From Isoptericola jiangsuensis (GTDB lineage Bacteria > Actinomycetota > Actinomycetes > Actinomycetales > Cellulomonadaceae): DNA of 64,000 bases. Location: positions 868,001-932,000 of the forward strand of contig NZ_PDJJ01000001.1 of assembly GCF_002563715.1 (NCBI RefSeq). The letters run 5' to 3'. Positions 1-64,000 of this stretch are shown one piece after another; position 1 is the first letter of the stretch; every line of letters starts with the position of its first letter. The notes beneath the pieces were generated by a model. That model was given only the letters and a program-made list of their open reading frames with translations. It did not search any database and had not been told where the DNA came from. A program made the position numbers and the translations under genes.

Positions 1-1521
1 ACGTGCACGCTGGACGGCCTGACGAACAACGTCACCTACACGTTCACCGTGGTCGCGACCAACGAGGTCGGCGACTCGAAGGCGTCGCCGGCGTCGGCCG
101 AGGCGCGCCCCGACGAGAAGCCGGACCCGCCGGCCGCCCCGACGCTCGTCTTCGGCGACAAGTCGCTCGAGGTGACGTGGGAGAACGCGACCTACACCGA
201 CCGGTCGCCGATCCAGGCCGTCAACCTCGAGATCTCCCCGGCCCTGCCGTCGGGCGAGACGCAGAAGGTGGGTCTCACGGGCAACCGGATCGTGTGGGAG
301 GGCCTGCAGAACGGCACCGCCTACAAGATCCGCGTGCAGGCCGAGAACCTGGCGCCGGACCCCTCGGAGTGGGGTGCCTGGTCCGCCTCCGAGATCCCGG
401 CGGGCGTGCCCGACGCCCCGGCGGCCCCGACCGCCACGCGCGTCGACACGCCGCTGGGCGGGCAGGTCAACGTGTCGTGGACCGCGCCGTACAACAACGG
501 TGACGCGATCAAGGCGTACTCGGTCGACGTCTACGCCGGCGGCAGCAAGGTGCAGACGGTCGAGACGTCGTCGACCAGCTACGCCTTCACCGGGCTGGAC
601 ACCAAGTCGACCTACACGTTCGACGTCAAGGCGAACAACAAGGCGGGCTGGGGCGCCACGAGCGCGCGCTCCGCAGGGGTCACGCCGTACGGTCGCCCGT
701 TGACGCCGTCGGCGCCCAGCGCGTCGATCGACGCCGGTGACGTCGTGGTGACCTGGGCCGCCGCGGACGGGAACGGCTCGCCGATCACGGGGTACACCGT
801 GACCGCGTCGAACGGTTCGCGGACCACCACGACGGGGGGCCGCAGCGTGAAGTTCACCAGCCTGCCGGACGGCCAGAACGTCACCTTCACGGTGACCGCC
901 ACGAACGCGGGCGGCACGTCGGACGCGAGCCCCGCGTCCAACGCGGTCAAGCCGTTCTCCGCACCGAGCGCGCCGAGCGTGAGCTGGACGAAGACCTCGG
1001 CCACGGACGGTCGCTTCACCGTGAGCGGTCCGGGGAGCTGGAACGGCCAGTCCGGGACGGTCCACTGGAGCATGTCCGGGTCGGAGTCGAAGTCCGGCAC
1101 GGGCACCGGCAACGTCGGCGTCAGCGGCGGGTACGGCAAGTCGTACACGCTGCAGGCGCGGGCCTGCAACGACGCCGGCTGCTCCGCCTGGCGCTCGGCC
1201 TCCGGCAGCACCGACGCCCCGCCGGACCCGAGGATCTGGACCTCGGACTCGGGCATCGTCTTCAAGGTGAGCGGCTGCGACACGAACAACTGCACCCGGG
1301 TGCGCGTCCACTCCAACGCCGACGTCCCGTCCGGGACGTACAGCTTCCGCTGCTGGAACGACCGGAACGGGCCCAGCAACTTCTCGACCCAGACCGCCTA
1401 CCTCGCTTCCGGCGGGTACGCGGACCTGTACTGCGTCGTCGGCATCATGAACGGCGCCAACGTCTGGGCGACGGTCGACGGCAAGAGCTGGACCTTCGAG
1501 AAGCGGGCCTGGCCGCGATGA
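1..1521 (+). CDS. Multi-Fn3-domain protein, C-terminal part (PFNA 'fn3' type); 5' end outside window
   Basis: The frame is open from base 1, so the gene begins upstream; 506 residues are visible. They contain the tail of one fibronectin type III module (to about residue 38), then modules at about 41-133, 136-228 and 233-315, and a divergent one at 320-405. Each complete module begins with a Pro-rich linker and ends in the usual Y-x-F-x-V-x-A-x-N strand. The last 95 residues form a Cys-containing domain (Cys in the pairs ACNDAGC and GCDTNNC plus two single Cys), which suggests disulphides outside the membrane. The role is probably adhesion or protein binding at the cell surface. It lies 61 bp upstream of the MoxR gene and leads the cluster, as fn3 does in the bifidobacterial PFNA cluster. 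Any signal peptide or TM segment would lie in the missing N-terminus. Confidence 0.85.
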   Translation, partial: TCTLDGLTNNVTYTFTVVATNEVGDSKASPASAEARPDEKPDPPAAPTLVFGDKSLEVTWENATYTDRSPIQAVNLEISPALPSGETQKVGLTGNRIVWEGLQNGTAYKIRVQAENLAPDPSEWGAWSASEIPAGVPDAPAAPTATRVDTPLGGQVNVSWTAPYNNGDAIKAYSVDVYAGGSKVQTVETSSTSYAFTGLDTKSTYTFDVKANNKAGWGATSARSAGVTPYGRPLTPSAPSASIDAGDVVVTWAAADGNGSPITGYTVTASNGSRTTTTGGRSVKFTSLPDGQNVTFTVTATNAGGTSDASPASNAVKPFSAPSAPSVSWTKTSATDGRFTVSGPGSWNGQSGTVHWSMSGSESKSGTGTGNVGVSGGYGKSYTLQARACNDAGCSAWRSASGSTDAPPDPRIWTSDSGIVFKVSGCDTNNCTRVRVHSNADVPSGTYSFRCWNDRNGPSNFSTQTAYLASGGYADLYCVVGIMNGANVWATVDGKSWTFEKRAWPR

Positions 1522-1582
1522 CCTCGGCCCCCGGCACCGCCCCGCGCACACCCCTGAGAACCACGACCTGGAGAACCCACCG

Positions 1583-2557
1583 ATGAGCACGATGACCCCC
1601 GAGCAGGCCGCCTGGTTCGCCCAGACGTTCGACCGCATCGTCGGCAACGTCGCCCAGGCGCTCCTCGGCAAGGACGACCAGATCCGGCTCGCGCTGACGT
1701 GCATGCTGGCCGAGGGTCACCTCCTGCTGGAGGACGCCCCGGGCACGGGCAAGACGTCGCTCGCCCGGGCGATGGCGGCGAGCGTGCAGGGCACGAACCA
1801 CCGCATCCAGTTCACGCCGGACCTCCTGCCGTCCGACGTCACGGGCGTGACGATCTACGACCAGAAGTCGGGCCGCTTCGACTTCCACAAGGGCCCGATC
1901 TTCGCGAGCATCGTGCTGGCGGACGAGATCAACCGCGCCTCGCCGAAGACGCAGTCGGCGCTCCTGGAGGTCATGGAGGAGGGCCAGGTCACGGTCGACG
2001 GCGTCACCCACTCGGTGGGCGAGCCGTTCATGGTGATCGCGACGCAGAACCCCATCGAGCAGGCGGGCACCTACAAGCTGCCCGAGGCGCAGCTCGACCG
2101 CTTCCTCATGAAGACGTCGATCGGCTACCCGGACCTGGTCTCGACGGTGGAGATCCTCGCGGGTTCCGCGGTGCGCGACCGCAGCTCGGCCCTCCAGCCG
2201 GTGATCACCGGCCAGGCCGTCGTCGAGATGGCGTCCCTGGCGGCCTCCACGCACGTGGACCCGGCGATCCTCGAGTACGTGTCCCGCCTCGCGGAGGAGT
2301 CGCGGCAGGCCGCCGACGTCCACGTCGGCGTGTCCGTCCGCGGTGCGCTCGCCCTGGTGCGCTGCGTCAAGGTGTGGGCCGCCGCCCACGGCCGCAACTA
2401 CGTGCTGCCCGACGACGTGAAGGACCTGCTCCTGCCGACGTGGGCGCACCGTCTCGTGCTGGACCCCGAGGCGGAGTTCGCCGGTGCCACGGCGGAGACG
2501 GTCGTGGCGCGCCTGCTGTCGGACGTGGCCGCGCCGCAGGAGCGCCGCACCGCCTGA
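1583..2557 (+). CDS. MoxR-family AAA+ ATPase
   Basis: This 324-residue protein has the usual MoxR length. Walker A is GTGKT at residues 54-58, Walker B is VLADE at 111-115 followed by INRASPKTQSALLEVMEE, and sensor 1 is ATQNP near residue 153. The C-terminal lid carries the MoxR hallmark VSVRGALALVR. MoxR ATPases act as chaperones that remodel or load partner proteins and are nearly always encoded next to a DUF58 (VWA-like) protein, as here. It matches the 'aaa-atp' gene of the PFNA cluster. It is soluble, with no signal peptide. The ATG at 1583 is the first start after the Fn3 gene; no strong Shine-Dalgarno is visible. Confidence 0.95.
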   Translation: MSTMTPEQAAWFAQTFDRIVGNVAQALLGKDDQIRLALTCMLAEGHLLLEDAPGTGKTSLARAMAASVQGTNHRIQFTPDLLPSDVTGVTIYDQKSGRFDFHKGPIFASIVLADEINRASPKTQSALLEVMEEGQVTVDGVTHSVGEPFMVIATQNPIEQAGTYKLPEAQLDRFLMKTSIGYPDLVSTVEILAGSAVRDRSSALQPVITGQAVVEMASLAASTHVDPAILEYVSRLAEESRQAADVHVGVSVRGALALVRCVKVWAAAHGRNYVLPDDVKDLLLPTWAHRLVLDPEAEFAGATAETVVARLLSDVAAPQERRTA

Positions 2558-2603
2558 GGCCGGACCGCCGACCGCACCGCACCATCCCTTCACCGGAGCA
2601 GCC

Positions 2604-3950
2604 ATGACCACCACCACCGCGCCGGAGGCGACGACCGCCCCTGAGACGGCGGAGCCCGACGTCGTCGCACCCCCGGCACCGCCGGCCGCGCCGCAGCCGG
2701 AGCCGCGCCCGTCGGGCCGACGCCGGGCGGGGGCCGCGCTGGCGCCCGTCGCGGCGTCGGCGCAGGCCGCGCTGGCCGCGGCGCGCCGGCACGCCGGACC
2801 GGTGCTGGGCGTCGTCTCCCCGCTGGGCTGGTCCGTGCTGGTGCTCACCGCCGGCGCGTGGGTGGCCGGGCTGGTGCTGCACTGGGAGGAGTGGGCGCTG
2901 GTCGCCGTCACCGCGACCGTGGCCCTGCTGGCCGCGGTCGTGTTCGTGCTCGGGCGGCTGCGCTACGAGGTGACGCTGGACGTCGCGTCGCGCCGCGTCG
3001 TCGTGGGGGACCGTGCGGTCGGCCGTCTGCTGGTCCGCAACGGGTCGTCGCGCCCGATGCTCCCGGCGGTGATGGAGCTCCAGGTCGGGCAGGGCATGGC
3101 GTCGTTCCCGGTGCCGCGCCTGCGCCCCGACGCCGAGCACGAGGAGATCTTCGCGGTGCCGACCCACCGTCGCGCCGTGATCCCCCTGGGCCCGGTGCGG
3201 TCCGTGCGCGCCGACCCCCTCGGTCTGCTGCGGCGCGAGCTGCAGTGGACGGAGCCGGAGGAGCTGTTCGTCCACCCGCGCACCACGCCCCTGTCCGGCT
3301 CGTCCACCGGGCTGCTGCACGACCTCGAGGGTCGTGTCACCCCCGACATCTCCGACTCCGACGTGTCGTTCCACGCCCTGCGCGACTACGTGCCGGGCGA
3401 CGACCGCCGCCACATCCACTGGAAGTCGACGGCGCGCACGGGCCAGCTCATGGTGCGTCAGTTCGAGGAGACGCGTCGGTCCCGGCTGGCCGTCATCCTG
3501 TCGACCCGCAGCGACGACTACGCCGACCCCGACGAGTTCGAGCTCGCGGTGTCGGTGTGCGGATCCCTCGGGCTCCAGGCGATCCGCGAGGACGGCGGCC
3601 TGGCCGTCATGGTCCAGGCGGGCCGGGTCCGCGGCGACCACCGCACGCGCCTGCTCGACGATCTCACCCGGCTCGAGCTGTCCCCGGCACGGACCAGCCT
3701 GACCGAGGTCGCGCGGGCCGCGTCCGTGTCCGCGACCGACGCCTCCGTCGTCGCCGTGCTCGTCGGCAGCACCGTGACGCCCACCGACCTGCGCGCCGCC
3801 GCCGTCCGGCTGCCCGTGGACGCCCGGCTCGTGGCCCTGCGCTGCGCGCCCGGCAGCTCCGTGAGCCGCGGCCGCGTCGCCGACATGCAGGTGCTCACGC
3901 TCGGCGAGCTCGCCGACCTGCCCCACGCCCTGCGGAGGATCCATGACTGA
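2604..3950 (+). CDS. DUF58 domain membrane protein
   Basis: The protein has 448 residues from ATG 2604. The open frame extends 120 bases upstream, but that part overlaps the MoxR gene and reads as Arg-rich shadow sequence. The N-terminus is a Thr/Pro/Ala-rich cytoplasmic stretch, followed by two membrane segments at about residues 70-115. A beta-rich DUF58 domain follows, with the signature DYVPGDDRRHIHWKSTAR and, nearby, the conserved LMVRQFEET. DUF58 proteins pair with MoxR ATPases and probably scaffold an envelope complex. The gene overlaps the next by 8 bases, so translation is probably coupled. It matches 'duf58' of the PFNA cluster. Confidence 0.92.
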   Translation: MTTTTAPEATTAPETAEPDVVAPPAPPAAPQPEPRPSGRRRAGAALAPVAASAQAALAAARRHAGPVLGVVSPLGWSVLVLTAGAWVAGLVLHWEEWALVAVTATVALLAAVVFVLGRLRYEVTLDVASRRVVVGDRAVGRLLVRNGSSRPMLPAVMELQVGQGMASFPVPRLRPDAEHEEIFAVPTHRRAVIPLGPVRSVRADPLGLLRRELQWTEPEELFVHPRTTPLSGSSTGLLHDLEGRVTPDISDSDVSFHALRDYVPGDDRRHIHWKSTARTGQLMVRQFEETRRSRLAVILSTRSDDYADPDEFELAVSVCGSLGLQAIREDGGLAVMVQAGRVRGDHRTRLLDDLTRLELSPARTSLTEVARAASVSATDASVVAVLVGSTVTPTDLRAAAVRLPVDARLVALRCAPGSSVSRGRVADMQVLTLGELADLPHALRRIHD

Positions 3951-6477
3951 CCCGCGGCCGACCCCTCCGGCGGAGGGCACGGGCTCGACCGGGCGCACCG
4001 GCGGGACGTCGCGCACCTCGGTGCGGGCCGGGACCACGCGGGCCCGTCGCCGACCCGGCGACCGGCCCCGGGCGCTCACCCTCGGCGGTGTCGTCGACGG
4101 TGTCGTGCTCGCCGCGATGCTGGGCGTCGTCGCGCTCGGCTTCGGCCCGGCGTGGGGGACCACCGGCTATCTGCTGCCCGCCCTCGGCGGCGCCGCGGTC
4201 GGGCTCGCCGTCGCCTGGACGGCGGCGGCGCTGCGCTGGCCCGTGCTGCTCACCGCGGGTGCCACGGTGGTCGCGTTCTTCGTCCTCGGCGGTGCGCTCG
4301 CGCTGCCGGGCACGACCGTCGCGGGCGTCGTCCCCACCCCGGAGACGTGGCAGGTCCTCGCCGTGGAGTCGGTGCGCGGGTGGAAGGCGTTCGTCACCAC
4401 CGTGCCGCCGCTGTCCTCGTTCCCCGAGCTCGCGGTCGTGCCGTACCTGCTCATGACCGTCACCGGCGTGCTGGCCGGCACCCTGGCGTGGCGGGCCCGG
4501 CAGGCGGCGTGGGCGCTGCTGCCGGTGGCCGTCGCGTTCGCCGGTGTCGCGCTGCTCGGCACGATCCTGCCCGCCCGCCCGCTCGTCCAGGGCCTCGTCG
4601 TCGGCGTCGTGGGCCTGCTGTGGGCGTCGTGGCGGGCCGTCGAGACGCGCATGGAGGCGAACCGTCTGCTGTCGGACGCCAGCCGTGACGCCACCCGGCG
4701 ACTGCGCGCGCAGCGGGTCCGCGGCGGCGCGGTCATGCTGGCGCTCGGCGGGGTCGTCGCCGTGCTCGTCGCCCCGGCCACCGTCGCGGGCGAGGAACGC
4801 GTCGTGCTGCGCGAGGTCGTCACCCCGCCGCTGGACCTGCACCAGTACACGAGCCCGCTGGTGGCCTTCCGCGGCTACACCAAGGACCAGGCCGACACGA
4901 CGCTGTTCACCGTCACCGGGATGCCGGAGGGCGCCCGCGTACGGCTCGCCACCCTCGACGACTACGCCGGGACCGTCTACGACGTCGCCAGCGGCGGCGC
5001 CTCCGGCGTGTTCAACCGGGCCGGCGAGGTCATCGACACCGTCGCCGCGGGCACCCGCAGCGTCGTCGAGGTCGAGGTCGCGGGCTACGACGACGTGTGG
5101 CTGCCCGACGTCGGTGAGCTCGCCGGCATCCGGTTCACCGGCGAGCGCGCCGAGGCGCTCCAGGCCGCGACCTACTACAACGGGGCCTCCGGCACCGGGC
5201 TGGTCACGACCGGTCTGCGCCCGGGCGACACGTACGAGCTCGACGCGATCGTCACGACGCCGCCGGCCGAGGAGGACCTCGCGACGGTGCCGATCGAGGA
5301 CGTCGACCTGCCCACGGCGAAGGACGTCGCGGACGCCGTGCCCGCGAAGGCGGCGCAGTTCGCCGCGGAGGCGACCGACCCGTTCGAGCAGCTCACGAAC
5401 ATCCGCGACGTCCTGGTGGCGACCGGCATCTACTCCAGCGGCCTCGACAACCAGCCGCACTCGCTGCCCGGCCACTCGGCCGCCCGCATCGACGCGCTGC
5501 TGTCCCAGGACGAGATGGTGGGCGACGACGAGCAGTTCGCCACCGCGCTCGCGCTGCTCGCCCGGCAGGCCGGCATCCCGGCGCGCGTCGTCATGGGCTT
5601 CTACCCGGACGACCGCGAGTGGGAGCCCGGCACGCCGTACGTCGTGACGGGTGCCGACGTGCACGCCTGGGTCGAGGTGCCCTTCGAGGGGTACGGCTGG
5701 GTGCCGTTCGACGTGGTGCCGGACGAGGACAACAAGGTCGAGCCGCTGCCCCGCTCGCGGCAGGTCCCCAAGCCGCCGGTCCTGGAGGATCCGGAGACGC
5801 CGGAGGAGCCGCCGCAGGCGGACGCCGGCGAGGTCGAGGACGAGGACAAGGACGACGACGAGGCGGAGTCCGTCGACTGGCGGCAGGTCGCGATCGTCGT
5901 GGTGACGGTCGGCGTCCCGCTGCTGGTGCTCGCGGCGCCGCTGCTCGCGATCCTGCTGTTCAAGGCGCGCCGTCTGCGCCGCCGCCGGTCCGCCCCGGTC
6001 GCCGTCGACCGTGTCAGCGGTGGCTGGCGTGAGGTGCTGGACACCGCGACCGACCTCGGGGCCGTGGTCCCGGGGGCCGCGACCCGGCGCGAGAGCGCAC
6101 GCCTGCTCGCCGAGCAGCCCGCCACCTCGGCCGCCGGTCCCACCACGACGGCGCTCGCCCACCGGGCGGACCAGGTCGTGTTCGGCGCCGGCACCCCGAC
6201 GGACGCGGAGACGGCCGCCTACTGGGCGGACGTCGACACGGCGGTGCGGGACATGCAGCGCTCGGTGCCGTGGGGGCGCCGCGTCCGGGCCCGGTTCTCG
6301 CTGCGCTCGGTGCGCGGCGCGGACGCCCCGCCGCTGCGCGCCGCCGCGTGGTCCGCGCTGACGGCCGGGCCGCGCGCCGTCGGGCGCGGGGCCGGTGCCC
6401 TGACGGCGCGGGTGCGTGACAGGATGGCCCGCACGCGTCGCCGCAAGCAGCGTGCGCAGCAGCAGGAGGATCGATGA
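3943..6477 (+). CDS. Transglutaminase-fold membrane protein (TgpA-like), apparently lacking the catalytic Cys
   Basis: The protein has 844 residues. The N-terminal third carries about six membrane segments (residues ~50-290). An extracytoplasmic region follows, with a transglutaminase core at about 480-600, an acidic Pro/Glu/Asp linker, one more TM segment near 650-675 and a basic cytoplasmic tail. The core has the family's GIPARVV stretch, His574 in DVHAWVEV and Asp590 in VPFDVVP. Where active members have G-x-C-x-x-F, this protein has GDDEQFA (527-533), so Asp529 stands in place of the nucleophile. It is therefore probably a binding or structural protein rather than an enzyme. It matches 'tgm' of PFNA. 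ATG 3943 overlaps the DUF58 gene, and the 3' end overlaps the next gene by 4 bases. Confidence 0.88.
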   Translation: MTDPRPTPPAEGTGSTGRTGGTSRTSVRAGTTRARRRPGDRPRALTLGGVVDGVVLAAMLGVVALGFGPAWGTTGYLLPALGGAAVGLAVAWTAAALRWPVLLTAGATVVAFFVLGGALALPGTTVAGVVPTPETWQVLAVESVRGWKAFVTTVPPLSSFPELAVVPYLLMTVTGVLAGTLAWRARQAAWALLPVAVAFAGVALLGTILPARPLVQGLVVGVVGLLWASWRAVETRMEANRLLSDASRDATRRLRAQRVRGGAVMLALGGVVAVLVAPATVAGEERVVLREVVTPPLDLHQYTSPLVAFRGYTKDQADTTLFTVTGMPEGARVRLATLDDYAGTVYDVASGGASGVFNRAGEVIDTVAAGTRSVVEVEVAGYDDVWLPDVGELAGIRFTGERAEALQAATYYNGASGTGLVTTGLRPGDTYELDAIVTTPPAEEDLATVPIEDVDLPTAKDVADAVPAKAAQFAAEATDPFEQLTNIRDVLVATGIYSSGLDNQPHSLPGHSAARIDALLSQDEMVGDDEQFATALALLARQAGIPARVVMGFYPDDREWEPGTPYVVTGADVHAWVEVPFEGYGWVPFDVVPDEDNKVEPLPRSRQVPKPPVLEDPETPEEPPQADAGEVEDEDKDDDEAESVDWRQVAIVVVTVGVPLLVLAAPLLAILLFKARRLRRRRSAPVAVDRVSGGWREVLDTATDLGAVVPGAATRRESARLLAEQPATSAAGPTTTALAHRADQVVFGAGTPTDAETAAYWADVDTAVRDMQRSVPWGRRVRARFSLRSVRGADAPPLRAAAWSALTAGPRAVGRGAGALTARVRDRMARTRRRKQRAQQQEDR

Positions 6478-8012
6478 CGACGACGTGCACCGCGTGCGGT
6501 GCCCAGGGCCAGGCCGGCCGGTTCTGCACGGTGTGCGGGACGGCGCTGGGGGCACCCGCGGGCTATCCGGGACCGGACGAGCGGACCGACGCGACGACGG
6601 AGCCGGAGATGCGCGAGCAGACCCGGTACGGCGCGGTCGGCATGCTGCGGGCGGGCGCCGCGGCGCAGCAGGTCCCGCTCGCGGGCACCGGCCGCCGCGC
6701 GGGCGCCTACCTGCTCGACCTCCTGGCGGTCTCGCTGGTCGGTCTCGTCGTGGCCGTCGTCGTGGGTCTCGCGACCGGCCTGCCGGAGCAGTACGCCGCG
6801 CTGGCCGAGGTGACGACCCCGCTGGGCGCGGAGGCGGCGAGCACGGAGCTGCTCGGGACGCTGGTCGTGGTCTACGGCGCGCTGGGGCTGGTGAGCCTCC
6901 TCGGCTGGCTGGGCCTCGCCCTGGCGGACGGCCTGACCGGCCGCACGATCGGCGGTCGGCTGCTCGGCCTGCGCACGGTGTCCGCGGTCGACGGCGGACC
7001 GATCGGCGCGGGTCGGGGGCTGCTGCGCTGGCTGGTGCTGTCCCTGTGCGGCTCCGTGCCGCTGGTCGGCACGGTCCTGGTGCTGGTGTCGCCGAACTTC
7101 GACTCCTCGGGCCGCCGGCAGGGCTGGCACGACAAGGCGTCGCGTGCCGTGGTGCAGGACGTCCGGGGCGTGCCGCCGCGGACGTTCGCCCCGGCGAGCG
7201 CCACCGCGGGACCGCCGTCGGCGGTCCACCCCGCGCCGGTGCCCGTCGGTGGACCCGCCCCCGCCCCGGTGGCCGCGCCCTCCGGTCCGACGAACGGGCC
7301 GCAGGGCTTCGCGCCCGCCGCGACCGCCTCGGACCCGTGGGGGTTCCCGGCGGGAGACCGGGCCACCGGCGGCGTCATCACCGGCGTGCCGGGCTCGTCG
7401 GCGCCGTCCGGCGCCCCGACCCCGGCCTCGGCCGCACCCGCCGCGCCGGGCGTCGTCGACGCCCCGACGGTGATCGGCGCGCCCGACCGCGTGGCGGCGT
7501 CGCCGGCACCCGCACCGTCCGCACCGTCCACCCCGGTCCCCGCCGCCCCGGCGCCCGTCCCCGTGGCGTCCGTGGCCTCCCCGGCCCCGGCGACGGACGG
7601 CCTGGACGACGACCTCGAGCAGACCCGGTTCAGCGTCTCGTCGCACCGCGGCGTCGGCGGCACCGGCACGCCGCCGCGCATCGTGGTGCAGCTCGACACC
7701 GAGCGCCGCGTGCACGTGGCCCGGCGCACCCTCGTCGGCCGCAACCCGCAGCAGGACACCGGAGCCGCGGCCGAGCTCGTGCGGCTGGAGGACACGACCC
7801 GTTCGGTGTCCAAGACGCACCTGGAGCTGCTGCCCACGGCCGACGGCCTGACCGTGTCCGACCTGCGGTCGACGAACGGCAGCGCGCTCATCGCGCCGGA
7901 CGGCACGGTGCGTGAGCTCGCGCCCGGTACGCCGGCGACGGTCACGGCCGGCTGGACCGTGCAGCTCGGGGAGCGTCGTCTCACCGTGCTCGGGGCGGAC
8001 GCCGGCGCATGA
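6474..8012 (+). CDS. Zinc-ribbon / RDD membrane / FHA domain protein
   Basis: The protein has 512 residues. A zinc ribbon (CTACGAQG...CTVCG, two CxxC knuckles) occupies residues 5-24. An RDD domain with three to four membrane segments spans about 72-215. A Pro/Ala-rich linker of about 170 residues follows, then an FHA domain from about 402 to 510 with VGRNPQQ, a KTHLEL-type phospho-Thr contact and DLRSTNGS. FHA domains bind phosphothreonine peptides, so it is a plausible docking site for targets of the kinase encoded three genes downstream. ATG 6474 overlaps the previous stop (ATGA) and has a clear Shine-Dalgarno (aggagg). Confidence 0.88.
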   Translation: MTTTCTACGAQGQAGRFCTVCGTALGAPAGYPGPDERTDATTEPEMREQTRYGAVGMLRAGAAAQQVPLAGTGRRAGAYLLDLLAVSLVGLVVAVVVGLATGLPEQYAALAEVTTPLGAEAASTELLGTLVVVYGALGLVSLLGWLGLALADGLTGRTIGGRLLGLRTVSAVDGGPIGAGRGLLRWLVLSLCGSVPLVGTVLVLVSPNFDSSGRRQGWHDKASRAVVQDVRGVPPRTFAPASATAGPPSAVHPAPVPVGGPAPAPVAAPSGPTNGPQGFAPAATASDPWGFPAGDRATGGVITGVPGSSAPSGAPTPASAAPAAPGVVDAPTVIGAPDRVAASPAPAPSAPSTPVPAAPAPVPVASVASPAPATDGLDDDLEQTRFSVSSHRGVGGTGTPPRIVVQLDTERRVHVARRTLVGRNPQQDTGAAAELVRLEDTTRSVSKTHLELLPTADGLTVSDLRSTNGSALIAPDGTVRELAPGTPATVTAGWTVQLGERRLTVLGADAGA

Positions 8013-8842
8013 GCGTCGAGGTGAACCTCGGCCTGCTCTGGGGCGCGGCGACGCACCGGGGGGCCCGGCGCACGCTCAACGAGGACTCGTTCCTCGCCGG
8101 CGGCTCGGTGTTCTTCGTCGCGGACGGCATGGGCGGCCACGACGCGGGCGAGGTGGCCAGCGCGGCCGCGGTGGACGCCCTGCGACCGCTGCAGGACGCC
8201 CCGATCGTCGGCGTCGACGCGGTCCGGGTCCTGGTCCGGGCCGCGCACCACGCCGTGCGGGGCATCGAGACCGCGCCCGGCCGTGGTGCCGGCACCACCC
8301 TGTCGGGGGTGGTCCTCACCGAGCAGGGCGGCGAGCCGTACTGGCTCGTCGTCAACATGGGCGACTCGCGCACGTACCGCCTCGCCGACGGCGAGCTCGA
8401 GCAGGTGAGCGTCGACCACTCCGAGGTGCAGGAGCTCGTCGACGCGGGCGAGATCACCCGGGCCGAGGCGCTGACGCACCCCCGCCGGCACGTCGTCACG
8501 CGAGCGCTGGGCGCCCCGGAGACGCCGGACGCGGACTACTGGTTCCTGCCCGTCCACGCGGGCGACCGCCTGCTGGTCTGCTCCGACGGGCTGACGGGCG
8601 AGCTGACGGACGAGCGAATCGCCGTCCTGCTGCTCACGCAGCCCGACCCGCAGACCGCCGCCGAGCGGCTCGTGGCCGAGGCGCTGGCCGCGGGCGGCCG
8701 GGACAACATCACCGTGCTCGTGGTGGACGCGACCGGGCTGGCCGACGACCTGGAGAGCACGGCGCCGCGGGACGCGCGCGACCTGCGGGACGACGAGGAC
8801 ACGGTGCCGCGCACGGCGGCGTGGAGGGAGACGCTGACATGA
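8009..8842 (+). CDS. PP2C-family Ser/Thr protein phosphatase (PrpC/PstP type)
   Basis: This 277-residue cytoplasmic phosphatase has all PP2C metal-binding motifs: an NEDS motif near residue 27, ADGMGGHDAGEVAS, NMGDSRTY, CSDGLTGELTD and GGRDNITVLVVD. It would reverse the action of the cluster's Ser/Thr kinase. The gene overlaps both neighbours by 4 bases (ATGA), so its dose is tied to theirs. It corresponds to 'prpC' of the PFNA cluster. No membrane segment is present, unlike mycobacterial PstP. Confidence 0.94.
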   Translation: MSVEVNLGLLWGAATHRGARRTLNEDSFLAGGSVFFVADGMGGHDAGEVASAAAVDALRPLQDAPIVGVDAVRVLVRAAHHAVRGIETAPGRGAGTTLSGVVLTEQGGEPYWLVVNMGDSRTYRLADGELEQVSVDHSEVQELVDAGEITRAEALTHPRRHVVTRALGAPETPDADYWFLPVHAGDRLLVCSDGLTGELTDERIAVLLLTQPDPQTAAERLVAEALAAGGRDNITVLVVDATGLADDLESTAPRDARDLRDDEDTVPRTAAWRETLT

Positions 8843-10554
8843 CCGCCCGCTACGTGATGGGGCCGGCGTACGTCGTCGTGCGGGGCGGCGCCGTGGTGCT
8901 GCTGCCGGAGAAGGTGACGCCCGAGCTCGTGGACGAGCTGTGGACGGTCCTCGGCGAGCGGACCGGCGTCGTCGCGGTCCTGGAGGTCCTCACGGGGTCG
9001 TTCGGGGCGTCCCTCGCGTCGCTCCCGCCCTTCGCGATGGCGGTCACCGACGGGCGCCGCGTGCAGGTCGCGGCCCGGGGCGGTGCCTCCGTGACGATCG
9101 CCCGCGAGGACGGCCGCGAGCACGTGTCCGGCGACGGTGTGACGACCTGGGCGGAGCGGGTGTTCGACGACGTCGTGGACCTGGCCGTGCAGGTCGGCGT
9201 GACCGAGTCGCGCGAGGACCTGGTCGACGCCCGGGGCCTGCCCCTGGGCGACGGCGTGGTGCTGGCCGCGTCGGTGGGCGTGCGCCTGACGGACTCCGCC
9301 GCGCCCGCCGCCGCGGCGCCGCGGCCGGTCCCGAGCGCCGAGCCGTGGGAGGCGGAGCCGCGCCACCGGCCGTCGTCGGCGTCGTCCGCCGCGTCTCCGG
9401 TCCCTGCGCCGCCTGGCCCGGGTCCCGGGTCGTCGACGTCCGCACCGGTGCCGCCGGTCCGGCCCTGGCTCGCGTCCGGTGACGCGCCGGTGAGCGGGGT
9501 GCCGTCCGACCCGGCCGACGCCGAGGCCACGATCGCGCCGGAGGCGACCATCGCGCCGGAGGCCACCATCGCGCCCGAGGCGACGTTCGCGCCCCTGCCG
9601 TCGTGGTCGGCGTCGACGCCGGACCCTGCGACGCCCACCGGGTCGGACGGTCCGTCCGCGAGCCCGTCCGACGCGCCGGGGGGCGCCCCGGACGTCCCGG
9701 CGGAGGCACCGCCGGAGGAGACCACGGGATTCGGCCACCTGTGGGGCTCCACGGTGATGCGCGGCGTCGAGGACGCCGCGGTCCGTCCGCCGGAGGAGAA
9801 CGAGGAGGAGGACGCCGCGTCGTCCCCCGCTCCGACCGCTGCGCCGGCTGCCGATCTACCGGCACCGCCGGCCCCCGACCCCGCCCTGCCCGCCGCGCCG
9901 GTGCCCGCGCCGCCGGGGCCGGCCGGGTTCGAGGACGAGATCGACGGGAGCACCGTGCTGTCGTCCGCCATCGCGGACCTGCGCGCCACGGCCCCTGCCC
10001 CGGGCCCGCTCCTCACCGGCGTCCCCGGGACCCCGGTCCCCCGGATCGGCGCGGTGCCGCCCGGCCCTGCGTTCGCGGCCACGCCGCCCCCGGCCCGCCC
10101 CACGATCCTCGCCCGCGAGTGCCCGCTCGGGCACCCGAACCCGCCCCAGCGGGACACCTGCGCGACGTGCGACCAGCCGCTGCTCGGCGAGGCCCGTCAG
10201 GTGGCGCGGCCCTCGCTGGGCACGCTGGCGGTGTCGGACGGGCCGCGGGTCGCGCTCGACCGCCCGGTCGTCGTGGGCCGTCGCCCGCGCTCGCCGCGCG
10301 TCACCGGCGACGACCTGCCACGGCTGGTCACCGTGCCCAGCCCGCAGCAGGACATCTCCCGCTCGCACCTCGAGGTGCGGCTGGAGGGCTGGCACGTGCT
10401 GGTCGGCGACATGAACACGACCAACGGGACCACGCTGCTGCGCTCGGGCCAGCCGCCCCTGCGCCTGCACCCCGGTGAGCCGGTCCTCGTGGTGGCGGGT
10501 GACGTCGTCGACCTCGGCGACGGCGTGACCCTGACGTTCGAAGGGATCCTCTGA
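8839..10554 (+). CDS. FHA domain protein with Pro-rich linker and zinc-knuckle
   Basis: The protein has 571 residues from ATG 8839; the frame is open upstream but that part lies inside the phosphatase gene. Residues 1-150 form a compact domain of unknown function (MTARYVMGPAYVVVRGG...). A roughly 270-residue low-complexity Pro/Ala/Asp linker follows, including a short tandem peptide repeat (ATIAPE, three to four copies near residue 230). Then come a CxxxH...CxxC zinc-knuckle-like motif near 424-440 and a C-terminal FHA domain at about 465-560 with the RSHLEVR and TTNGTT signatures. It corresponds to 'fha' of the PFNA cluster and is a likely kinase substrate or adaptor. The stop is 1 base before the kinase GTG. 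Confidence 0.85.
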   Translation: MTARYVMGPAYVVVRGGAVVLLPEKVTPELVDELWTVLGERTGVVAVLEVLTGSFGASLASLPPFAMAVTDGRRVQVAARGGASVTIAREDGREHVSGDGVTTWAERVFDDVVDLAVQVGVTESREDLVDARGLPLGDGVVLAASVGVRLTDSAAPAAAAPRPVPSAEPWEAEPRHRPSSASSAASPVPAPPGPGPGSSTSAPVPPVRPWLASGDAPVSGVPSDPADAEATIAPEATIAPEATIAPEATFAPLPSWSASTPDPATPTGSDGPSASPSDAPGGAPDVPAEAPPEETTGFGHLWGSTVMRGVEDAAVRPPEENEEEDAASSPAPTAAPAADLPAPPAPDPALPAAPVPAPPGPAGFEDEIDGSTVLSSAIADLRATAPAPGPLLTGVPGTPVPRIGAVPPGPAFAATPPPARPTILARECPLGHPNPPQRDTCATCDQPLLGEARQVARPSLGTLAVSDGPRVALDRPVVVGRRPRSPRVTGDDLPRLVTVPSPQQDISRSHLEVRLEGWHVLVGDMNTTNGTTLLRSGQPPLRLHPGEPVLVVAGDVVDLGDGVTLTFEGIL

Positions 10555-10555
10555 G

Positions 10556-12223
10556 GTGAGCAGCAAGCGCACGCCGTCGCCGCCGCCCCAGATCGACGGC
10601 TTCGAGTACCTCTCGCTCATCGGGTCGGGCGGGTTCTCCGACGTCTTCCTGTACCAGCAGCGGCGCCCGCGCCGCCGCGTCGCGGTCAAGGTGCTGCTGC
10701 ACGAGTGGACGAACGAGGGGCAGCGCGAGGCGTTCGACGCCGAGGCCGACCTCATGGCCACCCTGTCCACGCACCCGTCGATCGTCACGATGTACGAGGC
10801 GGACGTCGCGGAGGACGGTCGCCCGTACCTCGCGATGGAGTACTGCTCGCGCCCCAACCTCGGCTCGCGCTACCGCAGCGAGCGGCTCAGCGTCGCGGAC
10901 GTGCTGCGCATCGCCGTGCAGATCTCCGGCGCGGTGGAGACGTCGCACCGCGCGGGCATCCTGCACCGAGACATCAAGCCCGCGAACATCCTGGTCACCG
11001 AGTACGGCCACCCGGCGCTGACGGACTTCGGCATCTCCTCGACCCTCGACGACGCGGGCCGCGCGGAGGGCATGAGCATCCCGTGGTCCCCGCCGGAGTC
11101 GTTCGGCGACCCGCCCGGCACCGGCGTCGGGACGGACGTGTGGGGCCTGGCCGCGACGACGTACTCGCTGCTGGCGTCGCGGACGCCGTTCGAGGTGCCG
11201 GGCGGCACGAACTCCAGCGCGGACCTGGTGTCGCGCATCGAGACGGCGCCGCTGCAGCCCACCGGTCGCACCGACGTCCCGGCGTCGCTGGAGCGGGTGC
11301 TGAGCACGGCGATGGCGAAGAACCCGGCCGCCCGCTACCCGACGGCGCTGGCGTTCGCCCGCGCGCTCCAGGCGGTGCAGACGGAGCTGTCGTTCGCGGT
11401 GACGCCCATCGACCTGCTGGACGACGCGGGGCTGGTGCACGAGACCGACACCTCGGCCGCGTCCGGCGGGAGCGCGGACGACGAGGACGACGTCGGCACG
11501 CGCCTGCGCGAGGTCGTCTCGGTCGACCCGCGCGGTCCGGGCGCGGGCGGTGCGTCGTCCGCGTCGTCGCCGACGTCGATGACCTCCGTCCCGACGTCCT
11601 GGTCGACGGCGGGCACGACGGGCACCGCCGGGGGCGGCTGGGCGGCCACGGGCTCGCGGCCCGGGACGCAGGGTGCGCCGGTCGCGACCGCGCAGCTGGC
11701 ACCCGACCTCGGGGACACCGTGCACCGGGCGGTCGCGTCGGCCGCGAACCCGGAGCCGGCCCCGGCACCCGCGGCGGAGCCCGCCGCCCGGCCCCGCGGT
11801 GCGGTCGGAGCCCTGGTGGCGGTGGCCCTCGTGGCGGTGGCGGCGGTCGTGGCGCTCCTGGTCGTCCTGCTGGGGCCGGACGACGAGGACACGCCGGCGG
11901 CCCAGGAGACCACGGCGGCGCCGGTCGACGACGCCGGCCCACCGGCCGACAACCTCGGCGGGATCGTGCCCGCCGTGCGGGAGCTGTCCGGCGAGGTGCA
12001 GGGTGACGAGGTGGTTTTCACGTGGACCAACCCCGAGCCGCAGGACGGCGACGCGTACGGGTGGCGGGTGCCGACGATCGGTGAGGGCACCCCCTACACG
12101 ACGGTGCCGGACCCGACGGTCACGGTGCCGCGCGCCGACGCTGGCGAGACCTGCGTCGAGGTGGTCGTGATCCGCTCCGGCGCCGGGTCGTTCGAGCCGA
12201 AGATCGCGTGCGTCGATGGCTGA
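10556..12223 (+). CDS. Transmembrane Ser/Thr protein kinase (Pkb2-like)
   Basis: The protein has 555 residues with a GTG start. The kinase domain covers about residues 13-275, with a Gly-rich loop GSGGFSDVF, Lys45 in VAVKVL, catalytic Asp139 in HRDIKPANIL and DFG Asp157. A low-complexity juxtamembrane region leads to one TM helix at about 415-441 and an outer domain of about 100 residues. That domain reads like an Fn3/Ig fold (VVFTWTNPEPQDG, YGWRVPT, CVEVVVI) rather than PASTA repeats. The domain order is that of a receptor kinase. It matches 'pkb2' of the PFNA cluster. The 3' end overlaps the following FHA-like gene by 8 bases. Confidence 0.93.
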   Translation: MSSKRTPSPPPQIDGFEYLSLIGSGGFSDVFLYQQRRPRRRVAVKVLLHEWTNEGQREAFDAEADLMATLSTHPSIVTMYEADVAEDGRPYLAMEYCSRPNLGSRYRSERLSVADVLRIAVQISGAVETSHRAGILHRDIKPANILVTEYGHPALTDFGISSTLDDAGRAEGMSIPWSPPESFGDPPGTGVGTDVWGLAATTYSLLASRTPFEVPGGTNSSADLVSRIETAPLQPTGRTDVPASLERVLSTAMAKNPAARYPTALAFARALQAVQTELSFAVTPIDLLDDAGLVHETDTSAASGGSADDEDDVGTRLREVVSVDPRGPGAGGASSASSPTSMTSVPTSWSTAGTTGTAGGGWAATGSRPGTQGAPVATAQLAPDLGDTVHRAVASAANPEPAPAPAAEPAARPRGAVGALVAVALVAVAAVVALLVVLLGPDDEDTPAAQETTAAPVDDAGPPADNLGGIVPAVRELSGEVQGDEVVFTWTNPEPQDGDAYGWRVPTIGEGTPYTTVPDPTVTVPRADAGETCVEVVVIRSGAGSFEPKIACVDG

Positions 12224-12929
12224 GCTGGCGCTGGAGTTCGCGGGGGAGTGGTTCCACCCCGACCCGCAGGAGGTGTTCGAGATCGGGCGCGAGGGCGACC
12301 TCGAGCTCGACGACAACCCGTACCTGCACCGCCGGTTCCTGCGGATCACGCACGACGGCGGCCTGTGGTGGCTCGCGAACGTCGGCGCGCGCCTCGCGGT
12401 GACGGTGTGCGACGCCGGCGGCGGCGTGCAGTCCTGGGTGTCCCCGGGGACGTCGCTGCCGCTGGTGTTCCCCGCGACGTCGATCGTCTTCACCGCGGGT
12501 CCCACGACGTACGAGCTGCTGGCCCGGCTGGCGCCCGCCCCGTACGCGCAGATCCGCACCGAGGAGCCCGAGGGCGGGGCCACGACGATCGGGATGATCC
12601 CGTTCACCGTCAGCCAGCGTCAGCTCGTGGTCGCGCTGTGCGAGCCGATGCTGCGCCGTGACGGCACGGGGCTGTCGCAGATCCCGTCGTCGGCGGACGC
12701 CGCGGCCCGGCTCGGGTGGTCGACGACGCGGTTCAACCGCAAGCTCGACAACGTGTGCTCCAAGCTGGACCGGATCGGCGTGCGGGGGCTGCGGGGCGGC
12801 ACCGGCGGGCCTGCGGCGAACCGGCGTGCGCGCCTGGTCGAGTACGCGGTGGCGTCCCGGCTGGTGACCGCGCAGGACCTGCCGCTGCTGGACGTCGACT
12901 CCGCCGACGACGGCGAGGCCGCGTCGTGA
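12216..12929 (+). CDS. FHA-like / helix-turn-helix protein
   Basis: The protein has 237 residues. The first ~105 read as a degenerate FHA fold (FEIGREGDLELDDNPYLHRRFLRI, then the strands of the second sheet). After a short linker, about residues 125-180 look like a winged or LuxR-like helix-turn-helix: TVSQRQLVVALCEP...SSADAAARLGWSTTRFNRKLDNVCSKL. The pattern suggests a DNA-binding protein controlled by binding of a phosphorylated partner. It starts inside the last codons of the kinase gene, so it is co-translated with it. No family name is certain; it could instead be a non-DNA-binding FHA adaptor. Confidence 0.75.
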   Translation: MAELALEFAGEWFHPDPQEVFEIGREGDLELDDNPYLHRRFLRITHDGGLWWLANVGARLAVTVCDAGGGVQSWVSPGTSLPLVFPATSIVFTAGPTTYELLARLAPAPYAQIRTEEPEGGATTIGMIPFTVSQRQLVVALCEPMLRRDGTGLSQIPSSADAAARLGWSTTRFNRKLDNVCSKLDRIGVRGLRGGTGGPAANRRARLVEYAVASRLVTAQDLPLLDVDSADDGEAAS

Positions 12930-12939
12930 GGGGCGTCCG

Positions 12940-13197
12940 GTGAGCGGCGGCACGCGCCCCCCGTGGTGGCAGCTCGTCGTCGTGCTCGCCGTCGCCGGGG
13001 CGGCGATCGCGTTCGTCGTGACGTACGCCGTCGGTGTCGTCTCGGACGGCGCGGGCACCGGTGACCCGGCGGACTTCTACCGGGCGGTCGGCCGCGAGCT
13101 GACCGACCCGGGCACCTGGCGCGTCACCGCCGTCGGGGCCCTCGTGGGCGCCGTCGTCGGGGGCGTCCTCGCCCTGCTGGGGCGCCGGAGCAGTTGA
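12940..13197 (+). CDS. Small two-TM membrane protein
   Basis: This 85-residue protein starts with GTG 10 bases after the preceding stop. It has two hydrophobic segments, at about residues 9-31 and 63-80, joined by a polar loop (SDGAGTGDPADFYRAVGRELTDPGTW). No family is recognised. Its place between the signalling genes and the FtsK/SpoIIIE ATPase suggests a small membrane component of the same system. The coding call rests on its tight spacing and clear hydrophobic pattern. Confidence 0.65.
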   Translation: MSGGTRPPWWQLVVVLAVAGAAIAFVVTYAVGVVSDGAGTGDPADFYRAVGRELTDPGTWRVTAVGALVGAVVGGVLALLGRRSS

Positions 13198-13264
13198 CCT
13201 GGCGGCGCGACCCGCCCGCGGGCCCCGTGCCCGCACCCCGTGACGGAACGACCCGAGGAGAACG

Positions 13265-16200
13265 ATGCGCGTCAAGGTGACGCTGCGGCGCCCGGACACC
13301 ACGCACGACGACGTGGTCGTCACCGCGGACGCCGGTGCGACGATCGGCGAGGTCGCGGCGACGATCGCCCGCGTGGACCCCGGTGCCGCCGGCGGTCCGG
13401 GCGACCGCCCGCGCACGCTGGAGGCGCGCCTGCCCGGGCAGGACACCCCCGTCCGGCTGCCGGCCGACGCCGCGCTGGGCGAGGCGTGGATCGGGTCGGG
13501 TGCCGAGGTGGCCGTGGTGGACACCGACCGGCCGGGCTTCGAGTACGCGTCGTCCCGGGACACCCGGGCCACGCTGCGGTTCGCCGACGGCTCCGTGCTC
13601 GACCTGCCCGAGGGCAGCTGGGTGCTGGGACGTGCGGCGGGCAGCGACGTCGTGCTCAACGACCCGTTGGTCTCCAAGCGGCACCTGCGCCTCGACGTCG
13701 GGGACGTCGTGGACGTGGTCGACCTGGGGTCGGCGAACGGCATCCTGGTCGACGGTGACCACGTGCAGCGCCTGCGCGTCGAGGGCACGCAGCGGATCGT
13801 CGTCGGGGACACGACGATGACGATCGAGCGGCGCCGCCCGCAGCACCTGACGGGCGTCGCGCCGAAGGCGGGGCCGGTCCCGTTCACGCGGTCGCCGCGC
13901 GTGGAGGCCCGCTACAACGGTGCGGAGTTCGACGCCCCGGACGTGCCGAAGGAGACCGACCCGCAGCCGTTCCCGCTCCTGGCGATGATCGCGCCGATGC
14001 TCATGGGCGGGGCGATGTTCATCGCGCGCGGCAGCGTGCTCTCCCTGATGTTCATGGCGATGACGCCGATCATGCTCGTGGGCAACTACCTCACCCGCGG
14101 GCGGCAGGAGCGCAAGCGCAAGGAGCGCGACATCGCGCGCTTCACCGAGCGGCTCGACGGGCTGCGCGAGGAGCTCGCCGGCGAGGAGGACACCGAGCGG
14201 GCCGTCCGGCTGCGCGAGGCCCCCGCGACCCAGCACGTGTTCGTCGAGGCCATGCGCCACGGCCCCCTGCTGTGGACGCGCCGCCCCGAGCACTGGAGCT
14301 TCCTCAACGTCCGGTTCGGCATCGGCACCATGCCGTCGCGCAACCGCGTCAAGGACACCGACCGCGGCGCGATGATCAAGGAGTACCGCGAGAAGCTCGA
14401 CGAGGTCGTCGACACCTACCGCGACATCTCGGGCGTCCCCGTCGTGGAGAACCTCTACGACGCCGGCGCGATCGGTTTCGCGGGCCCGCCGGCGCGGGTC
14501 GTGGGCAGCGTCAACGCCGCCCTGCTGCAGCTCACCGGCCTGCACTCGCCCGCCGAGGTCGTCGTCACGGGCATGGTGAGCCCCGCGTGGACGCAGCACC
14601 TGCAGTGGCTCACCTGGATCCCGCACACCTCGTCGCCGCAGAGCCCCGTCGAGGGCCACCACCTCGCGGACTCCGCCAGCGGCGCCGCCCGGCTGGTCGC
14701 GGAGCTCGAGGAGCTCGTCACGACGCGCCTGCGCGCCGCCCGGGGGGCCCGGCGCCGCGGGGCCGTCGACACCGACGACGCCGCCCTGGAGCGCGGCGCC
14801 GACGTCGGCGCGGACGCCCAGCAGGCGGGCACGCCGTCCCCCGTGCCGGCCGTGGTCGTCGTCATCTCCGACGACATCGACGTCGATCGGGCCCGGCTGA
14901 TCCAGCTCGCCGAGCAGGGCCCCGACGCGGGCGTCTTCCCGCTGTGGCTGGCCGCCGACCCCGCGAACCTCCCGGCCGCGTGCCGCACGTTCGTCGACCT
15001 CGGCGAGGCCGGCCCGCGGGTCGGCATGGTCCGGCTCGGCCGGTGGGTCGACGACGTCGAGCTGGAGGAGCTGGACCCCGCCTCCGCGCTCGACTACGGG
15101 CGGCGCCTCGCGCCCGTCTTCGACGCGGGCGCCATCGTCGAGGACTCGTCCGACCTGCCCCGGTCGGTGTCCGTGCCGGCGCTGCTGGGCCACGACCTGT
15201 TCGAGGACCCGGGCGCCGTCGTGGAGCGCTGGCGCCAGAACCTGTCGATCTACGACCGCACCCAGGTCAGCCCGCGCAAGCGTGCCGGGTCGCTGCGTGC
15301 GATCGTCGGGTCGGCCGGTCTGGACGCCCAGCACCTGGACCTGCGCAGCCAGGGGCCGCACGCCCTGGTGGGCGGCACCACCGGCGCCGGGAAGTCGGAG
15401 TTCCTCCAGGCGTGGGTGCTCGGCATGGCCGCCGAGTACAGCCCCGACCGCGTGACGTTCCTGTTCGTGGACTACAAGGGCGGGTCGGCGTTCGCGGACT
15501 GCGTCCAGCTGCCGCACTGCGTGGGTCTGGTCACCGACCTGTCCCCGCACCTGGTGCTGCGGGCGCTCACGTCGCTGCGCGCCGAGCTGCACCACCGCGA
15601 GCACCTGTTCAACCGCAAGAAGGTCAAGGACCTCCTGGAGCTGGAGAAGCGCGGGGACCCGGAGACGCCGCCGGCGCTCGTCATCGTCATCGACGAGTTC
15701 GCGGCCCTCGTCGGGGACGTGCCGGAGTTCGTCGACGGCGTCGTGGACGTCGCGCAGCGCGGACGCTCGCTCGGCATCCACCTCATCATGGCCACCCAGC
15801 GTCCCGCGGGCGTCATCAAGGACAACCTGCGCGCCAACACCAACCTGCGCGTCGCGCTGCGCATGGCCGACGAGTCGGACTCCAGCGACGTCGTCGACAT
15901 CAAGGACGCTGCGCACATCGACCCGTCGATCCCCGGCCGCGGCGTCGTCAAGACGGGTCCGGGGCGCCTCCAGGCGTTCCAGTCCGGCTACGCCGGCGGG
16001 TGGAGCACCCGGTCGCCGGAGCGCGCCGCGATCCGGGTCGCCGGCCTGCACTTCGGACGCGAGGAGCGCTGGGAGGAGCCGACCCTCGACACCCCGGAGG
16101 AGGACGTCGACCTCGGCCCGAACGACCAGCAGCGGCTCGTCGCACGCATCACCGAGGCGTTCTCGGCGGCCCGGCTGCCCGCGCCGCGCCGACCGTGGCT

Positions 16201-17734
16201 CGACTCGCTGGCGGACGTCTACGACCTCACCCGCCTGCACCAGCGCACGGACACCGAGATCCTCGTGGGTGTCGCGGACATCCCCGAGGCGCAGGCGCAG
16301 CGGCCGGTCTACTTCAACCCGGACACCGACGGACACCTGGGCGTCTACGGCACGAGCGGCGCGGGCAAGTCGACGGCGCTGCGCAGCATCGCCACCGCCG
16401 CCGGCATCACGCCCCGCGGCGGTCCGGTGCACGTCTACGGCCTGGACTTCGCGGCCGGTGCGCTGCGGATGCTGTCGTCCCTGCCGCACGTCGGCACGGT
16501 CGCCCGCGGCGACGACGTCGAGCGCGTCGTCGGCCTCATGCGGATGCTGCGCGACGAGCTGGTGCGCCGCGGGGAGGCGTTCGCCGCGGTGTCGGCGTCC
16601 AGCGTTACCGAGTACCGGCGCCTCACCGGCCAGCAGGGCGTGCCCCGCATCCTGCTCCTCGTCGACGGGTTCCCCGCGTTCCGCGACGACTTCGAGGTGG
16701 GTGCGGGCCGCTCGGAGTGGTTCGACGCGTTCCGCGACATCCTCAACGACGGCCGTGCGCTCGGCATGCACGTCGTGTTCACCGCCGACCGGTCCGGCGC
16801 GGTGCCGACCTACGTGCGGTCGATGGTGCAGCGCAACCTGCTGCTGCGCATGACGGACGACGGCTACCTGGCGTTCAACGCGCCCCGCGACGTCATCACG
16901 GCGGACTCGCCGAACGGCCGGGCGCTGCTCGACGGCCTCGAGCTGCAGGTCGCGGTCATCGGCGGCACCCCGTCGGTGTCGGCGCAGGCCGCCGCCACGG
17001 AGAAGCTCGGCCGGTCCATGGTGGAGGCCGGCGTGCGTCCGGCGCCCGCCGTGCGGGTCCTGCCCACGCAGTACCGGCAGGCGGAGCTGCCGCCCGCCGT
17101 CGACGGACGGCCGGTGCTCGGCCTCGACTCGCTCGGCATCGCGCCGCTGCCGTTCGAGCCGACGGGCACGATGGTGGTCGCCGGCCCGCCGGGGGCGGGA
17201 CGCTCGAACGCGCTCGTCGCCATCGGGCGTGCCGTGCTGCGCGCGAACCCCGACGCGCGGCTCTACCTGTTCGCGCAGGCCCGCTCCGCGATCGCGGACC
17301 AGCTGCCCTGGGCGGACGTCGCGACGGGCGTGGAGAAGGTCAAGGGGCTGGCCGCCGACCTGCTCGCCGCGGTCCAGGACGAGGACGTCTCGCCCGGGAT
17401 CGTCGTGGTGGTCGAGGCGATCAACGAGTACCTGCAGACACCCGCCGACAAGGCGATCCAGGACCTCACCAAGGCGATCCGCAGCAGCGAACACCTGCTC
17501 GTCGCGGAGGCCGAGACCGGGGCGTGGGGCGCGACGTGGCCGCTGTTCGGCGAGGTGAAGAACGGCCGCCGCGGCCTGCTGCTCCAGCCGGAGAACCTCG
17601 ACGGCGACACGATCCTCAAGACGTCGCTGCCGCGGTCCGGCAAGGGCGAGTTCCCGCCCGGGCGCGGCGCGTGGGTCGCCCGGGGCAAGCACACGCGGGT
17701 CCACCTCCCGTTCGTCCTGGACGAGCAGGGGTAG
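13265..17734 (+). CDS. FHA-FtsK/SpoIIIE ATPase, EssC/EccC-type motor of a type VII secretion-like system
   Basis: The protein has 1489 residues. An N-terminal ubiquitin-like beta domain spans 1-90 and an FHA domain about 92-188 (VLGRAAGSDVVLNDPLVSKRHLRL). Two close membrane segments lie at about 237-277. Three tandem FtsK/SpoIIIE ATPase modules follow, with Walker A at GTTGAGKS (Lys710), GTSGAGKS (Lys1035) and PPGAGRS, where Arg1313 replaces the Lys. The first module has Walker B VIVIDEFAAL. This is the organisation of EssC: it powers export of WXG100-type substrates, which bind the C-terminal module. No EccB, EccD, EccE or mycosin gene is visible nearby, so the machine is a reduced T7SS. ATG 13265 has an aggag Shine-Dalgarno. 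Confidence 0.93.
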   Translation: MRVKVTLRRPDTTHDDVVVTADAGATIGEVAATIARVDPGAAGGPGDRPRTLEARLPGQDTPVRLPADAALGEAWIGSGAEVAVVDTDRPGFEYASSRDTRATLRFADGSVLDLPEGSWVLGRAAGSDVVLNDPLVSKRHLRLDVGDVVDVVDLGSANGILVDGDHVQRLRVEGTQRIVVGDTTMTIERRRPQHLTGVAPKAGPVPFTRSPRVEARYNGAEFDAPDVPKETDPQPFPLLAMIAPMLMGGAMFIARGSVLSLMFMAMTPIMLVGNYLTRGRQERKRKERDIARFTERLDGLREELAGEEDTERAVRLREAPATQHVFVEAMRHGPLLWTRRPEHWSFLNVRFGIGTMPSRNRVKDTDRGAMIKEYREKLDEVVDTYRDISGVPVVENLYDAGAIGFAGPPARVVGSVNAALLQLTGLHSPAEVVVTGMVSPAWTQHLQWLTWIPHTSSPQSPVEGHHLADSASGAARLVAELEELVTTRLRAARGARRRGAVDTDDAALERGADVGADAQQAGTPSPVPAVVVVISDDIDVDRARLIQLAEQGPDAGVFPLWLAADPANLPAACRTFVDLGEAGPRVGMVRLGRWVDDVELEELDPASALDYGRRLAPVFDAGAIVEDSSDLPRSVSVPALLGHDLFEDPGAVVERWRQNLSIYDRTQVSPRKRAGSLRAIVGSAGLDAQHLDLRSQGPHALVGGTTGAGKSEFLQAWVLGMAAEYSPDRVTFLFVDYKGGSAFADCVQLPHCVGLVTDLSPHLVLRALTSLRAELHHREHLFNRKKVKDLLELEKRGDPETPPALVIVIDEFAALVGDVPEFVDGVVDVAQRGRSLGIHLIMATQRPAGVIKDNLRANTNLRVALRMADESDSSDVVDIKDAAHIDPSIPGRGVVKTGPGRLQAFQSGYAGGWSTRSPERAAIRVAGLHFGREERWEEPTLDTPEEDVDLGPNDQQRLVARITEAFSAARLPAPRRPWLDSLADVYDLTRLHQRTDTEILVGVADIPEAQAQRPVYFNPDTDGHLGVYGTSGAGKSTALRSIATAAGITPRGGPVHVYGLDFAAGALRMLSSLPHVGTVARGDDVERVVGLMRMLRDELVRRGEAFAAVSASSVTEYRRLTGQQGVPRILLLVDGFPAFRDDFEVGAGRSEWFDAFRDILNDGRALGMHVVFTADRSGAVPTYVRSMVQRNLLLRMTDDGYLAFNAPRDVITADSPNGRALLDGLELQVAVIGGTPSVSAQAAATEKLGRSMVEAGVRPAPAVRVLPTQYRQAELPPAVDGRPVLGLDSLGIAPLPFEPTGTMVVAGPPGAGRSNALVAIGRAVLRANPDARLYLFAQARSAIADQLPWADVATGVEKVKGLAADLLAAVQDEDVSPGIVVVVEAINEYLQTPADKAIQDLTKAIRSSEHLLVAEAETGAWGATWPLFGEVKNGRRGLLLQPENLDGDTILKTSLPRSGKGEFPPGRGAWVARGKHTRVHLPFVLDEQG

Positions 17735-17748
17735 CGTCCACCCGGCGA

Positions 17749-17768
17749 GATGGGGAGTTCTCCCCATC
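17749..17768 (+). terminator. Hairpin downstream of the EssC-like gene
   Basis: A perfect 8-bp stem (gatgggga / tccccatc) with a 4-nt loop begins 15 bases after the ATPase stop. No T-run follows. It may act as a partial terminator or RNA-stability element separating the ATPase from the WXG100 gene. Confidence 0.4.
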
Positions 17769-17856
17769 GACGCCCCGGGCATCGGTCACTAGTGTCGGGT
17801 CCGACGACGGACCGACCCGCACGGGTCGGGTTCATCCACTCACGAGGAGCAATGTC

Positions 17857-18153
17857 ATGGCGAACGTCAACGTGTCCTACGACGAGCTGCGGTCCCAGGC
17901 CGGCCAGCTGCGCAACGGCCAGCAGCAGCTGACCGAGATCCTGCAGAACCTGCAGACCCAGGTGAACAACCTGGTCTCGTCCGGCTTCGTCACCGACCAG
18001 GCCTCGGGCGCGTTCCAGACCTCCTACGAGGAGTTCACCACGGGCACCACCCAGGCCATCGAGGGCCTCGAGGGCATGGCCTCGTTCCTCGAGCAGACCG
18101 CCCAGACGCTGTCCGACGTCGACGCCCAGCTCGCCCAGGGCATCCGCGGCTGA
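17857..18153 (+). CDS. WXG100-family (Esx-like) secretion substrate
   Basis: This 98-residue helix-turn-helix protein has the exact size of the WXG100 family. It starts at ATG 17857 with a gagga Shine-Dalgarno just upstream. The two long helices (DELRSQAGQLRNGQQQL and AFQTSYEEFTTGTTQAIEGLEG) are joined by a turn reading VSSGFVTDQASG. The Trp of the W-x-G turn is replaced by Ser (S-S-G), a variant that I recall from other actinobacterial members. It lies directly after the EssC-like ATPase, the usual position of an EsxA-like substrate, and is followed by a strong hairpin, so it is probably expressed as a short abundant transcript. Confidence 0.88.
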   Translation: MANVNVSYDELRSQAGQLRNGQQQLTEILQNLQTQVNNLVSSGFVTDQASGAFQTSYEEFTTGTTQAIEGLEGMASFLEQTAQTLSDVDAQLAQGIRG

Positions 18154-18166
18154 CGCAGGCGACATC

Positions 18167-18207
18167 CGACCGACGGGGCGGCCCAGAGCGGGCCGCCCCG
18201 TCGGTCG
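18167..18207 (+). terminator. Strong stem-loop after the WXG100 gene
   Basis: An 18-bp perfect stem (arms 18167-18184 and 18190-18207) encloses the 5-nt loop agagc, 13 bases after the WXG100 stop. It is followed by ttcc rather than a T-run. It should terminate or stabilise the 3' end of the WXG100 mRNA and lower expression of the genes beyond. Confidence 0.7.
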
Positions 18208-18233
18208 TTCCGGCGAGGTGACGGCAGGGAGAC

Positions 18234-18518
18234 ATGACCGATCTGAGGCTCGACACGGCGCTGCTGGCGAACACCGGCACCGGCCTGGAGCTCGTGGCGG
18301 CGGAGTTCGACGCCGCGGACACCTATGCGGGGCGGGTGGCCGACGCCGTCGGCGACGACGAGCTGGCCGACGCGATCCGTTCGTTCGCGGGCGACTGGAA
18401 GGAACGGCGCGCGAAGATGCGCGACTCGGTGGCGAACGTCGCCGAGCTGGTGGGTGCTGTCGCGGAGCAGTTCCAGTGCGTCGACGCCGACCTCGCGAAG
18501 TCGCTGGAGGAGTCGTGA
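18234..18518 (+). CDS. Small helical T7SS-associated protein (WXG100/EspC-like)
   Basis: This 94-residue, almost wholly helical acidic protein (LRLDTALLANTGTGLELVAAEF...VDADLAKSLEES) has the size and amphipathic pattern of the WXG100/DUF2580 (EspC-like) families. It carries no clear W-x-G; a Trp (DWKERR) lies in the central part. It has an agggag Shine-Dalgarno. The next gene's GTG overlaps its stop (GTGA), which argues that the two products work as a pair, for example as partner or chaperone of the large substrate. The family assignment is inferred from size and context. Confidence 0.7.
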   Translation: MTDLRLDTALLANTGTGLELVAAEFDAADTYAGRVADAVGDDELADAIRSFAGDWKERRAKMRDSVANVAELVGAVAEQFQCVDADLAKSLEES

Positions 18519-19831
18519 GCCGCTGGGAGCCGCTGGCGGCGGCGAACCCCGTCCCCGGGAACCCGCAGACCTCGACGGACGCCGCGACGTACTACACCGG
18601 TGTGGCCGACGCGATCGACGAGGCGTGGCAGGCGCTCGGCGTCATCGAGGACACCTGCGACTTCACCTCGGACGCGGTCGAGGCGCTGCGCGAGAAGACG
18701 GACGACGTGCGCAAGGAGCTCCAGAAGGCGAGCACCCGCTACGCCGCCGTGGCGACGGCGCTGACCACCTACGCCGTGGCGCACCACCAGGCGCAGGCCG
18801 ACGCCGAGGCCCTCCTGACGCGGGCGAAGGCCGCGCAGGAGGCGGTCGACGACGCCGAACGGGCGGTCACGACGGCGCAGGAGCACTACGACGACGCCGT
18901 CACCACGGCCCGCACCACCGGTGAGCCCGTCGACTCGGCGGCGAGCTGGATGCTGCGGACCCAGGTCTCCACGCGGGACACCGCCCGGACGTCCCTGAGC
19001 CTCACCGTCGGCGAGCTCGACGGCATCGTGTCGACGTGGCGCGCCGCCGCGCGGGCGGCCGCCGGCGACATCCGCGAGGGCGTCAAGGCCAGCGACCTGA
19101 ACGACGGCTGGTGGGAGAAGTGGGGGTCCGACCTCGCGAACTTCGTCTCGAAGTGGGCCGGCAAGATCGCCATGTGGGCCGGCATCGCCGCGCTCGTCCT
19201 CGGGTGGGTGCCGATCCTCGGGCAGATCCTGGCGGTCGTCGCGCTCGTGGCGACGGTCGTGGCGCTGGTCGCCGACATCGCGCTCGTCCTCCACGGCGAG
19301 GGGGACTGGGTCAACGTCCTGCTCGGCTTCGTGGCCATCGCGACGTTCGGGGTGGGCCGGGGCGCAGGCGCCGCCTTCAAGGCCACGGGTGCCCGCGGCG
19401 TCGCGCAGGGTGCGGCGCGGCAGACTCGCCTCACGCAGAACATCAGCCGCTTCGGCAGCCCTCAGACGCGCAACGTCGTCCGCAGCACCTGGAGCCGTGC
19501 GACCTCAGGGTTCCGCAGCGCGGACGTGCGCCGGTACAACCCGGTGACATGGTTCCAGCAGGGCGTGCGCTCGTTCTCGGGACTCCGGGGGCGCGCCTGG
19601 GTCATGAACTTCATGGGTCATTCCGACGCGGCACGGTCCTTCCAGGCGTTGAGCAACGCGAACGGCGTCCGACAGTTCGCGCAGGGGGCGACGGCGTACC
19701 CGGCCACCCTGCAGCGTCTGGGCTCGCTCAACCCGCTCGCCGTCGGCTCCCTGGGCACCGTCGTCGCCCCGTACGTCAGCGACGTCGTCGGCAATGGCAC
19801 ACTGCTCTACCGTGATCAGAAGACGTGGTGA
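18515..19831 (+). CDS. Putative type VII secreted protein with long N-terminal helices and hydrophobic middle
   Basis: The protein has 438 residues from GTG 18515, overlapping the previous stop. Residues 20-190 are long helices typical of LXG/WXG-like targeting domains (ADAIDEAWQALGVIEDTCDFTSDAVEALREK...). Residues 218-259 and 266-282 are strongly hydrophobic and could be membrane-inserting. The C-terminal ~150 residues (from about 290) are basic and unlike any family I recognise. This layout is that of T7SS effectors with a variable C-terminal domain, but no catalytic motif is visible, so a toxin activity is only a possibility. The three small genes downstream are candidates for immunity or chaperone functions. 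Confidence 0.7.
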   Translation: MSRWEPLAAANPVPGNPQTSTDAATYYTGVADAIDEAWQALGVIEDTCDFTSDAVEALREKTDDVRKELQKASTRYAAVATALTTYAVAHHQAQADAEALLTRAKAAQEAVDDAERAVTTAQEHYDDAVTTARTTGEPVDSAASWMLRTQVSTRDTARTSLSLTVGELDGIVSTWRAAARAAAGDIREGVKASDLNDGWWEKWGSDLANFVSKWAGKIAMWAGIAALVLGWVPILGQILAVVALVATVVALVADIALVLHGEGDWVNVLLGFVAIATFGVGRGAGAAFKATGARGVAQGAARQTRLTQNISRFGSPQTRNVVRSTWSRATSGFRSADVRRYNPVTWFQQGVRSFSGLRGRAWVMNFMGHSDAARSFQALSNANGVRQFAQGATAYPATLQRLGSLNPLAVGSLGTVVAPYVSDVVGNGTLLYRDQKTW

Positions 19832-19834
19832 CCG

Positions 19835-20437
19835 ATGACCGATGACCCGGCGCGTCCCGGCGCGGACGAGGTGTTCACGTTCCCGTCTCGCCCGGGCTGG
19901 ATCTTCTGGCCGGCCGGGCTCAACCCCGCCGGATGGGGCGACGTCGCTGCCGAGGTGCCGGGGGGCGAGAACGACGACGCCGTCATCGCCGCGGTGCGGG
20001 CCGTCGACGAGCGGGCCACGGGCGCGGGCGATGCCTGGGGCGCGGGGATCTGGTTCGATCCGGCGAACGACCACCGTCCGACCGCGAGCCTTCTCGTGCG
20101 GACCTTCCGCGCGCGCGGGGACGTCACCAAGGCGTTCCGCCGTGCGGTCAAGGGCGCGCGGCGGGTGCCGCGGATCCCCGGCGTCGTGGTGGATGGCTAC
20201 ACGTCCGACTCGGTCGAGACCGGCAGCGGTCCGCTCCTCGTGCAGGTCGTGGACACCTCCGACGCGACGACCGGCCAGGTGCTCCACACCTGGCGGTTGA
20301 GTCTCTTCCCCCTGTCCCGCGACGAGGTCGTCGAGATCGAGTGCGACACCCCGTACTCGCACCTCGTCGACCAGGTCGAGGACGAGATCTCCGTGCTGGT
20401 GAACGGTTCGACCTACGCCCGGCTCGAGGTGTCGTGA
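19835..20437 (+). CDS. Hypothetical protein of T7SS locus (paralogue-like to 20991-21710)
   Basis: This 200-residue soluble protein is acidic with alternating beta strands. It begins 3 bases after the substrate-like gene. No known domain is recognised. Its N-terminal FPSRPGWIFWPAGL and C-terminal TPYSHLVDQVEDEISVLV resemble the corresponding YPNGWWPVPL and TPFVPLREAMLGLFDAVV parts of the protein two genes downstream, so the two may be distant paralogues. The context suggests an immunity protein or EspG-like chaperone. The next gene's GTG overlaps its stop. Confidence 0.65.
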   Translation: MTDDPARPGADEVFTFPSRPGWIFWPAGLNPAGWGDVAAEVPGGENDDAVIAAVRAVDERATGAGDAWGAGIWFDPANDHRPTASLLVRTFRARGDVTKAFRRAVKGARRVPRIPGVVVDGYTSDSVETGSGPLLVQVVDTSDATTGQVLHTWRLSLFPLSRDEVVEIECDTPYSHLVDQVEDEISVLVNGSTYARLEVS

Positions 20438-20994
20438 ACTTTCCCGCGGACCCGCCGTGGCCCTCCCAGACGGCATCCGGTCTCTTCCTGATCGTCGTGA
20501 TCGTCTTCTTCGCCTGGTTCTGCCTGCGCGGGCCGGTCCACGTCCCGGCCGTCCGAGCCGTCGTGTCCGAAGCGGTCAGCGACTCCACGGAGCGACTCTT
20601 CCGCGCCGGGGTCGCCTGGGCGATGTTCGCCGCCGCCGGCGTGTGGCTGGCGGTCCAGAGGGCGACCGACGCGCTGCGCGACGTCGAGCAGGACGGGTTC
20701 GACGTCTGGTGGGCGGCAGGTCGTCCCGACGACTTCCCGGTCCCGCCGTCGGCGGGGATCGGCGCGGCGGGATGGCTCGGTCTCGCGGTCGCGTCGGCGG
20801 CCATCGTCTGGGGGATCTGGTACGTGCTCCACGGCTTCCGGCGGTACGGTTCCGGACGACGTGCGGTACGGGTCGGTGCACTCCGGTTGAGCCTCGTGTC
20901 CTTCGTGGTCCTCGTCTACGGTGGGCTCCTGTGGTGGGAGGTCGCACGGCAGCGGCAGGAGTGGGCGAGCTGGATCGAGGTGTTCCCGGGATGA
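20434..20994 (+). CDS. Hypothetical four-TM membrane protein of T7SS locus
   Basis: This 186-residue protein starts at GTG 20434 (GTGA overlap with the preceding stop). Hydrophobic segments lie at about residues 13-30, 53-72, 105-128 and 147-168, giving four likely TM helices with short loops. No family is recognised. It is translationally coupled to both neighbours, so it belongs to the same unit; membrane immunity proteins are common next to T7SS effectors, but that role is speculative here. Confidence 0.65.
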   Translation: MNFPADPPWPSQTASGLFLIVVIVFFAWFCLRGPVHVPAVRAVVSEAVSDSTERLFRAGVAWAMFAAAGVWLAVQRATDALRDVEQDGFDVWWAAGRPDDFPVPPSAGIGAAGWLGLAVASAAIVWGIWYVLHGFRRYGSGRRAVRVGALRLSLVSFVVLVYGGLLWWEVARQRQEWASWIEVFPG

Positions 20995-21710
20995 GCGACG
21001 TCCGGGCGCTGCCCACCGACCCGCTCGGCACCGACCGCGTCGCCGCCCACCTGACCGAGGAACGCGAGCCCGGCGGCGACGACGCCGTGCCTGAGCCCAG
21101 CAGCGAGCGGGTCGATCTCACCGAGGCGGCCACCCACTGGGCGTTCGTGTACCCGAACGGCTGGTGGCCGGTCCCGCTGGACGACCCGGCGGCGATCGAC
21201 GCCCGCGTGCGCGACGTCGTCGTGCAGCGCCTGGGCCGGCGCGACGACCGGGCCCGGGCCCGGCGCGAGGCGCGGGACAACCTCACGGCGGCGGCCCGCG
21301 GCGCGGCCGAGGCGGGCGCGGCCGCGATCACGGTGTTCGCCATGGACGTCGGGGACGTCGCGCTCACCGGCACGATGGCGGTGTTCCCCGTGGACGCCGC
21401 GACGGCCGGCTCGGACGAGCTGGTGGCCCGGCTCGCGGGGACGCTCGCGGGCGCGGACGTCGACCGTCAGGAGCTCGAGGACGGCTGGGTGCTGCGTGCG
21501 GTGCGGCAGACGGAGGTCGAGCGGACGGACGTCGACGGCGAACCGGCGCTGCCCGAGCTGCGGGCCGATTACTGGACGGCCCGGCGCGGGCTGGAGCCGG
21601 TGCTCAACGTGACCTTCACGACGCCGTTCGTCCCGCTGCGCGAGGCGATGCTCGGCCTGTTCGACGCCGTCGTGCTGTCCCTGCACCCCGTGGTCCGCAC
21701 GCCCGCCTGA
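20991..21710 (+). CDS. Hypothetical protein of T7SS locus
   Basis: This 239-residue protein starts at ATG 20991 (ATGA overlap). The N-terminal ~40 residues are polar. A mixed alpha/beta domain starts at WAFVYPNGWWPVPL, includes an Arg/Ala-rich helix (RARREARDNLTAAARGAAEAG), and ends with NVTFTTPFVPLREAMLGLFDAVVLSL. It resembles the protein of 19835-20437 at both ends, so chaperone or immunity paralogues are possible. No catalytic residues are evident. It is the last gene of the forward cluster; the next gene is 66 bp away with its own likely start signals. Confidence 0.65.
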   Translation: MSDVRALPTDPLGTDRVAAHLTEEREPGGDDAVPEPSSERVDLTEAATHWAFVYPNGWWPVPLDDPAAIDARVRDVVVQRLGRRDDRARARREARDNLTAAARGAAEAGAAAITVFAMDVGDVALTGTMAVFPVDAATAGSDELVARLAGTLAGADVDRQELEDGWVLRAVRQTEVERTDVDGEPALPELRADYWTARRGLEPVLNVTFTTPFVPLREAMLGLFDAVVLSLHPVVRTPA

Positions 21711-21776
21711 GGCAGGACGGGAACCGGCGACGTACCCTGCGCGTTGCACGGGTGTCGTCAACCAAGGAGATCAGCG

Positions 21777-22670
21777 GTGGGTCATCAGCACTTCAACGGC
21801 CTCAAGACGGTGCTGCTCTTCGGGGTGCTGTGGGCGGTGCTCCTGGGCCTGTGGGCGCTGTTCTTCCGCGGCAGCCAGGGGATGCTGTTCCTGTTCACCG
21901 CGCTGGGTCTGATCGGCACGTTCGTCGGGTACTGGAACTCCGACAAGATCGCGATCAAGGCGATGCACGCCTACCCCGTGACCGAGCTCGAGGCGCCGGA
22001 GATGTACCGCATCGTGCGCGAGCTCTCCACGGTGGCGCGCCAGCCCATGCCCCGCCTCTACATCTCGCCCACCCAGGCGCCCAACGCGTTCGCGACCGGT
22101 CGCAACCCGAAGAACGCGGCCGTGTGCTGCACCGAGGGCATCCTGCGGATCCTCGACGAGCGCGAGCTGCGCGGCGTGCTCGGCCACGAGCTCATGCACG
22201 TCTACAACCGCGACATCCTCACCTCGTCGGTCGCGTCGGCGCTCGCGGGCGTCATCACGTCGCTGGCGCAGTTCCTGCTGTTCTTCGGCGGGGGCGACCG
22301 CCGCGAGGGCGGCAACCCGCTCGCCGCGCTCGCGCTGGCGATCCTCGCGCCGTTCGCCGCGATGCTCATCCAGATGGCGATCTCCCGCACCCGTGAGTAC
22401 GACGCCGACGAGGACGGCGCCAAGCTCACCGGCGACCCCCTCGCGCTGGCGTCCGCGCTGCGCAAGCTGGAGAGCGGCACGTCGGCGGCACCGCTGCCGC
22501 AGACGCAGCCCCTGGAGAACGTCTCGCACCTCATGATCGCCAACCCGTTCCGCGGCGGCGGCATGGCCAAGCTGTTCGCCACCCACCCGCCGATGAACGA
22601 GCGCATCGCCCGCCTCGAGAAGATGGCCGGCGGCACCGGGTTCGGCCCCGGCGGCATCACCCGCTACTGA
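21777..22670 (+). CDS. htpX: HtpX membrane zinc metalloprotease
   Basis: The protein has 297 residues from GTG 21777, preceded by an aaggag Shine-Dalgarno; this gives the normal HtpX N-terminus [11 protein letters not shown]. Two TM segments (about 8-45) come first, then the M48 active site HELMH (His137, Glu138, His141) and the third zinc ligand Glu207 in [13 protein letters not shown], with a second TM pair between them. HtpX degrades damaged membrane proteins under heat or envelope stress. The C-terminal [15 protein letters not shown] is typical of M48B. It forms its own transcription unit. Confidence 0.96.
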
Positions 22671-22705
22671 CGCACCGCCCCGCCGCGCCGCTAGGGTGGC
22701 GCGCG

Positions 22706-23638
22706 ATGTCCTCGACTCCCGCACCGCCGACCGACCGCCCCCTCGACCACCCCGACGGTCCGGCGACCGACGCGCCGGACGCCCGTCCTCGCACCGGTCG
22801 TCTCGACCGGGCCCGGGCCGCCGCGGGCGGCGACGGGGCCGGGGACCGGTTCGCGCGCTGGGAGCGTGCCGTCGAGTGGCCGCTGCTCGTGGTCGCCCTG
22901 CTGTTCCTCGTCGCGTACGCCGTCCCCGTCGCGTTCCCCGACGTCCCCGCGGCCGTGCGGACCGCCTGCTCCGGCGTCCTCTGGCTGACCTGGGTGGCGT
23001 TCGTCGTCGACTACGGGGTGCGGCTCGTCCTCACGCCGCGGCGGTGGCACTTCGTGCGCACCCACCCGCTGGACCTCGCGGTCATCGCGCTGCCGCTGCT
23101 GCGACCCCTGCGGCTGCTGCTGCTCGTCAACGCGCTGCTGCGCATCAACCGGATGGGTTCCCGCCACCTGCGCGGCCAGGTCGTCGTGTTCGCCGCCGCC
23201 GGCACCGCGCTGCTCGTCCTCACCGGCGCCCTCGCCATCACCAACGCCGAGCGCGGCGTGCCGGGGTCGTCGATCGCGAACCTCGGTGACGGGTTCTGGT
23301 GGGCCATCGTCACGATGTCCACGGTGGGCTACGGGGACATGTTCCCGGTGACGGTCACCGGCCGGTTCGTGGCCGTCGGCCTCATGATCGGCGGCATCGC
23401 GCTCCTCGGTGTCGTCACGGCGACGCTCGCGTCCTGGCTGGTGGAGCGCGTGGACGCCACCACGGAGGAGGAGCACCAGGCCACCCGCGGCCAGGTGGAC
23501 GCGCTGCACGCCGAGCTCGCCGCGCTGCGCGCCGAGCTGAGGGACCGGGCCGTCCTCGCGCCGTCCGGCCCGTCCGGGACGGACGACGCCACGGGCGCGC
23601 CGCCGCACGGCGACCGGGAGGCCGACGGGCGCCGCTGA
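22706..23638 (+). CDS. Voltage-gated-type potassium channel (6TM), copy 1
   Basis: The protein has 310 residues. After a polar N-terminus of about 45 residues come six hydrophobic segments. The S4-like segment LPLLRPLRLLLLV...LLRINRMGSRHLRG carries spaced Arg residues. The pore loop has the potassium filter TVGYGDM near residue 211, and S6 is GLMIGGIALLGVVTATLASWLVE. A short coiled coil (QVDALHAELAALRAELRD) follows and probably helps tetramer assembly. No RCK or cyclic-nucleotide domain is attached. It lies 106 bp upstream of a close paralogue. Confidence 0.92.
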   Translation: MSSTPAPPTDRPLDHPDGPATDAPDARPRTGRLDRARAAAGGDGAGDRFARWERAVEWPLLVVALLFLVAYAVPVAFPDVPAAVRTACSGVLWLTWVAFVVDYGVRLVLTPRRWHFVRTHPLDLAVIALPLLRPLRLLLLVNALLRINRMGSRHLRGQVVVFAAAGTALLVLTGALAITNAERGVPGSSIANLGDGFWWAIVTMSTVGYGDMFPVTVTGRFVAVGLMIGGIALLGVVTATLASWLVERVDATTEEEHQATRGQVDALHAELAALRAELRDRAVLAPSGPSGTDDATGAPPHGDREADGRR

Positions 23639-23653
23639 CCGCACCCGGTCACC

Positions 23654-23673
23654 CGCCCCGCCCGAGCGGGGCG
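23654..23673 (+). terminator. Hairpin between the two potassium channel genes
   Basis: An 8-bp GC stem (cgccccgc / gcggggcg) with loop ccga lies 15 bases after the first channel's stop. No T-run is present. It is a candidate GC-rich intrinsic terminator. Confidence 0.4.
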
Positions 23674-23744
23674 CGCCGCCGCCGGTTCGTCCCGGTGCCG
23701 GCTCCCCGGGCGTGCGGCCGCCGGTTCTGGCAGGCTGACCAGCG

Positions 23745-24629
23745 ATGTCGTCGGAACCGTTCCTCCAGCAGGCCCTCGCTCGTCGCGAGTCCGAGGTGGT
23801 CGGGCCGCGCCTGCGTCGCTGGGAGGCCGCCACGGAGCGGCCGCTCACGGCCGTGGGCGTGCTGTTCCTCGTGGCGTACGCCGTGCCGATCGCCGTCCCG
23901 GAGGTCGGGTCCGACGTCCGGGAGGCGTGCGCCTGGTTCCTCGCCGTGACGTGGGCGGTCTTCGCCGCGGACTACGTCGTGCGCGTCGTCCTGGCGCGGC
24001 GCCGCTGGGTCTACGTGCGACGGCACCCGCTCGCCCTCGCCGTCGTGCTGGTGCCGGCGCTGCGCCCCCTGCTGCTCGTGTCGGTGGTGAGCCGGCTCAA
24101 CCAGGCGGGTCGACGACGGCTGCGCGGCAAGGTGGTGCGGTACGCCGCCGTCGGGACGGTGCTGCTCGTCGTCACCGCCGCGCTCGTCGTCACGCAGGCG
24201 GAGCGGGGCGAGCCCGGCTCGACGATCGAGACGCTCGGCGACGGCGTCTGGTGGGCGCTGGTGACGGTCACGACCGTCGGGTACGGGGACATGGCGCCCG
24301 TGACGACGCTGGGCCGCACCATGGCGGTGCTCCTCATGCTCGGCGGCATCGCCCTGCTGGGCGTCGTCACCGCCACGCTGTCGTCGTGGCTCGTCGAGCT
24401 GGTCGCCTACACCCCGCCGGACGAGGACGACCTGGAGACCTTCGCCGCGCAGCAGGCCCGGGCCGGCTCCGACGACGTCGACGCCGCCGACCTGCCGCCG
24501 CGCTTCGTCGACGCGGGGGTGGGCACGATGGTGACCCCGGAGCAGGCGGCGCTCCTCATGGCCGAGCTGAGGGCGCTGCGCGGCGAGATCGCCGAGCTGC
24601 GAGCCCGGCTCCCCGAGGGCCCCGCCTGA
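23745..24629 (+). CDS. Voltage-gated-type potassium channel (6TM), copy 2
   Basis: The protein has 294 residues and aligns along its length with the preceding channel: same spacing of TM segments, S4-like RPLLLVSVVSRLNQAGRRRLRG, filter TVGYGDM, and the same AERGxPGS pre-pore loop. It differs in a longer C-terminal tail (about 70 residues, ending in a coiled-coil-like MAELRALRGEIAELRARL) and a short N-terminus. A tandem duplication is the simplest origin. The two could form heterotetramers. It converges with the reverse-strand HAD gene. Confidence 0.92.
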   Translation: MSSEPFLQQALARRESEVVGPRLRRWEAATERPLTAVGVLFLVAYAVPIAVPEVGSDVREACAWFLAVTWAVFAADYVVRVVLARRRWVYVRRHPLALAVVLVPALRPLLLVSVVSRLNQAGRRRLRGKVVRYAAVGTVLLVVTAALVVTQAERGEPGSTIETLGDGVWWALVTVTTVGYGDMAPVTTLGRTMAVLLMLGGIALLGVVTATLSSWLVELVAYTPPDEDDLETFAAQQARAGSDDVDAADLPPRFVDAGVGTMVTPEQAALLMAELRALRGEIAELRARLPEGPA

Positions 24630-24650
24630 CGCGGGCGCCCGACGGCGGCG

Positions 24651-25520
24651 TCACCGCCCGGCGAGCGCACGCTCCAGCACCGACGCGACACCGTCGTCGT
24701 CGTTGCCGTCCGTGACGAGGTCCGCGCACCCCAGGACGTCCGGGTGCGCGTTGGCCACCGCGATGCCGCGCCCCGCCCAGCGCAGCATGGGCAGGTCGTT
24801 CGGCATGTCGCCGAACGCCCAGACGTCCGCCGCCGCGATGCCGAGACGGGCGCACCAGCGCGCCAGCGCCCGGTCCTTCGTCACCCCGGCGGGCAGCAGC
24901 TCGGCCAGCCCGGCCGCACCCGAGAACGCCAGGTGCGCGCGGTCGCCGACGGCGGTGCGGACCGCCGCGAAGAACTCGTCCTGCGCCGCGTCGGTCCGGT
25001 GCCCGCGCTGGACGTCACCGACCCGCGTGGACAGGCCCCGGCCCGGCACGACCGCCAGCAGCTTGCCGACCGTCCCGGCCGGATGTGCGACGTCGTCCAG
25101 GGACTCCTCCACCGCCACGGCGCGCACGGCGGGCGGGAGACCGGTCTCGTCCGGCGGGAACCACGGGTCGAAGACCGGCCCGGAGACCCGCTCCAGGGCC
25201 AGCGCGACCCCGGGCACCGCCGCGCGCACGTCCGCGACCAGCGCCCGGAGCTCGTCGTCGGCGAACCCGTGCACCTCGATCGCGGCACCCTCGGCGAGGT
25301 CCCAGACGGCGGCCCCGCCGAGGCACACGACACGGCCGTGACCACCCACGCAGTCGGCCAGCGGGTCGAGCCACCGCGGCGGGCGGGCCGTCACCAGCAC
25401 CACCTCGACGCCCGCGTCCTCGACGGCACGCAGCGCGGCCCGCGTCCGCTCCGACACGGTGCCGTCCGAGCGCAGGAGCGTGCCGTCGAGGTCGCTGGCG
25501 ACGAGGCGGGGGAGGGTCAC
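24651..25520 (-). CDS. HAD-superfamily (Cof-type) phosphatase
   Basis: This 289-residue HAD IIB hydrolase has motif I SDLDGT near residue 9, VTARPP (motif II), a Lys near 215-220 ([10 protein letters not shown], motif III) and [10 protein letters not shown] (motif IV). A large alpha/beta cap lies between motifs II and III. Cof-type enzymes dephosphorylate sugar phosphates, FMN or pyridoxal phosphate; the substrate cannot be told from sequence. Its GTG start overlaps the yajQ stop (GTGA), so it is co-translated with yajQ. Confidence 0.9.
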
Positions 25521-26011
25521 CGGTAGTTCGTGAACTGCAGCGCCACGTCGAGGTCGGCGGCCTTGAGCAGCGCGATGACGGTCTGCAGGTCGTCGCGGCT
25601 CTTGGAGGTCACGCGTACCTCGTCACCGGTGATCTGCGTCTTGACGGCCTTGGGACCCTCGTCACGGATGATCTTGGTGATCTTCTTCGCGTTCTCGCTC
25701 GACAGCCCCTCCTTGAGGGCGACCGGCAGGCGGTACTCCTTGCCGGACGGCTGCGGCTCCTTGTCGTCGGTGTCGAGGACCTTGAGGGAGACGCCGCGCT
25801 TGATGAGCTTGGTCTGGAAGACGTCGAGCACGGCGTTGACGCGCTCGGCGCTGTTGGCGACGAGCAGGACGCCCTCGCCGCTCCACGCGATCGAGGCGCC
25901 GACGCCGCGGAAGTCGTAGCGCTGCGCGATCTCCTTGGCCGCCTGGTTGAGGGCGTTGTCGACCTCCTGGCGGTCGACCTTGGAGACGATGTCGAACGAC
26001 GAGTCGGCCAC
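25517..26011 (-). CDS. yajQ: YajQ-family nucleotide-binding protein
   Basis: This 164-residue protein is full length for the UPF0234/YajQ family, with the typical start [27 protein letters not shown], the central RYDFRG, and the end [12 protein letters not shown]. Members bind cyclic di-GMP in some proteobacteria and RNA or nucleotides elsewhere; the role in actinobacteria is not known. The GTG start at 26011 has an aaggag Shine-Dalgarno 6 bases upstream. It sits 22 bp downstream of rarD and overlaps the HAD gene, forming a likely three-gene reverse unit. Confidence 0.95.
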
Positions 26012-26033
26012 GGGATGCTCCTTGCGTCAGGGG

Positions 26034-26972
26034 TCAGGGTTCGGTGACCACGGTAGTCGGTCCCGCGGCGGCGAGGCGCGTCGCGCGGGCGGCCCGCGTG
26101 CCGTCGACGGTGAGGACGACCAGCGCCACCCAGACGAGCCCGAACCCGACCCAGCGGACGGGGGACATGTGCTCGCCGAACACGAGCAGCCCCACGAGGA
26201 ACTGCAGGGTCGGGGTGAGGAACTGGAGCATCCCCACGACCGACAGCGGCAGGCGCCGGGCGGCCGCCCCGAACAGCAGCAGCGGCACGCCGGTGACGAC
26301 GCCGGCCGCGGCGAGCAGCAGCGCGTGCCCGGCGCCCTCCTGCGCGAACGTCGAGGTGCCCTGGGCGACGAGCCACCCGAGGTACGCGACGGCGAACGGG
26401 GTCGCGACGGCCGTCTCGACCGCGAGGCTCGGCAGGGCGCCCACGGTGCGTCCCACGCGGTTCTTCGTCAGGGAGTACAGCCCGAACGAGAAGGCGAGCA
26501 CCAGGGAGACCCACGGCAGCCCGCCGACGCCGGTGGACAGGACCACGACCGCCGCCGCGCCCGAGCCGAGGGCCACCCACTGGGCCGTCCGCAGGCGCTC
26601 CCGCAGTAGGACGACGCCGAGCAGCGTCGTCACCAGCGGGTTGATGTAGTAGCCGAGCGCGGCGTCCAGGACGTGCCCGGACAGCACCGCGTACACGTAG
26701 GTGGCCCAGTTGACGACGATGAGGACCGACGCGACCGCGAGCACGCCGAGCGTGCGCGGCCGGCGCAGCACGGCCGTCAGCTGCGGCAGCGTGCGGGTGG
26801 CGGCCAGCAGGACGAGGCAGAACAGCAGCGACCAGACGATGCGGTGGGCGATGATCTCCAGCGCCCCCGCCGGTTCCAGCAGCGGGAAGTAGAGGGGCAT
26901 GGCGCCCCAGAGCAGGTAGGCGCTCAGACCGAGGGGGAGCCCCCAGCGGTCCGGGGCGGGAGGGGTCGTCAC
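26034..26972 (-). CDS. rarD: RarD-type EamA-family permease
   Basis: This 312-residue protein has ten predicted TM helices in two EamA repeats, with the RarD N-terminus GLSAYLLWGAMPLYFPLL and the conserved YINPLVTTLLG and LQFLTPTLQFLVGLLVFGE segments. RarD proteins are drug/metabolite-type transporters (first linked to chloramphenicol sensitivity); the substrate is unknown. GTG start at 26972. It is the first gene of a likely rarD-yajQ-HAD unit and is divergent from the tRNA cluster. Confidence 0.93.
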   Translation of the reverse strand: MTTPPAPDRWGLPLGLSAYLLWGAMPLYFPLLEPAGALEIIAHRIVWSLLFCLVLLAATRTLPQLTAVLRRPRTLGVLAVASVLIVVNWATYVYAVLSGHVLDAALGYYINPLVTTLLGVVLLRERLRTAQWVALGSGAAAVVVLSTGVGGLPWVSLVLAFSFGLYSLTKNRVGRTVGALPSLAVETAVATPFAVAYLGWLVAQGTSTFAQEGAGHALLLAAAGVVTGVPLLLFGAAARRLPLSVVGMLQFLTPTLQFLVGLLVFGEHMSPVRWVGFGLVWVALVVLTVDGTRAARATRLAAAGPTTVVTEP

Positions 26973-27092
26973 TCGCGCAGGATATGTCCGCGCGGGGACA
27001 CCGACCCGGGTGCCGGCGAGAGGGCCGGGGGAGGGGGCCGGGGGCGCGCGAGCGGCACCGGACGGGGCGTGATCAGGGCCACGGCGGACCGA

Positions 27093-27123
27093 TTTCCACC
27101 TGGGCGCCCGGTGCCGCTATGGT
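27093..27123 (+). promoter_or_regulatory. Candidate promoter of tRNA-Tyr
   Basis: A TATGGT -10-like hexamer (27118-27123) lies 32 bases before the tRNA. TTCCAC at 27094-27099 gives an 18-bp spacer to a weak -35. It is inferred from position and the local drop in GC. Confidence 0.35.
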
Positions 27124-27154
27124 TGTCCACGCAAGGTCGTTCGCGGCCCTGCTA

Positions 27155-27236
27155 GGCAGGTTGCCCGAGCGGCCAAAGGGAGCTGACTGTAAATCAGCCG
27201 TCATCGACTTCGGGGGTTCGAATCCCTCACCTGCCA
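27155..27236 (+). tRNA. tRNA-Tyr (GTA)
   Basis: The 82-nt gene has acceptor stem ggcaggt / acctgcc (27155-27161 with 27229-27235) and discriminator A at 27236. The anticodon loop ctgtaaa has GTA at 27189-27191, the T loop is ttcgaat, and the variable arm is long (type II), as expected for bacterial tRNA-Tyr. CCA is not encoded. Confidence 0.97.
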
Positions 27237-27307
27237 CCGCACGGAACGGCTCGATCCGCGGTCGAGACGCTCCTTGCACCAGGAGAAGGTGTGACGCAGG
27301 ACCGGAT

Positions 27308-27336
27308 TTCTTCGGAAGCCCGGGAACGTGTAGAGT
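27308..27336 (+). promoter_or_regulatory. Candidate promoter of tRNA-Thr
   Basis: TTCTTC (27308-27313) and TAGAGT (27331-27336) are separated by 17 bp and end 10 bases before the tRNA 5' end. The -10 is good; the -35 is weak. Confidence 0.4.
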
Positions 27337-27346
27337 CTTCTCCGCT

Positions 27347-27419
27347 GCCCCGATAGCTCAGTCGGCAGAGCGTCTCCATGGTAAGGAGAAGGTCAAGGGT
27401 TCGATTCCCTTTCGGGGCT
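27347..27419 (+). tRNA. tRNA-Thr (GGT)
   Basis: The 73-nt gene has acceptor gccccga / tcggggc, discriminator T at 27419, anticodon stem tctcc / ggaga, and GGT at 27380-27382. CCA is not encoded. It is the first gene of the conserved actinobacterial string tRNA-Thr, tRNA-Met, rpmG. Confidence 0.97.
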
Positions 27420-27429
27420 CTGTGATTCG

Positions 27430-27474
27430 ACGCGGGGCCGTCCACCGGTACGACGGACGGACGGTCCCGCGTTT
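27430..27474 (+). terminator. Terminator after tRNA-Thr
   Basis: A 13-bp stem (27431-27443 with 27459-27471, one G-T pair) extended by A27430-T27472 is followed directly by TTT. This has the form of a rho-independent terminator between tRNA-Thr and tRNA-Met. Confidence 0.65.
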
Positions 27475-27484
27475 CGTCACGCGC

Positions 27485-27561
27485 GGCGGGGTAGCTCAGC
27501 TGGTCAGAGCGCACGACTCATAATCGTGAGGTCGCGGGTTCGAGCCCCGCCCTCGCTACCA
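27485..27561 (+). tRNA. tRNA-Met (CAT), elongator-like
   Basis: The 77-nt gene includes an encoded CCA. Acceptor ggcgggg pairs with cctcgct using two G-T pairs. Anticodon CAT is at 27519-27521 in loop ctcataa, the T loop is ttcgagc, and the discriminator is A27558. The paired first acceptor base pair and the anticodon stem without three consecutive G-C pairs fit an elongator rather than initiator tRNA. Confidence 0.93.
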
Positions 27562-27573
27562 AGCAAGACATTC

Positions 27574-27594
27574 GTCCGACGGCCGGCGTCGGAC
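27574..27594 (+). terminator. Hairpin after tRNA-Met
   Basis: An 8-bp stem (gtccgacg / cgtcggac) with a 5-nt loop lies 12 bases beyond the tRNA-Met CCA. It is a likely 3'-end or processing signal; no T-run follows. Confidence 0.4.
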
Positions 27595-27650
27595 CGACAT
27601 CATTCCTTGACGCACGTTGCGCCTTCCGGGGGCGCGAGAGGTGACACACC

Positions 27651-27821
27651 ATGGCTGCCAAGAGCGCGGACGTCCGCCCGAAGATCACGCTCGCCTGCGT
27701 GGACTGCAAGGAGCGGAACTACATCACCAAGAAGAACCGCCGGAACAACCCGGACCGTCTCGAGCTGGCGAAGTTCTGCCCGCGCTGCGGCAAGCACACG
27801 TCGCACCGCGAGACCCGCTGA
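27651..27821 (+). CDS. rpmG: 50S ribosomal protein L33
   Basis: This 56-residue protein starts at ATG 27651. It carries the L33 zinc-binding pattern of two CxxC knuckles (CVDCKERNY and [14 protein letters not shown]) with the [16 protein letters not shown] core. It is the Cys-containing (C+) form of L33. It follows tRNA-Met as in other actinobacteria, and the first MaoC gene follows 26 bp later. Confidence 0.96.
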
Positions 27822-27847
27822 CCTCCGGCACAGAGCACCCCGACGTC

Positions 27848-28309
27848 GTGGCGAACCCTGACTTCGCGGGCCGCGAGTACCCGGCCACCGCGCCGTACTC
27901 CGTCGGTCGCGAGAAGATCCGCGAGTTCGCCTCGGCCGTCGGAGCCGAGCACCCCGCGCACCACGACCTCGTGGCGGCGCGGGGTCTCGGCTATCCGGAC
28001 CTCGTCGCGCCGCCGACCTTCGCCGTCGTCGTCGCGCAGCGCGCCGAGTCGCCCTACGTCTCGGACCCCGAGGCCGGCATCGACTTCTCCCGCGTGGTGC
28101 ACGCCGACGAAGGCTTCACGCACCACCGGCCCATCGTCGCCGGTGACGAGCTCGTCACCGTGCTGCACGTCGACTCCGTCACCCAGCGCGCCGGCATCTC
28201 CATGGTGAGCACCCGCTGCGAGATCTTCGCGGCGGACGCCGACGCCGCCCCCGGGGAGCACGTCGCCACCGTGACGTCCAGCCTCGTCATCCGCGGCGAG
28301 GAGTCCTGA
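27848..28309 (+). CDS. MaoC-like dehydratase, non-catalytic N-terminal type (HadA-like)
   Basis: This 153-residue hot-dog-fold protein starts at GTG 27848. It has the FAS1-type dehydratase N-domain signature (GREYPATAPYSVGREKIREFASAVG, YPDLVAPPTFAVV, GIDFSRVVHADEGFTHHRPI). The catalytic D-x-x-x-x-H of active MaoC proteins is absent, as in mycobacterial HadA, which serves as substrate-binding partner of HadB. The next gene overlaps its stop by 1 base. Together they probably form a (3R)-hydroxyacyl-ACP/CoA dehydratase heterodimer. Confidence 0.88.
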   Translation: MANPDFAGREYPATAPYSVGREKIREFASAVGAEHPAHHDLVAARGLGYPDLVAPPTFAVVVAQRAESPYVSDPEAGIDFSRVVHADEGFTHHRPIVAGDELVTVLHVDSVTQRAGISMVSTRCEIFAADADAAPGEHVATVTSSLVIRGEES

Positions 28310-28743
28310 TGAGCGACACCACCCGTCCCGCGCTGGCGGACCTCGCCGTCGGTGACGTCGTCGCGACCCGCACCGTCGAGCTCGAGCGCGCCACCCTCGT
28401 GCGCTACGCCGGCGCCAGCGGCGACTTCAACCCCATCCACTGGGACGAGTCCTTCGCCACCGAGGTCGGCCTGCCCGGCGTCATCGCGCACGGCATGTGC
28501 ACCATGGGCACCGTCGTCGGCGTCGTCGTCGACTGGGTCGGCGACCCCGGCGCCGTCGTGCGCTACGGCACCCGCTTCACCAAGCCCGTGCCCGTCCCGG
28601 CGCGCGGCGCCGCGACCGTCGAGGTGAGCGCCGCCGTCGGCGCCCTCGACGCGGAGGCCGGCACGGCCCGCATCGACCTCACCGTCACCCACGACGGCGC
28701 GAAGGTCCTCGGACGCACCCAGGTCGTCGTCCGCCTCTCCTGA
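28309..28743 (+). CDS. MaoC-family (3R)-hydroxyacyl dehydratase, catalytic subunit (HadB-like)
   Basis: This 144-residue single hot-dog protein carries the hydratase-2 motif ASGDFNPIHWDE, with Asp39 and His44 as the expected catalytic pair, and the family's GLPGVIAHGMCTMG helix. The TGATG overlap with the upstream subunit gene supports a 1:1 complex. In mycobacteria the equivalent pair (hadAB), also next to rpmG and the tRNA genes, works in fatty-acid elongation. This organism has no visible mycolate genes here, so a general FAS or acyl-CoA role is more likely. Confidence 0.9.
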   Translation: MSDTTRPALADLAVGDVVATRTVELERATLVRYAGASGDFNPIHWDESFATEVGLPGVIAHGMCTMGTVVGVVVDWVGDPGAVVRYGTRFTKPVPVPARGAATVEVSAAVGALDAEAGTARIDLTVTHDGAKVLGRTQVVVRLS

Positions 28744-28760
28744 CCCGCGCCGGTCACGAC

Positions 28761-29010
28761 AGTCCCCGCGACTCAGCGCACCTCCCCGCGACTCAGCGCG
28801 GCTCCCCGCGACTCAGCGCGGCTCCCCGCGACTCAGCGCGGCTCCCCGCGACTCAGCGCGGCTCCCCGCGACTCAGCGCGGCTCCCCGCGACTCAGCGCA
28901 GTCTCCCGCGAGTCAGCGCAGTCTCCCGCGACTCAGCGCGGCTCCCCGCGACTCAGCGCAGTCTCCCGCGAGTCAGCGCAGTCTCCCGCGAGTCAGCGCG
29001 GCTTCCCGCG
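28761..29010 (+). repeat. Tandem array A: 12 copies of a 20-bp repeat plus a half copy
   Basis: Exact 20-bp periodicity runs from 28761. Copies of CTCCCCGCGACTCAGCGCGG and close variants (CAGTCTCCCGCGAGTCAGCG phase) differ at one to three positions, and the last half unit decays at 29001-29010. The array begins 18 bp after the MaoC stop and ends about 45 bp before the thiC promoter region. The core GACTCAGCGC or GAGTCAGCGC recurs in arrays B and C. It reads through as a repeated peptide in some frames but has no start signals or codon logic of a gene. Confidence 0.95.
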
Positions 29011-29056
29011 ATCCGTGCGTCCGGGTCCTGGTCGCGGCCTCGTCGTGACCGTGCAG

Positions 29057-29085
29057 GTCACGGCTCCACCCCCCCGTGCTACGTT
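29057..29085 (+). promoter_or_regulatory. Candidate thiC promoter
   Basis: GTCACG (29057-29062) and TACGTT (29080-29085) have a 17-bp spacer and would start transcription at about 29092, the first bases of the TPP riboswitch. Confidence 0.45.
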
Positions 29086-29090
29086 GTCGT

Positions 29091-30942
<1,852 letters not shown>

Positions 30943-31060
30943 CCCGCGAGTCGGCGCACGTTCCCGCGAGTCAGCGCGGACTCCCGCGAGTCAGCGCGGA
31001 CTCCCGCGAGTCAGCGCACGTCTTCGCGAGTCAGCGCACGTCTTCGCGAGTCAGCGCGGC
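30943..31060 (+). repeat. Tandem array B: about six copies of the 20-bp repeat
   Basis: The array begins immediately after the thiC stop. Units of 20 bp with core CGCGAGTCAGCGC run to 31060, after which a degenerate half unit (ctcttgcggg) ends it. The core and orientation match array A, so thiC is bracketed by direct copies of the same family. The terminal two units have a diverged left half (tcttcgcgag). Confidence 0.92.
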
Positions 31061-31099
31061 CTCTTGCGGGTGGTGTGCCGGGTCGTGCGGCTCGGTTCC

Positions 31100-31193
31100 G
31101 GTCGGCGGAGGACGTCGCGCGTCGTCGCGTTCACGGGCGCAGGGCGCCCTCCACTTCGGGGTGGACGACGACGCGCGACGTCCTCCGCCGACC
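31100..31193. other. 94-bp palindromic element with three-way-junction folding
   Basis: Perfect inverted arms of 28 bp (31100-31127 and 31166-31193) enclose two smaller hairpins that fill the centre. One has a 6-bp stem gggcgc/gcgccc with loop agg (31135-31149); the other a 5-bp stem tccac/gtgga around ttcggg (31150-31165), which includes the C(UUCG)G tetraloop sequence. As RNA or extruded DNA it would form a three-way junction. It lies between thiC array B and array C. It could be the thiC terminator, a small RNA, or a mobile palindromic unit; no coding potential is seen. Confidence 0.85.
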
Positions 31194-31225
31194 TTTACCG
31201 TCGCGTGGGTGGTCGTGCCTGCCCG

Positions 31226-31248
31226 GCACCCGCCCGAGGACCGGGTGC
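31226..31248. other. Secondary hairpin in the thiC-siderophore intergenic region
   Basis: A 7-bp stem (gcacccg / cgggtgc) with a 9-nt loop lies 33 bp after the large palindrome, flanked by further ccgg/ccgg complementarity. It may be part of the same structured region. Confidence 0.4.
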
Positions 31249-31300
31249 GGCCGGGTCGCGGTATCCGGTGCAGTTCGCGTCTCCCGCTGGGTGGCCGAGA

Positions 31301-31460
31301 CATGCGCTGACTCGCACGAACTTGCGCTGAGTCACCGGAACCTGCGCTGAGTCACCGGAACCTGCGCTGAGTCACCGGAACCTGCGCTGAGTCACCGGAA
31401 CCTGCGCTGAGTCACCGGAACCTGCGCTGAGTCACCGGAACCTGCGCTGAGTCGCTGGGC
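31301..31460 (-). repeat. Tandem array C: six identical plus two degenerate copies, inverted relative to A and B
   Basis: The 20-bp unit CCTGCGCTGAGTCACCGGAA is repeated head to tail, six near-identical copies at 31321-31440 with degenerate units at each end (31301-31320 and 31441-31460). Its reverse complement contains GACTCAGCGC, the core of array A, so C is an inverted member of the same family with a different flank. It ends about 95 bp before the iron box of the siderophore operon. Confidence 0.93.
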
Positions 31461-31554
31461 CCGCGCTCGGTCGTTCCGGGCGCGAGTGGTCAGGGTCACA
31501 GGGGTGGGCGTCTCGGATGGCGGTCCGGGAATGGACAGTGCGCCAAAGGTCGGC

Positions 31555-31573
31555 CTAAGTTAGGCGAGCCTAG
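31555..31573 (+). promoter_or_regulatory. Iron box (DmdR/IdeR-DtxR operator)
   Basis: CTAAGTTAGGCGAGCCTAG matches the 19-bp actinobacterial iron-box consensus (TTAGGTTAGGCTAACCTAA) at 14 positions by my count, with the inner palindrome TTAGGC..GCCTAG intact. It lies 34 bp upstream of the decarboxylase start, where the promoter must be. Binding of Fe-loaded regulator should silence the whole operon in iron-replete cells. Confidence 0.85.
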
Positions 31574-31606
31574 CCTCAACATTCCCTGCACGGAGGTTCA
31601 TCCGGC

Positions 31607-33166
31607 GTGTCCACGATCCCGCCCGACGCGACCCTGACCAGCACCGGAACGCTCCTGCGCGGTGCCACGGCCGGGACGTACGCCCGCGTCGTCCACGACG
31701 TCGTCGACGACGTCGCCGCCCGCTTCGCCGCCGTCTCCCAGCCGTGGAGCGGCGCGAGCCGCGACGAGCTCGCCGCGCTGGTCGACGCGGTCGACCTCGA
31801 CGGGCCGGGCGTCGGCACGTCCGCGGCGCTGCGCGAGACGGCCGACCTGTACGCGACGCACGCCGTGTGGTTCCACGACCCGGGGTACGCGGCGCACCTG
31901 AACTGCCCGGTCGACATCGCGGCGGTCGGGGCGGAGGCGATGCTCGCGGCGATCAACACGAGCGTGGACACGTACGACCAGTCGACGGTCGCGACGCTCA
32001 TGGAGCGCCGGCTGGTGGCGTGGACGGCGGACCGGATCGGGTTCGCGGGCGGCGACGGCGTGTTCACGTCGGGTGGCACCCAGTCGAACCTGCACGCGCT
32101 GCTGGCGGCGCGGGAGCGGGCGCTGACGGGTCCCGACGGGAGCCGGCTGGGCGGGCTGGCGCGTACGGGCCTGCAGGCGCGCCTGCGGATCCTCGCCACG
32201 GACGTCAGCCACTTCTCGGTGGCGAAGTCCGCGATGCTGCTGGGCCTGGCGGACGACGCCGTGGTGCCGGTGGCGACGGACGCCGACGGGCGGCTGGAGC
32301 CGGCGGAGCTCGCGGACGCGCTGGCCCGCACGGCGGCGGCGGGCGACGTCGCCATGGCGGTGGTCGCCACGGCGGGGACGACGGACCGCGGCACGGTCGA
32401 CCCGTTGCCGCAGGTCGCGGACCTGTGCGACGCCCACGACGTGTGGTTCCACGTGGACGCCGCCTACGGGGGCGGGCTGCTGGTCTCGCCGACGCGCCGG
32501 CACCTCCTGGCGGGGATCGAGCGGGCCCGCTCGGTGACGGTGGACTTCCACAAGACGTTCTTCCAGCCGGTGTCCGCCAGCGCGGTGATCGTCCGCGAGG
32601 CGGCGGACCTGGCGCGCACGGCGTGGCACGCGGACTACCTGAACCCGGCCACCGACCCGGACAACCAGGTCGACCGGTCGTTGCAGACGACGCGCCGGTT
32701 CGACGCCCTCAAGCTGTGGGCGACGCTGCGCGCCATCGGGCCGGACGGCATCGGTGCGATGGTGGACGCGGTGTGCGACCTCGCGGCGGCGGTCCACGCG
32801 GACCTCGCGGACGACCCGGAGCTGCGCCTGGTCGCGCCGACGGACCTGTCGACGGTGATCTTCCGCTACCAGCCGGACGGGGTGACGGACGCGCAGGCGG
32901 ACGCCCTCGTCGCGCAGGTGCGGCGCGTGCTGTTCGACTCGGGGCGCGCGAGCGTCGCCAAGACGGTGATCGACGGCCGCCCCTGCCTCAAGCTCACCCT
33001 GCTGGACCCGGGCCGCACCCTGGACGAGGTGCGGCACGTCCTGACGCTCGTGCGGGACGCCGCCCACGGCCTCCTCGCGGGCGAGGCCCTCATCGGCGCG
33101 GCGCAGCCGCCCTGCCGCGACGTCCACCCGCACCTGGACCGCACCACCCTGGAGGAGACCCGATGA
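31607..33166 (+). CDS. desA: PLP-dependent lysine decarboxylase of siderophore pathway (DesA-like)
   Basis: The protein has 519 residues; GTG start with a ggagg Shine-Dalgarno. It is a fold-type I, group II decarboxylase: HLNCPVDIAAVGAEAMLAAINTSVDTYDQS near the N-terminus, the FTSGGTQSNLHALLAARE phosphate loop, HVDAAYGGG, and the PLP lysine Lys316 in DFHKTFFQP. In desferrioxamine synthesis DesA makes cadaverine from lysine. The related diaminobutyrate decarboxylases of other siderophore pathways are similar in sequence, but the lysine-hydroxylase and DesD-like neighbours favour cadaverine. First gene of the iron-box operon. Confidence 0.9.
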   Translation: MSTIPPDATLTSTGTLLRGATAGTYARVVHDVVDDVAARFAAVSQPWSGASRDELAALVDAVDLDGPGVGTSAALRETADLYATHAVWFHDPGYAAHLNCPVDIAAVGAEAMLAAINTSVDTYDQSTVATLMERRLVAWTADRIGFAGGDGVFTSGGTQSNLHALLAARERALTGPDGSRLGGLARTGLQARLRILATDVSHFSVAKSAMLLGLADDAVVPVATDADGRLEPAELADALARTAAAGDVAMAVVATAGTTDRGTVDPLPQVADLCDAHDVWFHVDAAYGGGLLVSPTRRHLLAGIERARSVTVDFHKTFFQPVSASAVIVREAADLARTAWHADYLNPATDPDNQVDRSLQTTRRFDALKLWATLRAIGPDGIGAMVDAVCDLAAAVHADLADDPELRLVAPTDLSTVIFRYQPDGVTDAQADALVAQVRRVLFDSGRASVAKTVIDGRPCLKLTLLDPGRTLDEVRHVLTLVRDAAHGLLAGEALIGAAQPPCRDVHPHLDRTTLEETR

Positions 33167-34542
33167 GCGAGCGCACCTACGACGTCGTCGGCATCGGTAT
33201 CGGGCCGTTCAACCTGGGCCTGGCGGCGCTCGCGGACCCGTTGGACGACGTGGACGCGGTGTTCCTGGACCAGGCGGACGGGTTCCGCTGGCACCCGGGG
33301 ATGATGATCGACGGCTCGACGATCCAGGTGCCGTTCCTCGCGGACCTGGTGACGATGGCGGACCCGACGTCGCCGTTCTCGTTCCTGGCGTTCCTCAAGG
33401 ACTGCGGGCGGCTGTACCCGTTCTACATCCGGGAGTCGTTCTACCCGTTGCGCGCGGAGTACGACGAGTACTGCCGGTGGGTGGCGGCGCGCCTGGAGTC
33501 CCTGCGCTGGGGGCGGCGCGTGGTCGCGGTGGAGCACGACGCGGCGTCGGACGACTACGTGGTGGTCGCGGAGGTGGCGGGCCCGGACGGGACGGTCACG
33601 GAGCGGTACCGCGCGCGGCACGTCGTGCTGGGCGTGGGGACGACGCCGCGGCTGCCGGCGCCGCTGGCGGACCTGGTGGCCGACGCGGCCGGGTCGGACG
33701 GCGGTCCGGTGGTGCACACGGCGGACTACCTGCCGCACCGGGACGCCCTGAAGGCGTCGGGCGCGGTGACGGTCGTCGGGTCGGGGCAGTCGGCCGCTGA
33801 GGTGTACCGCGACCTGCTGGAGGACGCCGGCGAGTACCGGCTGGACTGGGTGACGCGGTCGTCGCGGTTCTTCCCGATGGAGTACACGAAGCTGACGCTG
33901 GAGATGACGTCGCCGGAGTACACGGACCACTACCACGCGCTGGACCCGGAGCTGCGGGACCTGCTGGGCCGGGAGCAGCGCTCCCTGTACAAGGGGATCA
34001 GCGGGGACCTGATCGACGACATCTACGACACGCTGTACCGCCGCACGGCGCTGGGTGCGCAGGTGCCCACCACGCTGCTCAGCGACACGGAGGTGGTGGC
34101 GGCCCGCACGGAGCGGGCCGAGGACGGCGGGTGCGAGTACGTGCTGACGCTGCGGCACGCGCAGCTCGGCACGGTGGCGGAGCACCGCACGCGCGCGGTG
34201 GTCGCGGCGACGGGGTACGGGGCGGGCGTCCCGGCGTTCCTCGACCCGGTGCGGGACCGGCTGCGGCTGGACGACCGGGGGCGGTTCGACGTGACGCGCG
34301 ACTACGTGGTGTCGGACGACGGGCGGGTGCTGACCCTGAACGGGGAGGAGCACTCGCACGGGGTGACGGCGCCGGACCTCGGGTTCGGGCCGTGGCGGAA
34401 CTCGGTGGTGCTGGCCCGGGTGACGGGTCGGGAGCCGTACCGGGTGGAGCGCCGGATCGCGTTCCAGCAGTTCGGCCTGCCGGGCGGGGTCCCGGCGGGC
34501 GAGGGCGTGCGGGTGCACGCCGGGACGGAGGTGGCCCGATGA
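33163..34542 (+). CDS. desB: Flavin N-hydroxylating monooxygenase (lysine/cadaverine N-hydroxylase, DesB-like)
   Basis: The protein has 459 residues from ATG 33163 (ATGA overlap with desA). It has the IucD/PvdA family pattern: FAD site GIGPFNLGLAAL at residues 10-21, the conserved FRWHPGMMIDGSTIQVPFLADL stretch, the NADPH-binding VVGSGQSAAEVYRDLL, and a C-terminal ATGY motif. It would hydroxylate the terminal amine of cadaverine to N-hydroxycadaverine using NADPH and oxygen. The frame is open far upstream but that part overlaps desA. Confidence 0.92.
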   Translation: MSERTYDVVGIGIGPFNLGLAALADPLDDVDAVFLDQADGFRWHPGMMIDGSTIQVPFLADLVTMADPTSPFSFLAFLKDCGRLYPFYIRESFYPLRAEYDEYCRWVAARLESLRWGRRVVAVEHDAASDDYVVVAEVAGPDGTVTERYRARHVVLGVGTTPRLPAPLADLVADAAGSDGGPVVHTADYLPHRDALKASGAVTVVGSGQSAAEVYRDLLEDAGEYRLDWVTRSSRFFPMEYTKLTLEMTSPEYTDHYHALDPELRDLLGREQRSLYKGISGDLIDDIYDTLYRRTALGAQVPTTLLSDTEVVAARTERAEDGGCEYVLTLRHAQLGTVAEHRTRAVVAATGYGAGVPAFLDPVRDRLRLDDRGRFDVTRDYVVSDDGRVLTLNGEEHSHGVTAPDLGFGPWRNSVVLARVTGREPYRVERRIAFQQFGLPGGVPAGEGVRVHAGTEVAR

Positions 34543-36977
34543 CGGCGACGGCGCCGGCGCCCGCGGCGGTGTTCTCCCGCTCGACGCGGGTGGGGACGAC
34601 GTCGGTGGTCCGCGCGGTCCCGGCCGAGGACGCGGCGCGCCTGCAGGCGTGGCTGGCGCACCCGGCGTCGGCGGCGTGGCACATGGGTGAGCTGGGGGTG
34701 GACGCGGTGCGGGAGCACCTGGCGACCCTCGTGGCCGACCCGGCGCAGGACGCGTGGTTCGTGCTGCTCGACGGCGAGCCGGTGGCGTACACGGAGACGT
34801 ACGACCCGGCGCGCGTCCTGCTGCCGGGCCTGCACGACGCCGAGCCGGGCGACGTGGGCATGCACCTGCTGGTGGCGCCCCCGGGTGCGGGTGAGCGGCG
34901 GCATGGTCTGACGGACGCCGTGATGGCGACCGTGGTGGCGTTCTGCCTGGCGTCGGCGGCCGCGGGTGGCCGGGACGGGGCGCGCGTCGTCGTGGAGCCG
35001 GACGTCGCGAACGCGGCCATCGGCGCGAAGAACGCGGCGGCTGGCTTCCGGGTGCTGCGCGAGATCGAGGTGACCGACGGCGGGCACACGAAGACGGCGG
35101 CGCTGAGCGTGTGCACGCGCGCCGACTTCGCGGCCTCCCCGCTGGGGGAGGGCGTCGACCTGGCGCCGCACCTGCGCCGCGACCTGGCGGAGCACGCGCA
35201 CCGGCACCTGGTCGCGAAGGCGGTGGCGGAGCTGGCGCACGAGCGGCTCTTCGCGCCGACGGCGACCGGGCCGGGACGGTGGCGTCTCGACCTCGACGGC
35301 GTCTCGTACGCGTTCGCGGCCCGCACGTTCGCCCTCGAGCACTGGGTGGTGGACCCGGCGTCGGTCGTCCGCACCGCCGCCGACGGCGCCGTGCTGCCGG
35401 TGGACGTCCTGGAGCTGGTGGCCGAGCTGCAGCCGCTCCTCGGGGTCCCGGACGACCTCCTGGCCGTCTACCTGGAGGAGCTGTCGGCGACCCTCGCGGC
35501 GGCGACCGCGAAGCGGGACCGGGAGCTCGCGGGCGTGACGCCGGACGTCGCCCGCCTGGTCGCCGGCCTCACCGCCGCGCCCGTCGACGCCACGGCCGGT
35601 GCCGCCGAGGAGGCCCGCCGCACGGCCGCGACGTTCGCGACGGTCGAGGCCGCGATGAGCGAGGGCCACCCGGGGTTCCTCGCGAACAACGGCCGGATCG
35701 GCTTCTCCCTGGACGACTACCGTGCCTACGCCCCGGAGCGGGGCGGGCGACTGCGCCTGCACTGGGTCGCGGCCCGCCGCGAGCACACCCACCTCGCGCT
35801 GTGCGCCGACCAGACCGAGACCGGCCTGTACGGCGCCGAGCTGAGCGGCGCCGAGCGCTCGGCGTTCGCCGACCGCCTGACCGCCCGCGGCCACGACCCG
35901 GCCGACTTCCTCTACCTGCCGGTGCACCCGTGGCAGGCGCAGCACCGCCTGCCGGTCACGTTCGCGGCGGACGTCGCCCGCGGCGACCTCGTGCCGCTGG
36001 GCCCCGGCGCCGACGAGTACACCCCGCAGCAGTCGATCCGCACCATGGTGAACCGCACACGCCCCGCGCGGCACTACGTCAAGACGGCGCTCGCGATCCA
36101 GAACATGGGGTTCCTGCGCGGGCTGTCCCCGGCGTACATGCGGGTCACGCCCGCGATCAACGACTGGGTCGCCGACCTCGTCGCCGGGGACGCCACGCTC
36201 CGGGGCGCCGGGTTCGGCGTGCTGCGCGAGGTCGCGGCCGTCGGGTACACCGGCGACGTCTACCACCGCACGCCCCGCCCCAACCAGCACCGCAAGATGC
36301 TCGCCGCGCTGTGGCGGGAGTCCGCCCTGCCCCGGGTCGGGCCGGGCGAACGGCTCGCCACCATGGCGAGCCTCCTGCACCGCGACGCCTCCGGCACGGC
36401 CCTGGCCACCGCCCTCGTGCGGGCCTCGGGTCTTGCCCCCGAGGCGTGGCTGCGCGCCTACCTCGACGCCTACCTCTACCCGCTCGTGCACGCGCTGCGC
36501 GCCCACGACCTCGCGTTCATGCCCCACGGGGAGAACCTCGTCCTCGTGCTGCGCGACGGCGTCGTGCAGCGGGCACTGATGAAGGACGTCGGCGAGGAGG
36601 TGGCCGTGCTGTCCACCGCCCGCAGCCTGCCCGAAGGCATCACGCGCATCGCGACCGACGTGGACGACGACGAGAAGGCGCTCGCGATCTTCACCGACGT
36701 CTTCGACGGCGTCCTGCGCCACCTCGCGGGCATCCTCGCCGTCGACGGCGTGCTGGGCGAGGACCGGTTCTGGGCCGTCGTGGCGGACGTCATCGACCGG
36801 CACCACGCCGAGCACCCCGACCTCACCTCGGGCGTCGACCTGCGCGCCGACCGGTTCGCGCACTCCTGCCTCAACCGGCTCCAGCTGCGCAACACCCTGC
36901 AGATGGTGGACCTCGCCGACCAGTCGTCGTCCCTCATCTACGCGGGCACGATGGCGAACCCGGTGGCGCGCGCGTGA
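34539..36977 (+). CDS. desD: Fused acyltransferase-NIS synthetase (DesC-DesD fusion)
   Basis: The 812-residue single reading frame starts at ATG 34539 (ATGA overlap). Residues 1-200 are a GNAT acyltransferase of the AlcB/DesC type (AWHMGELG, VGMHLLVAPPGAG, FRVLREIEV), which acylates N-hydroxycadaverine with succinyl- or acetyl-CoA. Residues ~215-812 are an IucA/IucC-type NIS synthetase with GHPGFLANNGRIGF, the HPWQAQH loop, the YVKTALAIQNMGFLRGLSP block, MPHGENLVLVL and an acidic C-terminus. It oligomerises and cyclises the units with ATP. In Streptomyces these are two genes, desC and desD. No frame irregularity is seen at the junction, so the fusion looks genuine and would channel the acylated monomer. 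Confidence 0.92.
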   Translation: MTATAPAPAAVFSRSTRVGTTSVVRAVPAEDAARLQAWLAHPASAAWHMGELGVDAVREHLATLVADPAQDAWFVLLDGEPVAYTETYDPARVLLPGLHDAEPGDVGMHLLVAPPGAGERRHGLTDAVMATVVAFCLASAAAGGRDGARVVVEPDVANAAIGAKNAAAGFRVLREIEVTDGGHTKTAALSVCTRADFAASPLGEGVDLAPHLRRDLAEHAHRHLVAKAVAELAHERLFAPTATGPGRWRLDLDGVSYAFAARTFALEHWVVDPASVVRTAADGAVLPVDVLELVAELQPLLGVPDDLLAVYLEELSATLAAATAKRDRELAGVTPDVARLVAGLTAAPVDATAGAAEEARRTAATFATVEAAMSEGHPGFLANNGRIGFSLDDYRAYAPERGGRLRLHWVAARREHTHLALCADQTETGLYGAELSGAERSAFADRLTARGHDPADFLYLPVHPWQAQHRLPVTFAADVARGDLVPLGPGADEYTPQQSIRTMVNRTRPARHYVKTALAIQNMGFLRGLSPAYMRVTPAINDWVADLVAGDATLRGAGFGVLREVAAVGYTGDVYHRTPRPNQHRKMLAALWRESALPRVGPGERLATMASLLHRDASGTALATALVRASGLAPEAWLRAYLDAYLYPLVHALRAHDLAFMPHGENLVLVLRDGVVQRALMKDVGEEVAVLSTARSLPEGITRIATDVDDDEKALAIFTDVFDGVLRHLAGILAVDGVLGEDRFWAVVADVIDRHHAEHPDLTSGVDLRADRFAHSCLNRLQLRNTLQMVDLADQSSSLIYAGTMANPVARA

Positions 36978-39100
36978 GTCGCCCCTTCGAGGTCTTCCGC
37001 GACGTCCGCGGCGTGCCCCACGTGCGCGCCGCGGACGAGCTCGACCTCGCGTACGGCCAGGGCTACGTCACGGCGCGGGACCGCGGCTGGCAGCTCGAGA
37101 CCGACCGGTGGCGGGCCGAGGGGCGGCTCGCCGCCCGGTTCGGCCCCGGCGGCCTGGAGTGGGACCGGTTCGCGGTGCGCGTGCGCCTGGCCGACACCGC
37201 CCGCCGGGTCCACGCCGCGCTCGCGCCGCCGGAGCGGGCCTGGCTGGCCGCATACACGGCGGGCGTCAACGCGGGTCTGGCCGACGGCGGCCGCGGCGTC
37301 CCCGAGCTCGACCTCCTGGCCCGGGCCCCGGGCCGGCTGCCCGACCACACCCCGTGGCCGGACTGGGCACCGCTCGGCGTGTTCTGCGTCAACCACGTCC
37401 TGTTCAGCGGGTGGCCCGGCCTGCTGTGGCGCGAGCACGTCGCCCGCACGCTCGGCCCCGGGCACCCGCTGCTCGGCGTGCCCGACGGCGCCTCGTCCGG
37501 GTCGAACGCGTGGGCGCTCGCGGGCTCGCGCACCGCGTCGGGCGCACCCCTGCTGGCGGGGGACCCGCACCGGATCCTGGAGCTGCCGGGCGTCTACCAG
37601 CAGGTGCGCCTGGCGTGCGACGAGTACGACGTCGTCGGCCTCGCGTTCCCCGGCGTGCCGGGCGTGCTGCACTTCGGCCACGCCGAGTCCACCGTCCCGT
37701 CCGGGACCGCGTCCGAGGACGGCGGTGACGTCGCGTCGCCGACGTCGGTCGCGTGGGGCATCACCAACGCGATGGCGCACCACGTCGAGGTGTTCACCGA
37801 GTCGGCCGCCACCCTGGAGGGTGCTGAGCACGGCGTCGAGGTCGTCCCGGTCCGGGGCGCCGAGCCCGTGGAGGTGGCCTGGACCGAGACGGCGCGCGGA
37901 CCGCTCGTCACCGACCGGCACGCGCTGCGCTGGCCCGTGCGCGTCGACGCCGACCTCGGGGTCGCGTCGTGGCGTCGGCTGCAGCGCTCCCGCACCGCGC
38001 ACGACGTCGCCGCCGCGTTCACCGGCTGGGTCGACCCCGTGAACCGGGTCCTGGCCGCCGACTCCGACGGCACCGTGCTCAGCCTCACCGCGGGCCGCGT
38101 GCCGGACCGGGACCGGTCGGAGCGCGTGCTGCCCCACGTCGTCGGGCCGGGCTGGGCACCGCCCGTCCGGCGGTCCGCGCCCACGGCGGTCACGGTCGAC
38201 GACCTCGCCGTGGACGCCAACGACGCCCCGCACGAGCCTGCCCGGGTCCCCGACCTCGGCCACTCGTACGCGCCGCACCGCGGGCCCCGCATCCGGGCGA
38301 TCCTCGCCGACGCGCCCGCGGGTGGCGAGACGCCCGCCACCCAGCACCGCGTGCACGGCGACGTCCAGGACGCCGGCGCCGCCGCGCTGGTCGGGCTCCT
38401 CGACCGCGTCACGGGTGACGACCTCGGCCCGGCCGCCGCCCGCCTGCGCGCGTGGGCGGCCGACGGTGCCCGCATGGAGGCCGGGTCGCGCGACGCCGGG
38501 CTGTTCGCCTGCTGGCGCGACGCCCTCGTGCGGCGCGTCGCCGCGCACCGGGCCCTCGCGCCGCTGCACGCCCCGCACGGGCTGCCGGTGGTGCTCGCAC
38601 CCTGGCTGGACGTCACCACGAACGTCGGCCTGCACCTGCCCGCGGTGCTCGCGCACGGCGGGACGCCGGAGCACCCGCTCGACCCCGCCGCCGAGGCGGT
38701 GGCCGCGCTCGCCGAGGTGGCGGGCGCCGCCTCGACGTGGGGCGAGCTGCACCCCGTGGTGCCGTGGCACGCCCTCGTCGACGCCACCGGCGTCGCGCGC
38801 GAGCAGATCGCGGGCGTCCCGCCGGCGCTGCGGGCGGGGGTCGGCGGGACCGCCGACACCGTGTGCTGCACGGGCGGCGTCCCGGGGGTGTCCACCGTGT
38901 CGTGGCGCGGCAGCGTCGCCCGCTGGGTGTGGGACCTGGGCGACCGTCGCCGCAGCCGGTGGGGCGTGCCGTTCGGCGCGAGCGGCGACCCCCGCTCGCC
39001 GCACCACGCGGACCAGCACCCGCGGTGGGCGGCCGCCGGCACCGACGACATCGAGACCGACTGGGCGCGGCTGCGCCCCGAGACCTGGGAGGCGTCATGA
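36974..39100 (+). CDS. Penicillin-acylase-family Ntn hydrolase in siderophore operon
   Basis: The protein has 708 residues from GTG 36974 (GTGA overlap with the synthetase gene). It follows the penicillin amidase pattern: a short alpha region (VFRDVRGVPHVRA, YGQGYVTARDR), then the autoprocessing site GSNAW with nucleophile Ser177, followed by AGSRTASGAPLLAGDPH. The beta domain contains the oxyanion Asn region (DPVNRVLAADSDG). No signal peptide is visible, unlike most exported family members, so it may work in the cytoplasm. Within this operon it could hydrolyse or exchange acyl groups on the hydroxamate siderophore. Confidence 0.87.
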   Translation: MSRPFEVFRDVRGVPHVRAADELDLAYGQGYVTARDRGWQLETDRWRAEGRLAARFGPGGLEWDRFAVRVRLADTARRVHAALAPPERAWLAAYTAGVNAGLADGGRGVPELDLLARAPGRLPDHTPWPDWAPLGVFCVNHVLFSGWPGLLWREHVARTLGPGHPLLGVPDGASSGSNAWALAGSRTASGAPLLAGDPHRILELPGVYQQVRLACDEYDVVGLAFPGVPGVLHFGHAESTVPSGTASEDGGDVASPTSVAWGITNAMAHHVEVFTESAATLEGAEHGVEVVPVRGAEPVEVAWTETARGPLVTDRHALRWPVRVDADLGVASWRRLQRSRTAHDVAAAFTGWVDPVNRVLAADSDGTVLSLTAGRVPDRDRSERVLPHVVGPGWAPPVRRSAPTAVTVDDLAVDANDAPHEPARVPDLGHSYAPHRGPRIRAILADAPAGGETPATQHRVHGDVQDAGAAALVGLLDRVTGDDLGPAAARLRAWAADGARMEAGSRDAGLFACWRDALVRRVAAHRALAPLHAPHGLPVVLAPWLDVTTNVGLHLPAVLAHGGTPEHPLDPAAEAVAALAEVAGAASTWGELHPVVPWHALVDATGVAREQIAGVPPALRAGVGGTADTVCCTGGVPGVSTVSWRGSVARWVWDLGDRRRSRWGVPFGASGDPRSPHHADQHPRWAAAGTDDIETDWARLRPETWEAS

Positions 39101-39702
39101 CGGACCGGTTGTACGAGGGGGAGCCCGGCGCCGAGGTGTGGCGGTCCGACGTCGCGCCGGGCTTCACCGTGCACGTCCTGGACCCTGCGGCGGACCTCGA
39201 CGTCCTGCACGCGTGGGTGACGCGTCCCCACGCCGGGTTCTGGGGCCTCGACGCGCTGTCCCGCGACGAGCTGCGCGAGACGTACGAGTTCGTCGCGTCG
39301 CTGCCCACCCATGCCGCCTACCTCGTGCGGGCCGCGGGCGAGCCGGTCGTGCTCGTGCAGCTCTACCACCCCGAGGACGACCCGCTGGCGGCCGCCTACG
39401 ACGTGCGCCCCGGCGACCTCGGCGTGCACTTCTTCCGCGGCGAGGGGTCGGTGCCGTGGCAGGTCCTCGGTCCGGCGATGCTCGACTTCGCGTTCTCGCG
39501 GCCCGCGGTCGACCGTCTGGTGGCGGAGCCCGACGTGCGCAACCGGGCGGCCGTCGCGCGCACCGCCGCGAGCGGCTTCGAGCTCGCGGGGGAGATCTCC
39601 TTCGACTCCGCCTCCGGTCGCAAGGACGCCGTGCTGGCGTTCTGCACCCGGGAGCGGGCCGAGCAGCTCGTGCGCCGCGCGGGCGCCGCCGCGGTGGGCT
39701 GA
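39097..39702 (+). CDS. GNAT acyltransferase of AlcB/IucB type, second copy in the siderophore operon
   Basis: This 201-residue protein starts at ATG 39097 (ATGA overlap). It shows the siderophore acyltransferase pattern: FTVHVLDPAADLDVLHAWV, FWGL, YLVRAAGEPVVLVQLYHPEDDP, GDLGVHFFRGEG and the CoA-side NRAAVARTAASGFELAGEI. It is clearly distinct from the GNAT domain fused to the synthetase. A second acyltransferase suggests that the operon makes acyl-modified siderophores, possibly together with the hydrolase just upstream. Last gene of the iron-regulated operon; no exporter or receptor gene follows. Confidence 0.88.
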   Translation: MTDRLYEGEPGAEVWRSDVAPGFTVHVLDPAADLDVLHAWVTRPHAGFWGLDALSRDELRETYEFVASLPTHAAYLVRAAGEPVVLVQLYHPEDDPLAAAYDVRPGDLGVHFFRGEGSVPWQVLGPAMLDFAFSRPAVDRLVAEPDVRNRAAVARTAASGFELAGEISFDSASGRKDAVLAFCTRERAEQLVRRAGAAAVG

Positions 39703-39742
39703 GGGCGGAGCCCGTCGGGCGGTCGCGGAGGTCCCGCCGCGC

Positions 39743-40819
39743 TCAGAGCGCCGGGACGGGGCCCGTCGTCGTCCCGGGGACGAACCCGACGGGAAGCGTG
39801 ACGGTGGTGGGCTCCTCGCCCGCGAGCAGGTCGATGACGGCGCGGCCGAGTGCGGCGCCCTTGTCCCGCAGCGGCTGGTGGACGCTGGTGAGCACGTCGG
39901 GGGAGAGCCACGGCAGGTCGAGCCCGTCGAAACCGGCGATGGAGACGTCCTCGGGGACGCGCAGACCGAGCTCGCGCGCGGCGATGACGGCACCGGCGGC
40001 CAGCAGGTCGGAGTGCGCCACGATCGCGGTGGGGCGTTCCGACGCGGGCACCCAGGCGCCGAGGATCTCGGTCGCGGCGTCGCGGCCGTGCTCGACGAGC
40101 GAGGCGGGGCACTCCCAGGTCAGGACGGGCTCGACGACGTCGCGGACCCCGGCGAGGCGGTGCGCGGTCGAGGTGCGGTCGGCCTGGGCGAGGCGGGCGG
40201 CGTCGACGGGGCCGCTGCGCTCGTGCTGGTCGAACGGCAGGGCGATCTCGGCGATGCGGGTGTGCCCGAGCTCGAGCAGGTGCCGCACGGCCTCCGCGGT
40301 GCCGGCGCGGTCCTCGAGCGCGACGAGGGGGGCGTCCTCGACGGCGTGGCCCTCGCCGATCACGACGGGCACGTCGCGCCGCTGCAGCGCGGCGAGGGTG
40401 GGGTCGTCGCGCAGCGCGCCCCACACGAGCACGGCGACGTCCATGCCGGCGGTCTCGAGCAGCGGGTCGACGGTGTCCTCGCCGCGCACGCCACGGATGA
40501 GGAGCACGCCGAGACCGTCGGTGCCGAGCACGTCGACGAGGCCGTCGAGCACCTGGACGGCGACGGGGTCGCGGAACGCGCGGCCGGGCTGGTCGCCGAT
40601 GACGACGCCGACGATCCCGGAGCGTCCGCGCCGCAGCTGGCGGCCGAGCGGGTTGGGGCCGGTGTACCCGAGGTCGGACGCGGCGGCGAGCACCTTGTCG
40701 CGCGTCTCGGGGGTGATGGGTCCGGAGCCGGAGAACGCGAGCGAGGCCGTGGAGACGGACACGCCGGCGCGTTCGGCGACCTTCGCGAGGGTCGGGCGGG
40801 TGCCCGGGGTGCGGCCCAA
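39743..40819 (-). CDS. LacI-family transcriptional regulator
   Basis: The protein has 358 residues from TTG 40819, chosen because an aaggag Shine-Dalgarno lies 6 bases upstream and the HTH then starts at residue 9. The HTH is PTLAKVAERAGVSVSTASLAFSGSGPITPETRDKVLAAASDLGY. The periplasmic-binding-like effector domain follows (GVVIGDQPG, ALVALEDRAG, AIVAHSDLLAAGAVIAARELGLRVPEDVSIAGFDGLD). The effector is unknown. It is divergent from the MFS gene 94 bp away with a palindromic operator between, so it probably represses that gene and itself. Confidence 0.93.
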   Translation of the reverse strand: MGRTPGTRPTLAKVAERAGVSVSTASLAFSGSGPITPETRDKVLAAASDLGYTGPNPLGRQLRRGRSGIVGVVIGDQPGRAFRDPVAVQVLDGLVDVLGTDGLGVLLIRGVRGEDTVDPLLETAGMDVAVLVWGALRDDPTLAALQRRDVPVVIGEGHAVEDAPLVALEDRAGTAEAVRHLLELGHTRIAEIALPFDQHERSGPVDAARLAQADRTSTAHRLAGVRDVVEPVLTWECPASLVEHGRDAATEILGAWVPASERPTAIVAHSDLLAAGAVIAARELGLRVPEDVSIAGFDGLDLPWLSPDVLTSVHQPLRDKGAALGRAVIDLLAGEEPTTVTLPVGFVPGTTTGPVPAL

Positions 40820-40866
40820 CGCGGCTCCTTCCTGCCGAGGTGGCGACAGCCTACCGGCGGACCGTG

Positions 40867-40877
40867 ATCGAAACGAT
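40867..40877. promoter_or_regulatory. Candidate LacI-family operator
   Basis: ATCGAAACGAT is an odd-centred palindrome (ATCG-AAA-CGAT) in the 93-bp divergent intergenic region, resembling the CG-centred A/T-flanked operators used by LacI-family proteins. It lies 48 bp from the repressor start and 36 bp from the MFS start, so one site can control both. Confidence 0.6.
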
Positions 40878-40912
40878 TTGACCGGCCGTCGGCGATCCGG
40901 GATCGTCGTCCC

Positions 40913-42172
40913 GTGACCAGTCCCGTGACCTCCGCCGACGCCCGTCGGCTCCGCGCCGCCACCTGGGCGGTGTTCGGCGTCTTCACCGCGGCCGGCTTCG
41001 GCATGGCCACCTGGGCCTCCCGCATCCCCGCGGTGCGCGACGGCCTCGGGTTCTCCGAGGGGCAGATGGGCCTGCTGCTGCTCACCGCGTCCATCGGCTC
41101 GATCTGTGCGCTCCCGCTGTCCGGGATGATCACCTCCCGGCTCGGCGCGGCCCGCACCGTGCTGTTCTTCGCCCTGCTCTCCTCCGTCGGATTCGCCGTC
41201 GCCTGCTTCGGCGTGGAGACCGGGGACGCCGGCTGGGTACGCCTCGGCCTCTTCGGTGTCGGCATCGGCGTCGGCGTCTGGGACGCCGCCATGAACCTCG
41301 AGGGCGCCGTCGTCGAGCAGCACCTCGGTCACGCGATCATGCCGCGCTTCCACGCCGCGTTCTCCCTCGGCACCGTCGCCGGCGCGGGGGTCGGGGCGCT
41401 CGCCGCCTGGGCCCACGTCCCGCTCACCCCCCACCTCATGACCGTGCAGGTCGTCGACGCCGTCGCCGTCCTGCTCTGCGTCCGCGCGTTCCTCCCCGCC
41501 CGCGCCGCCGGACCCGAGACCTCGGTCGCCGGCGCGCAGGACGCCGCCGCCGACCCCGCCACCGCCGTGGAGCCGTCCCACGGCCACTCCGTCAAGGACA
41601 CCCTGGCGACCTGGCGGGAGCCCCGCACCCTGCTCATCGGGCTCGTCGTCATGGCGGCCGCGCTCACCGAGGGCGCCGCCAACGACTGGGTCGGGCTCGC
41701 CACCGTCGACGGGTTCGAGACCGGCGACGGCATCGGCGCGCTCGCCCTGGCGGTGTTCCTCGTCGCGATGACCCTCACCCGCCTGGCCGGCACGGCACTC
41801 ATCGACCGCTACGGCCGCGTCGCCGTGCTGCGCGGCAGCGGCGTCGCGGCGATCGTCGGCGTCGGTGTCTTCGCGCTCGTCCCGAGCCTGCCCCTCGCCC
41901 TCGTCGGCGTGGCGCTGTGGGGCGCCGGCGCGGGCATGGGCTTCCCCATGGGCATGTCGGCCGCGTCCGACGACCCGCAGCGCGCGGCCCTGCGCGTCGC
42001 GGTGGTCTCCACCATCGGCTACTCGGCGTTCTTCGTCGGCCCGGCGCTCATCGGGTTCCTCGCCGAGCTCACCGGCTACCGCCTCGCGCTGCTGGTGCTG
42101 GCGCTGCCCGTCGCCGTCGGCCTCCTCGTCGCCGGGGCCGCGCGCCCGCTGCCCCGCCCGCAGGCCGTCTGA
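40913..42172 (+). CDS. MFS transporter
   Basis: This 419-residue protein has twelve TM segments in two halves, split by a polar loop of about 45 residues (AAGPETSVAG...VKDTLATWREP). It has the family features GMATWASRIPAVRDGLGFSEGQMGLLLL and GLGLFG-like turns in the first half, as in the YbjJ/fucose-permease-like subgroup. The substrate is unknown; the LacI neighbour suggests a carbohydrate or related effector. Two in-frame GTG codons (40913, 40925) could start it; neither has a strong Shine-Dalgarno, so leaderless translation is possible. Confidence 0.9.
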   Translation: MTSPVTSADARRLRAATWAVFGVFTAAGFGMATWASRIPAVRDGLGFSEGQMGLLLLTASIGSICALPLSGMITSRLGAARTVLFFALLSSVGFAVACFGVETGDAGWVRLGLFGVGIGVGVWDAAMNLEGAVVEQHLGHAIMPRFHAAFSLGTVAGAGVGALAAWAHVPLTPHLMTVQVVDAVAVLLCVRAFLPARAAGPETSVAGAQDAAADPATAVEPSHGHSVKDTLATWREPRTLLIGLVVMAAALTEGAANDWVGLATVDGFETGDGIGALALAVFLVAMTLTRLAGTALIDRYGRVAVLRGSGVAAIVGVGVFALVPSLPLALVGVALWGAGAGMGFPMGMSAASDDPQRAALRVAVVSTIGYSAFFVGPALIGFLAELTGYRLALLVLALPVAVGLLVAGAARPLPRPQAV

Positions 42173-42201
42173 GCCCCCCGCCGGGCGTCTACGCTGGACG
42201 G

Positions 42202-43410
42202 GTGAGCCAGACCGCCCCGCAGACCACCGCACCGTCCGACGACGCCCCCACGCCCAGCCTCGCCGAGCTCACGACGCTGCGCGTCGGTGGACCCGTCGAC
42301 CGGTACGTCGAGGCGACCACCGAGGCGGAGCTGATCGACGCCGTCCGTGCCGCCGACGACGCGGGGGAGCCCCTGCTCGTCCTCGGCGGCGGGTCGAACC
42401 TGCTCGTCGCGGACGCCGGGTTCGACGGCGTCGTCGTCCGGGACGTCCGGCAGGGCCTCGACGCCGACCTCAGCGCGTCCTGCGGGCTGGACGAGGGCTC
42501 GTGCGGCGGGGCCACCCTCACCCTGCCCGCCGGCCAGGACTGGGACGCGTTCGTCGCCGAGGCGGTCGCCAACGAGTGGGTGGGGGTCGAGGCGCTGTCC
42601 GGCATCCCGGGCACGCTCGGCGCCGCGCCCGTGCAGAACATCGGGGCGTACGGGCAGGAGGTGTCCGGCGTCGTCGCGTCGGTGCGCACCTGGGACCGCG
42701 CCACCGGGCAGCGCCGGACCCTCACGCTCTCAGAGCTGGGGTTCGGCTACCGCACCAGCGTCCTCAAGCGCTCGATGCGTGCCGGTGCCGAGGGAGGGCC
42801 CTGGTACCCCACCCCCCGGTACGTCGTCCTCGACGTCAGCCTGCAGATGCGGCTCGGCTCGCTGTCCGCGCCCATCGGCTACGGCGAGCTCGCGCGCACG
42901 CTCGGCGTCGAGGTGGGGCAGAGGGCGCCGTCGGCCGACGTCCGCGCCGCGGTGCTGGAGCTGCGCGGCCGCAAGGGCATGCTGCTCGACGGCGTCGGGG
43001 GAGCGGCCCGGCCCGACCACGACCGCTGGTCCGCGGGATCGTTCTTCACCAACCCGGTCGTGCCGGCCGACGCGGCGGCCGACCTGCCCGCCGACGCCCC
43101 CCGCTACCCCGTGCGCTCCTCCGTGCCCGAGTCGACCGTGGCTCCGAGCCTCGGCGCCGTCGACCCGAGCCTCGTCAAGACCAGCGCCGCCTGGCTCATC
43201 GAGCACGCCGGGTTCACCAAGGGCTACGGCGTCGCCGGGGAGCACTCCCCGGCCCGGCTGTCGACCCGGCACACGCTCGCGCTGACCAACCGTGGCGGGG
43301 CGACGGCGCAGGACGTCGTGACCCTCGCCCGGGCCGTGCGCGACGGCGTCCGGGACCGGTTCGGCGTCGAGCTGGAGCCGGAGCCCGTGCTCGTCGGGCT
43401 CGCGCTCTGA
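42202..43410 (+). CDS. murB: UDP-N-acetylenolpyruvoylglucosamine reductase MurB
   Basis: The protein has 402 residues from GTG 42202. FAD-binding signatures are LTTLRVGGPVDRYVEA, LVLGGGSNLLVADAGFDGVVVR and GIPGTLGAAPVQNIGAYGQEV. The catalytic Ser lies in SAGSFFTNPVV, and the C-terminal SAAWLIEHAGFTKGY is conserved. MurB makes UDP-MurNAc from the enolpyruvyl precursor with NADPH. It is longer than average because of short insertions (for example the Cys-containing SCGLDEGSCGG near residue 95). The start follows the MFS stop by 29 bp; it converges with the L,D-transpeptidase gene. Confidence 0.96.
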   Translation: MSQTAPQTTAPSDDAPTPSLAELTTLRVGGPVDRYVEATTEAELIDAVRAADDAGEPLLVLGGGSNLLVADAGFDGVVVRDVRQGLDADLSASCGLDEGSCGGATLTLPAGQDWDAFVAEAVANEWVGVEALSGIPGTLGAAPVQNIGAYGQEVSGVVASVRTWDRATGQRRTLTLSELGFGYRTSVLKRSMRAGAEGGPWYPTPRYVVLDVSLQMRLGSLSAPIGYGELARTLGVEVGQRAPSADVRAAVLELRGRKGMLLDGVGGAARPDHDRWSAGSFFTNPVVPADAAADLPADAPRYPVRSSVPESTVAPSLGAVDPSLVKTSAAWLIEHAGFTKGYGVAGEHSPARLSTRHTLALTNRGGATAQDVVTLARAVRDGVRDRFGVELEPEPVLVGLAL

Positions 43411-43429
43411 CGCGCGGCCCCGCGGGGGG

Positions 43430-44413
43430 CTAGTACACGACGACGGTCGTGCCGATCGGCACGCCCCACGAGTCCCACAGCCAGTCCATCGCGGAGTTCG
43501 ACACCCGGATGCAGCCGTGCGACGCGGGGTACGGCGGGATCGAGCCCGACCCGTGGACCGCGATCCCGCCCGTGAAGTACTTGGGCCGGTACATCGAGCC
43601 CAGCTCGAGGGTCGACTCGTGCAGGTAGTCGCGCTCCATGTAGGTGGCGTACGTGCCGCGCGGCGTCGTCGCCGTGTACGTGCGGCCGAGCGCCTCGTAC
43701 GACTCGCCGTTGCCCGACGACGCGTTGAACGTCCGCACCACGCGACCGTCCTCGACGGCCTTGACGAGCTGACGGTCGAGGTCGATCTCCACGACCTTGC
43801 CCGACGACGACTCCGCGCCCGGCCGCACGCCGTCGTCCAGCGCCTGCTCCGTGCGCGGGCCGACCACCCCGTCGCGGTACAGGCCCGCGGCCTTCTGCAG
43901 CGCCCACACGGCCTGCTGCGTCATCGGCCCGAACGACCCGTCGACCGACGGCAGGTGGTAGCCGAGCTCGACCAGCCGCTCCTGCAGGGCGGTCACGCCG
44001 GCGCCGGACGAGCCGACCTCCAGGAAGTCCGGCTCGGCCGGCTTCTCGTCCTCGGACTTCTTCTTCGTCCCGCCGTCGGCGGTGCCCCCGGCGTCCGCGG
44101 AGGCGTCGTCGTCCGGCTCCGGCTCCGTCGAGGCCGACGGCGAGGGCGACGCGGACGGTGACGGGCTCGCGGTGGTCGGGGTCGGGGCTGGTGACGGGCT
44201 CGGGGGAGCGCTCGACGGTGACGGTGTCGGCGACGCCGAGGGGGACGGGGACGGGGCGGTCGACGCCTCCGCGACGGGTCCCGGGGACGCGGCGGGGGCA
44301 TCGCCCGTCAGCTCGGACCACGCCGCGCAGCCGGGCAGCACGAGCAGAGCCGCGGCCAGCGCCGCCGCGGTCGCCGTCGCGCGACGGCGCGACGTCCTGC
44401 GGTGCGTACCCAT
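43430..44413 (-). CDS. L,D-transpeptidase lipoprotein with peptidoglycan-binding domain
   Basis: The protein has 327 residues. The signal sequence ends in a lipobox (LLVLPGC, lipidated Cys29). A long Ser/Pro/Thr/Ala-rich linker of about 100 residues follows, then a peptidoglycan-binding domain (SSGAGVTALQERLVELGYHLPSVDGSFGPMTQQAVWALQ). The C-terminal YkuD catalytic domain has HGSGSIPPYPASHGC, with Cys301 as nucleophile, and IRVSN. It forms 3-3 crosslinks in peptidoglycan at the outer face of the membrane. It is convergent with murB, only 19 bp apart. Confidence 0.94.
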   Translation of the reverse strand: MGTHRRTSRRRATATAAALAAALLVLPGCAAWSELTGDAPAASPGPVAEASTAPSPSPSASPTPSPSSAPPSPSPAPTPTTASPSPSASPSPSASTEPEPDDDASADAGGTADGGTKKKSEDEKPAEPDFLEVGSSGAGVTALQERLVELGYHLPSVDGSFGPMTQQAVWALQKAAGLYRDGVVGPRTEQALDDGVRPGAESSSGKVVEIDLDRQLVKAVEDGRVVRTFNASSGNGESYEALGRTYTATTPRGTYATYMERDYLHESTLELGSMYRPKYFTGGIAVHGSGSIPPYPASHGCIRVSNSAMDWLWDSWGVPIGTTVVVY

Positions 44414-44609
44414 GCCCCCACCCCTCCCGGACGCGCCCGGCGCGTCCTGCGGACTCCTACGGTGCCCTGCCGGGCGCCGTCCGGCGACCCCACCGGGCCG
44501 ACCTCCCGACGATCGACACCGTCTCGTGACCTGTCCTCCGCGGACCGACCCGGCCCGTCCCGCCGCGGCACCCGGGGTACCGGCGGGGTCGGGCGCGACG
44601 CGGTCGGGA

Positions 44610-45653
44610 TCAGACGGGCCGGGCCACCGGGTCGTCCGCCAGCCAGTCGTCGACGCCCGCCAGCAGGCGCTCGCGGGTCGTCGTCGACGCCCGGGACGCC
44701 CGGATCGACGACCGGGCGAGGTCCGCCAGCTCGGCGTCGGAGAACCCGTGCACCTCGCGGGCCGACTCGTACTGCGCGACCAGCCGCGACCCGAACAGCA
44801 GCGGGTCGTCCGCGCCGAGCGCGACCCGCGCGCCCGCGTCCACCAGCTCCCGCAGCGGCACGTCCTCGGCGTGCGCGTACACGCCCAGCGACACGTTCGA
44901 CGCCGGGCAGACCTCCAGCGCGACCTCGGACTCCACCAGCGACGCCAGCAGCGTCGGGTCCTCCACCGACCGCACGCCGTGCCCGATCCGGTCCGGCGCC
45001 AGCGCGCCCACGACGTCGCGCAGGTGACCCGGGCCCAGCAGCTCGCCGCCGTGCGGCACCGACGCGAGCCCCGCCCGCCGCGCGATCCGGAACGCGTGCG
45101 CGAACTCGTCGGTGTCGCCGCGGCGCTCGTCGTTGCTCAGACCGAAGCCCACGACCTCGCCCGGTCCCTCGCCGGCGTACCGCGCGGCGAGGCGTGCCAG
45201 GGTCCGCGCGTCCATCGGGTGGCGCATCCGGGACGCCGCCACGACGACCGCCACCTCGAGGCCGTGCCGCGCGCTGGCGGCCCGCGCCTCGTCGAGCACG
45301 ATCTCCAGGGCCGGGGTGATGCCGCCGACGAACGGCGCGTACGACGTCGGGTCGACCTGGATCTCCAGGCGCCCCGACCCCTCGGCGGCGTCGTCGGCGG
45401 CCGCCTCGTCGACCAGACGCCGCATGTCGGCCTCGGACCGGACGCAGTGCCGGGCGGCGTCGTACAGACGCTGGAACCGGAACCAGCCGCGCTCGTCCGC
45501 CGGGACGCGCAGCGCCTCGCCGTCGGTGAGGGCACCGGGCAGGCGGATGCCGTGGGCGGCGGACATGTCGGCGAGCGACGTCACGCGCAGGGAGCCGGTG
45601 AAGTGCAGGTGGAGGTGGGCTTTGGGGAGCCGGGCCAGGTCGCGCACCCGCAC
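44610..45653 (-). CDS. add: Adenosine deaminase
   Basis: This 347-residue amidohydrolase has the N-terminal zinc pair HLH (His15, His17 in LHLHFTGSL), PHGGE with the catalytic Glu, GHGVRS, CPASNVSLG and the zinc Asp in LGADDPLLFG. It deaminates adenosine or deoxyadenosine to inosine; some members act on adenine or cytokinins. GTG start. About 195 bp separate it from the L,D-transpeptidase gene, and nothing recognisable is seen there. Confidence 0.93.
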   Translation of the reverse strand: MRVRDLARLPKAHLHLHFTGSLRVTSLADMSAAHGIRLPGALTDGEALRVPADERGWFRFQRLYDAARHCVRSEADMRRLVDEAAADDAAEGSGRLEIQVDPTSYAPFVGGITPALEIVLDEARAASARHGLEVAVVVAASRMRHPMDARTLARLAARYAGEGPGEVVGFGLSNDERRGDTDEFAHAFRIARRAGLASVPHGGELLGPGHLRDVVGALAPDRIGHGVRSVEDPTLLASLVESEVALEVCPASNVSLGVYAHAEDVPLRELVDAGARVALGADDPLLFGSRLVAQYESAREVHGFSDAELADLARSSIRASRASTTTRERLLAGVDDWLADDPVARPV

Positions 45654-45710
45654 AGTCTGGCAGCCGTGGACCCCGCGGCGAGGGTGTGACGAACCCCGGT
45701 CGGGACGCGG

Positions 45711-45740
45711 TTCGACCTACGGCCTCGCGTCGCGTACAGT
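45711..45740 (+). promoter_or_regulatory. Candidate promoter of tRNA-Trp / secE region
   Basis: TTCGAC (45711-45716) and TACAGT (45735-45740) are spaced by 18 bp in the non-coding gap before tRNA-Trp. Both hexamers fit a sigma-70-type housekeeping promoter of actinobacteria. Confidence 0.55.
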
Positions 45741-45815
45741 TGTCCCTCGGTGGTTGACGGCCACCATGCTGGGTCGCGCCCTTCGTGGTGCCCCCAGGAC
45801 GGTCGTCGAGCACGA

Positions 45816-45891
45816 AGGGTAGTGGCGCAATTGGTAGCGCAGCGGTCTCCAAAACCGCAGGTTGCAGGTTCGAGTCCTGTCTACCCTGCCA
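45816..45891 (+). tRNA. tRNA-Trp (CCA)
   Basis: The 76-nt gene includes an encoded CCA. Acceptor agggtag / ctaccct, discriminator G45888, anticodon stem gcggt / accgc with CCA at 45849-45851, T loop ttcgagt. It lies directly upstream of secE as in other actinobacteria. Confidence 0.97.
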
Positions 45892-46021
45892 GCGTGTTCC
45901 CCCGAGGGACCGCGCAGCGTGGTCGCGCGCCAGCGCGGCCCGGAACGCCAGAGTCCGTGCCGTGGGTGCGTCGCCGGCAGGCGGCGTGGCTGCGGTCCGA
46001 TCGCGAAACGGGGTAGTGGAA

Positions 46022-46276
46022 GTGAGCGAGTCCTCCGCGCACGCCGCTGGAACGCACGACGCAGAGTCCGGCAAGGAGCGTCGCAACGTCTTCGCTCGGA
46101 TCGCCCTGTTCGTCCGCCAGGTGGTGGGCGAGCTGCGCAAGGTCGTCACCCCGACGCGGTCCGAGCTCGTCAACTACACGATCGTCGTGATCGTGTTCGT
46201 CACCGTGATGATGCTGTTCGTCACCGCGCTCGACTACCTCGTCGGTCAGGGAGTCTTCTGGCTCTTCGGGGCCTGA
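46022..46276 (+). CDS. secE: Preprotein translocase subunit SecE
   Basis: The 84-residue single-span protein has a polar N-terminus, the conserved amphipathic helix [29 protein letters not shown] and one TM helix ([21 protein letters not shown]). It joins SecY and SecG in the translocon. GTG 46022 gives the usual short MSES-like N-terminus; an in-frame GTG at 46016 is also possible and would add two residues. It is followed 58 bp later by nusG. Confidence 0.93.
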
Positions 46277-46334
46277 CCTTCGGGTCGGACCCTCGACCGC
46301 ACGCCCCGTCATCAGCCAGAAAGCAGGTTCTTCC

Positions 46335-47192
46335 GTGTCCCAGGATCCTCTGGAGCAGACCGAGGACGTCGACGTCTCGCAGCCCGACGCCACCGGCGCC
46401 GAGGCCGAGCTCGACGCACCTGCCGACGTGGACGCGGCCGACACCCTGGCCGAGCAGGACGCGCCCGAGGTCGACGACGACGCGGCCGACGGCGAGCCCG
46501 GCACGGACGCCGAGGCTGAGCCCGCGGTCGACGCCGACGTCGACGACGAGGCTGACGCCGACGCCGACGCCGAGGCCGAGGTCGATCCCGCCGAGGAGCT
46601 GCGCCGTACGCTGCGCGGCCAGTTCGGCGACTGGTTCGTCATCCACTCCTACGCGGGCTACGAGAACCGTGTGAAGGCCAACCTGGAGAACCGCATCCAG
46701 AGCCTGAACATGGAGGACTACATCTTCCAGGTCGAGGTCCCCATGGAGGAGGTGACCGAGATCAAGAACGCGCAGAAGAAGACCGTCCGCCGCGTCCGGA
46801 TCCCCGGCTACGTCCTCGTCCGCATGGACCTCACCGACGAGTCGTGGGGCGCCGTGCGCCACACGCCGGGCGTCACCGGGTTCGTGGGTCACACCCACCA
46901 GCCGGTGCCGCTGTCGCTCGACGAGGTCTTCGGCATGCTGGCCCCCTCCGTCCTCGAGGCCGCGCCGGCCAAGCCTGCCGCGTCCGCCGCGAAGGGCGGC
47001 GCGTCCGCGCCCGCCATCGAGGTCGACTTCGAGGTCGGCGAGTCGGTCACCGTCACCGACGGCCCGTTCGACACGCTGCCCGCCACGATCTCCGAGATCA
47101 ACGCCGAGGGCCAGAAGCTCAAGGTCCTCGTCTCCATCTTCGGCCGGGAGACCCCGGTCGAGCTGTCGTTCAACCAGGTCGCCAAGATCTGA
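46335..47192 (+). CDS. nusG: Transcription termination/antitermination factor NusG
   Basis: The protein has 285 residues with a GTG start. A very acidic, low-complexity N-terminal extension of about 85 residues (many Asp/Glu/Ala) precedes the NGN domain ([34 protein letters not shown], then [15 protein letters not shown] and [12 protein letters not shown]). A linker follows, then the C-terminal KOW domain ([43 protein letters not shown]). It binds RNA polymerase and Rho or S10. The acidic extension is common in actinobacterial NusG. Confidence 0.96.
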
Positions 47193-47291
47193 CCGCGCCG
47201 CCGGAGCTCTCCGGCGCGCCGCGGGACGGCAGCACTGCAACCGGGTCATCGCCCACGGCGTCGGTCCACGACACAGGAAAGGGGAAGCACC

Positions 47292-47723
47292 ATGCCTCCC
47301 AAGAAGAAGGTCGCCGGCCTCATCAAGCTCCAGATCCAGGCCGGTGCGGCCAACCCCGCCCCGCCGATCGGCCCCGCGCTCGGTCAGCACGGCGTGAACA
47401 TCATGGAGTTCTGCAAGGCCTACAACGCGGCGACCGAGTCGCAGCGCGGCAACGTCATCCCCGTGGAGATCACGGTGTACGAGGACCGCTCGTTCACCTT
47501 CATCACGAAGACGCCGCCGGCCGCCGAGCTCATCAAGAAGGCCGCCGGTGTGGCCAAGGGCTCCCCGACGCCGCACACCGTCAAGGTCGCGCAGCTCTCG
47601 CAGGCCCAGGTCCGCGAGATCGCCGAGACCAAGATGCAGGACCTCAACGCGAACGACATCGAGGGCGCGATGCTGATCATCGCGGGCACCGCCCGCTCGA
47701 TGGGCATCACCGTCGCCGAGTGA
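47292..47723 (+). CDS. rplK: 50S ribosomal protein L11
   Basis: This 143-residue protein has the standard L11 length. The N-terminal domain has [43 protein letters not shown], and the C-terminal rRNA-binding domain has [18 protein letters not shown]...AKMQDLNAN-type residues. It forms the GTPase-associated centre with 23S rRNA. ATG 47292 follows an aggaaaggggaa Shine-Dalgarno region. Confidence 0.98.
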
Positions 47724-47730
47724 CGCCGCC

Positions 47731-47764
47731 CCGGCTCCGGCAGGGTCCGCCCCGCCGGAGCCGG
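47731..47764 (+). terminator. Intercistronic hairpin between rplK and rplA
   Basis: An 11-bp perfect stem (ccggctccggc / gccggagccgg) with a 12-nt loop begins 8 bases after the rplK stop. It is not followed by a T-run; it may be an attenuator or processing site in the rplKA transcript. Confidence 0.45.
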
Positions 47765-47865
47765 AGCACCCCGTCCGTCCTGGACGACCAAGACCCGACG
47801 AGCGTCGGGCACGTGGGAGGGTCCGCGCAGACCCGACGACCACGACTGCAGCAAGGAGAACGCAG

Positions 47866-48573
47866 ATGGCAAAGCGCAGCAAGGCGTACCGCGCCGCCGC
47901 GGCGAAGATCGACCGCGAGAACCTGTACAGCCCGCTCGAGGCCGTGAAGCTGGCCAAGGAGACCGCCGCGTCGAAGGCTGACGCGACCGTCGAGGCCGTG
48001 TTCCGTCTCGGTGTCGACCCGCGCAAGGCGGACCAGCTGGTCCGCGGCACGGTCAACCTGCCGCACGGCACGGGCAAGACCGCCCGCGTCATCGTCTTCG
48101 CGAACGGTGCGAAGGCCGAGGAGGCCCTCGCGGCCGGTGCCGACGAGGTCGGCGGCGACGAGCTCATCGCGAAGGTGGCCGCCGGCTACACCGACTTCGA
48201 CTCGGCCGTCGCGACGCCGGACCTCATGGGCAAGGTCGGTCGTCTGGGCAAGGTGCTGGGTCCCCGTGGCCTCATGCCGAACCCGAAGACCGGCACCGTC
48301 ACGATGGACGTCACCAAGGCCGTGACCGACATCAAGGGCGGCAAGATCGAGTTCCGCGTCGACAAGCACGCGAACCTCCACTTCATCATCGGCAAGGTCT
48401 CGTTCGACGAGTCCGCGCTGGTCGAGAACTACGGCGCCGCGCTGGACGAGATCCTGCGTCTCAAGCCGTCGTCCTCGAAGGGTCGCTACATCACCAAGGC
48501 GACGCTGGCGACGACGTTCGGCCCGGGCATCCCGGTCGACCAGTCGAAGACCACCAAGCTGCTCGAGGGCTGA
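47866..48573 (+). CDS. rplA: 50S ribosomal protein L1
   Basis: The protein has 235 residues with the L1 patterns [70 protein letters not shown] and [20 protein letters not shown]. It binds 23S rRNA at the L1 stalk and usually represses its own operon. An aaggaga Shine-Dalgarno precedes ATG 47866. It is followed by a strong terminator, after which the accessory sigma/CHAT operon begins. Confidence 0.98.
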
Positions 48574-48590
48574 CACCCTCCCGCACGCCC

Positions 48591-48628
48591 CGACGGCCCG
48601 GCACCTGCTCGCAGGTGCCGGGCCGTCG
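48591..48628 (+). terminator. Terminator of the rplK-rplA operon
   Basis: An 18-bp perfect stem (48591-48608 with 48611-48628) closes on a 2-nt gap (in practice a ctcg loop), 17 bases after the rplA stop. The 3' side runs into gtcgtc rather than a T-run, as is usual for GC-rich actinobacterial terminators. Confidence 0.8.
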
Positions 48629-48703
48629 TCGTCCCCGCCGGGGCTCCCGAGCGGTGCCGCGGGTCGGTCCGCCGGGCCCGCCGGACCGGGTGCGCACGAT
48701 TCG

Positions 48704-48729
48704 TGAAGTTTTTCCGCAGACGTGTATCA
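48704..48729 (+). promoter_or_regulatory. A/T-rich candidate promoter of the sigma/CHAT operon
   Basis: TGAAGTTTTTCC (48704-48715) followed by GTGTATCA (48722-48729) is the only A/T-rich stretch in the 320-bp gap between rplA and the sigma gene. It does not fit the housekeeping consensus, so recognition by the operon's own sigma factor is a possibility. The rest of the gap holds the rplA terminator and a ggggcac/gtgcccc hairpin near 48816-48832. Confidence 0.35.
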
Positions 48730-48895
48730 GGCCCGTCGGCGACCCCTCCCTCGCGGGTGACACTGCCGATGAGGTGAAGGGTGAATTCTGGTGACGGGAG
48801 CCATGGAGGGACGCGGGGCACCTGGTGCCCCCCTAGGCTCGTGGCCAGCCCCTGCCCGAGGGGTCCCGCACGACCACGACGAGGTGCCCGCCGTC

Positions 48896-49504
48896 ATGTC
48901 CAGCACTGCCGACACGTCCAGTCTCGGTGACAGGGCGGCGTTCGCGCTGCTCGAGTACCGCGAGGGTCGTCCCGACGCCCTCGGCGACTTCGTCCGCGAG
49001 GCGATGCCGCTGCTGTGGCGGACGGTGCGCGCCCAGGGCGTCAGCCGGGAGGCAGCCGACGACGTCGTCCAGCACACCTGGGCGGCGCTGGTGCGCCACG
49101 CGGACTCGATCACCGAGCCGAAGGCGACCCTGAAGTGGCTGCTGGTCACGGCGCGGCGCGCCGCGTGGGAGGCCGTGCGCAAGGACCGCGCCGACCAGGG
49201 GCACCGCACCGAGCTGCCGGACGACGACGCGGAGACGTCGGCGACGCTCCCGGACGCCGGCCCGGGGCCGGAGGCCGAGGTGCTGAAGGACGAGCGGGAC
49301 CGGCTGCTCTGGCAGGCCCTCGGCACGCTGCCGAAGCGCTGCCAGGAGCTGCTCCGGCTCGTCTCCCTGGCGGACCGCCCGGACTACCGTTCCATCTCCA
49401 CCGCGATCGGCATGCCGGTCGGAAGCATCGGCGCCACTCGGGGACGCTGCCTCGCCAAGCTGCGGGTCGTCCTCACCGAACATGGGGAGGCCTCATGGAC
49501 ATGA
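48896..49504 (+). CDS. Sigma-70-family (ECF-like) RNA polymerase sigma factor
   Basis: The protein has 202 residues from ATG 48896 (gagg 12 bases upstream). The frame opens at 48791, but the extra 35 residues are Gly/Pro-rich and cross a hairpin. Region 2 is at about 20-90 (DFVREAMPLLWRTVRAQGVSREAADDVVQHTWAALVRHADSI, TLKWLLVTARRAAWEAVRKDR). Region 4 is at about 140-195 (LGTLPKRCQELLRLVSLADRPDYRSISTAIGMPVGSIGATRGRCLAKLR). The region 2-4 linker is acidic. It overlaps the next gene by 10 bases and heads the subtilase/CHAT operon, so it probably drives that operon or its regulon. Confidence 0.9.
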   Translation: MSSTADTSSLGDRAAFALLEYREGRPDALGDFVREAMPLLWRTVRAQGVSREAADDVVQHTWAALVRHADSITEPKATLKWLLVTARRAAWEAVRKDRADQGHRTELPDDDAETSATLPDAGPGPEAEVLKDERDRLLWQALGTLPKRCQELLRLVSLADRPDYRSISTAIGMPVGSIGATRGRCLAKLRVVLTEHGEASWT

Positions 49505-49992
49505 CCGAGCTCGACCACGTCCCCGGCGCGGACGACCCGCTCGACGGGCTCGACATCGCGCTGCTCACGCGGCTCGCCACGGTCGACGACCTGCTCGACC
49601 CGGTCCCCGACGGCCTCGTCGAACGGTCCCGCTTCGCGATGACGCTCGCCGGTCTCGAGGCGGAGGTCATGGAGCTGCAGGTCCTCGAGGTCCCCGTCGG
49701 CTCCGTGCGCAGCGACGCCCCGGTGGAGACCCGCACGATCACCTTCACCCACGAACGGCTCACCGTCATGGTCGCGCTGTCCGCGGGCAGCGAGCGCGGC
49801 ACCGTGCGGGTCGACGGCTGGCTCGCGCCGGCCGAGGCCCTCGACATCGAGCTCCGTCGACCCGAGGGGACCGTGACCACCCGGTCCGACGAGGACGGCC
49901 GTTTCGTCATCGAGGACGTCCCGCGCGGGCCCGCCAGCCTGCTGGTCCGGCAGGGCGAGACACCCGTGTCGACGCCGGTCGTCGAGCTGTAG
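49495..49992 (+). CDS. Small two-part protein with carboxypeptidase-regulatory-like fold; candidate sigma partner
   Basis: The protein has 165 residues from ATG 49495, inside the last codons of the sigma gene. The N-terminal ~65 residues are helical (LDIALLTRLATVDDLLDPVPDGLVERSRFAMTLAGLEAEVMEL), a pattern I recall from actinobacterial proteins encoded next to such sigma factors. The C-terminal ~60 residues (VRVDGWLAPAEALDIELRRPEGTVTTRSDEDGRFVIEDVPRGPASLLVR) look like the transthyretin-like CarboxypepD-reg fold. No TM segment is seen. Translational coupling to the sigma gene suggests an anti-sigma or co-regulator; this is inference. Confidence 0.75.
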   Translation: MDMTELDHVPGADDPLDGLDIALLTRLATVDDLLDPVPDGLVERSRFAMTLAGLEAEVMELQVLEVPVGSVRSDAPVETRTITFTHERLTVMVALSAGSERGTVRVDGWLAPAEALDIELRRPEGTVTTRSDEDGRFVIEDVPRGPASLLVRQGETPVSTPVVEL

Positions 49993-50073
49993 CAGCACCC
50001 TGCACCACCTGCACCACAGCGTTGTCGAGCGGTGGGCACGGGCTTCGCCCTGCCCTGATCCGAGGAGGAGCAC

Positions 50074-51861
50074 GTGAGCGAGTCGTACATCCAGGACCCG
50101 GCCGGTGGCCGGCGCCCGGTCCGTCATCTCGACCCGGACCGGGTGCGTCGCAGCCCCGGCGCGGCGCGGGTGCAGGACACCACCTACGTCGCGGACCGGC
50201 TGATCGTCCGCGGCGACCTGCCGCCGTTCCTGCGCGAGCGTCTCGCCGGGGAGTCCGACCGTCTGACGGCGGGCGGGCAGGGAGCGGTCGTCGCGCTGGA
50301 CGACTGGGCGGACGAGGGCGAGCCGACGTCGTGGCTCGACGGCGTGCGGCGGATCGCCACCGAGATGGGCTACCGGGTGGTCTACGACGGCACCCTGGGC
50401 GACCTGGCGGTGGACGACGTCGACGACGAGACGTTCGGGTACGCCCTGCGGTTGGTGCCGGCGCGGGACGACGACGTCGAGGTGGACGTCTGGCAGGTGA
50501 TCGAGCGGATCACGGGCGAGCTGGGCGACCTGGACGCGGCGGACGAGGCGGACGAGGGGGACCGGCCCACCCCGCGGGTCGCGCTCGACCACGTCATGCG
50601 TGCCCAGCGACGGGGGAAGTCGACGCCGTTGCCGTTCGTGCCGGTGGCCCGCCCGAAGTCGACGCCCCTGCCGGTGAGCGCGATCGACGAGTACGGCCGT
50701 CCGGGCACGGGCGGTCTGGCGCCGGTGCGCTACCTCGGCGGCCCGCCGCGCCGGTCGCTGCCGGACGGGGAGACGCCCTGGGTGGCCGCGGACGGCACCC
50801 GCCGCCCCGCGGTGGCGATCGTCGACACCGGTGTCGGGTCGCACGAGTGGTTCGGCCCTTACGTCCCCGACGACCCGCAGGACAGCGCGGTGGTGGTGCG
50901 GACGGCGCAGCTCGAGGACGGCCGCCCCGTCGGGCTCTACCCGGTGCCGGACCTCCCGTCGGAGGACGCGGAGTACGGCGGCCTCAGCGTGGACCCGCTG
51001 ACGGGACCGCTCGACCCCGTGGCCGGGCACGGCACCTTCATGGCGGGGATCGTGCACCAGGTGTGCCCGGACGCCGTGATCGTCGCGGTGCGGGCGTTCG
51101 GCGGCTCGGGGGACATCCCGGAGTGGCAGGTGCTGCACACGCTGTGGCGGCTGCTGCGGTTCCACCGGCGGGGTCAGCGCGGCGACGAGGGCTACCACCC
51201 GATCGACGTGGCGGTCCTGGCGATGGGCTACTACCACGAGCAGCCGGAGGACTACGGGTACGACGGACCCCTGCGGCGGGTGCTGCGGGCGCTGCGGCAG
51301 GCGGGCGTCGTGGTGGTCGTCGCGTCGGGGAACGACGGCACGACGCGGCCCATGTTCCCGGCCGCCTGGGCGCCGCACGTGGTGCGGCGTCCGGCGCCCG
51401 ACACCGCCGTCGGGGAGACCACCGTGCCGGTGCCGGTGGACGACCGCCAGCTCACGGCCGACCACCCGCCCCTGCTGGTGGCCGGGGCGACCAACCCGGA
51501 CGGCACCACCGCGGTGTTCAGCAACGACGGCCCGTGGGTGACGTGCGTCCGGCCGGGGGCGGCGGTGGTCTCGACGATGCCCGACACGATCGACGGTCCC
51601 GAGACCCCGCAGGCGAGCCTGCCCGAGCGGCTGCGGCCGGGCACCCGCGCGTCGGTGGACCCGGACGACTTCACCGGCGGGTTCGCGACGTGGAGCGGGA
51701 CCTCGTTCGCGGCGCCCTACCTGGCCGCCGAGGTCGCCGCGGCGCGCCTGGCCGCCACGCAGCGCGTGGCCGCCCAGGCGGAGCCGGTGAGCGCCGCATG
51801 GGATGCTGTGACGACGACCACCCACCTGTCCGGTGCGGCGATCGGTGGTTCCGACGTGTAG
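50074..51861 (+). CDS. S8 (subtilisin-like) serine protease without signal peptide
   Basis: The protein has 595 residues with a GTG start and gaggagg Shine-Dalgarno. The catalytic triad is complete: Asp251 in AIVDTGVG, His319 in GHGTFMAG and Ser544 in GTSFAAPYLA, with the oxyanion Asn in VVASGNDGT. About 240 residues precede the catalytic domain and contain no hydrophobic signal or TM helix. The beginning is polar (SESYIQDPAGGRRPVRHLDPDRV), so the enzyme should be cytoplasmic. It sits between the sigma partner and the CHAT protease gene, which starts 20 bp after its stop. Two proteases in one operon suggest a cascade. Confidence 0.92.
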   Translation: MSESYIQDPAGGRRPVRHLDPDRVRRSPGAARVQDTTYVADRLIVRGDLPPFLRERLAGESDRLTAGGQGAVVALDDWADEGEPTSWLDGVRRIATEMGYRVVYDGTLGDLAVDDVDDETFGYALRLVPARDDDVEVDVWQVIERITGELGDLDAADEADEGDRPTPRVALDHVMRAQRRGKSTPLPFVPVARPKSTPLPVSAIDEYGRPGTGGLAPVRYLGGPPRRSLPDGETPWVAADGTRRPAVAIVDTGVGSHEWFGPYVPDDPQDSAVVVRTAQLEDGRPVGLYPVPDLPSEDAEYGGLSVDPLTGPLDPVAGHGTFMAGIVHQVCPDAVIVAVRAFGGSGDIPEWQVLHTLWRLLRFHRRGQRGDEGYHPIDVAVLAMGYYHEQPEDYGYDGPLRRVLRALRQAGVVVVVASGNDGTTRPMFPAAWAPHVVRRPAPDTAVGETTVPVPVDDRQLTADHPPLLVAGATNPDGTTAVFSNDGPWVTCVRPGAAVVSTMPDTIDGPETPQASLPERLRPGTRASVDPDDFTGGFATWSGTSFAAPYLAAEVAAARLAATQRVAAQAEPVSAAWDAVTTTTHLSGAAIGGSDV

Positions 51862-51881
51862 GAGGAGGGGGCGGGACCCGG

Positions 51882-54485
51882 GTGACGAGCAGGACGGCCC
51901 TCGACGCGCGCCTGCGTGAGGCGCAGGAGCTCAACGCGGCCTCCCGGGTCCGGCCCGCCTCGAAGGCGTTCCGGGCGCTGCTGCGCGACGTCGCGCCGCT
52001 CGACGCGGCGACGGTCGGCTCCTGGGTGGTGGAGCTGCGCGTGCGGGCGCTCGTCGGCGAGGCGGCGTGCGTGCACTCCCTCACCGGGGACCTGGATGCC
52101 GCCCGGAGGCTGGTCCAGGAGGCCCTCGAGGTCGCGCAGGCGGCAGGGGACACCCGCCTGGCCGCCGTCGCCCACGGACAGCAGGGCCTGTTGCTGCTGT
52201 GGTCGGGTGAGGTGGCGGCTGCCGCGGACGCCTTCGACCGAGCACTGGCGGGTGTGGCGGCCGACAACCACCGCGACCTCGCGGTGCTGCACATCAACCG
52301 CGCGGCGGCCAACCTGGAGTTCGGGCGTCTGGACGAGGTGGTCGTCGACCACGAGGCGGCGCTGCAGCACGCCCGTGCCATCGGTCACGAGCGGTACGAG
52401 GCGTTCGCGGGGTTCAACCTGGGCTACGCGCACTACCGCCAAGGCGACTTCCCGGCGGCGCTGGCCGAGCTGGAGGCATCGGCGCGGCGGCAGCCCGGCG
52501 GACCCGACGGCTGGTCCGAGGTCATGCGGGCCCAGGTCCTCGTCGACGCCGGCCTGGTGTCGGAGGCCGAGCAGGTGCTGGCGGACTCCGAGGAGCTCCT
52601 GGCGACGGAGAACCTCGCCGGCGAGCTCGCGGACGCGCTGTACACCCGAGCGCTCTGTGCCCTGCTGCTGCGGCGCGCGGACGAGGCGACCCGCTGGGCG
52701 CGTCAGGCACGGCGGGCGTTCGCGCGGGTCGGGAACACGACGTGGGCCCTCCAGGCGGAGGTCGTCGAGCTGGAGGCGCGGCTGTCGCAGGACCGCCGCT
52801 CGCCCGGCGTGCGGCAGGCGACCTTGCGGCGGCGGAGCGAGGAGGCGTTGGCCCTGGCCCGGGCGGGGGACGACCGCGGCCCGGCCGCCGTGGCCGGTGT
52901 CTCGGTCGCTGCGCGGCTGCTCGCGGCGGAGTGGGCGCTGCTCGCCGGCGACACGGGTCGCGCTGCCGAGGTGCTCGACGCGGTCCCGCGCCGTCTCACG
53001 GCTTGCCCGCTGCCGCTGCGGCTGCACCACGAGTCGGTGCGTGCGCAGCTGGCGTTCGCGCGGGGGGACCGCCGCGGGGGGCTGGCGGCGGTGCGGCGGG
53101 GGCACCGGGTGCTCGCGGACCACCGGGCGCGGCTGGGGTCGGTGGACACCGTCACGGCGGCGGCGACGCACGGTGCGCGCCTCGCGATCGTGGACGTCGA
53201 GGCGGCCCTGGCGACGGGGCGTGCCGGCACGGTGTTCGACGCGACGGAGCGCGGTCGGGCGGCGTTCGCCGGGGCGGCGCGGGTGCGGCCTCCGGAGGAC
53301 CCGGAGCTGGCGGACCTCATGGCGCGGGCCCGCCGTGCCGCGGAGGAGGCACGCGAGCTGGGTGCCGGTGAGGGTGGTGACGCCCGGGAGGGTGCCCGCA
53401 AGACGGTGGAGGCACGCCGGCTGCAGGAGCGGGCGCGGCAGCGGTCGTGGCAGCTGGGCGGCGCCGCGGGTGGTCCCGTGCCCCGGCCGGCGACGGCGCG
53501 GGCGGTGTCGGCGGGCCTGGCCGGGGACCGGCCGGGTGCCGCCGTCGTGTCGTTCCTGCTGCGGGACCGGCTGACGGCCGTGCGGGTGGACGCCCGGGGG
53601 GCTCGGCTGGTGGAGCTGTGCGCGCAGCCGGAGGTGACCGAGCTGGCCCGCCGGGTGCGGCAGGACCTGGAGGTGCTGTCCAACCGCCTCATCCCGGCGC
53701 CGATGCGGCACGTCGCCGCGACGTCGGCCGGCCGTTCGCTCGCCCGGCTGGACGACCTGCTCCTCGCGCCCCTGGAGGTCACCGGCCCGTTGTACGTCGC
53801 GGCCCGTGACGGCCTGCTCTCGTTGCCGTGGGCGGCGCTCCCGTCCCGGGCGGGCCTGCCGACCCGGGTGCACTCGTGGGTCGACCTCGGGGGGCTGCCG
53901 GAGCCGCCGCACCGGCGGGGCGCCCTCGTGGTCGGTGGTCCCGACCTGGAGTCGGCGGAGCGGGAGGCGGCTCTGGTGGCCGGGGAGTGGGACGAGGTCG
54001 TGCTGCTGACCGGCGCCGACGCCACGTGCGCCGCGACCACGGCCGAGCTGTCGCGTGCGTCGGTGGTGCACGTGGCCGCGCACGGCGTGCACGAGCCGGA
54101 CAACCCGCTGTTCTCCTGTGTGCGCCTGGCCGACGGCCCGTTGTACGCGCACGAGCTCGACGGCGTGGACCTCGCCGGGACGGTGGTGGTGCTGTCGGCG
54201 TGCGAGGTCGGCCGCGCGTCGACCCGGGTCGGGGGAGAGCCCCTGGGGCTCAAGAGCGTCCTGCTGAGGCTGGGGGCGCGCGCCGTGGTGGCGTCGGTGG
54301 CGCCGTTGCGCGACGACGTCGCCGCCCGGGTGATGCCGCGGCTGCACGCGGCGCTCGCCGCGGGGGAGGCGCCGGCCGCGGCGCTCGCCACGGCGGTGGA
54401 GCCCGAGCAGGAGCCGGTCCCGTTGGTCTGCTACGGCCCGTTGCCACTGGACAAGGGGCTGCTGGGGTCCGTCCCGGCGCGCTAG
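51882..54485 (+). CDS. TPR-CHAT caspase-like protease
   Basis: The protein has 867 residues from GTG 51882; the open frame extends far upstream but overlaps the subtilase. Residues ~1-450 are tetratricopeptide-like helical repeats (for example LHINRAAANLEFGRLDEVVVDHEAALQHARAIG). A charged helical region spans about 490-550. The C-terminal ~300 residues form a CHAT domain: YVAARDGLLSLPWAALPS, then His734 in HVAAHG and Cys774 in VLSACEVGR, the caspase-type dyad. TPR regions sense a partner and release CHAT activity in known systems. Cytoplasmic. Last gene of the sigma-subtilase-CHAT operon. Confidence 0.92.
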   Translation: MTSRTALDARLREAQELNAASRVRPASKAFRALLRDVAPLDAATVGSWVVELRVRALVGEAACVHSLTGDLDAARRLVQEALEVAQAAGDTRLAAVAHGQQGLLLLWSGEVAAAADAFDRALAGVAADNHRDLAVLHINRAAANLEFGRLDEVVVDHEAALQHARAIGHERYEAFAGFNLGYAHYRQGDFPAALAELEASARRQPGGPDGWSEVMRAQVLVDAGLVSEAEQVLADSEELLATENLAGELADALYTRALCALLLRRADEATRWARQARRAFARVGNTTWALQAEVVELEARLSQDRRSPGVRQATLRRRSEEALALARAGDDRGPAAVAGVSVAARLLAAEWALLAGDTGRAAEVLDAVPRRLTACPLPLRLHHESVRAQLAFARGDRRGGLAAVRRGHRVLADHRARLGSVDTVTAAATHGARLAIVDVEAALATGRAGTVFDATERGRAAFAGAARVRPPEDPELADLMARARRAAEEARELGAGEGGDAREGARKTVEARRLQERARQRSWQLGGAAGGPVPRPATARAVSAGLAGDRPGAAVVSFLLRDRLTAVRVDARGARLVELCAQPEVTELARRVRQDLEVLSNRLIPAPMRHVAATSAGRSLARLDDLLLAPLEVTGPLYVAARDGLLSLPWAALPSRAGLPTRVHSWVDLGGLPEPPHRRGALVVGGPDLESAEREAALVAGEWDEVVLLTGADATCAATTAELSRASVVHVAAHGVHEPDNPLFSCVRLADGPLYAHELDGVDLAGTVVVLSACEVGRASTRVGGEPLGLKSVLLRLGARAVVASVAPLRDDVAARVMPRLHAALAAGEAPAAALATAVEPEQEPVPLVCYGPLPLDKGLLGSVPAR

Positions 54486-54589
54486 CGTCGGGCCTGCCGC
54501 CGACCGGCGGCACCGAGGACGCCGGCGCCCCGGCGCTCGTGTGACGAGGGCCTCGTCCCGGAGGGTGCAGGGGCGGGGCTCTCGTCGTG

Positions 54590-54595
54590 TACAGT
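54590..54595 (+). promoter_or_regulatory. Candidate -10 of the rplJL promoter
   Basis: TACAGT lies 5 bases before the L10 leader begins (ggtaaccc at 54601). No convincing -35 is seen 17-18 bp upstream. The hexamer is the same as the -10 in front of tRNA-Trp. Confidence 0.4.
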
Positions 54596-54597
54596 TC

Positions 54598-54780
54598 TCA
54601 GGTAACCCAAGACCGCCGGTCGTCGGACGCTGCCCAGGTTCACCTGGGAAAGCAGAAGACCGAAGTCCCGCTACGGAGCGGAGGCCAGCGCAGGTGACAC
54701 GACGACGATCACACGGTTCAGACCGTGTTCTCCGAGCCCCGTGCGCACCTGCGCCGGGGCTCTTCTCTGTGCCGGGGTGG
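54598..54780 (+). ncRNA. Ribosomal protein L10 leader (autoregulatory 5' UTR of rplJL)
   Basis: The 5' UTR of rplJ has the L10-leader form: a conserved start (ggtaacccaagaccgcc), a stem-loop cccaggt/acctggg (54633-54648) closed by ctgc/gcag, and a kink-turn-like gaccgaag stretch. An acacggt/accgtgt hairpin follows (54711-54728), directly before an attenuator-like stem. L10(L12)4 binds such leaders and represses the operon. The exact boundaries are estimated. Confidence 0.8.
54734..54762 (+). terminator. Attenuator-like stem in the rplJ leader
   Basis: An 8-bp stem gagccccg/cggggctc is extended by gcgc/gcgc around loop acct, with one bulged T, and is followed by ttctct. Its place between the L10 aptamer and the rplJ start suggests premature termination as the regulatory step. 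Confidence 0.6.
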
Positions 54781-54809
54781 ACGGCGGCTCCACCATCGGA
54801 AGGATTGCC

Positions 54810-55340
54810 ATGGCGAGGCCGGACAAGGCAGCCGCCGTCGCGGAGATCGCGGACAAGCTCCGTAGCTCCAACGCGGCCGTGCTGACCGAGTACCGCGGGC
54901 TCACCGTCACGCAGCTCCAGGAGCTGCGGCGGTCGCTGCGCGGCAACGCAACCTACGCCGTGGTGAAGAACACGCTGACCACTATCGCGGCCAAGGAGGC
55001 CGGTGTCGAGGGTCTCGACGCCGAGCTTGCTGGACCGTCCGCGATCGCCTTCGTGACCGGTGACCCGGTCGAGGCGGCCAAGGGTCTGCGTGACTTCGCC
55101 AAGGCGAACCCCGCGCTGGTCATCAAGGGCGGTGTCCTCGACGGCGCCCCCCTGACCGCTGCGGAGATCACCAAGCTCGCGGACCTCGAGTCCCGTGAGG
55201 TCCTGCTGGCCAAGGCGGCCGGCGTGATGAAGGCCAAGATCAGCCAGGCTGCCTACGCCTTCACCGCGAAGCCCGCCCAGGTCGCCCGCGTCATCGATGC
55301 CCTGCGTCAGAAGCAGGAATCGGCTGGTGCCGCTGCCTGA
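54810..55340 (+). CDS. rplJ: 50S ribosomal protein L10
   Basis: The protein has 176 residues from ATG 54810, preceded by ggaagga. The frame is open 69 bases further upstream but that part is the leader. L10 features: [80 protein letters not shown] and the C-terminal helix that binds L7/L12 dimers. It anchors the L12 stalk to 23S rRNA. Located 81 bp upstream of rplL. Confidence 0.97.
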
Positions 55341-55421
55341 CCAGGCGGCGCACCGACACATCACCCCTGCTTCTGGCGGGCCTGACTGGCCCGTGAAGCG
55401 CTGACTGAAAGGAACGCCATC

Positions 55422-55811
55422 ATGGCGAAGCTCAGCACCGAAGAGCTCCTGTCCGTCTTCGAGGAGCTCACCCTCATCGAGCTCTCCGAGTTCGTGAAGG
55501 CCTTCGAGGAGAAGTTCGACGTCACCGCTGCCGCCCCGGCCGCCGTGGCCGTGGCCGCCCCCGCCGGCGGTGCCGGCGACGCCGCCGCCGAGGAGGAGAA
55601 GGACGAGTTCGACGTCGTCCTGACCGCCGCCGGTGACAAGAAGATCCAGGTCATCAAGGAGGTGCGCGCGCTCACGTCCCTCGGTCTCAAGGAGGCCAAG
55701 GACCTGGTCGACGGCGCCCCGAAGCCCGTCCTGGAGGGCGTCAACAAGGAGACCGCCGAGAAGGCCAAGGCTGCCCTCGAGGGCGCCGGCGCCTCCATCG
55801 AGCTCAAGTGA
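55422..55811 (+). CDS. rplL: 50S ribosomal protein L7/L12
   Basis: The protein has 129 residues. The N-terminal dimerisation helix pair ([34 protein letters not shown]) is followed by an Ala/Gly-rich hinge ([23 protein letters not shown]) and the globular C-terminal domain ([40 protein letters not shown]). It recruits translation factors. Its stop codon lies inside a stem-loop (55808-55836), and a strong terminator follows. Confidence 0.98.
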
Positions 55812-55836
55812 GCCGTGCGGCCCTGCCGCACCTCAC
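55808..55836 (+). other. Stem-loop spanning the rplL stop codon
   Basis: A 5-bp outer stem gtgag/ctcac and 7-bp inner stem gtgcggc/gccgcac, separated by a 2-nt bulge on the left, enclose loop cct. The TGA of rplL lies in the left arm. A second short palindrome (ccgcg/cgcgg) follows at about 55842-55858. They may be RNase processing or mRNA-stability elements. Confidence 0.55.
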
Positions 55837-55867
55837 GGTGACCGCGGTCTGACCGCGGACGCTCCCG

Positions 55868-55901
55868 GAACGGCCCGCACCCCTCGGGGTGCGGGCCGTT
55901 C
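55868..55901 (+). terminator. Terminator between rplL and rpoB
   Basis: A 16-bp perfect stem (55868-55883 with 55886-55901) ends in gttct followed by gtcgttcc, a partial T-rich tail. It should separate rplJL from rpoBC, at least partly, with L12 made in excess over RNA polymerase. Confidence 0.8.
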
Positions 55902-56079
55902 TGTCGTTCCTGTGAAGGTCTGCGGGAGTGTGAGCAAACCCTCCGCCGGACGGGTGGCGACGTCGTACCGAGGCGGGTAACGTTGGTGGGTACCGTTTCT
56001 TGGGCGGCATATGGCGGCCACCGAGACAACGTCCTCAGATCCATGAAACCCGAGGACGTCTCCTCGCGCGCCCACGCGG

Positions 56080-56109
56080 GTGGACTTGTTCAGAGGTTTC
56101 GGCTACGCT
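56080..56109 (+). promoter_or_regulatory. Candidate rpoB promoter
   Basis: GTGGAC (56080-56085) and TACGCT (56104-56109) are spaced by 18 bp and lie about 180 bp before the rpoB start; TTGTTC at 56086 is an alternative -35 but the spacing is poor. The 387-bp rpoB leader (55902-56288) also holds a cgagga/tcctcg hairpin (56051-56066) and an agcgc/gcgct hairpin (56110-56122), with no gene. Confidence 0.3.
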
Positions 56110-56288
56110 AGCGCTTTGCGCTCGACTGTGCCCCGACGCTCCTCCACGCCGACGAAGTCCCGCCCTCGCCACCCGTGTGACTCCCCGGACTCACCCTGTG
56201 ACGCTTGGACGCGGTCCTCGCCCCGCCCCGGTGCCCGTCGCACGACCGAGCGTACAGCGTGCCATCGAACTGCAGGGAAGGACCCCTC

Positions 56289-59801
<3,513 letters not shown>

Positions 59802-59860
59802 TCCAGCGACCAGCTGAACACCACGGATATTCCGAAAGAGCTTTGAGGAAGTAGGACATC

Positions 59861-63742
<3,882 letters not shown>

Positions 63743-63757
63743 TCGTCCGTTCGACGG

Positions 63758-63805
63758 GGGAGGCCCCCTGCGGGACCGGGAGACCGGTCCGGCAGGGGGC
63801 CTCCC
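63758..63805 (+). terminator. Terminator of rpoBC
   Basis: A 14-bp outer stem (63758-63771 with 63792-63805) and a 7-bp inner stem (ggaccgg/ccggtcc) are separated by one G-G mismatch and capped by a GAGA tetraloop. It is the strongest hairpin in the window and lies just after rpoC. Confidence 0.88.
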
Positions 63806-63859
63806 TGCTGCCGCCGGGGCGGCGCGACGGACGTCACAGCCCGCCGGCCGTCTCACCCT

Positions 63860-63888
63860 TTGACCCGGCTTGCTTCCCCGGGTAATCT
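63860..63888 (+). promoter_or_regulatory. Strong sigma-70-type promoter (by synteny of rpsL operon)
   Basis: TTGACC (63860-63865) and TAATCT (63883-63888) are separated by exactly 17 bp, the best match to the housekeeping consensus in the window. Transcription would start at about 63895 and run out of the window. In actinobacteria rpsL-rpsG-fusA normally follow rpoC. The last ~105 bases show no coding start and are probably the leader. Confidence 0.8.
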
Positions 63889-64000
63889 TGGAAGCCGTGC
63901 CCGTGCTGTCGCGCCGTGCATCCCCCGAGGCTTCGGACATCGTCCGTCGAGCTCGGGAGGACGCGCCGCCGACGTCGTGCGGGGGCATCCCGGGACAACG

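Follow-up and report, generated by a model that had tools for sequence, protein, structure and literature searches.

Between rplA and rplJ, the 64,000-nucleotide stretch of Isoptericola jiangsuensis DNA analysed here (the window) carries four tightly spaced genes on the forward strand. They encode an ECF sigma factor, a 165-residue partner, an S8 protease and a TPR-CHAT protease. Gene calls agree with the preliminary description of this DNA on the four-gene forward arrangement and on the 10-nt overlap between the sigma factor gene and the small gene. The features of the locus are:

48591..48628, + strand: strong hairpin 3′ of rplA, a likely terminator that would set the operon apart from rplA
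48723..48750, + strand: ECF-type promoter-like motif TGTATC-N17-CTCYY, the putative autoregulated promoter of the operon
48791..49504, + strand: ECF sigma factor gene (Sigma70_r2, TIGR02937), start codon uncertain
49495..49992, + strand: small protein gene (165 aa), a putative soluble anti-sigma factor, overlapping the sigma factor gene by 10 nt
49708..49710, + strand: codon of the invariant Arg72, in the low-confidence linker of the small protein, a candidate protease cleavage site
50074..51861, + strand: S8 subtilase gene (595 aa; triad Asp251/His319/Ser544), cytoplasmic-looking, a replaceable component
51882..54485, + strand: TPR-CHAT caspase-like protease gene (867 aa; His734/Cys774), the constant protease of the set

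The region containing the hairpin (48585-48650) has a folding energy of -47.6 kcal/mol (z -5.15). Profile matches place three of the proteins in known families. The sigma factor scores 70.3 bits against TIGR02937 (sigma70-ECF; cut-off 42.9), which makes it an ECF member; in Pfam, Sigma70_r2 lies above its cut-off (1.1e-07) and Sigma70_r4_2 below. An in-frame ATG at 48896 is a possible alternative start for its gene. The subtilase is an S8 member (Peptidase_S8 4e-13; PF00082 49.8 bits, cut-off 21.8), and the fourth protein is a CHAT member with TPR repeats (CHAT 2.6e-27; PF12770 96.5 bits, cut-off 24; TPR_1 1.9e-06). The catalytic residues named for both proteases in the preliminary description were correct. 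In first alignments, which comprised L011-L056 and the window alone and omitted cut or poor copies, the S8 triad is present in 39/39 sequences and CHAT H734 and C774 in 40/40. In the wider distinct set, the three S8 residues are kept in 128, 129 and 128 of 129 sequences, and the CHAT pair in 127/129, with gaps in the other two. All four proteins look cytoplasmic: a simple hydropathy scan shows no stretch in any of them that resembles a membrane helix or a signal peptide, the best mean over 19 residues being 1.59.

The sigma factor, small protein, S8 and CHAT genes occur together in 72 of 96 distinct loci (124 loci before repeated genomes, present both under G handles and as named contigs, were collapsed), and the four-gene arrangement is therefore not due to chance. 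In most loci of the window's family, the operon lies between rplA and rplJ. The small protein is accompanied by CHAT in 46 of the 47 cases among 98 relatives, and in 100 of 102 among 393 genomes of the class. Significance here was expressed as Fisher p-values that ignore kinship. Because each genome search scored only a restricted first selection of candidates, an absence is soft evidence. Both exceptions in the class, G381 and G471, which have a small protein and no CHAT, are weak matches (8e-4 and 6e-4), as is the relative G066 (4e-5). These neighbourhood and co-occurrence counts bear out the earlier claim of a recurrent gene set.

Within the set, the sigma factor and the small protein go together as a pair. 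Their genes overlap by 4-16 nt in 38/44 loci of relatives and 65/78 named loci, two sets that partly share genomes, and the pair persists in genomes where CHAT and S8 lie elsewhere. We followed 21 such genomes: G179, G076, G092, and those of 18 out of 20 loci in the class that have the sigma factor and small protein genes only. All 21 encode a TPR-CHAT protein elsewhere. From 19 of them (G158 and G261 were left out), 20 CHAT loci were fetched, and 17 of these also contain an S8 homologue.

Ahead of the sigma factor gene lies a promoter-like motif, TGTATC-N17-CTC. It has one match in the 64-kb window against 0.02 expected. Across the whole genome of the host, the strict motif matches once and a control pattern twice, so this genome-wide count alone is no evidence. 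Among related loci, 57 sites lie in 35 kb upstream of sigma factor genes, against five in 1.12 Mb elsewhere on the same strand, and the control pattern has none upstream, although the loci behind this count also served to find the motif. The 57 sites come from 77 named loci; three further loci of the 80 were set aside for want of a usable sigma factor start or upstream stretch. The motif is missing near the sigma factor gene in the other 20, eight of which place S8 first, and only two of these eight have it near the S8 start. In 100 class and CHAT loci outside motif discovery, the motif was found 90 times and the control pattern eight times. Spacing is also specific, with 77 sites at a spacer of 17 and 0-10 at each other spacing tried. 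Where a genome has two loci, the motif is mostly absent from the one with CHAT/S8: of 19 scanned, 2 have it at spacing 17. This conserved motif supports the coupling to transcription that had been suggested earlier.

The small protein is predicted to consist of two helices (residues 18-34 and 41-64), a linker, and a beta domain at about 80-165 that is similar to CarboxypepD_reg (6.6e-05, under the curated Pfam cut-off) and resembles Ig/CBM-like domains. The linker is variable in length and low in confidence. Its residues 66-73 are the only segment with pLDDT <50, a value that does not prove disorder. Within it lies Arg72, invariant in all 176 distinct small-protein sequences and in 25/25 after clustering under 40% identity. 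The count started from 204 rows, with those scoring <34 bits left out beforehand; removal of identical strings left 199, and of identical cores (some genomes being represented twice) 176. Other Arg residues make up only 2.5% of the linker, and the residue after Arg72 is Gly, Ser, Ala or Thr in 172/176 sequences. By these features, Arg72 looks like a protease cleavage site.

Arg72 could instead be a contact for the sigma factor or CHAT. The small protein would then be an anti-sigma factor that stays uncut and is released when a ligand or the TPR part binds, and CHAT would have other substrates. The fairly steady position of Arg72, 9-15 residues past the helical part in 175/176 sequences, is consistent with this, as is the Ig/CBM-like character of the beta domain. 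However, its distance to both flanking domains varies, the preference for a small residue after it is strong, and conservation in the linker around it is poor. We consider release without cleavage unlikely.

The description in print offers another account. ECF54, as reviewed in PMC8999054, is assigned no anti-sigma factor; neighbouring proteases would degrade the sigma factor, and the small 'carboxypeptidase' would be a protease or a helper. The ECF54 passage of that review and its table of ECFs without an anti-sigma factor fit such degradation, and the operon carries the same kinds of domain. Yet the carboxypeptidase resemblance of the small protein is confined to a regulatory-like beta domain, and its Pfam matches include no peptidase family. 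It also has the invariant linker Arg and stays with the sigma factor gene even away from CHAT and S8. Further, if the enzymes that destroy the sigma factor were expressed from the promoter it drives, the expected outcome would be a self-limiting sigma factor and not one that is silent at rest. Degradation of this kind therefore seems to us distinctly unlikely.

The preliminary description had the small protein hold the sigma factor as a possible proteolytic target. Arg72, the linker and the gene overlap make it a plausible sigma partner and target; binding and cleavage themselves are what we infer. Among the Pfam matches of 51 small-protein members up to E 0.5 there is no anti-sigma family, and the best PDB chain scores no better than E 0.19 against the small-protein profile. 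Covariation between sigma factor and small protein resembles a subfamily signal. Of its 40 strongest pairs, 31 involve the beta domain, which comprises 84/155 positions, and so it lends no support to N-terminal sigma binding.

Which protease would cut the small protein is suggested by the variation in gene content. At Cellulomonas-type loci (16/96 distinct loci) a trypsin-like protease stands in place of S8, and CHAT is thus the constant protease. Four of four tested genomes whose operon lacks S8 have no match to the S8 query P0003 genome-wide at E 0.001. Arg72 is kept in all 19 rows from loci with the trypsin-like gene or without S8. The preliminary description also proposed a two-protease cascade. 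In such a cascade CHAT might activate S8 or the reverse, leaving the small protein as a secondary target. The active sites of the two proteases are conserved, and the S8 and CHAT genes are neighbours in the 72 loci that hold all four genes. However, the S8 N-terminal region has no invariant Arg (best 101/130), a point that applies to Arg-type sites, and S8 can be absent or swapped for an unrelated fold while CHAT, sigma factor and small protein remain. The cascade thus fares poorly, and we regard it as very improbable.

The same exchange of serine proteases is what might be expected of effectors in a defence system, and an anti-phage role had also been proposed. Here the operon would be an abortive-infection module that senses phage, with a logic like that of type III-E CRISPR, in which the inhibitor of a sigma factor is cut by CHAT (described in PMC10028731). 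Against this, the rplA-rplJ position is retained in most loci of the family, PADLOC models give nothing below E 0.01 for the four proteins (best E 0.018, BovA, and 0.03, DpdI), and a close-relative scan found no relative in viral contigs. Plasmid records yielded one match, an 11.85-Mb molecule, and one further match lies in an unverified 7.5-kb 'phage' contig. A defence function consequently appears highly doubtful. Of the earlier interpretation, the recurrent set, the small protein as partner or target and the transcription link are retained, and the cascade and the anti-phage role find no support here.

Taken at the level of sequence, the gene set and its conservation, the invariant Arg within a linker predicted to be flexible, the promoter-like motif and the protease replacement point to a sigma switch of actinobacteria whose neighbourhood is of the ECF54 type. 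In the best model, to which we give roughly even weight for and against, CHAT cuts a small anti-sigma factor at Arg72, and this frees a self-amplifying sigma factor. The small protein would be soluble; the helices at its N terminus would hold the sigma factor, and the beta domain at its C terminus would serve for docking or sensing. TPR-CHAT would act as a sensor-protease whose TPR part is engaged by a signal or partner; the engaged CHAT would cut after Arg72 in the linker and release the sigma factor. The released sigma factor would use the TGTATC-N17-CTC promoter to transcribe the operon that encodes it, yielding more sigma factor, CHAT and serine protease. The serine protease, which is S8 in this operon and trypsin-like in Cellulomonas, may be an interchangeable effector acting on cell proteins. 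The model postulates that the small protein binds the sigma factor, that CHAT cleaves at Arg72, that a signal sets this off and that the serine protease acts as effector.

Several known systems share parts of this logic. In EACC2/caspase systems (PMC8195603), as in the operon, a peptidase of the caspase superfamily goes together with an ECF sigma factor and a TPR protein. As described there, those systems are built on EACC2 and partly TRADD-N, whereas Pfam and NCBIfam, libraries that may lack both, report neither here. Another is the RseA/DegS type of regulated proteolysis, where a protease cuts an anti-sigma factor and an ECF sigma factor is freed (as outlined in PMC10028731), the step proposed for our operon. 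RseA, however, is membrane-bound, and the four proteins here look cytoplasmic.

The four-gene neighbourhood itself is already in print, since it matches the description of ECF54, an ECF sigma factor with carboxypeptidase, subtilase and CHAT domains nearby (Huang 2015 and Casas-Pastor 2021, cited in section 3.3 of PMC8999054). The context of the operon agrees, with subtilase, CHAT and carboxypeptidase-type proteins, the last by a CarboxypepD_reg match under the Pfam cut-off. The review calls the mechanism mainly actinobacterial, and its account of control by proteolysis with no anti-sigma factor rests on gene neighbourhood. Compared with that account, the 'carboxypeptidase' here has two parts, one of them a regulatory-like beta domain, and its linker contains an invariant Arg; the promoter-like motif and serine-protease replacement are described here. 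The operon also has a constant small partner whose gene overlaps that of the sigma factor; if this partner binds the sigma factor, it would depart from the lack of an anti-sigma factor ascribed to ECF54. The invariant Arg72, the fixed-spacing motif and the swap from S8 to trypsin make ECF54 control testable at one residue and one promoter.

Similar in logic is Craspase/CASP of type III-E CRISPR, in which Csx29 is the TPR-CHAT protein and acts with Csx30 and CASP-sigma, as presented in PMC10028731. In both, a TPR-CHAT protease, a putative inhibitor and an ECF-like sigma factor are encoded together. Should our model hold, the use of CHAT to control an ECF sigma factor through an inhibitor would not be confined to CRISPR; it would be a scheme of cytoplasmic signalling that is general in a large class of bacteria. 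More tentatively, and with the balance somewhat against it, we speculate that the operon is a CRISPR-free chromosomal counterpart of Craspase in its logic, widespread among actinobacteria, in which the intracellular sensor TPR-CHAT cuts a soluble anti-sigma factor after a single invariant Arg, the self-amplifying sigma factor is nearly private, and an exchangeable cytoplasmic serine protease is the main output. If true, this would be a bacterial caspase-to-executioner circuit routed via transcription. The operon differs from Craspase in several respects: the profile of its small protein finds no PDB chain better than E 0.19; its four genes, flanked by rplA and rplJ, include no CRISPR or gRAMP gene; its CHAT protein falls far under the cut-off of the Csx29 profile NF041237 (17.3 vs 300 bits); and a serine protease belongs to its set.

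The four genes of the operon are present as described at first, and that observation is confirmed. They are flanked in the window by rplA and rplJ, with a strong hairpin 3′ of rplA, in a genome of 4.04 Mb on a single contig. Both proteases, S8 and CHAT, have the intact active sites claimed for them, and these are conserved. Simple hydropathy revealed no obvious export or membrane segment in any of the four proteins.

The operon belongs to a recurrent gene set. Rare co-occurrence, which the preliminary description had named as evidence against its reading, is not borne out, because of the genome counts and locus contents. The small protein, a putative anti-sigma factor, is found in 47 of 98 relatives (16 of 18 genomes of the window's genus) and in 102 of 393 genomes across the class. 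Among the relatives, 46 genomes carry both small protein and CHAT, one the small protein only, 10 CHAT only and 41 neither; the class values, obtained with the CHAT stretch alone as query, are 100, 2, 73 and 218. The order rplA-sigma-small-S8-CHAT-rplJ is complete in 29 of 46 relative loci fetched, and seven more keep the four genes in this order, though rplA, rplJ or both were not seen beside them. A 4-16 nt overlap between the sigma and small genes occurs in 38 of 44 relative loci. With members counted as profile hits above 25 bits, the 80 class loci fetched comprise 49 with four genes, 20 with sigma and small protein only, six lacking only S8, and five other combinations. Members thus recur despite variable gene order and orientation. 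All 21 tested genomes with sigma and small protein only encode a TPR-CHAT elsewhere, and an S8 homologue lies in 17 of 20 CHAT loci fetched from such genomes. Tandem TPR-CHAT matches in four genomes (G019, G023, G043, G047) suggest protease duplication. In genome G092, genes for ribosomal proteins, recognised by eye in the reading frames, surround the CHAT gene (L249:6510-9254), which thus adjoins translation genes like that of the window.

Cellulomonas-type loci have the operon without S8. Four genomes with an S8-free operon yielded no match to P0003, the window's S8 protein, at E 0.001; three of them have a trypsin-like gene and one (G026) does not. In named Cellulomonas loci, a divergent gene behind the same promoter-like motif encodes a trypsin-like protease, with the residues His, Asp and Ser present in 18/18 rows; Trypsin_2 scored above cut-off in two of three proteins tested and below in one. 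This gene is divergent from the sigma gene (18 rows; loci L218, L220, L226, L230, L232, L233, L242 and others) and, in the Cellulomonas-type loci checked, has its own motif copy upstream. Among 96 distinct loci, 71 contain all four genes, one all four plus the trypsin-like gene, and 16 the trypsin-like gene instead of S8; three lack CHAT, three hold only sigma and small protein, and two have CHAT with neither serine protease. CHAT is thus the protease that the loci share, whereas the serine protease has the look of an output that can be exchanged. Arg72, the invariant linker residue of the small protein and candidate cleavage site, is kept in all 19 rows whose loci either have the trypsin-like gene or lack S8.

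The motif, RTGTATC[AT]-N17-CTC[CT][CT], is conserved upstream of sigma, with a spacer of sharply 17. Of the 77 named loci, the same loci from which it was found, 57 have it in the interval from 400 nt upstream of sigma to +60, giving 57 sites in 35 kb vs 5 in 1.12 Mb of that strand outside these intervals; the control pattern gave no site upstream of sigma. It is absent near sigma in the other 20, including eight S8-first loci, only two of which have it near S8. In 100 class and CHAT loci independent of motif discovery, the motif was counted 90 times vs 8 for the control. Among 52 class sites assignable to a gene of the set, 27 stand upstream of sigma and 20 upstream of S8, though some distances may be chance. 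The start codon follows the motif by 33-34 nt in nine sigma-first loci, a distance that would suit leaderless transcripts. In the window, a GTG-started six-codon frame (48757-48777) stands before the sigma gene, 33 nt after the motif's GTATC, and may be either a leader peptide or chance.

The strict motif occurs once in the window (0.02 expected) and once in the whole genome, at the operon, vs two control sites; in the genus, it stands at the operon in 16/16 genomes with the small protein. The sigma factor therefore probably serves its own operon and, at this stringency, hardly any other gene, although some lineages may have additional targets. Tle1-like phospholipase genes with the motif at or just upstream of them (L272 in G014, L295 in G001, L297 in G015; Pfam assigns PF09994 to the first two, and the third was recognised by eye) are a possible second target. 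ATPase-type regulator genes lying some 5 kb away from the operon begin 33 nt downstream of a motif in L161 (LuxR-type by Pfam) and in L144, L149, L159 and L160 (by eye). A 105-aa protein directly after CHAT, behind its own motif (L105:3120-3434, L114:3082-3396), has a weak ORF126-like match below cut-off.

The neighbourhood is known, being already in print as ECF54: a review (PMC8999054) describes this sigma group as having carboxypeptidase, subtilase and CHAT genes nearby and, with reference to Huang 2015 and Casas-Pastor 2021, relates a proposed proteolytic control that involves no anti-sigma factor. The literature as far as accessible yielded no description of the linker Arg, of the exchange of serine proteases or of the promoter-like motif, an absence that is no proof. 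The interpretation first offered is partly supported: neither a defence role for the four-gene set nor a two-protease cascade found support, and the mechanism is newly constrained and open to direct test. The set is no Craspase member, because its CHAT falls far below the Csx29 cut-off. Its likeness to Craspase would lie in its way of working, for which that system, as PMC10028731 presents it, offers the closest worked-out mechanism: the TPR-CHAT protease Csx29 cuts Csx30, the inhibitor of CASP-sigma.
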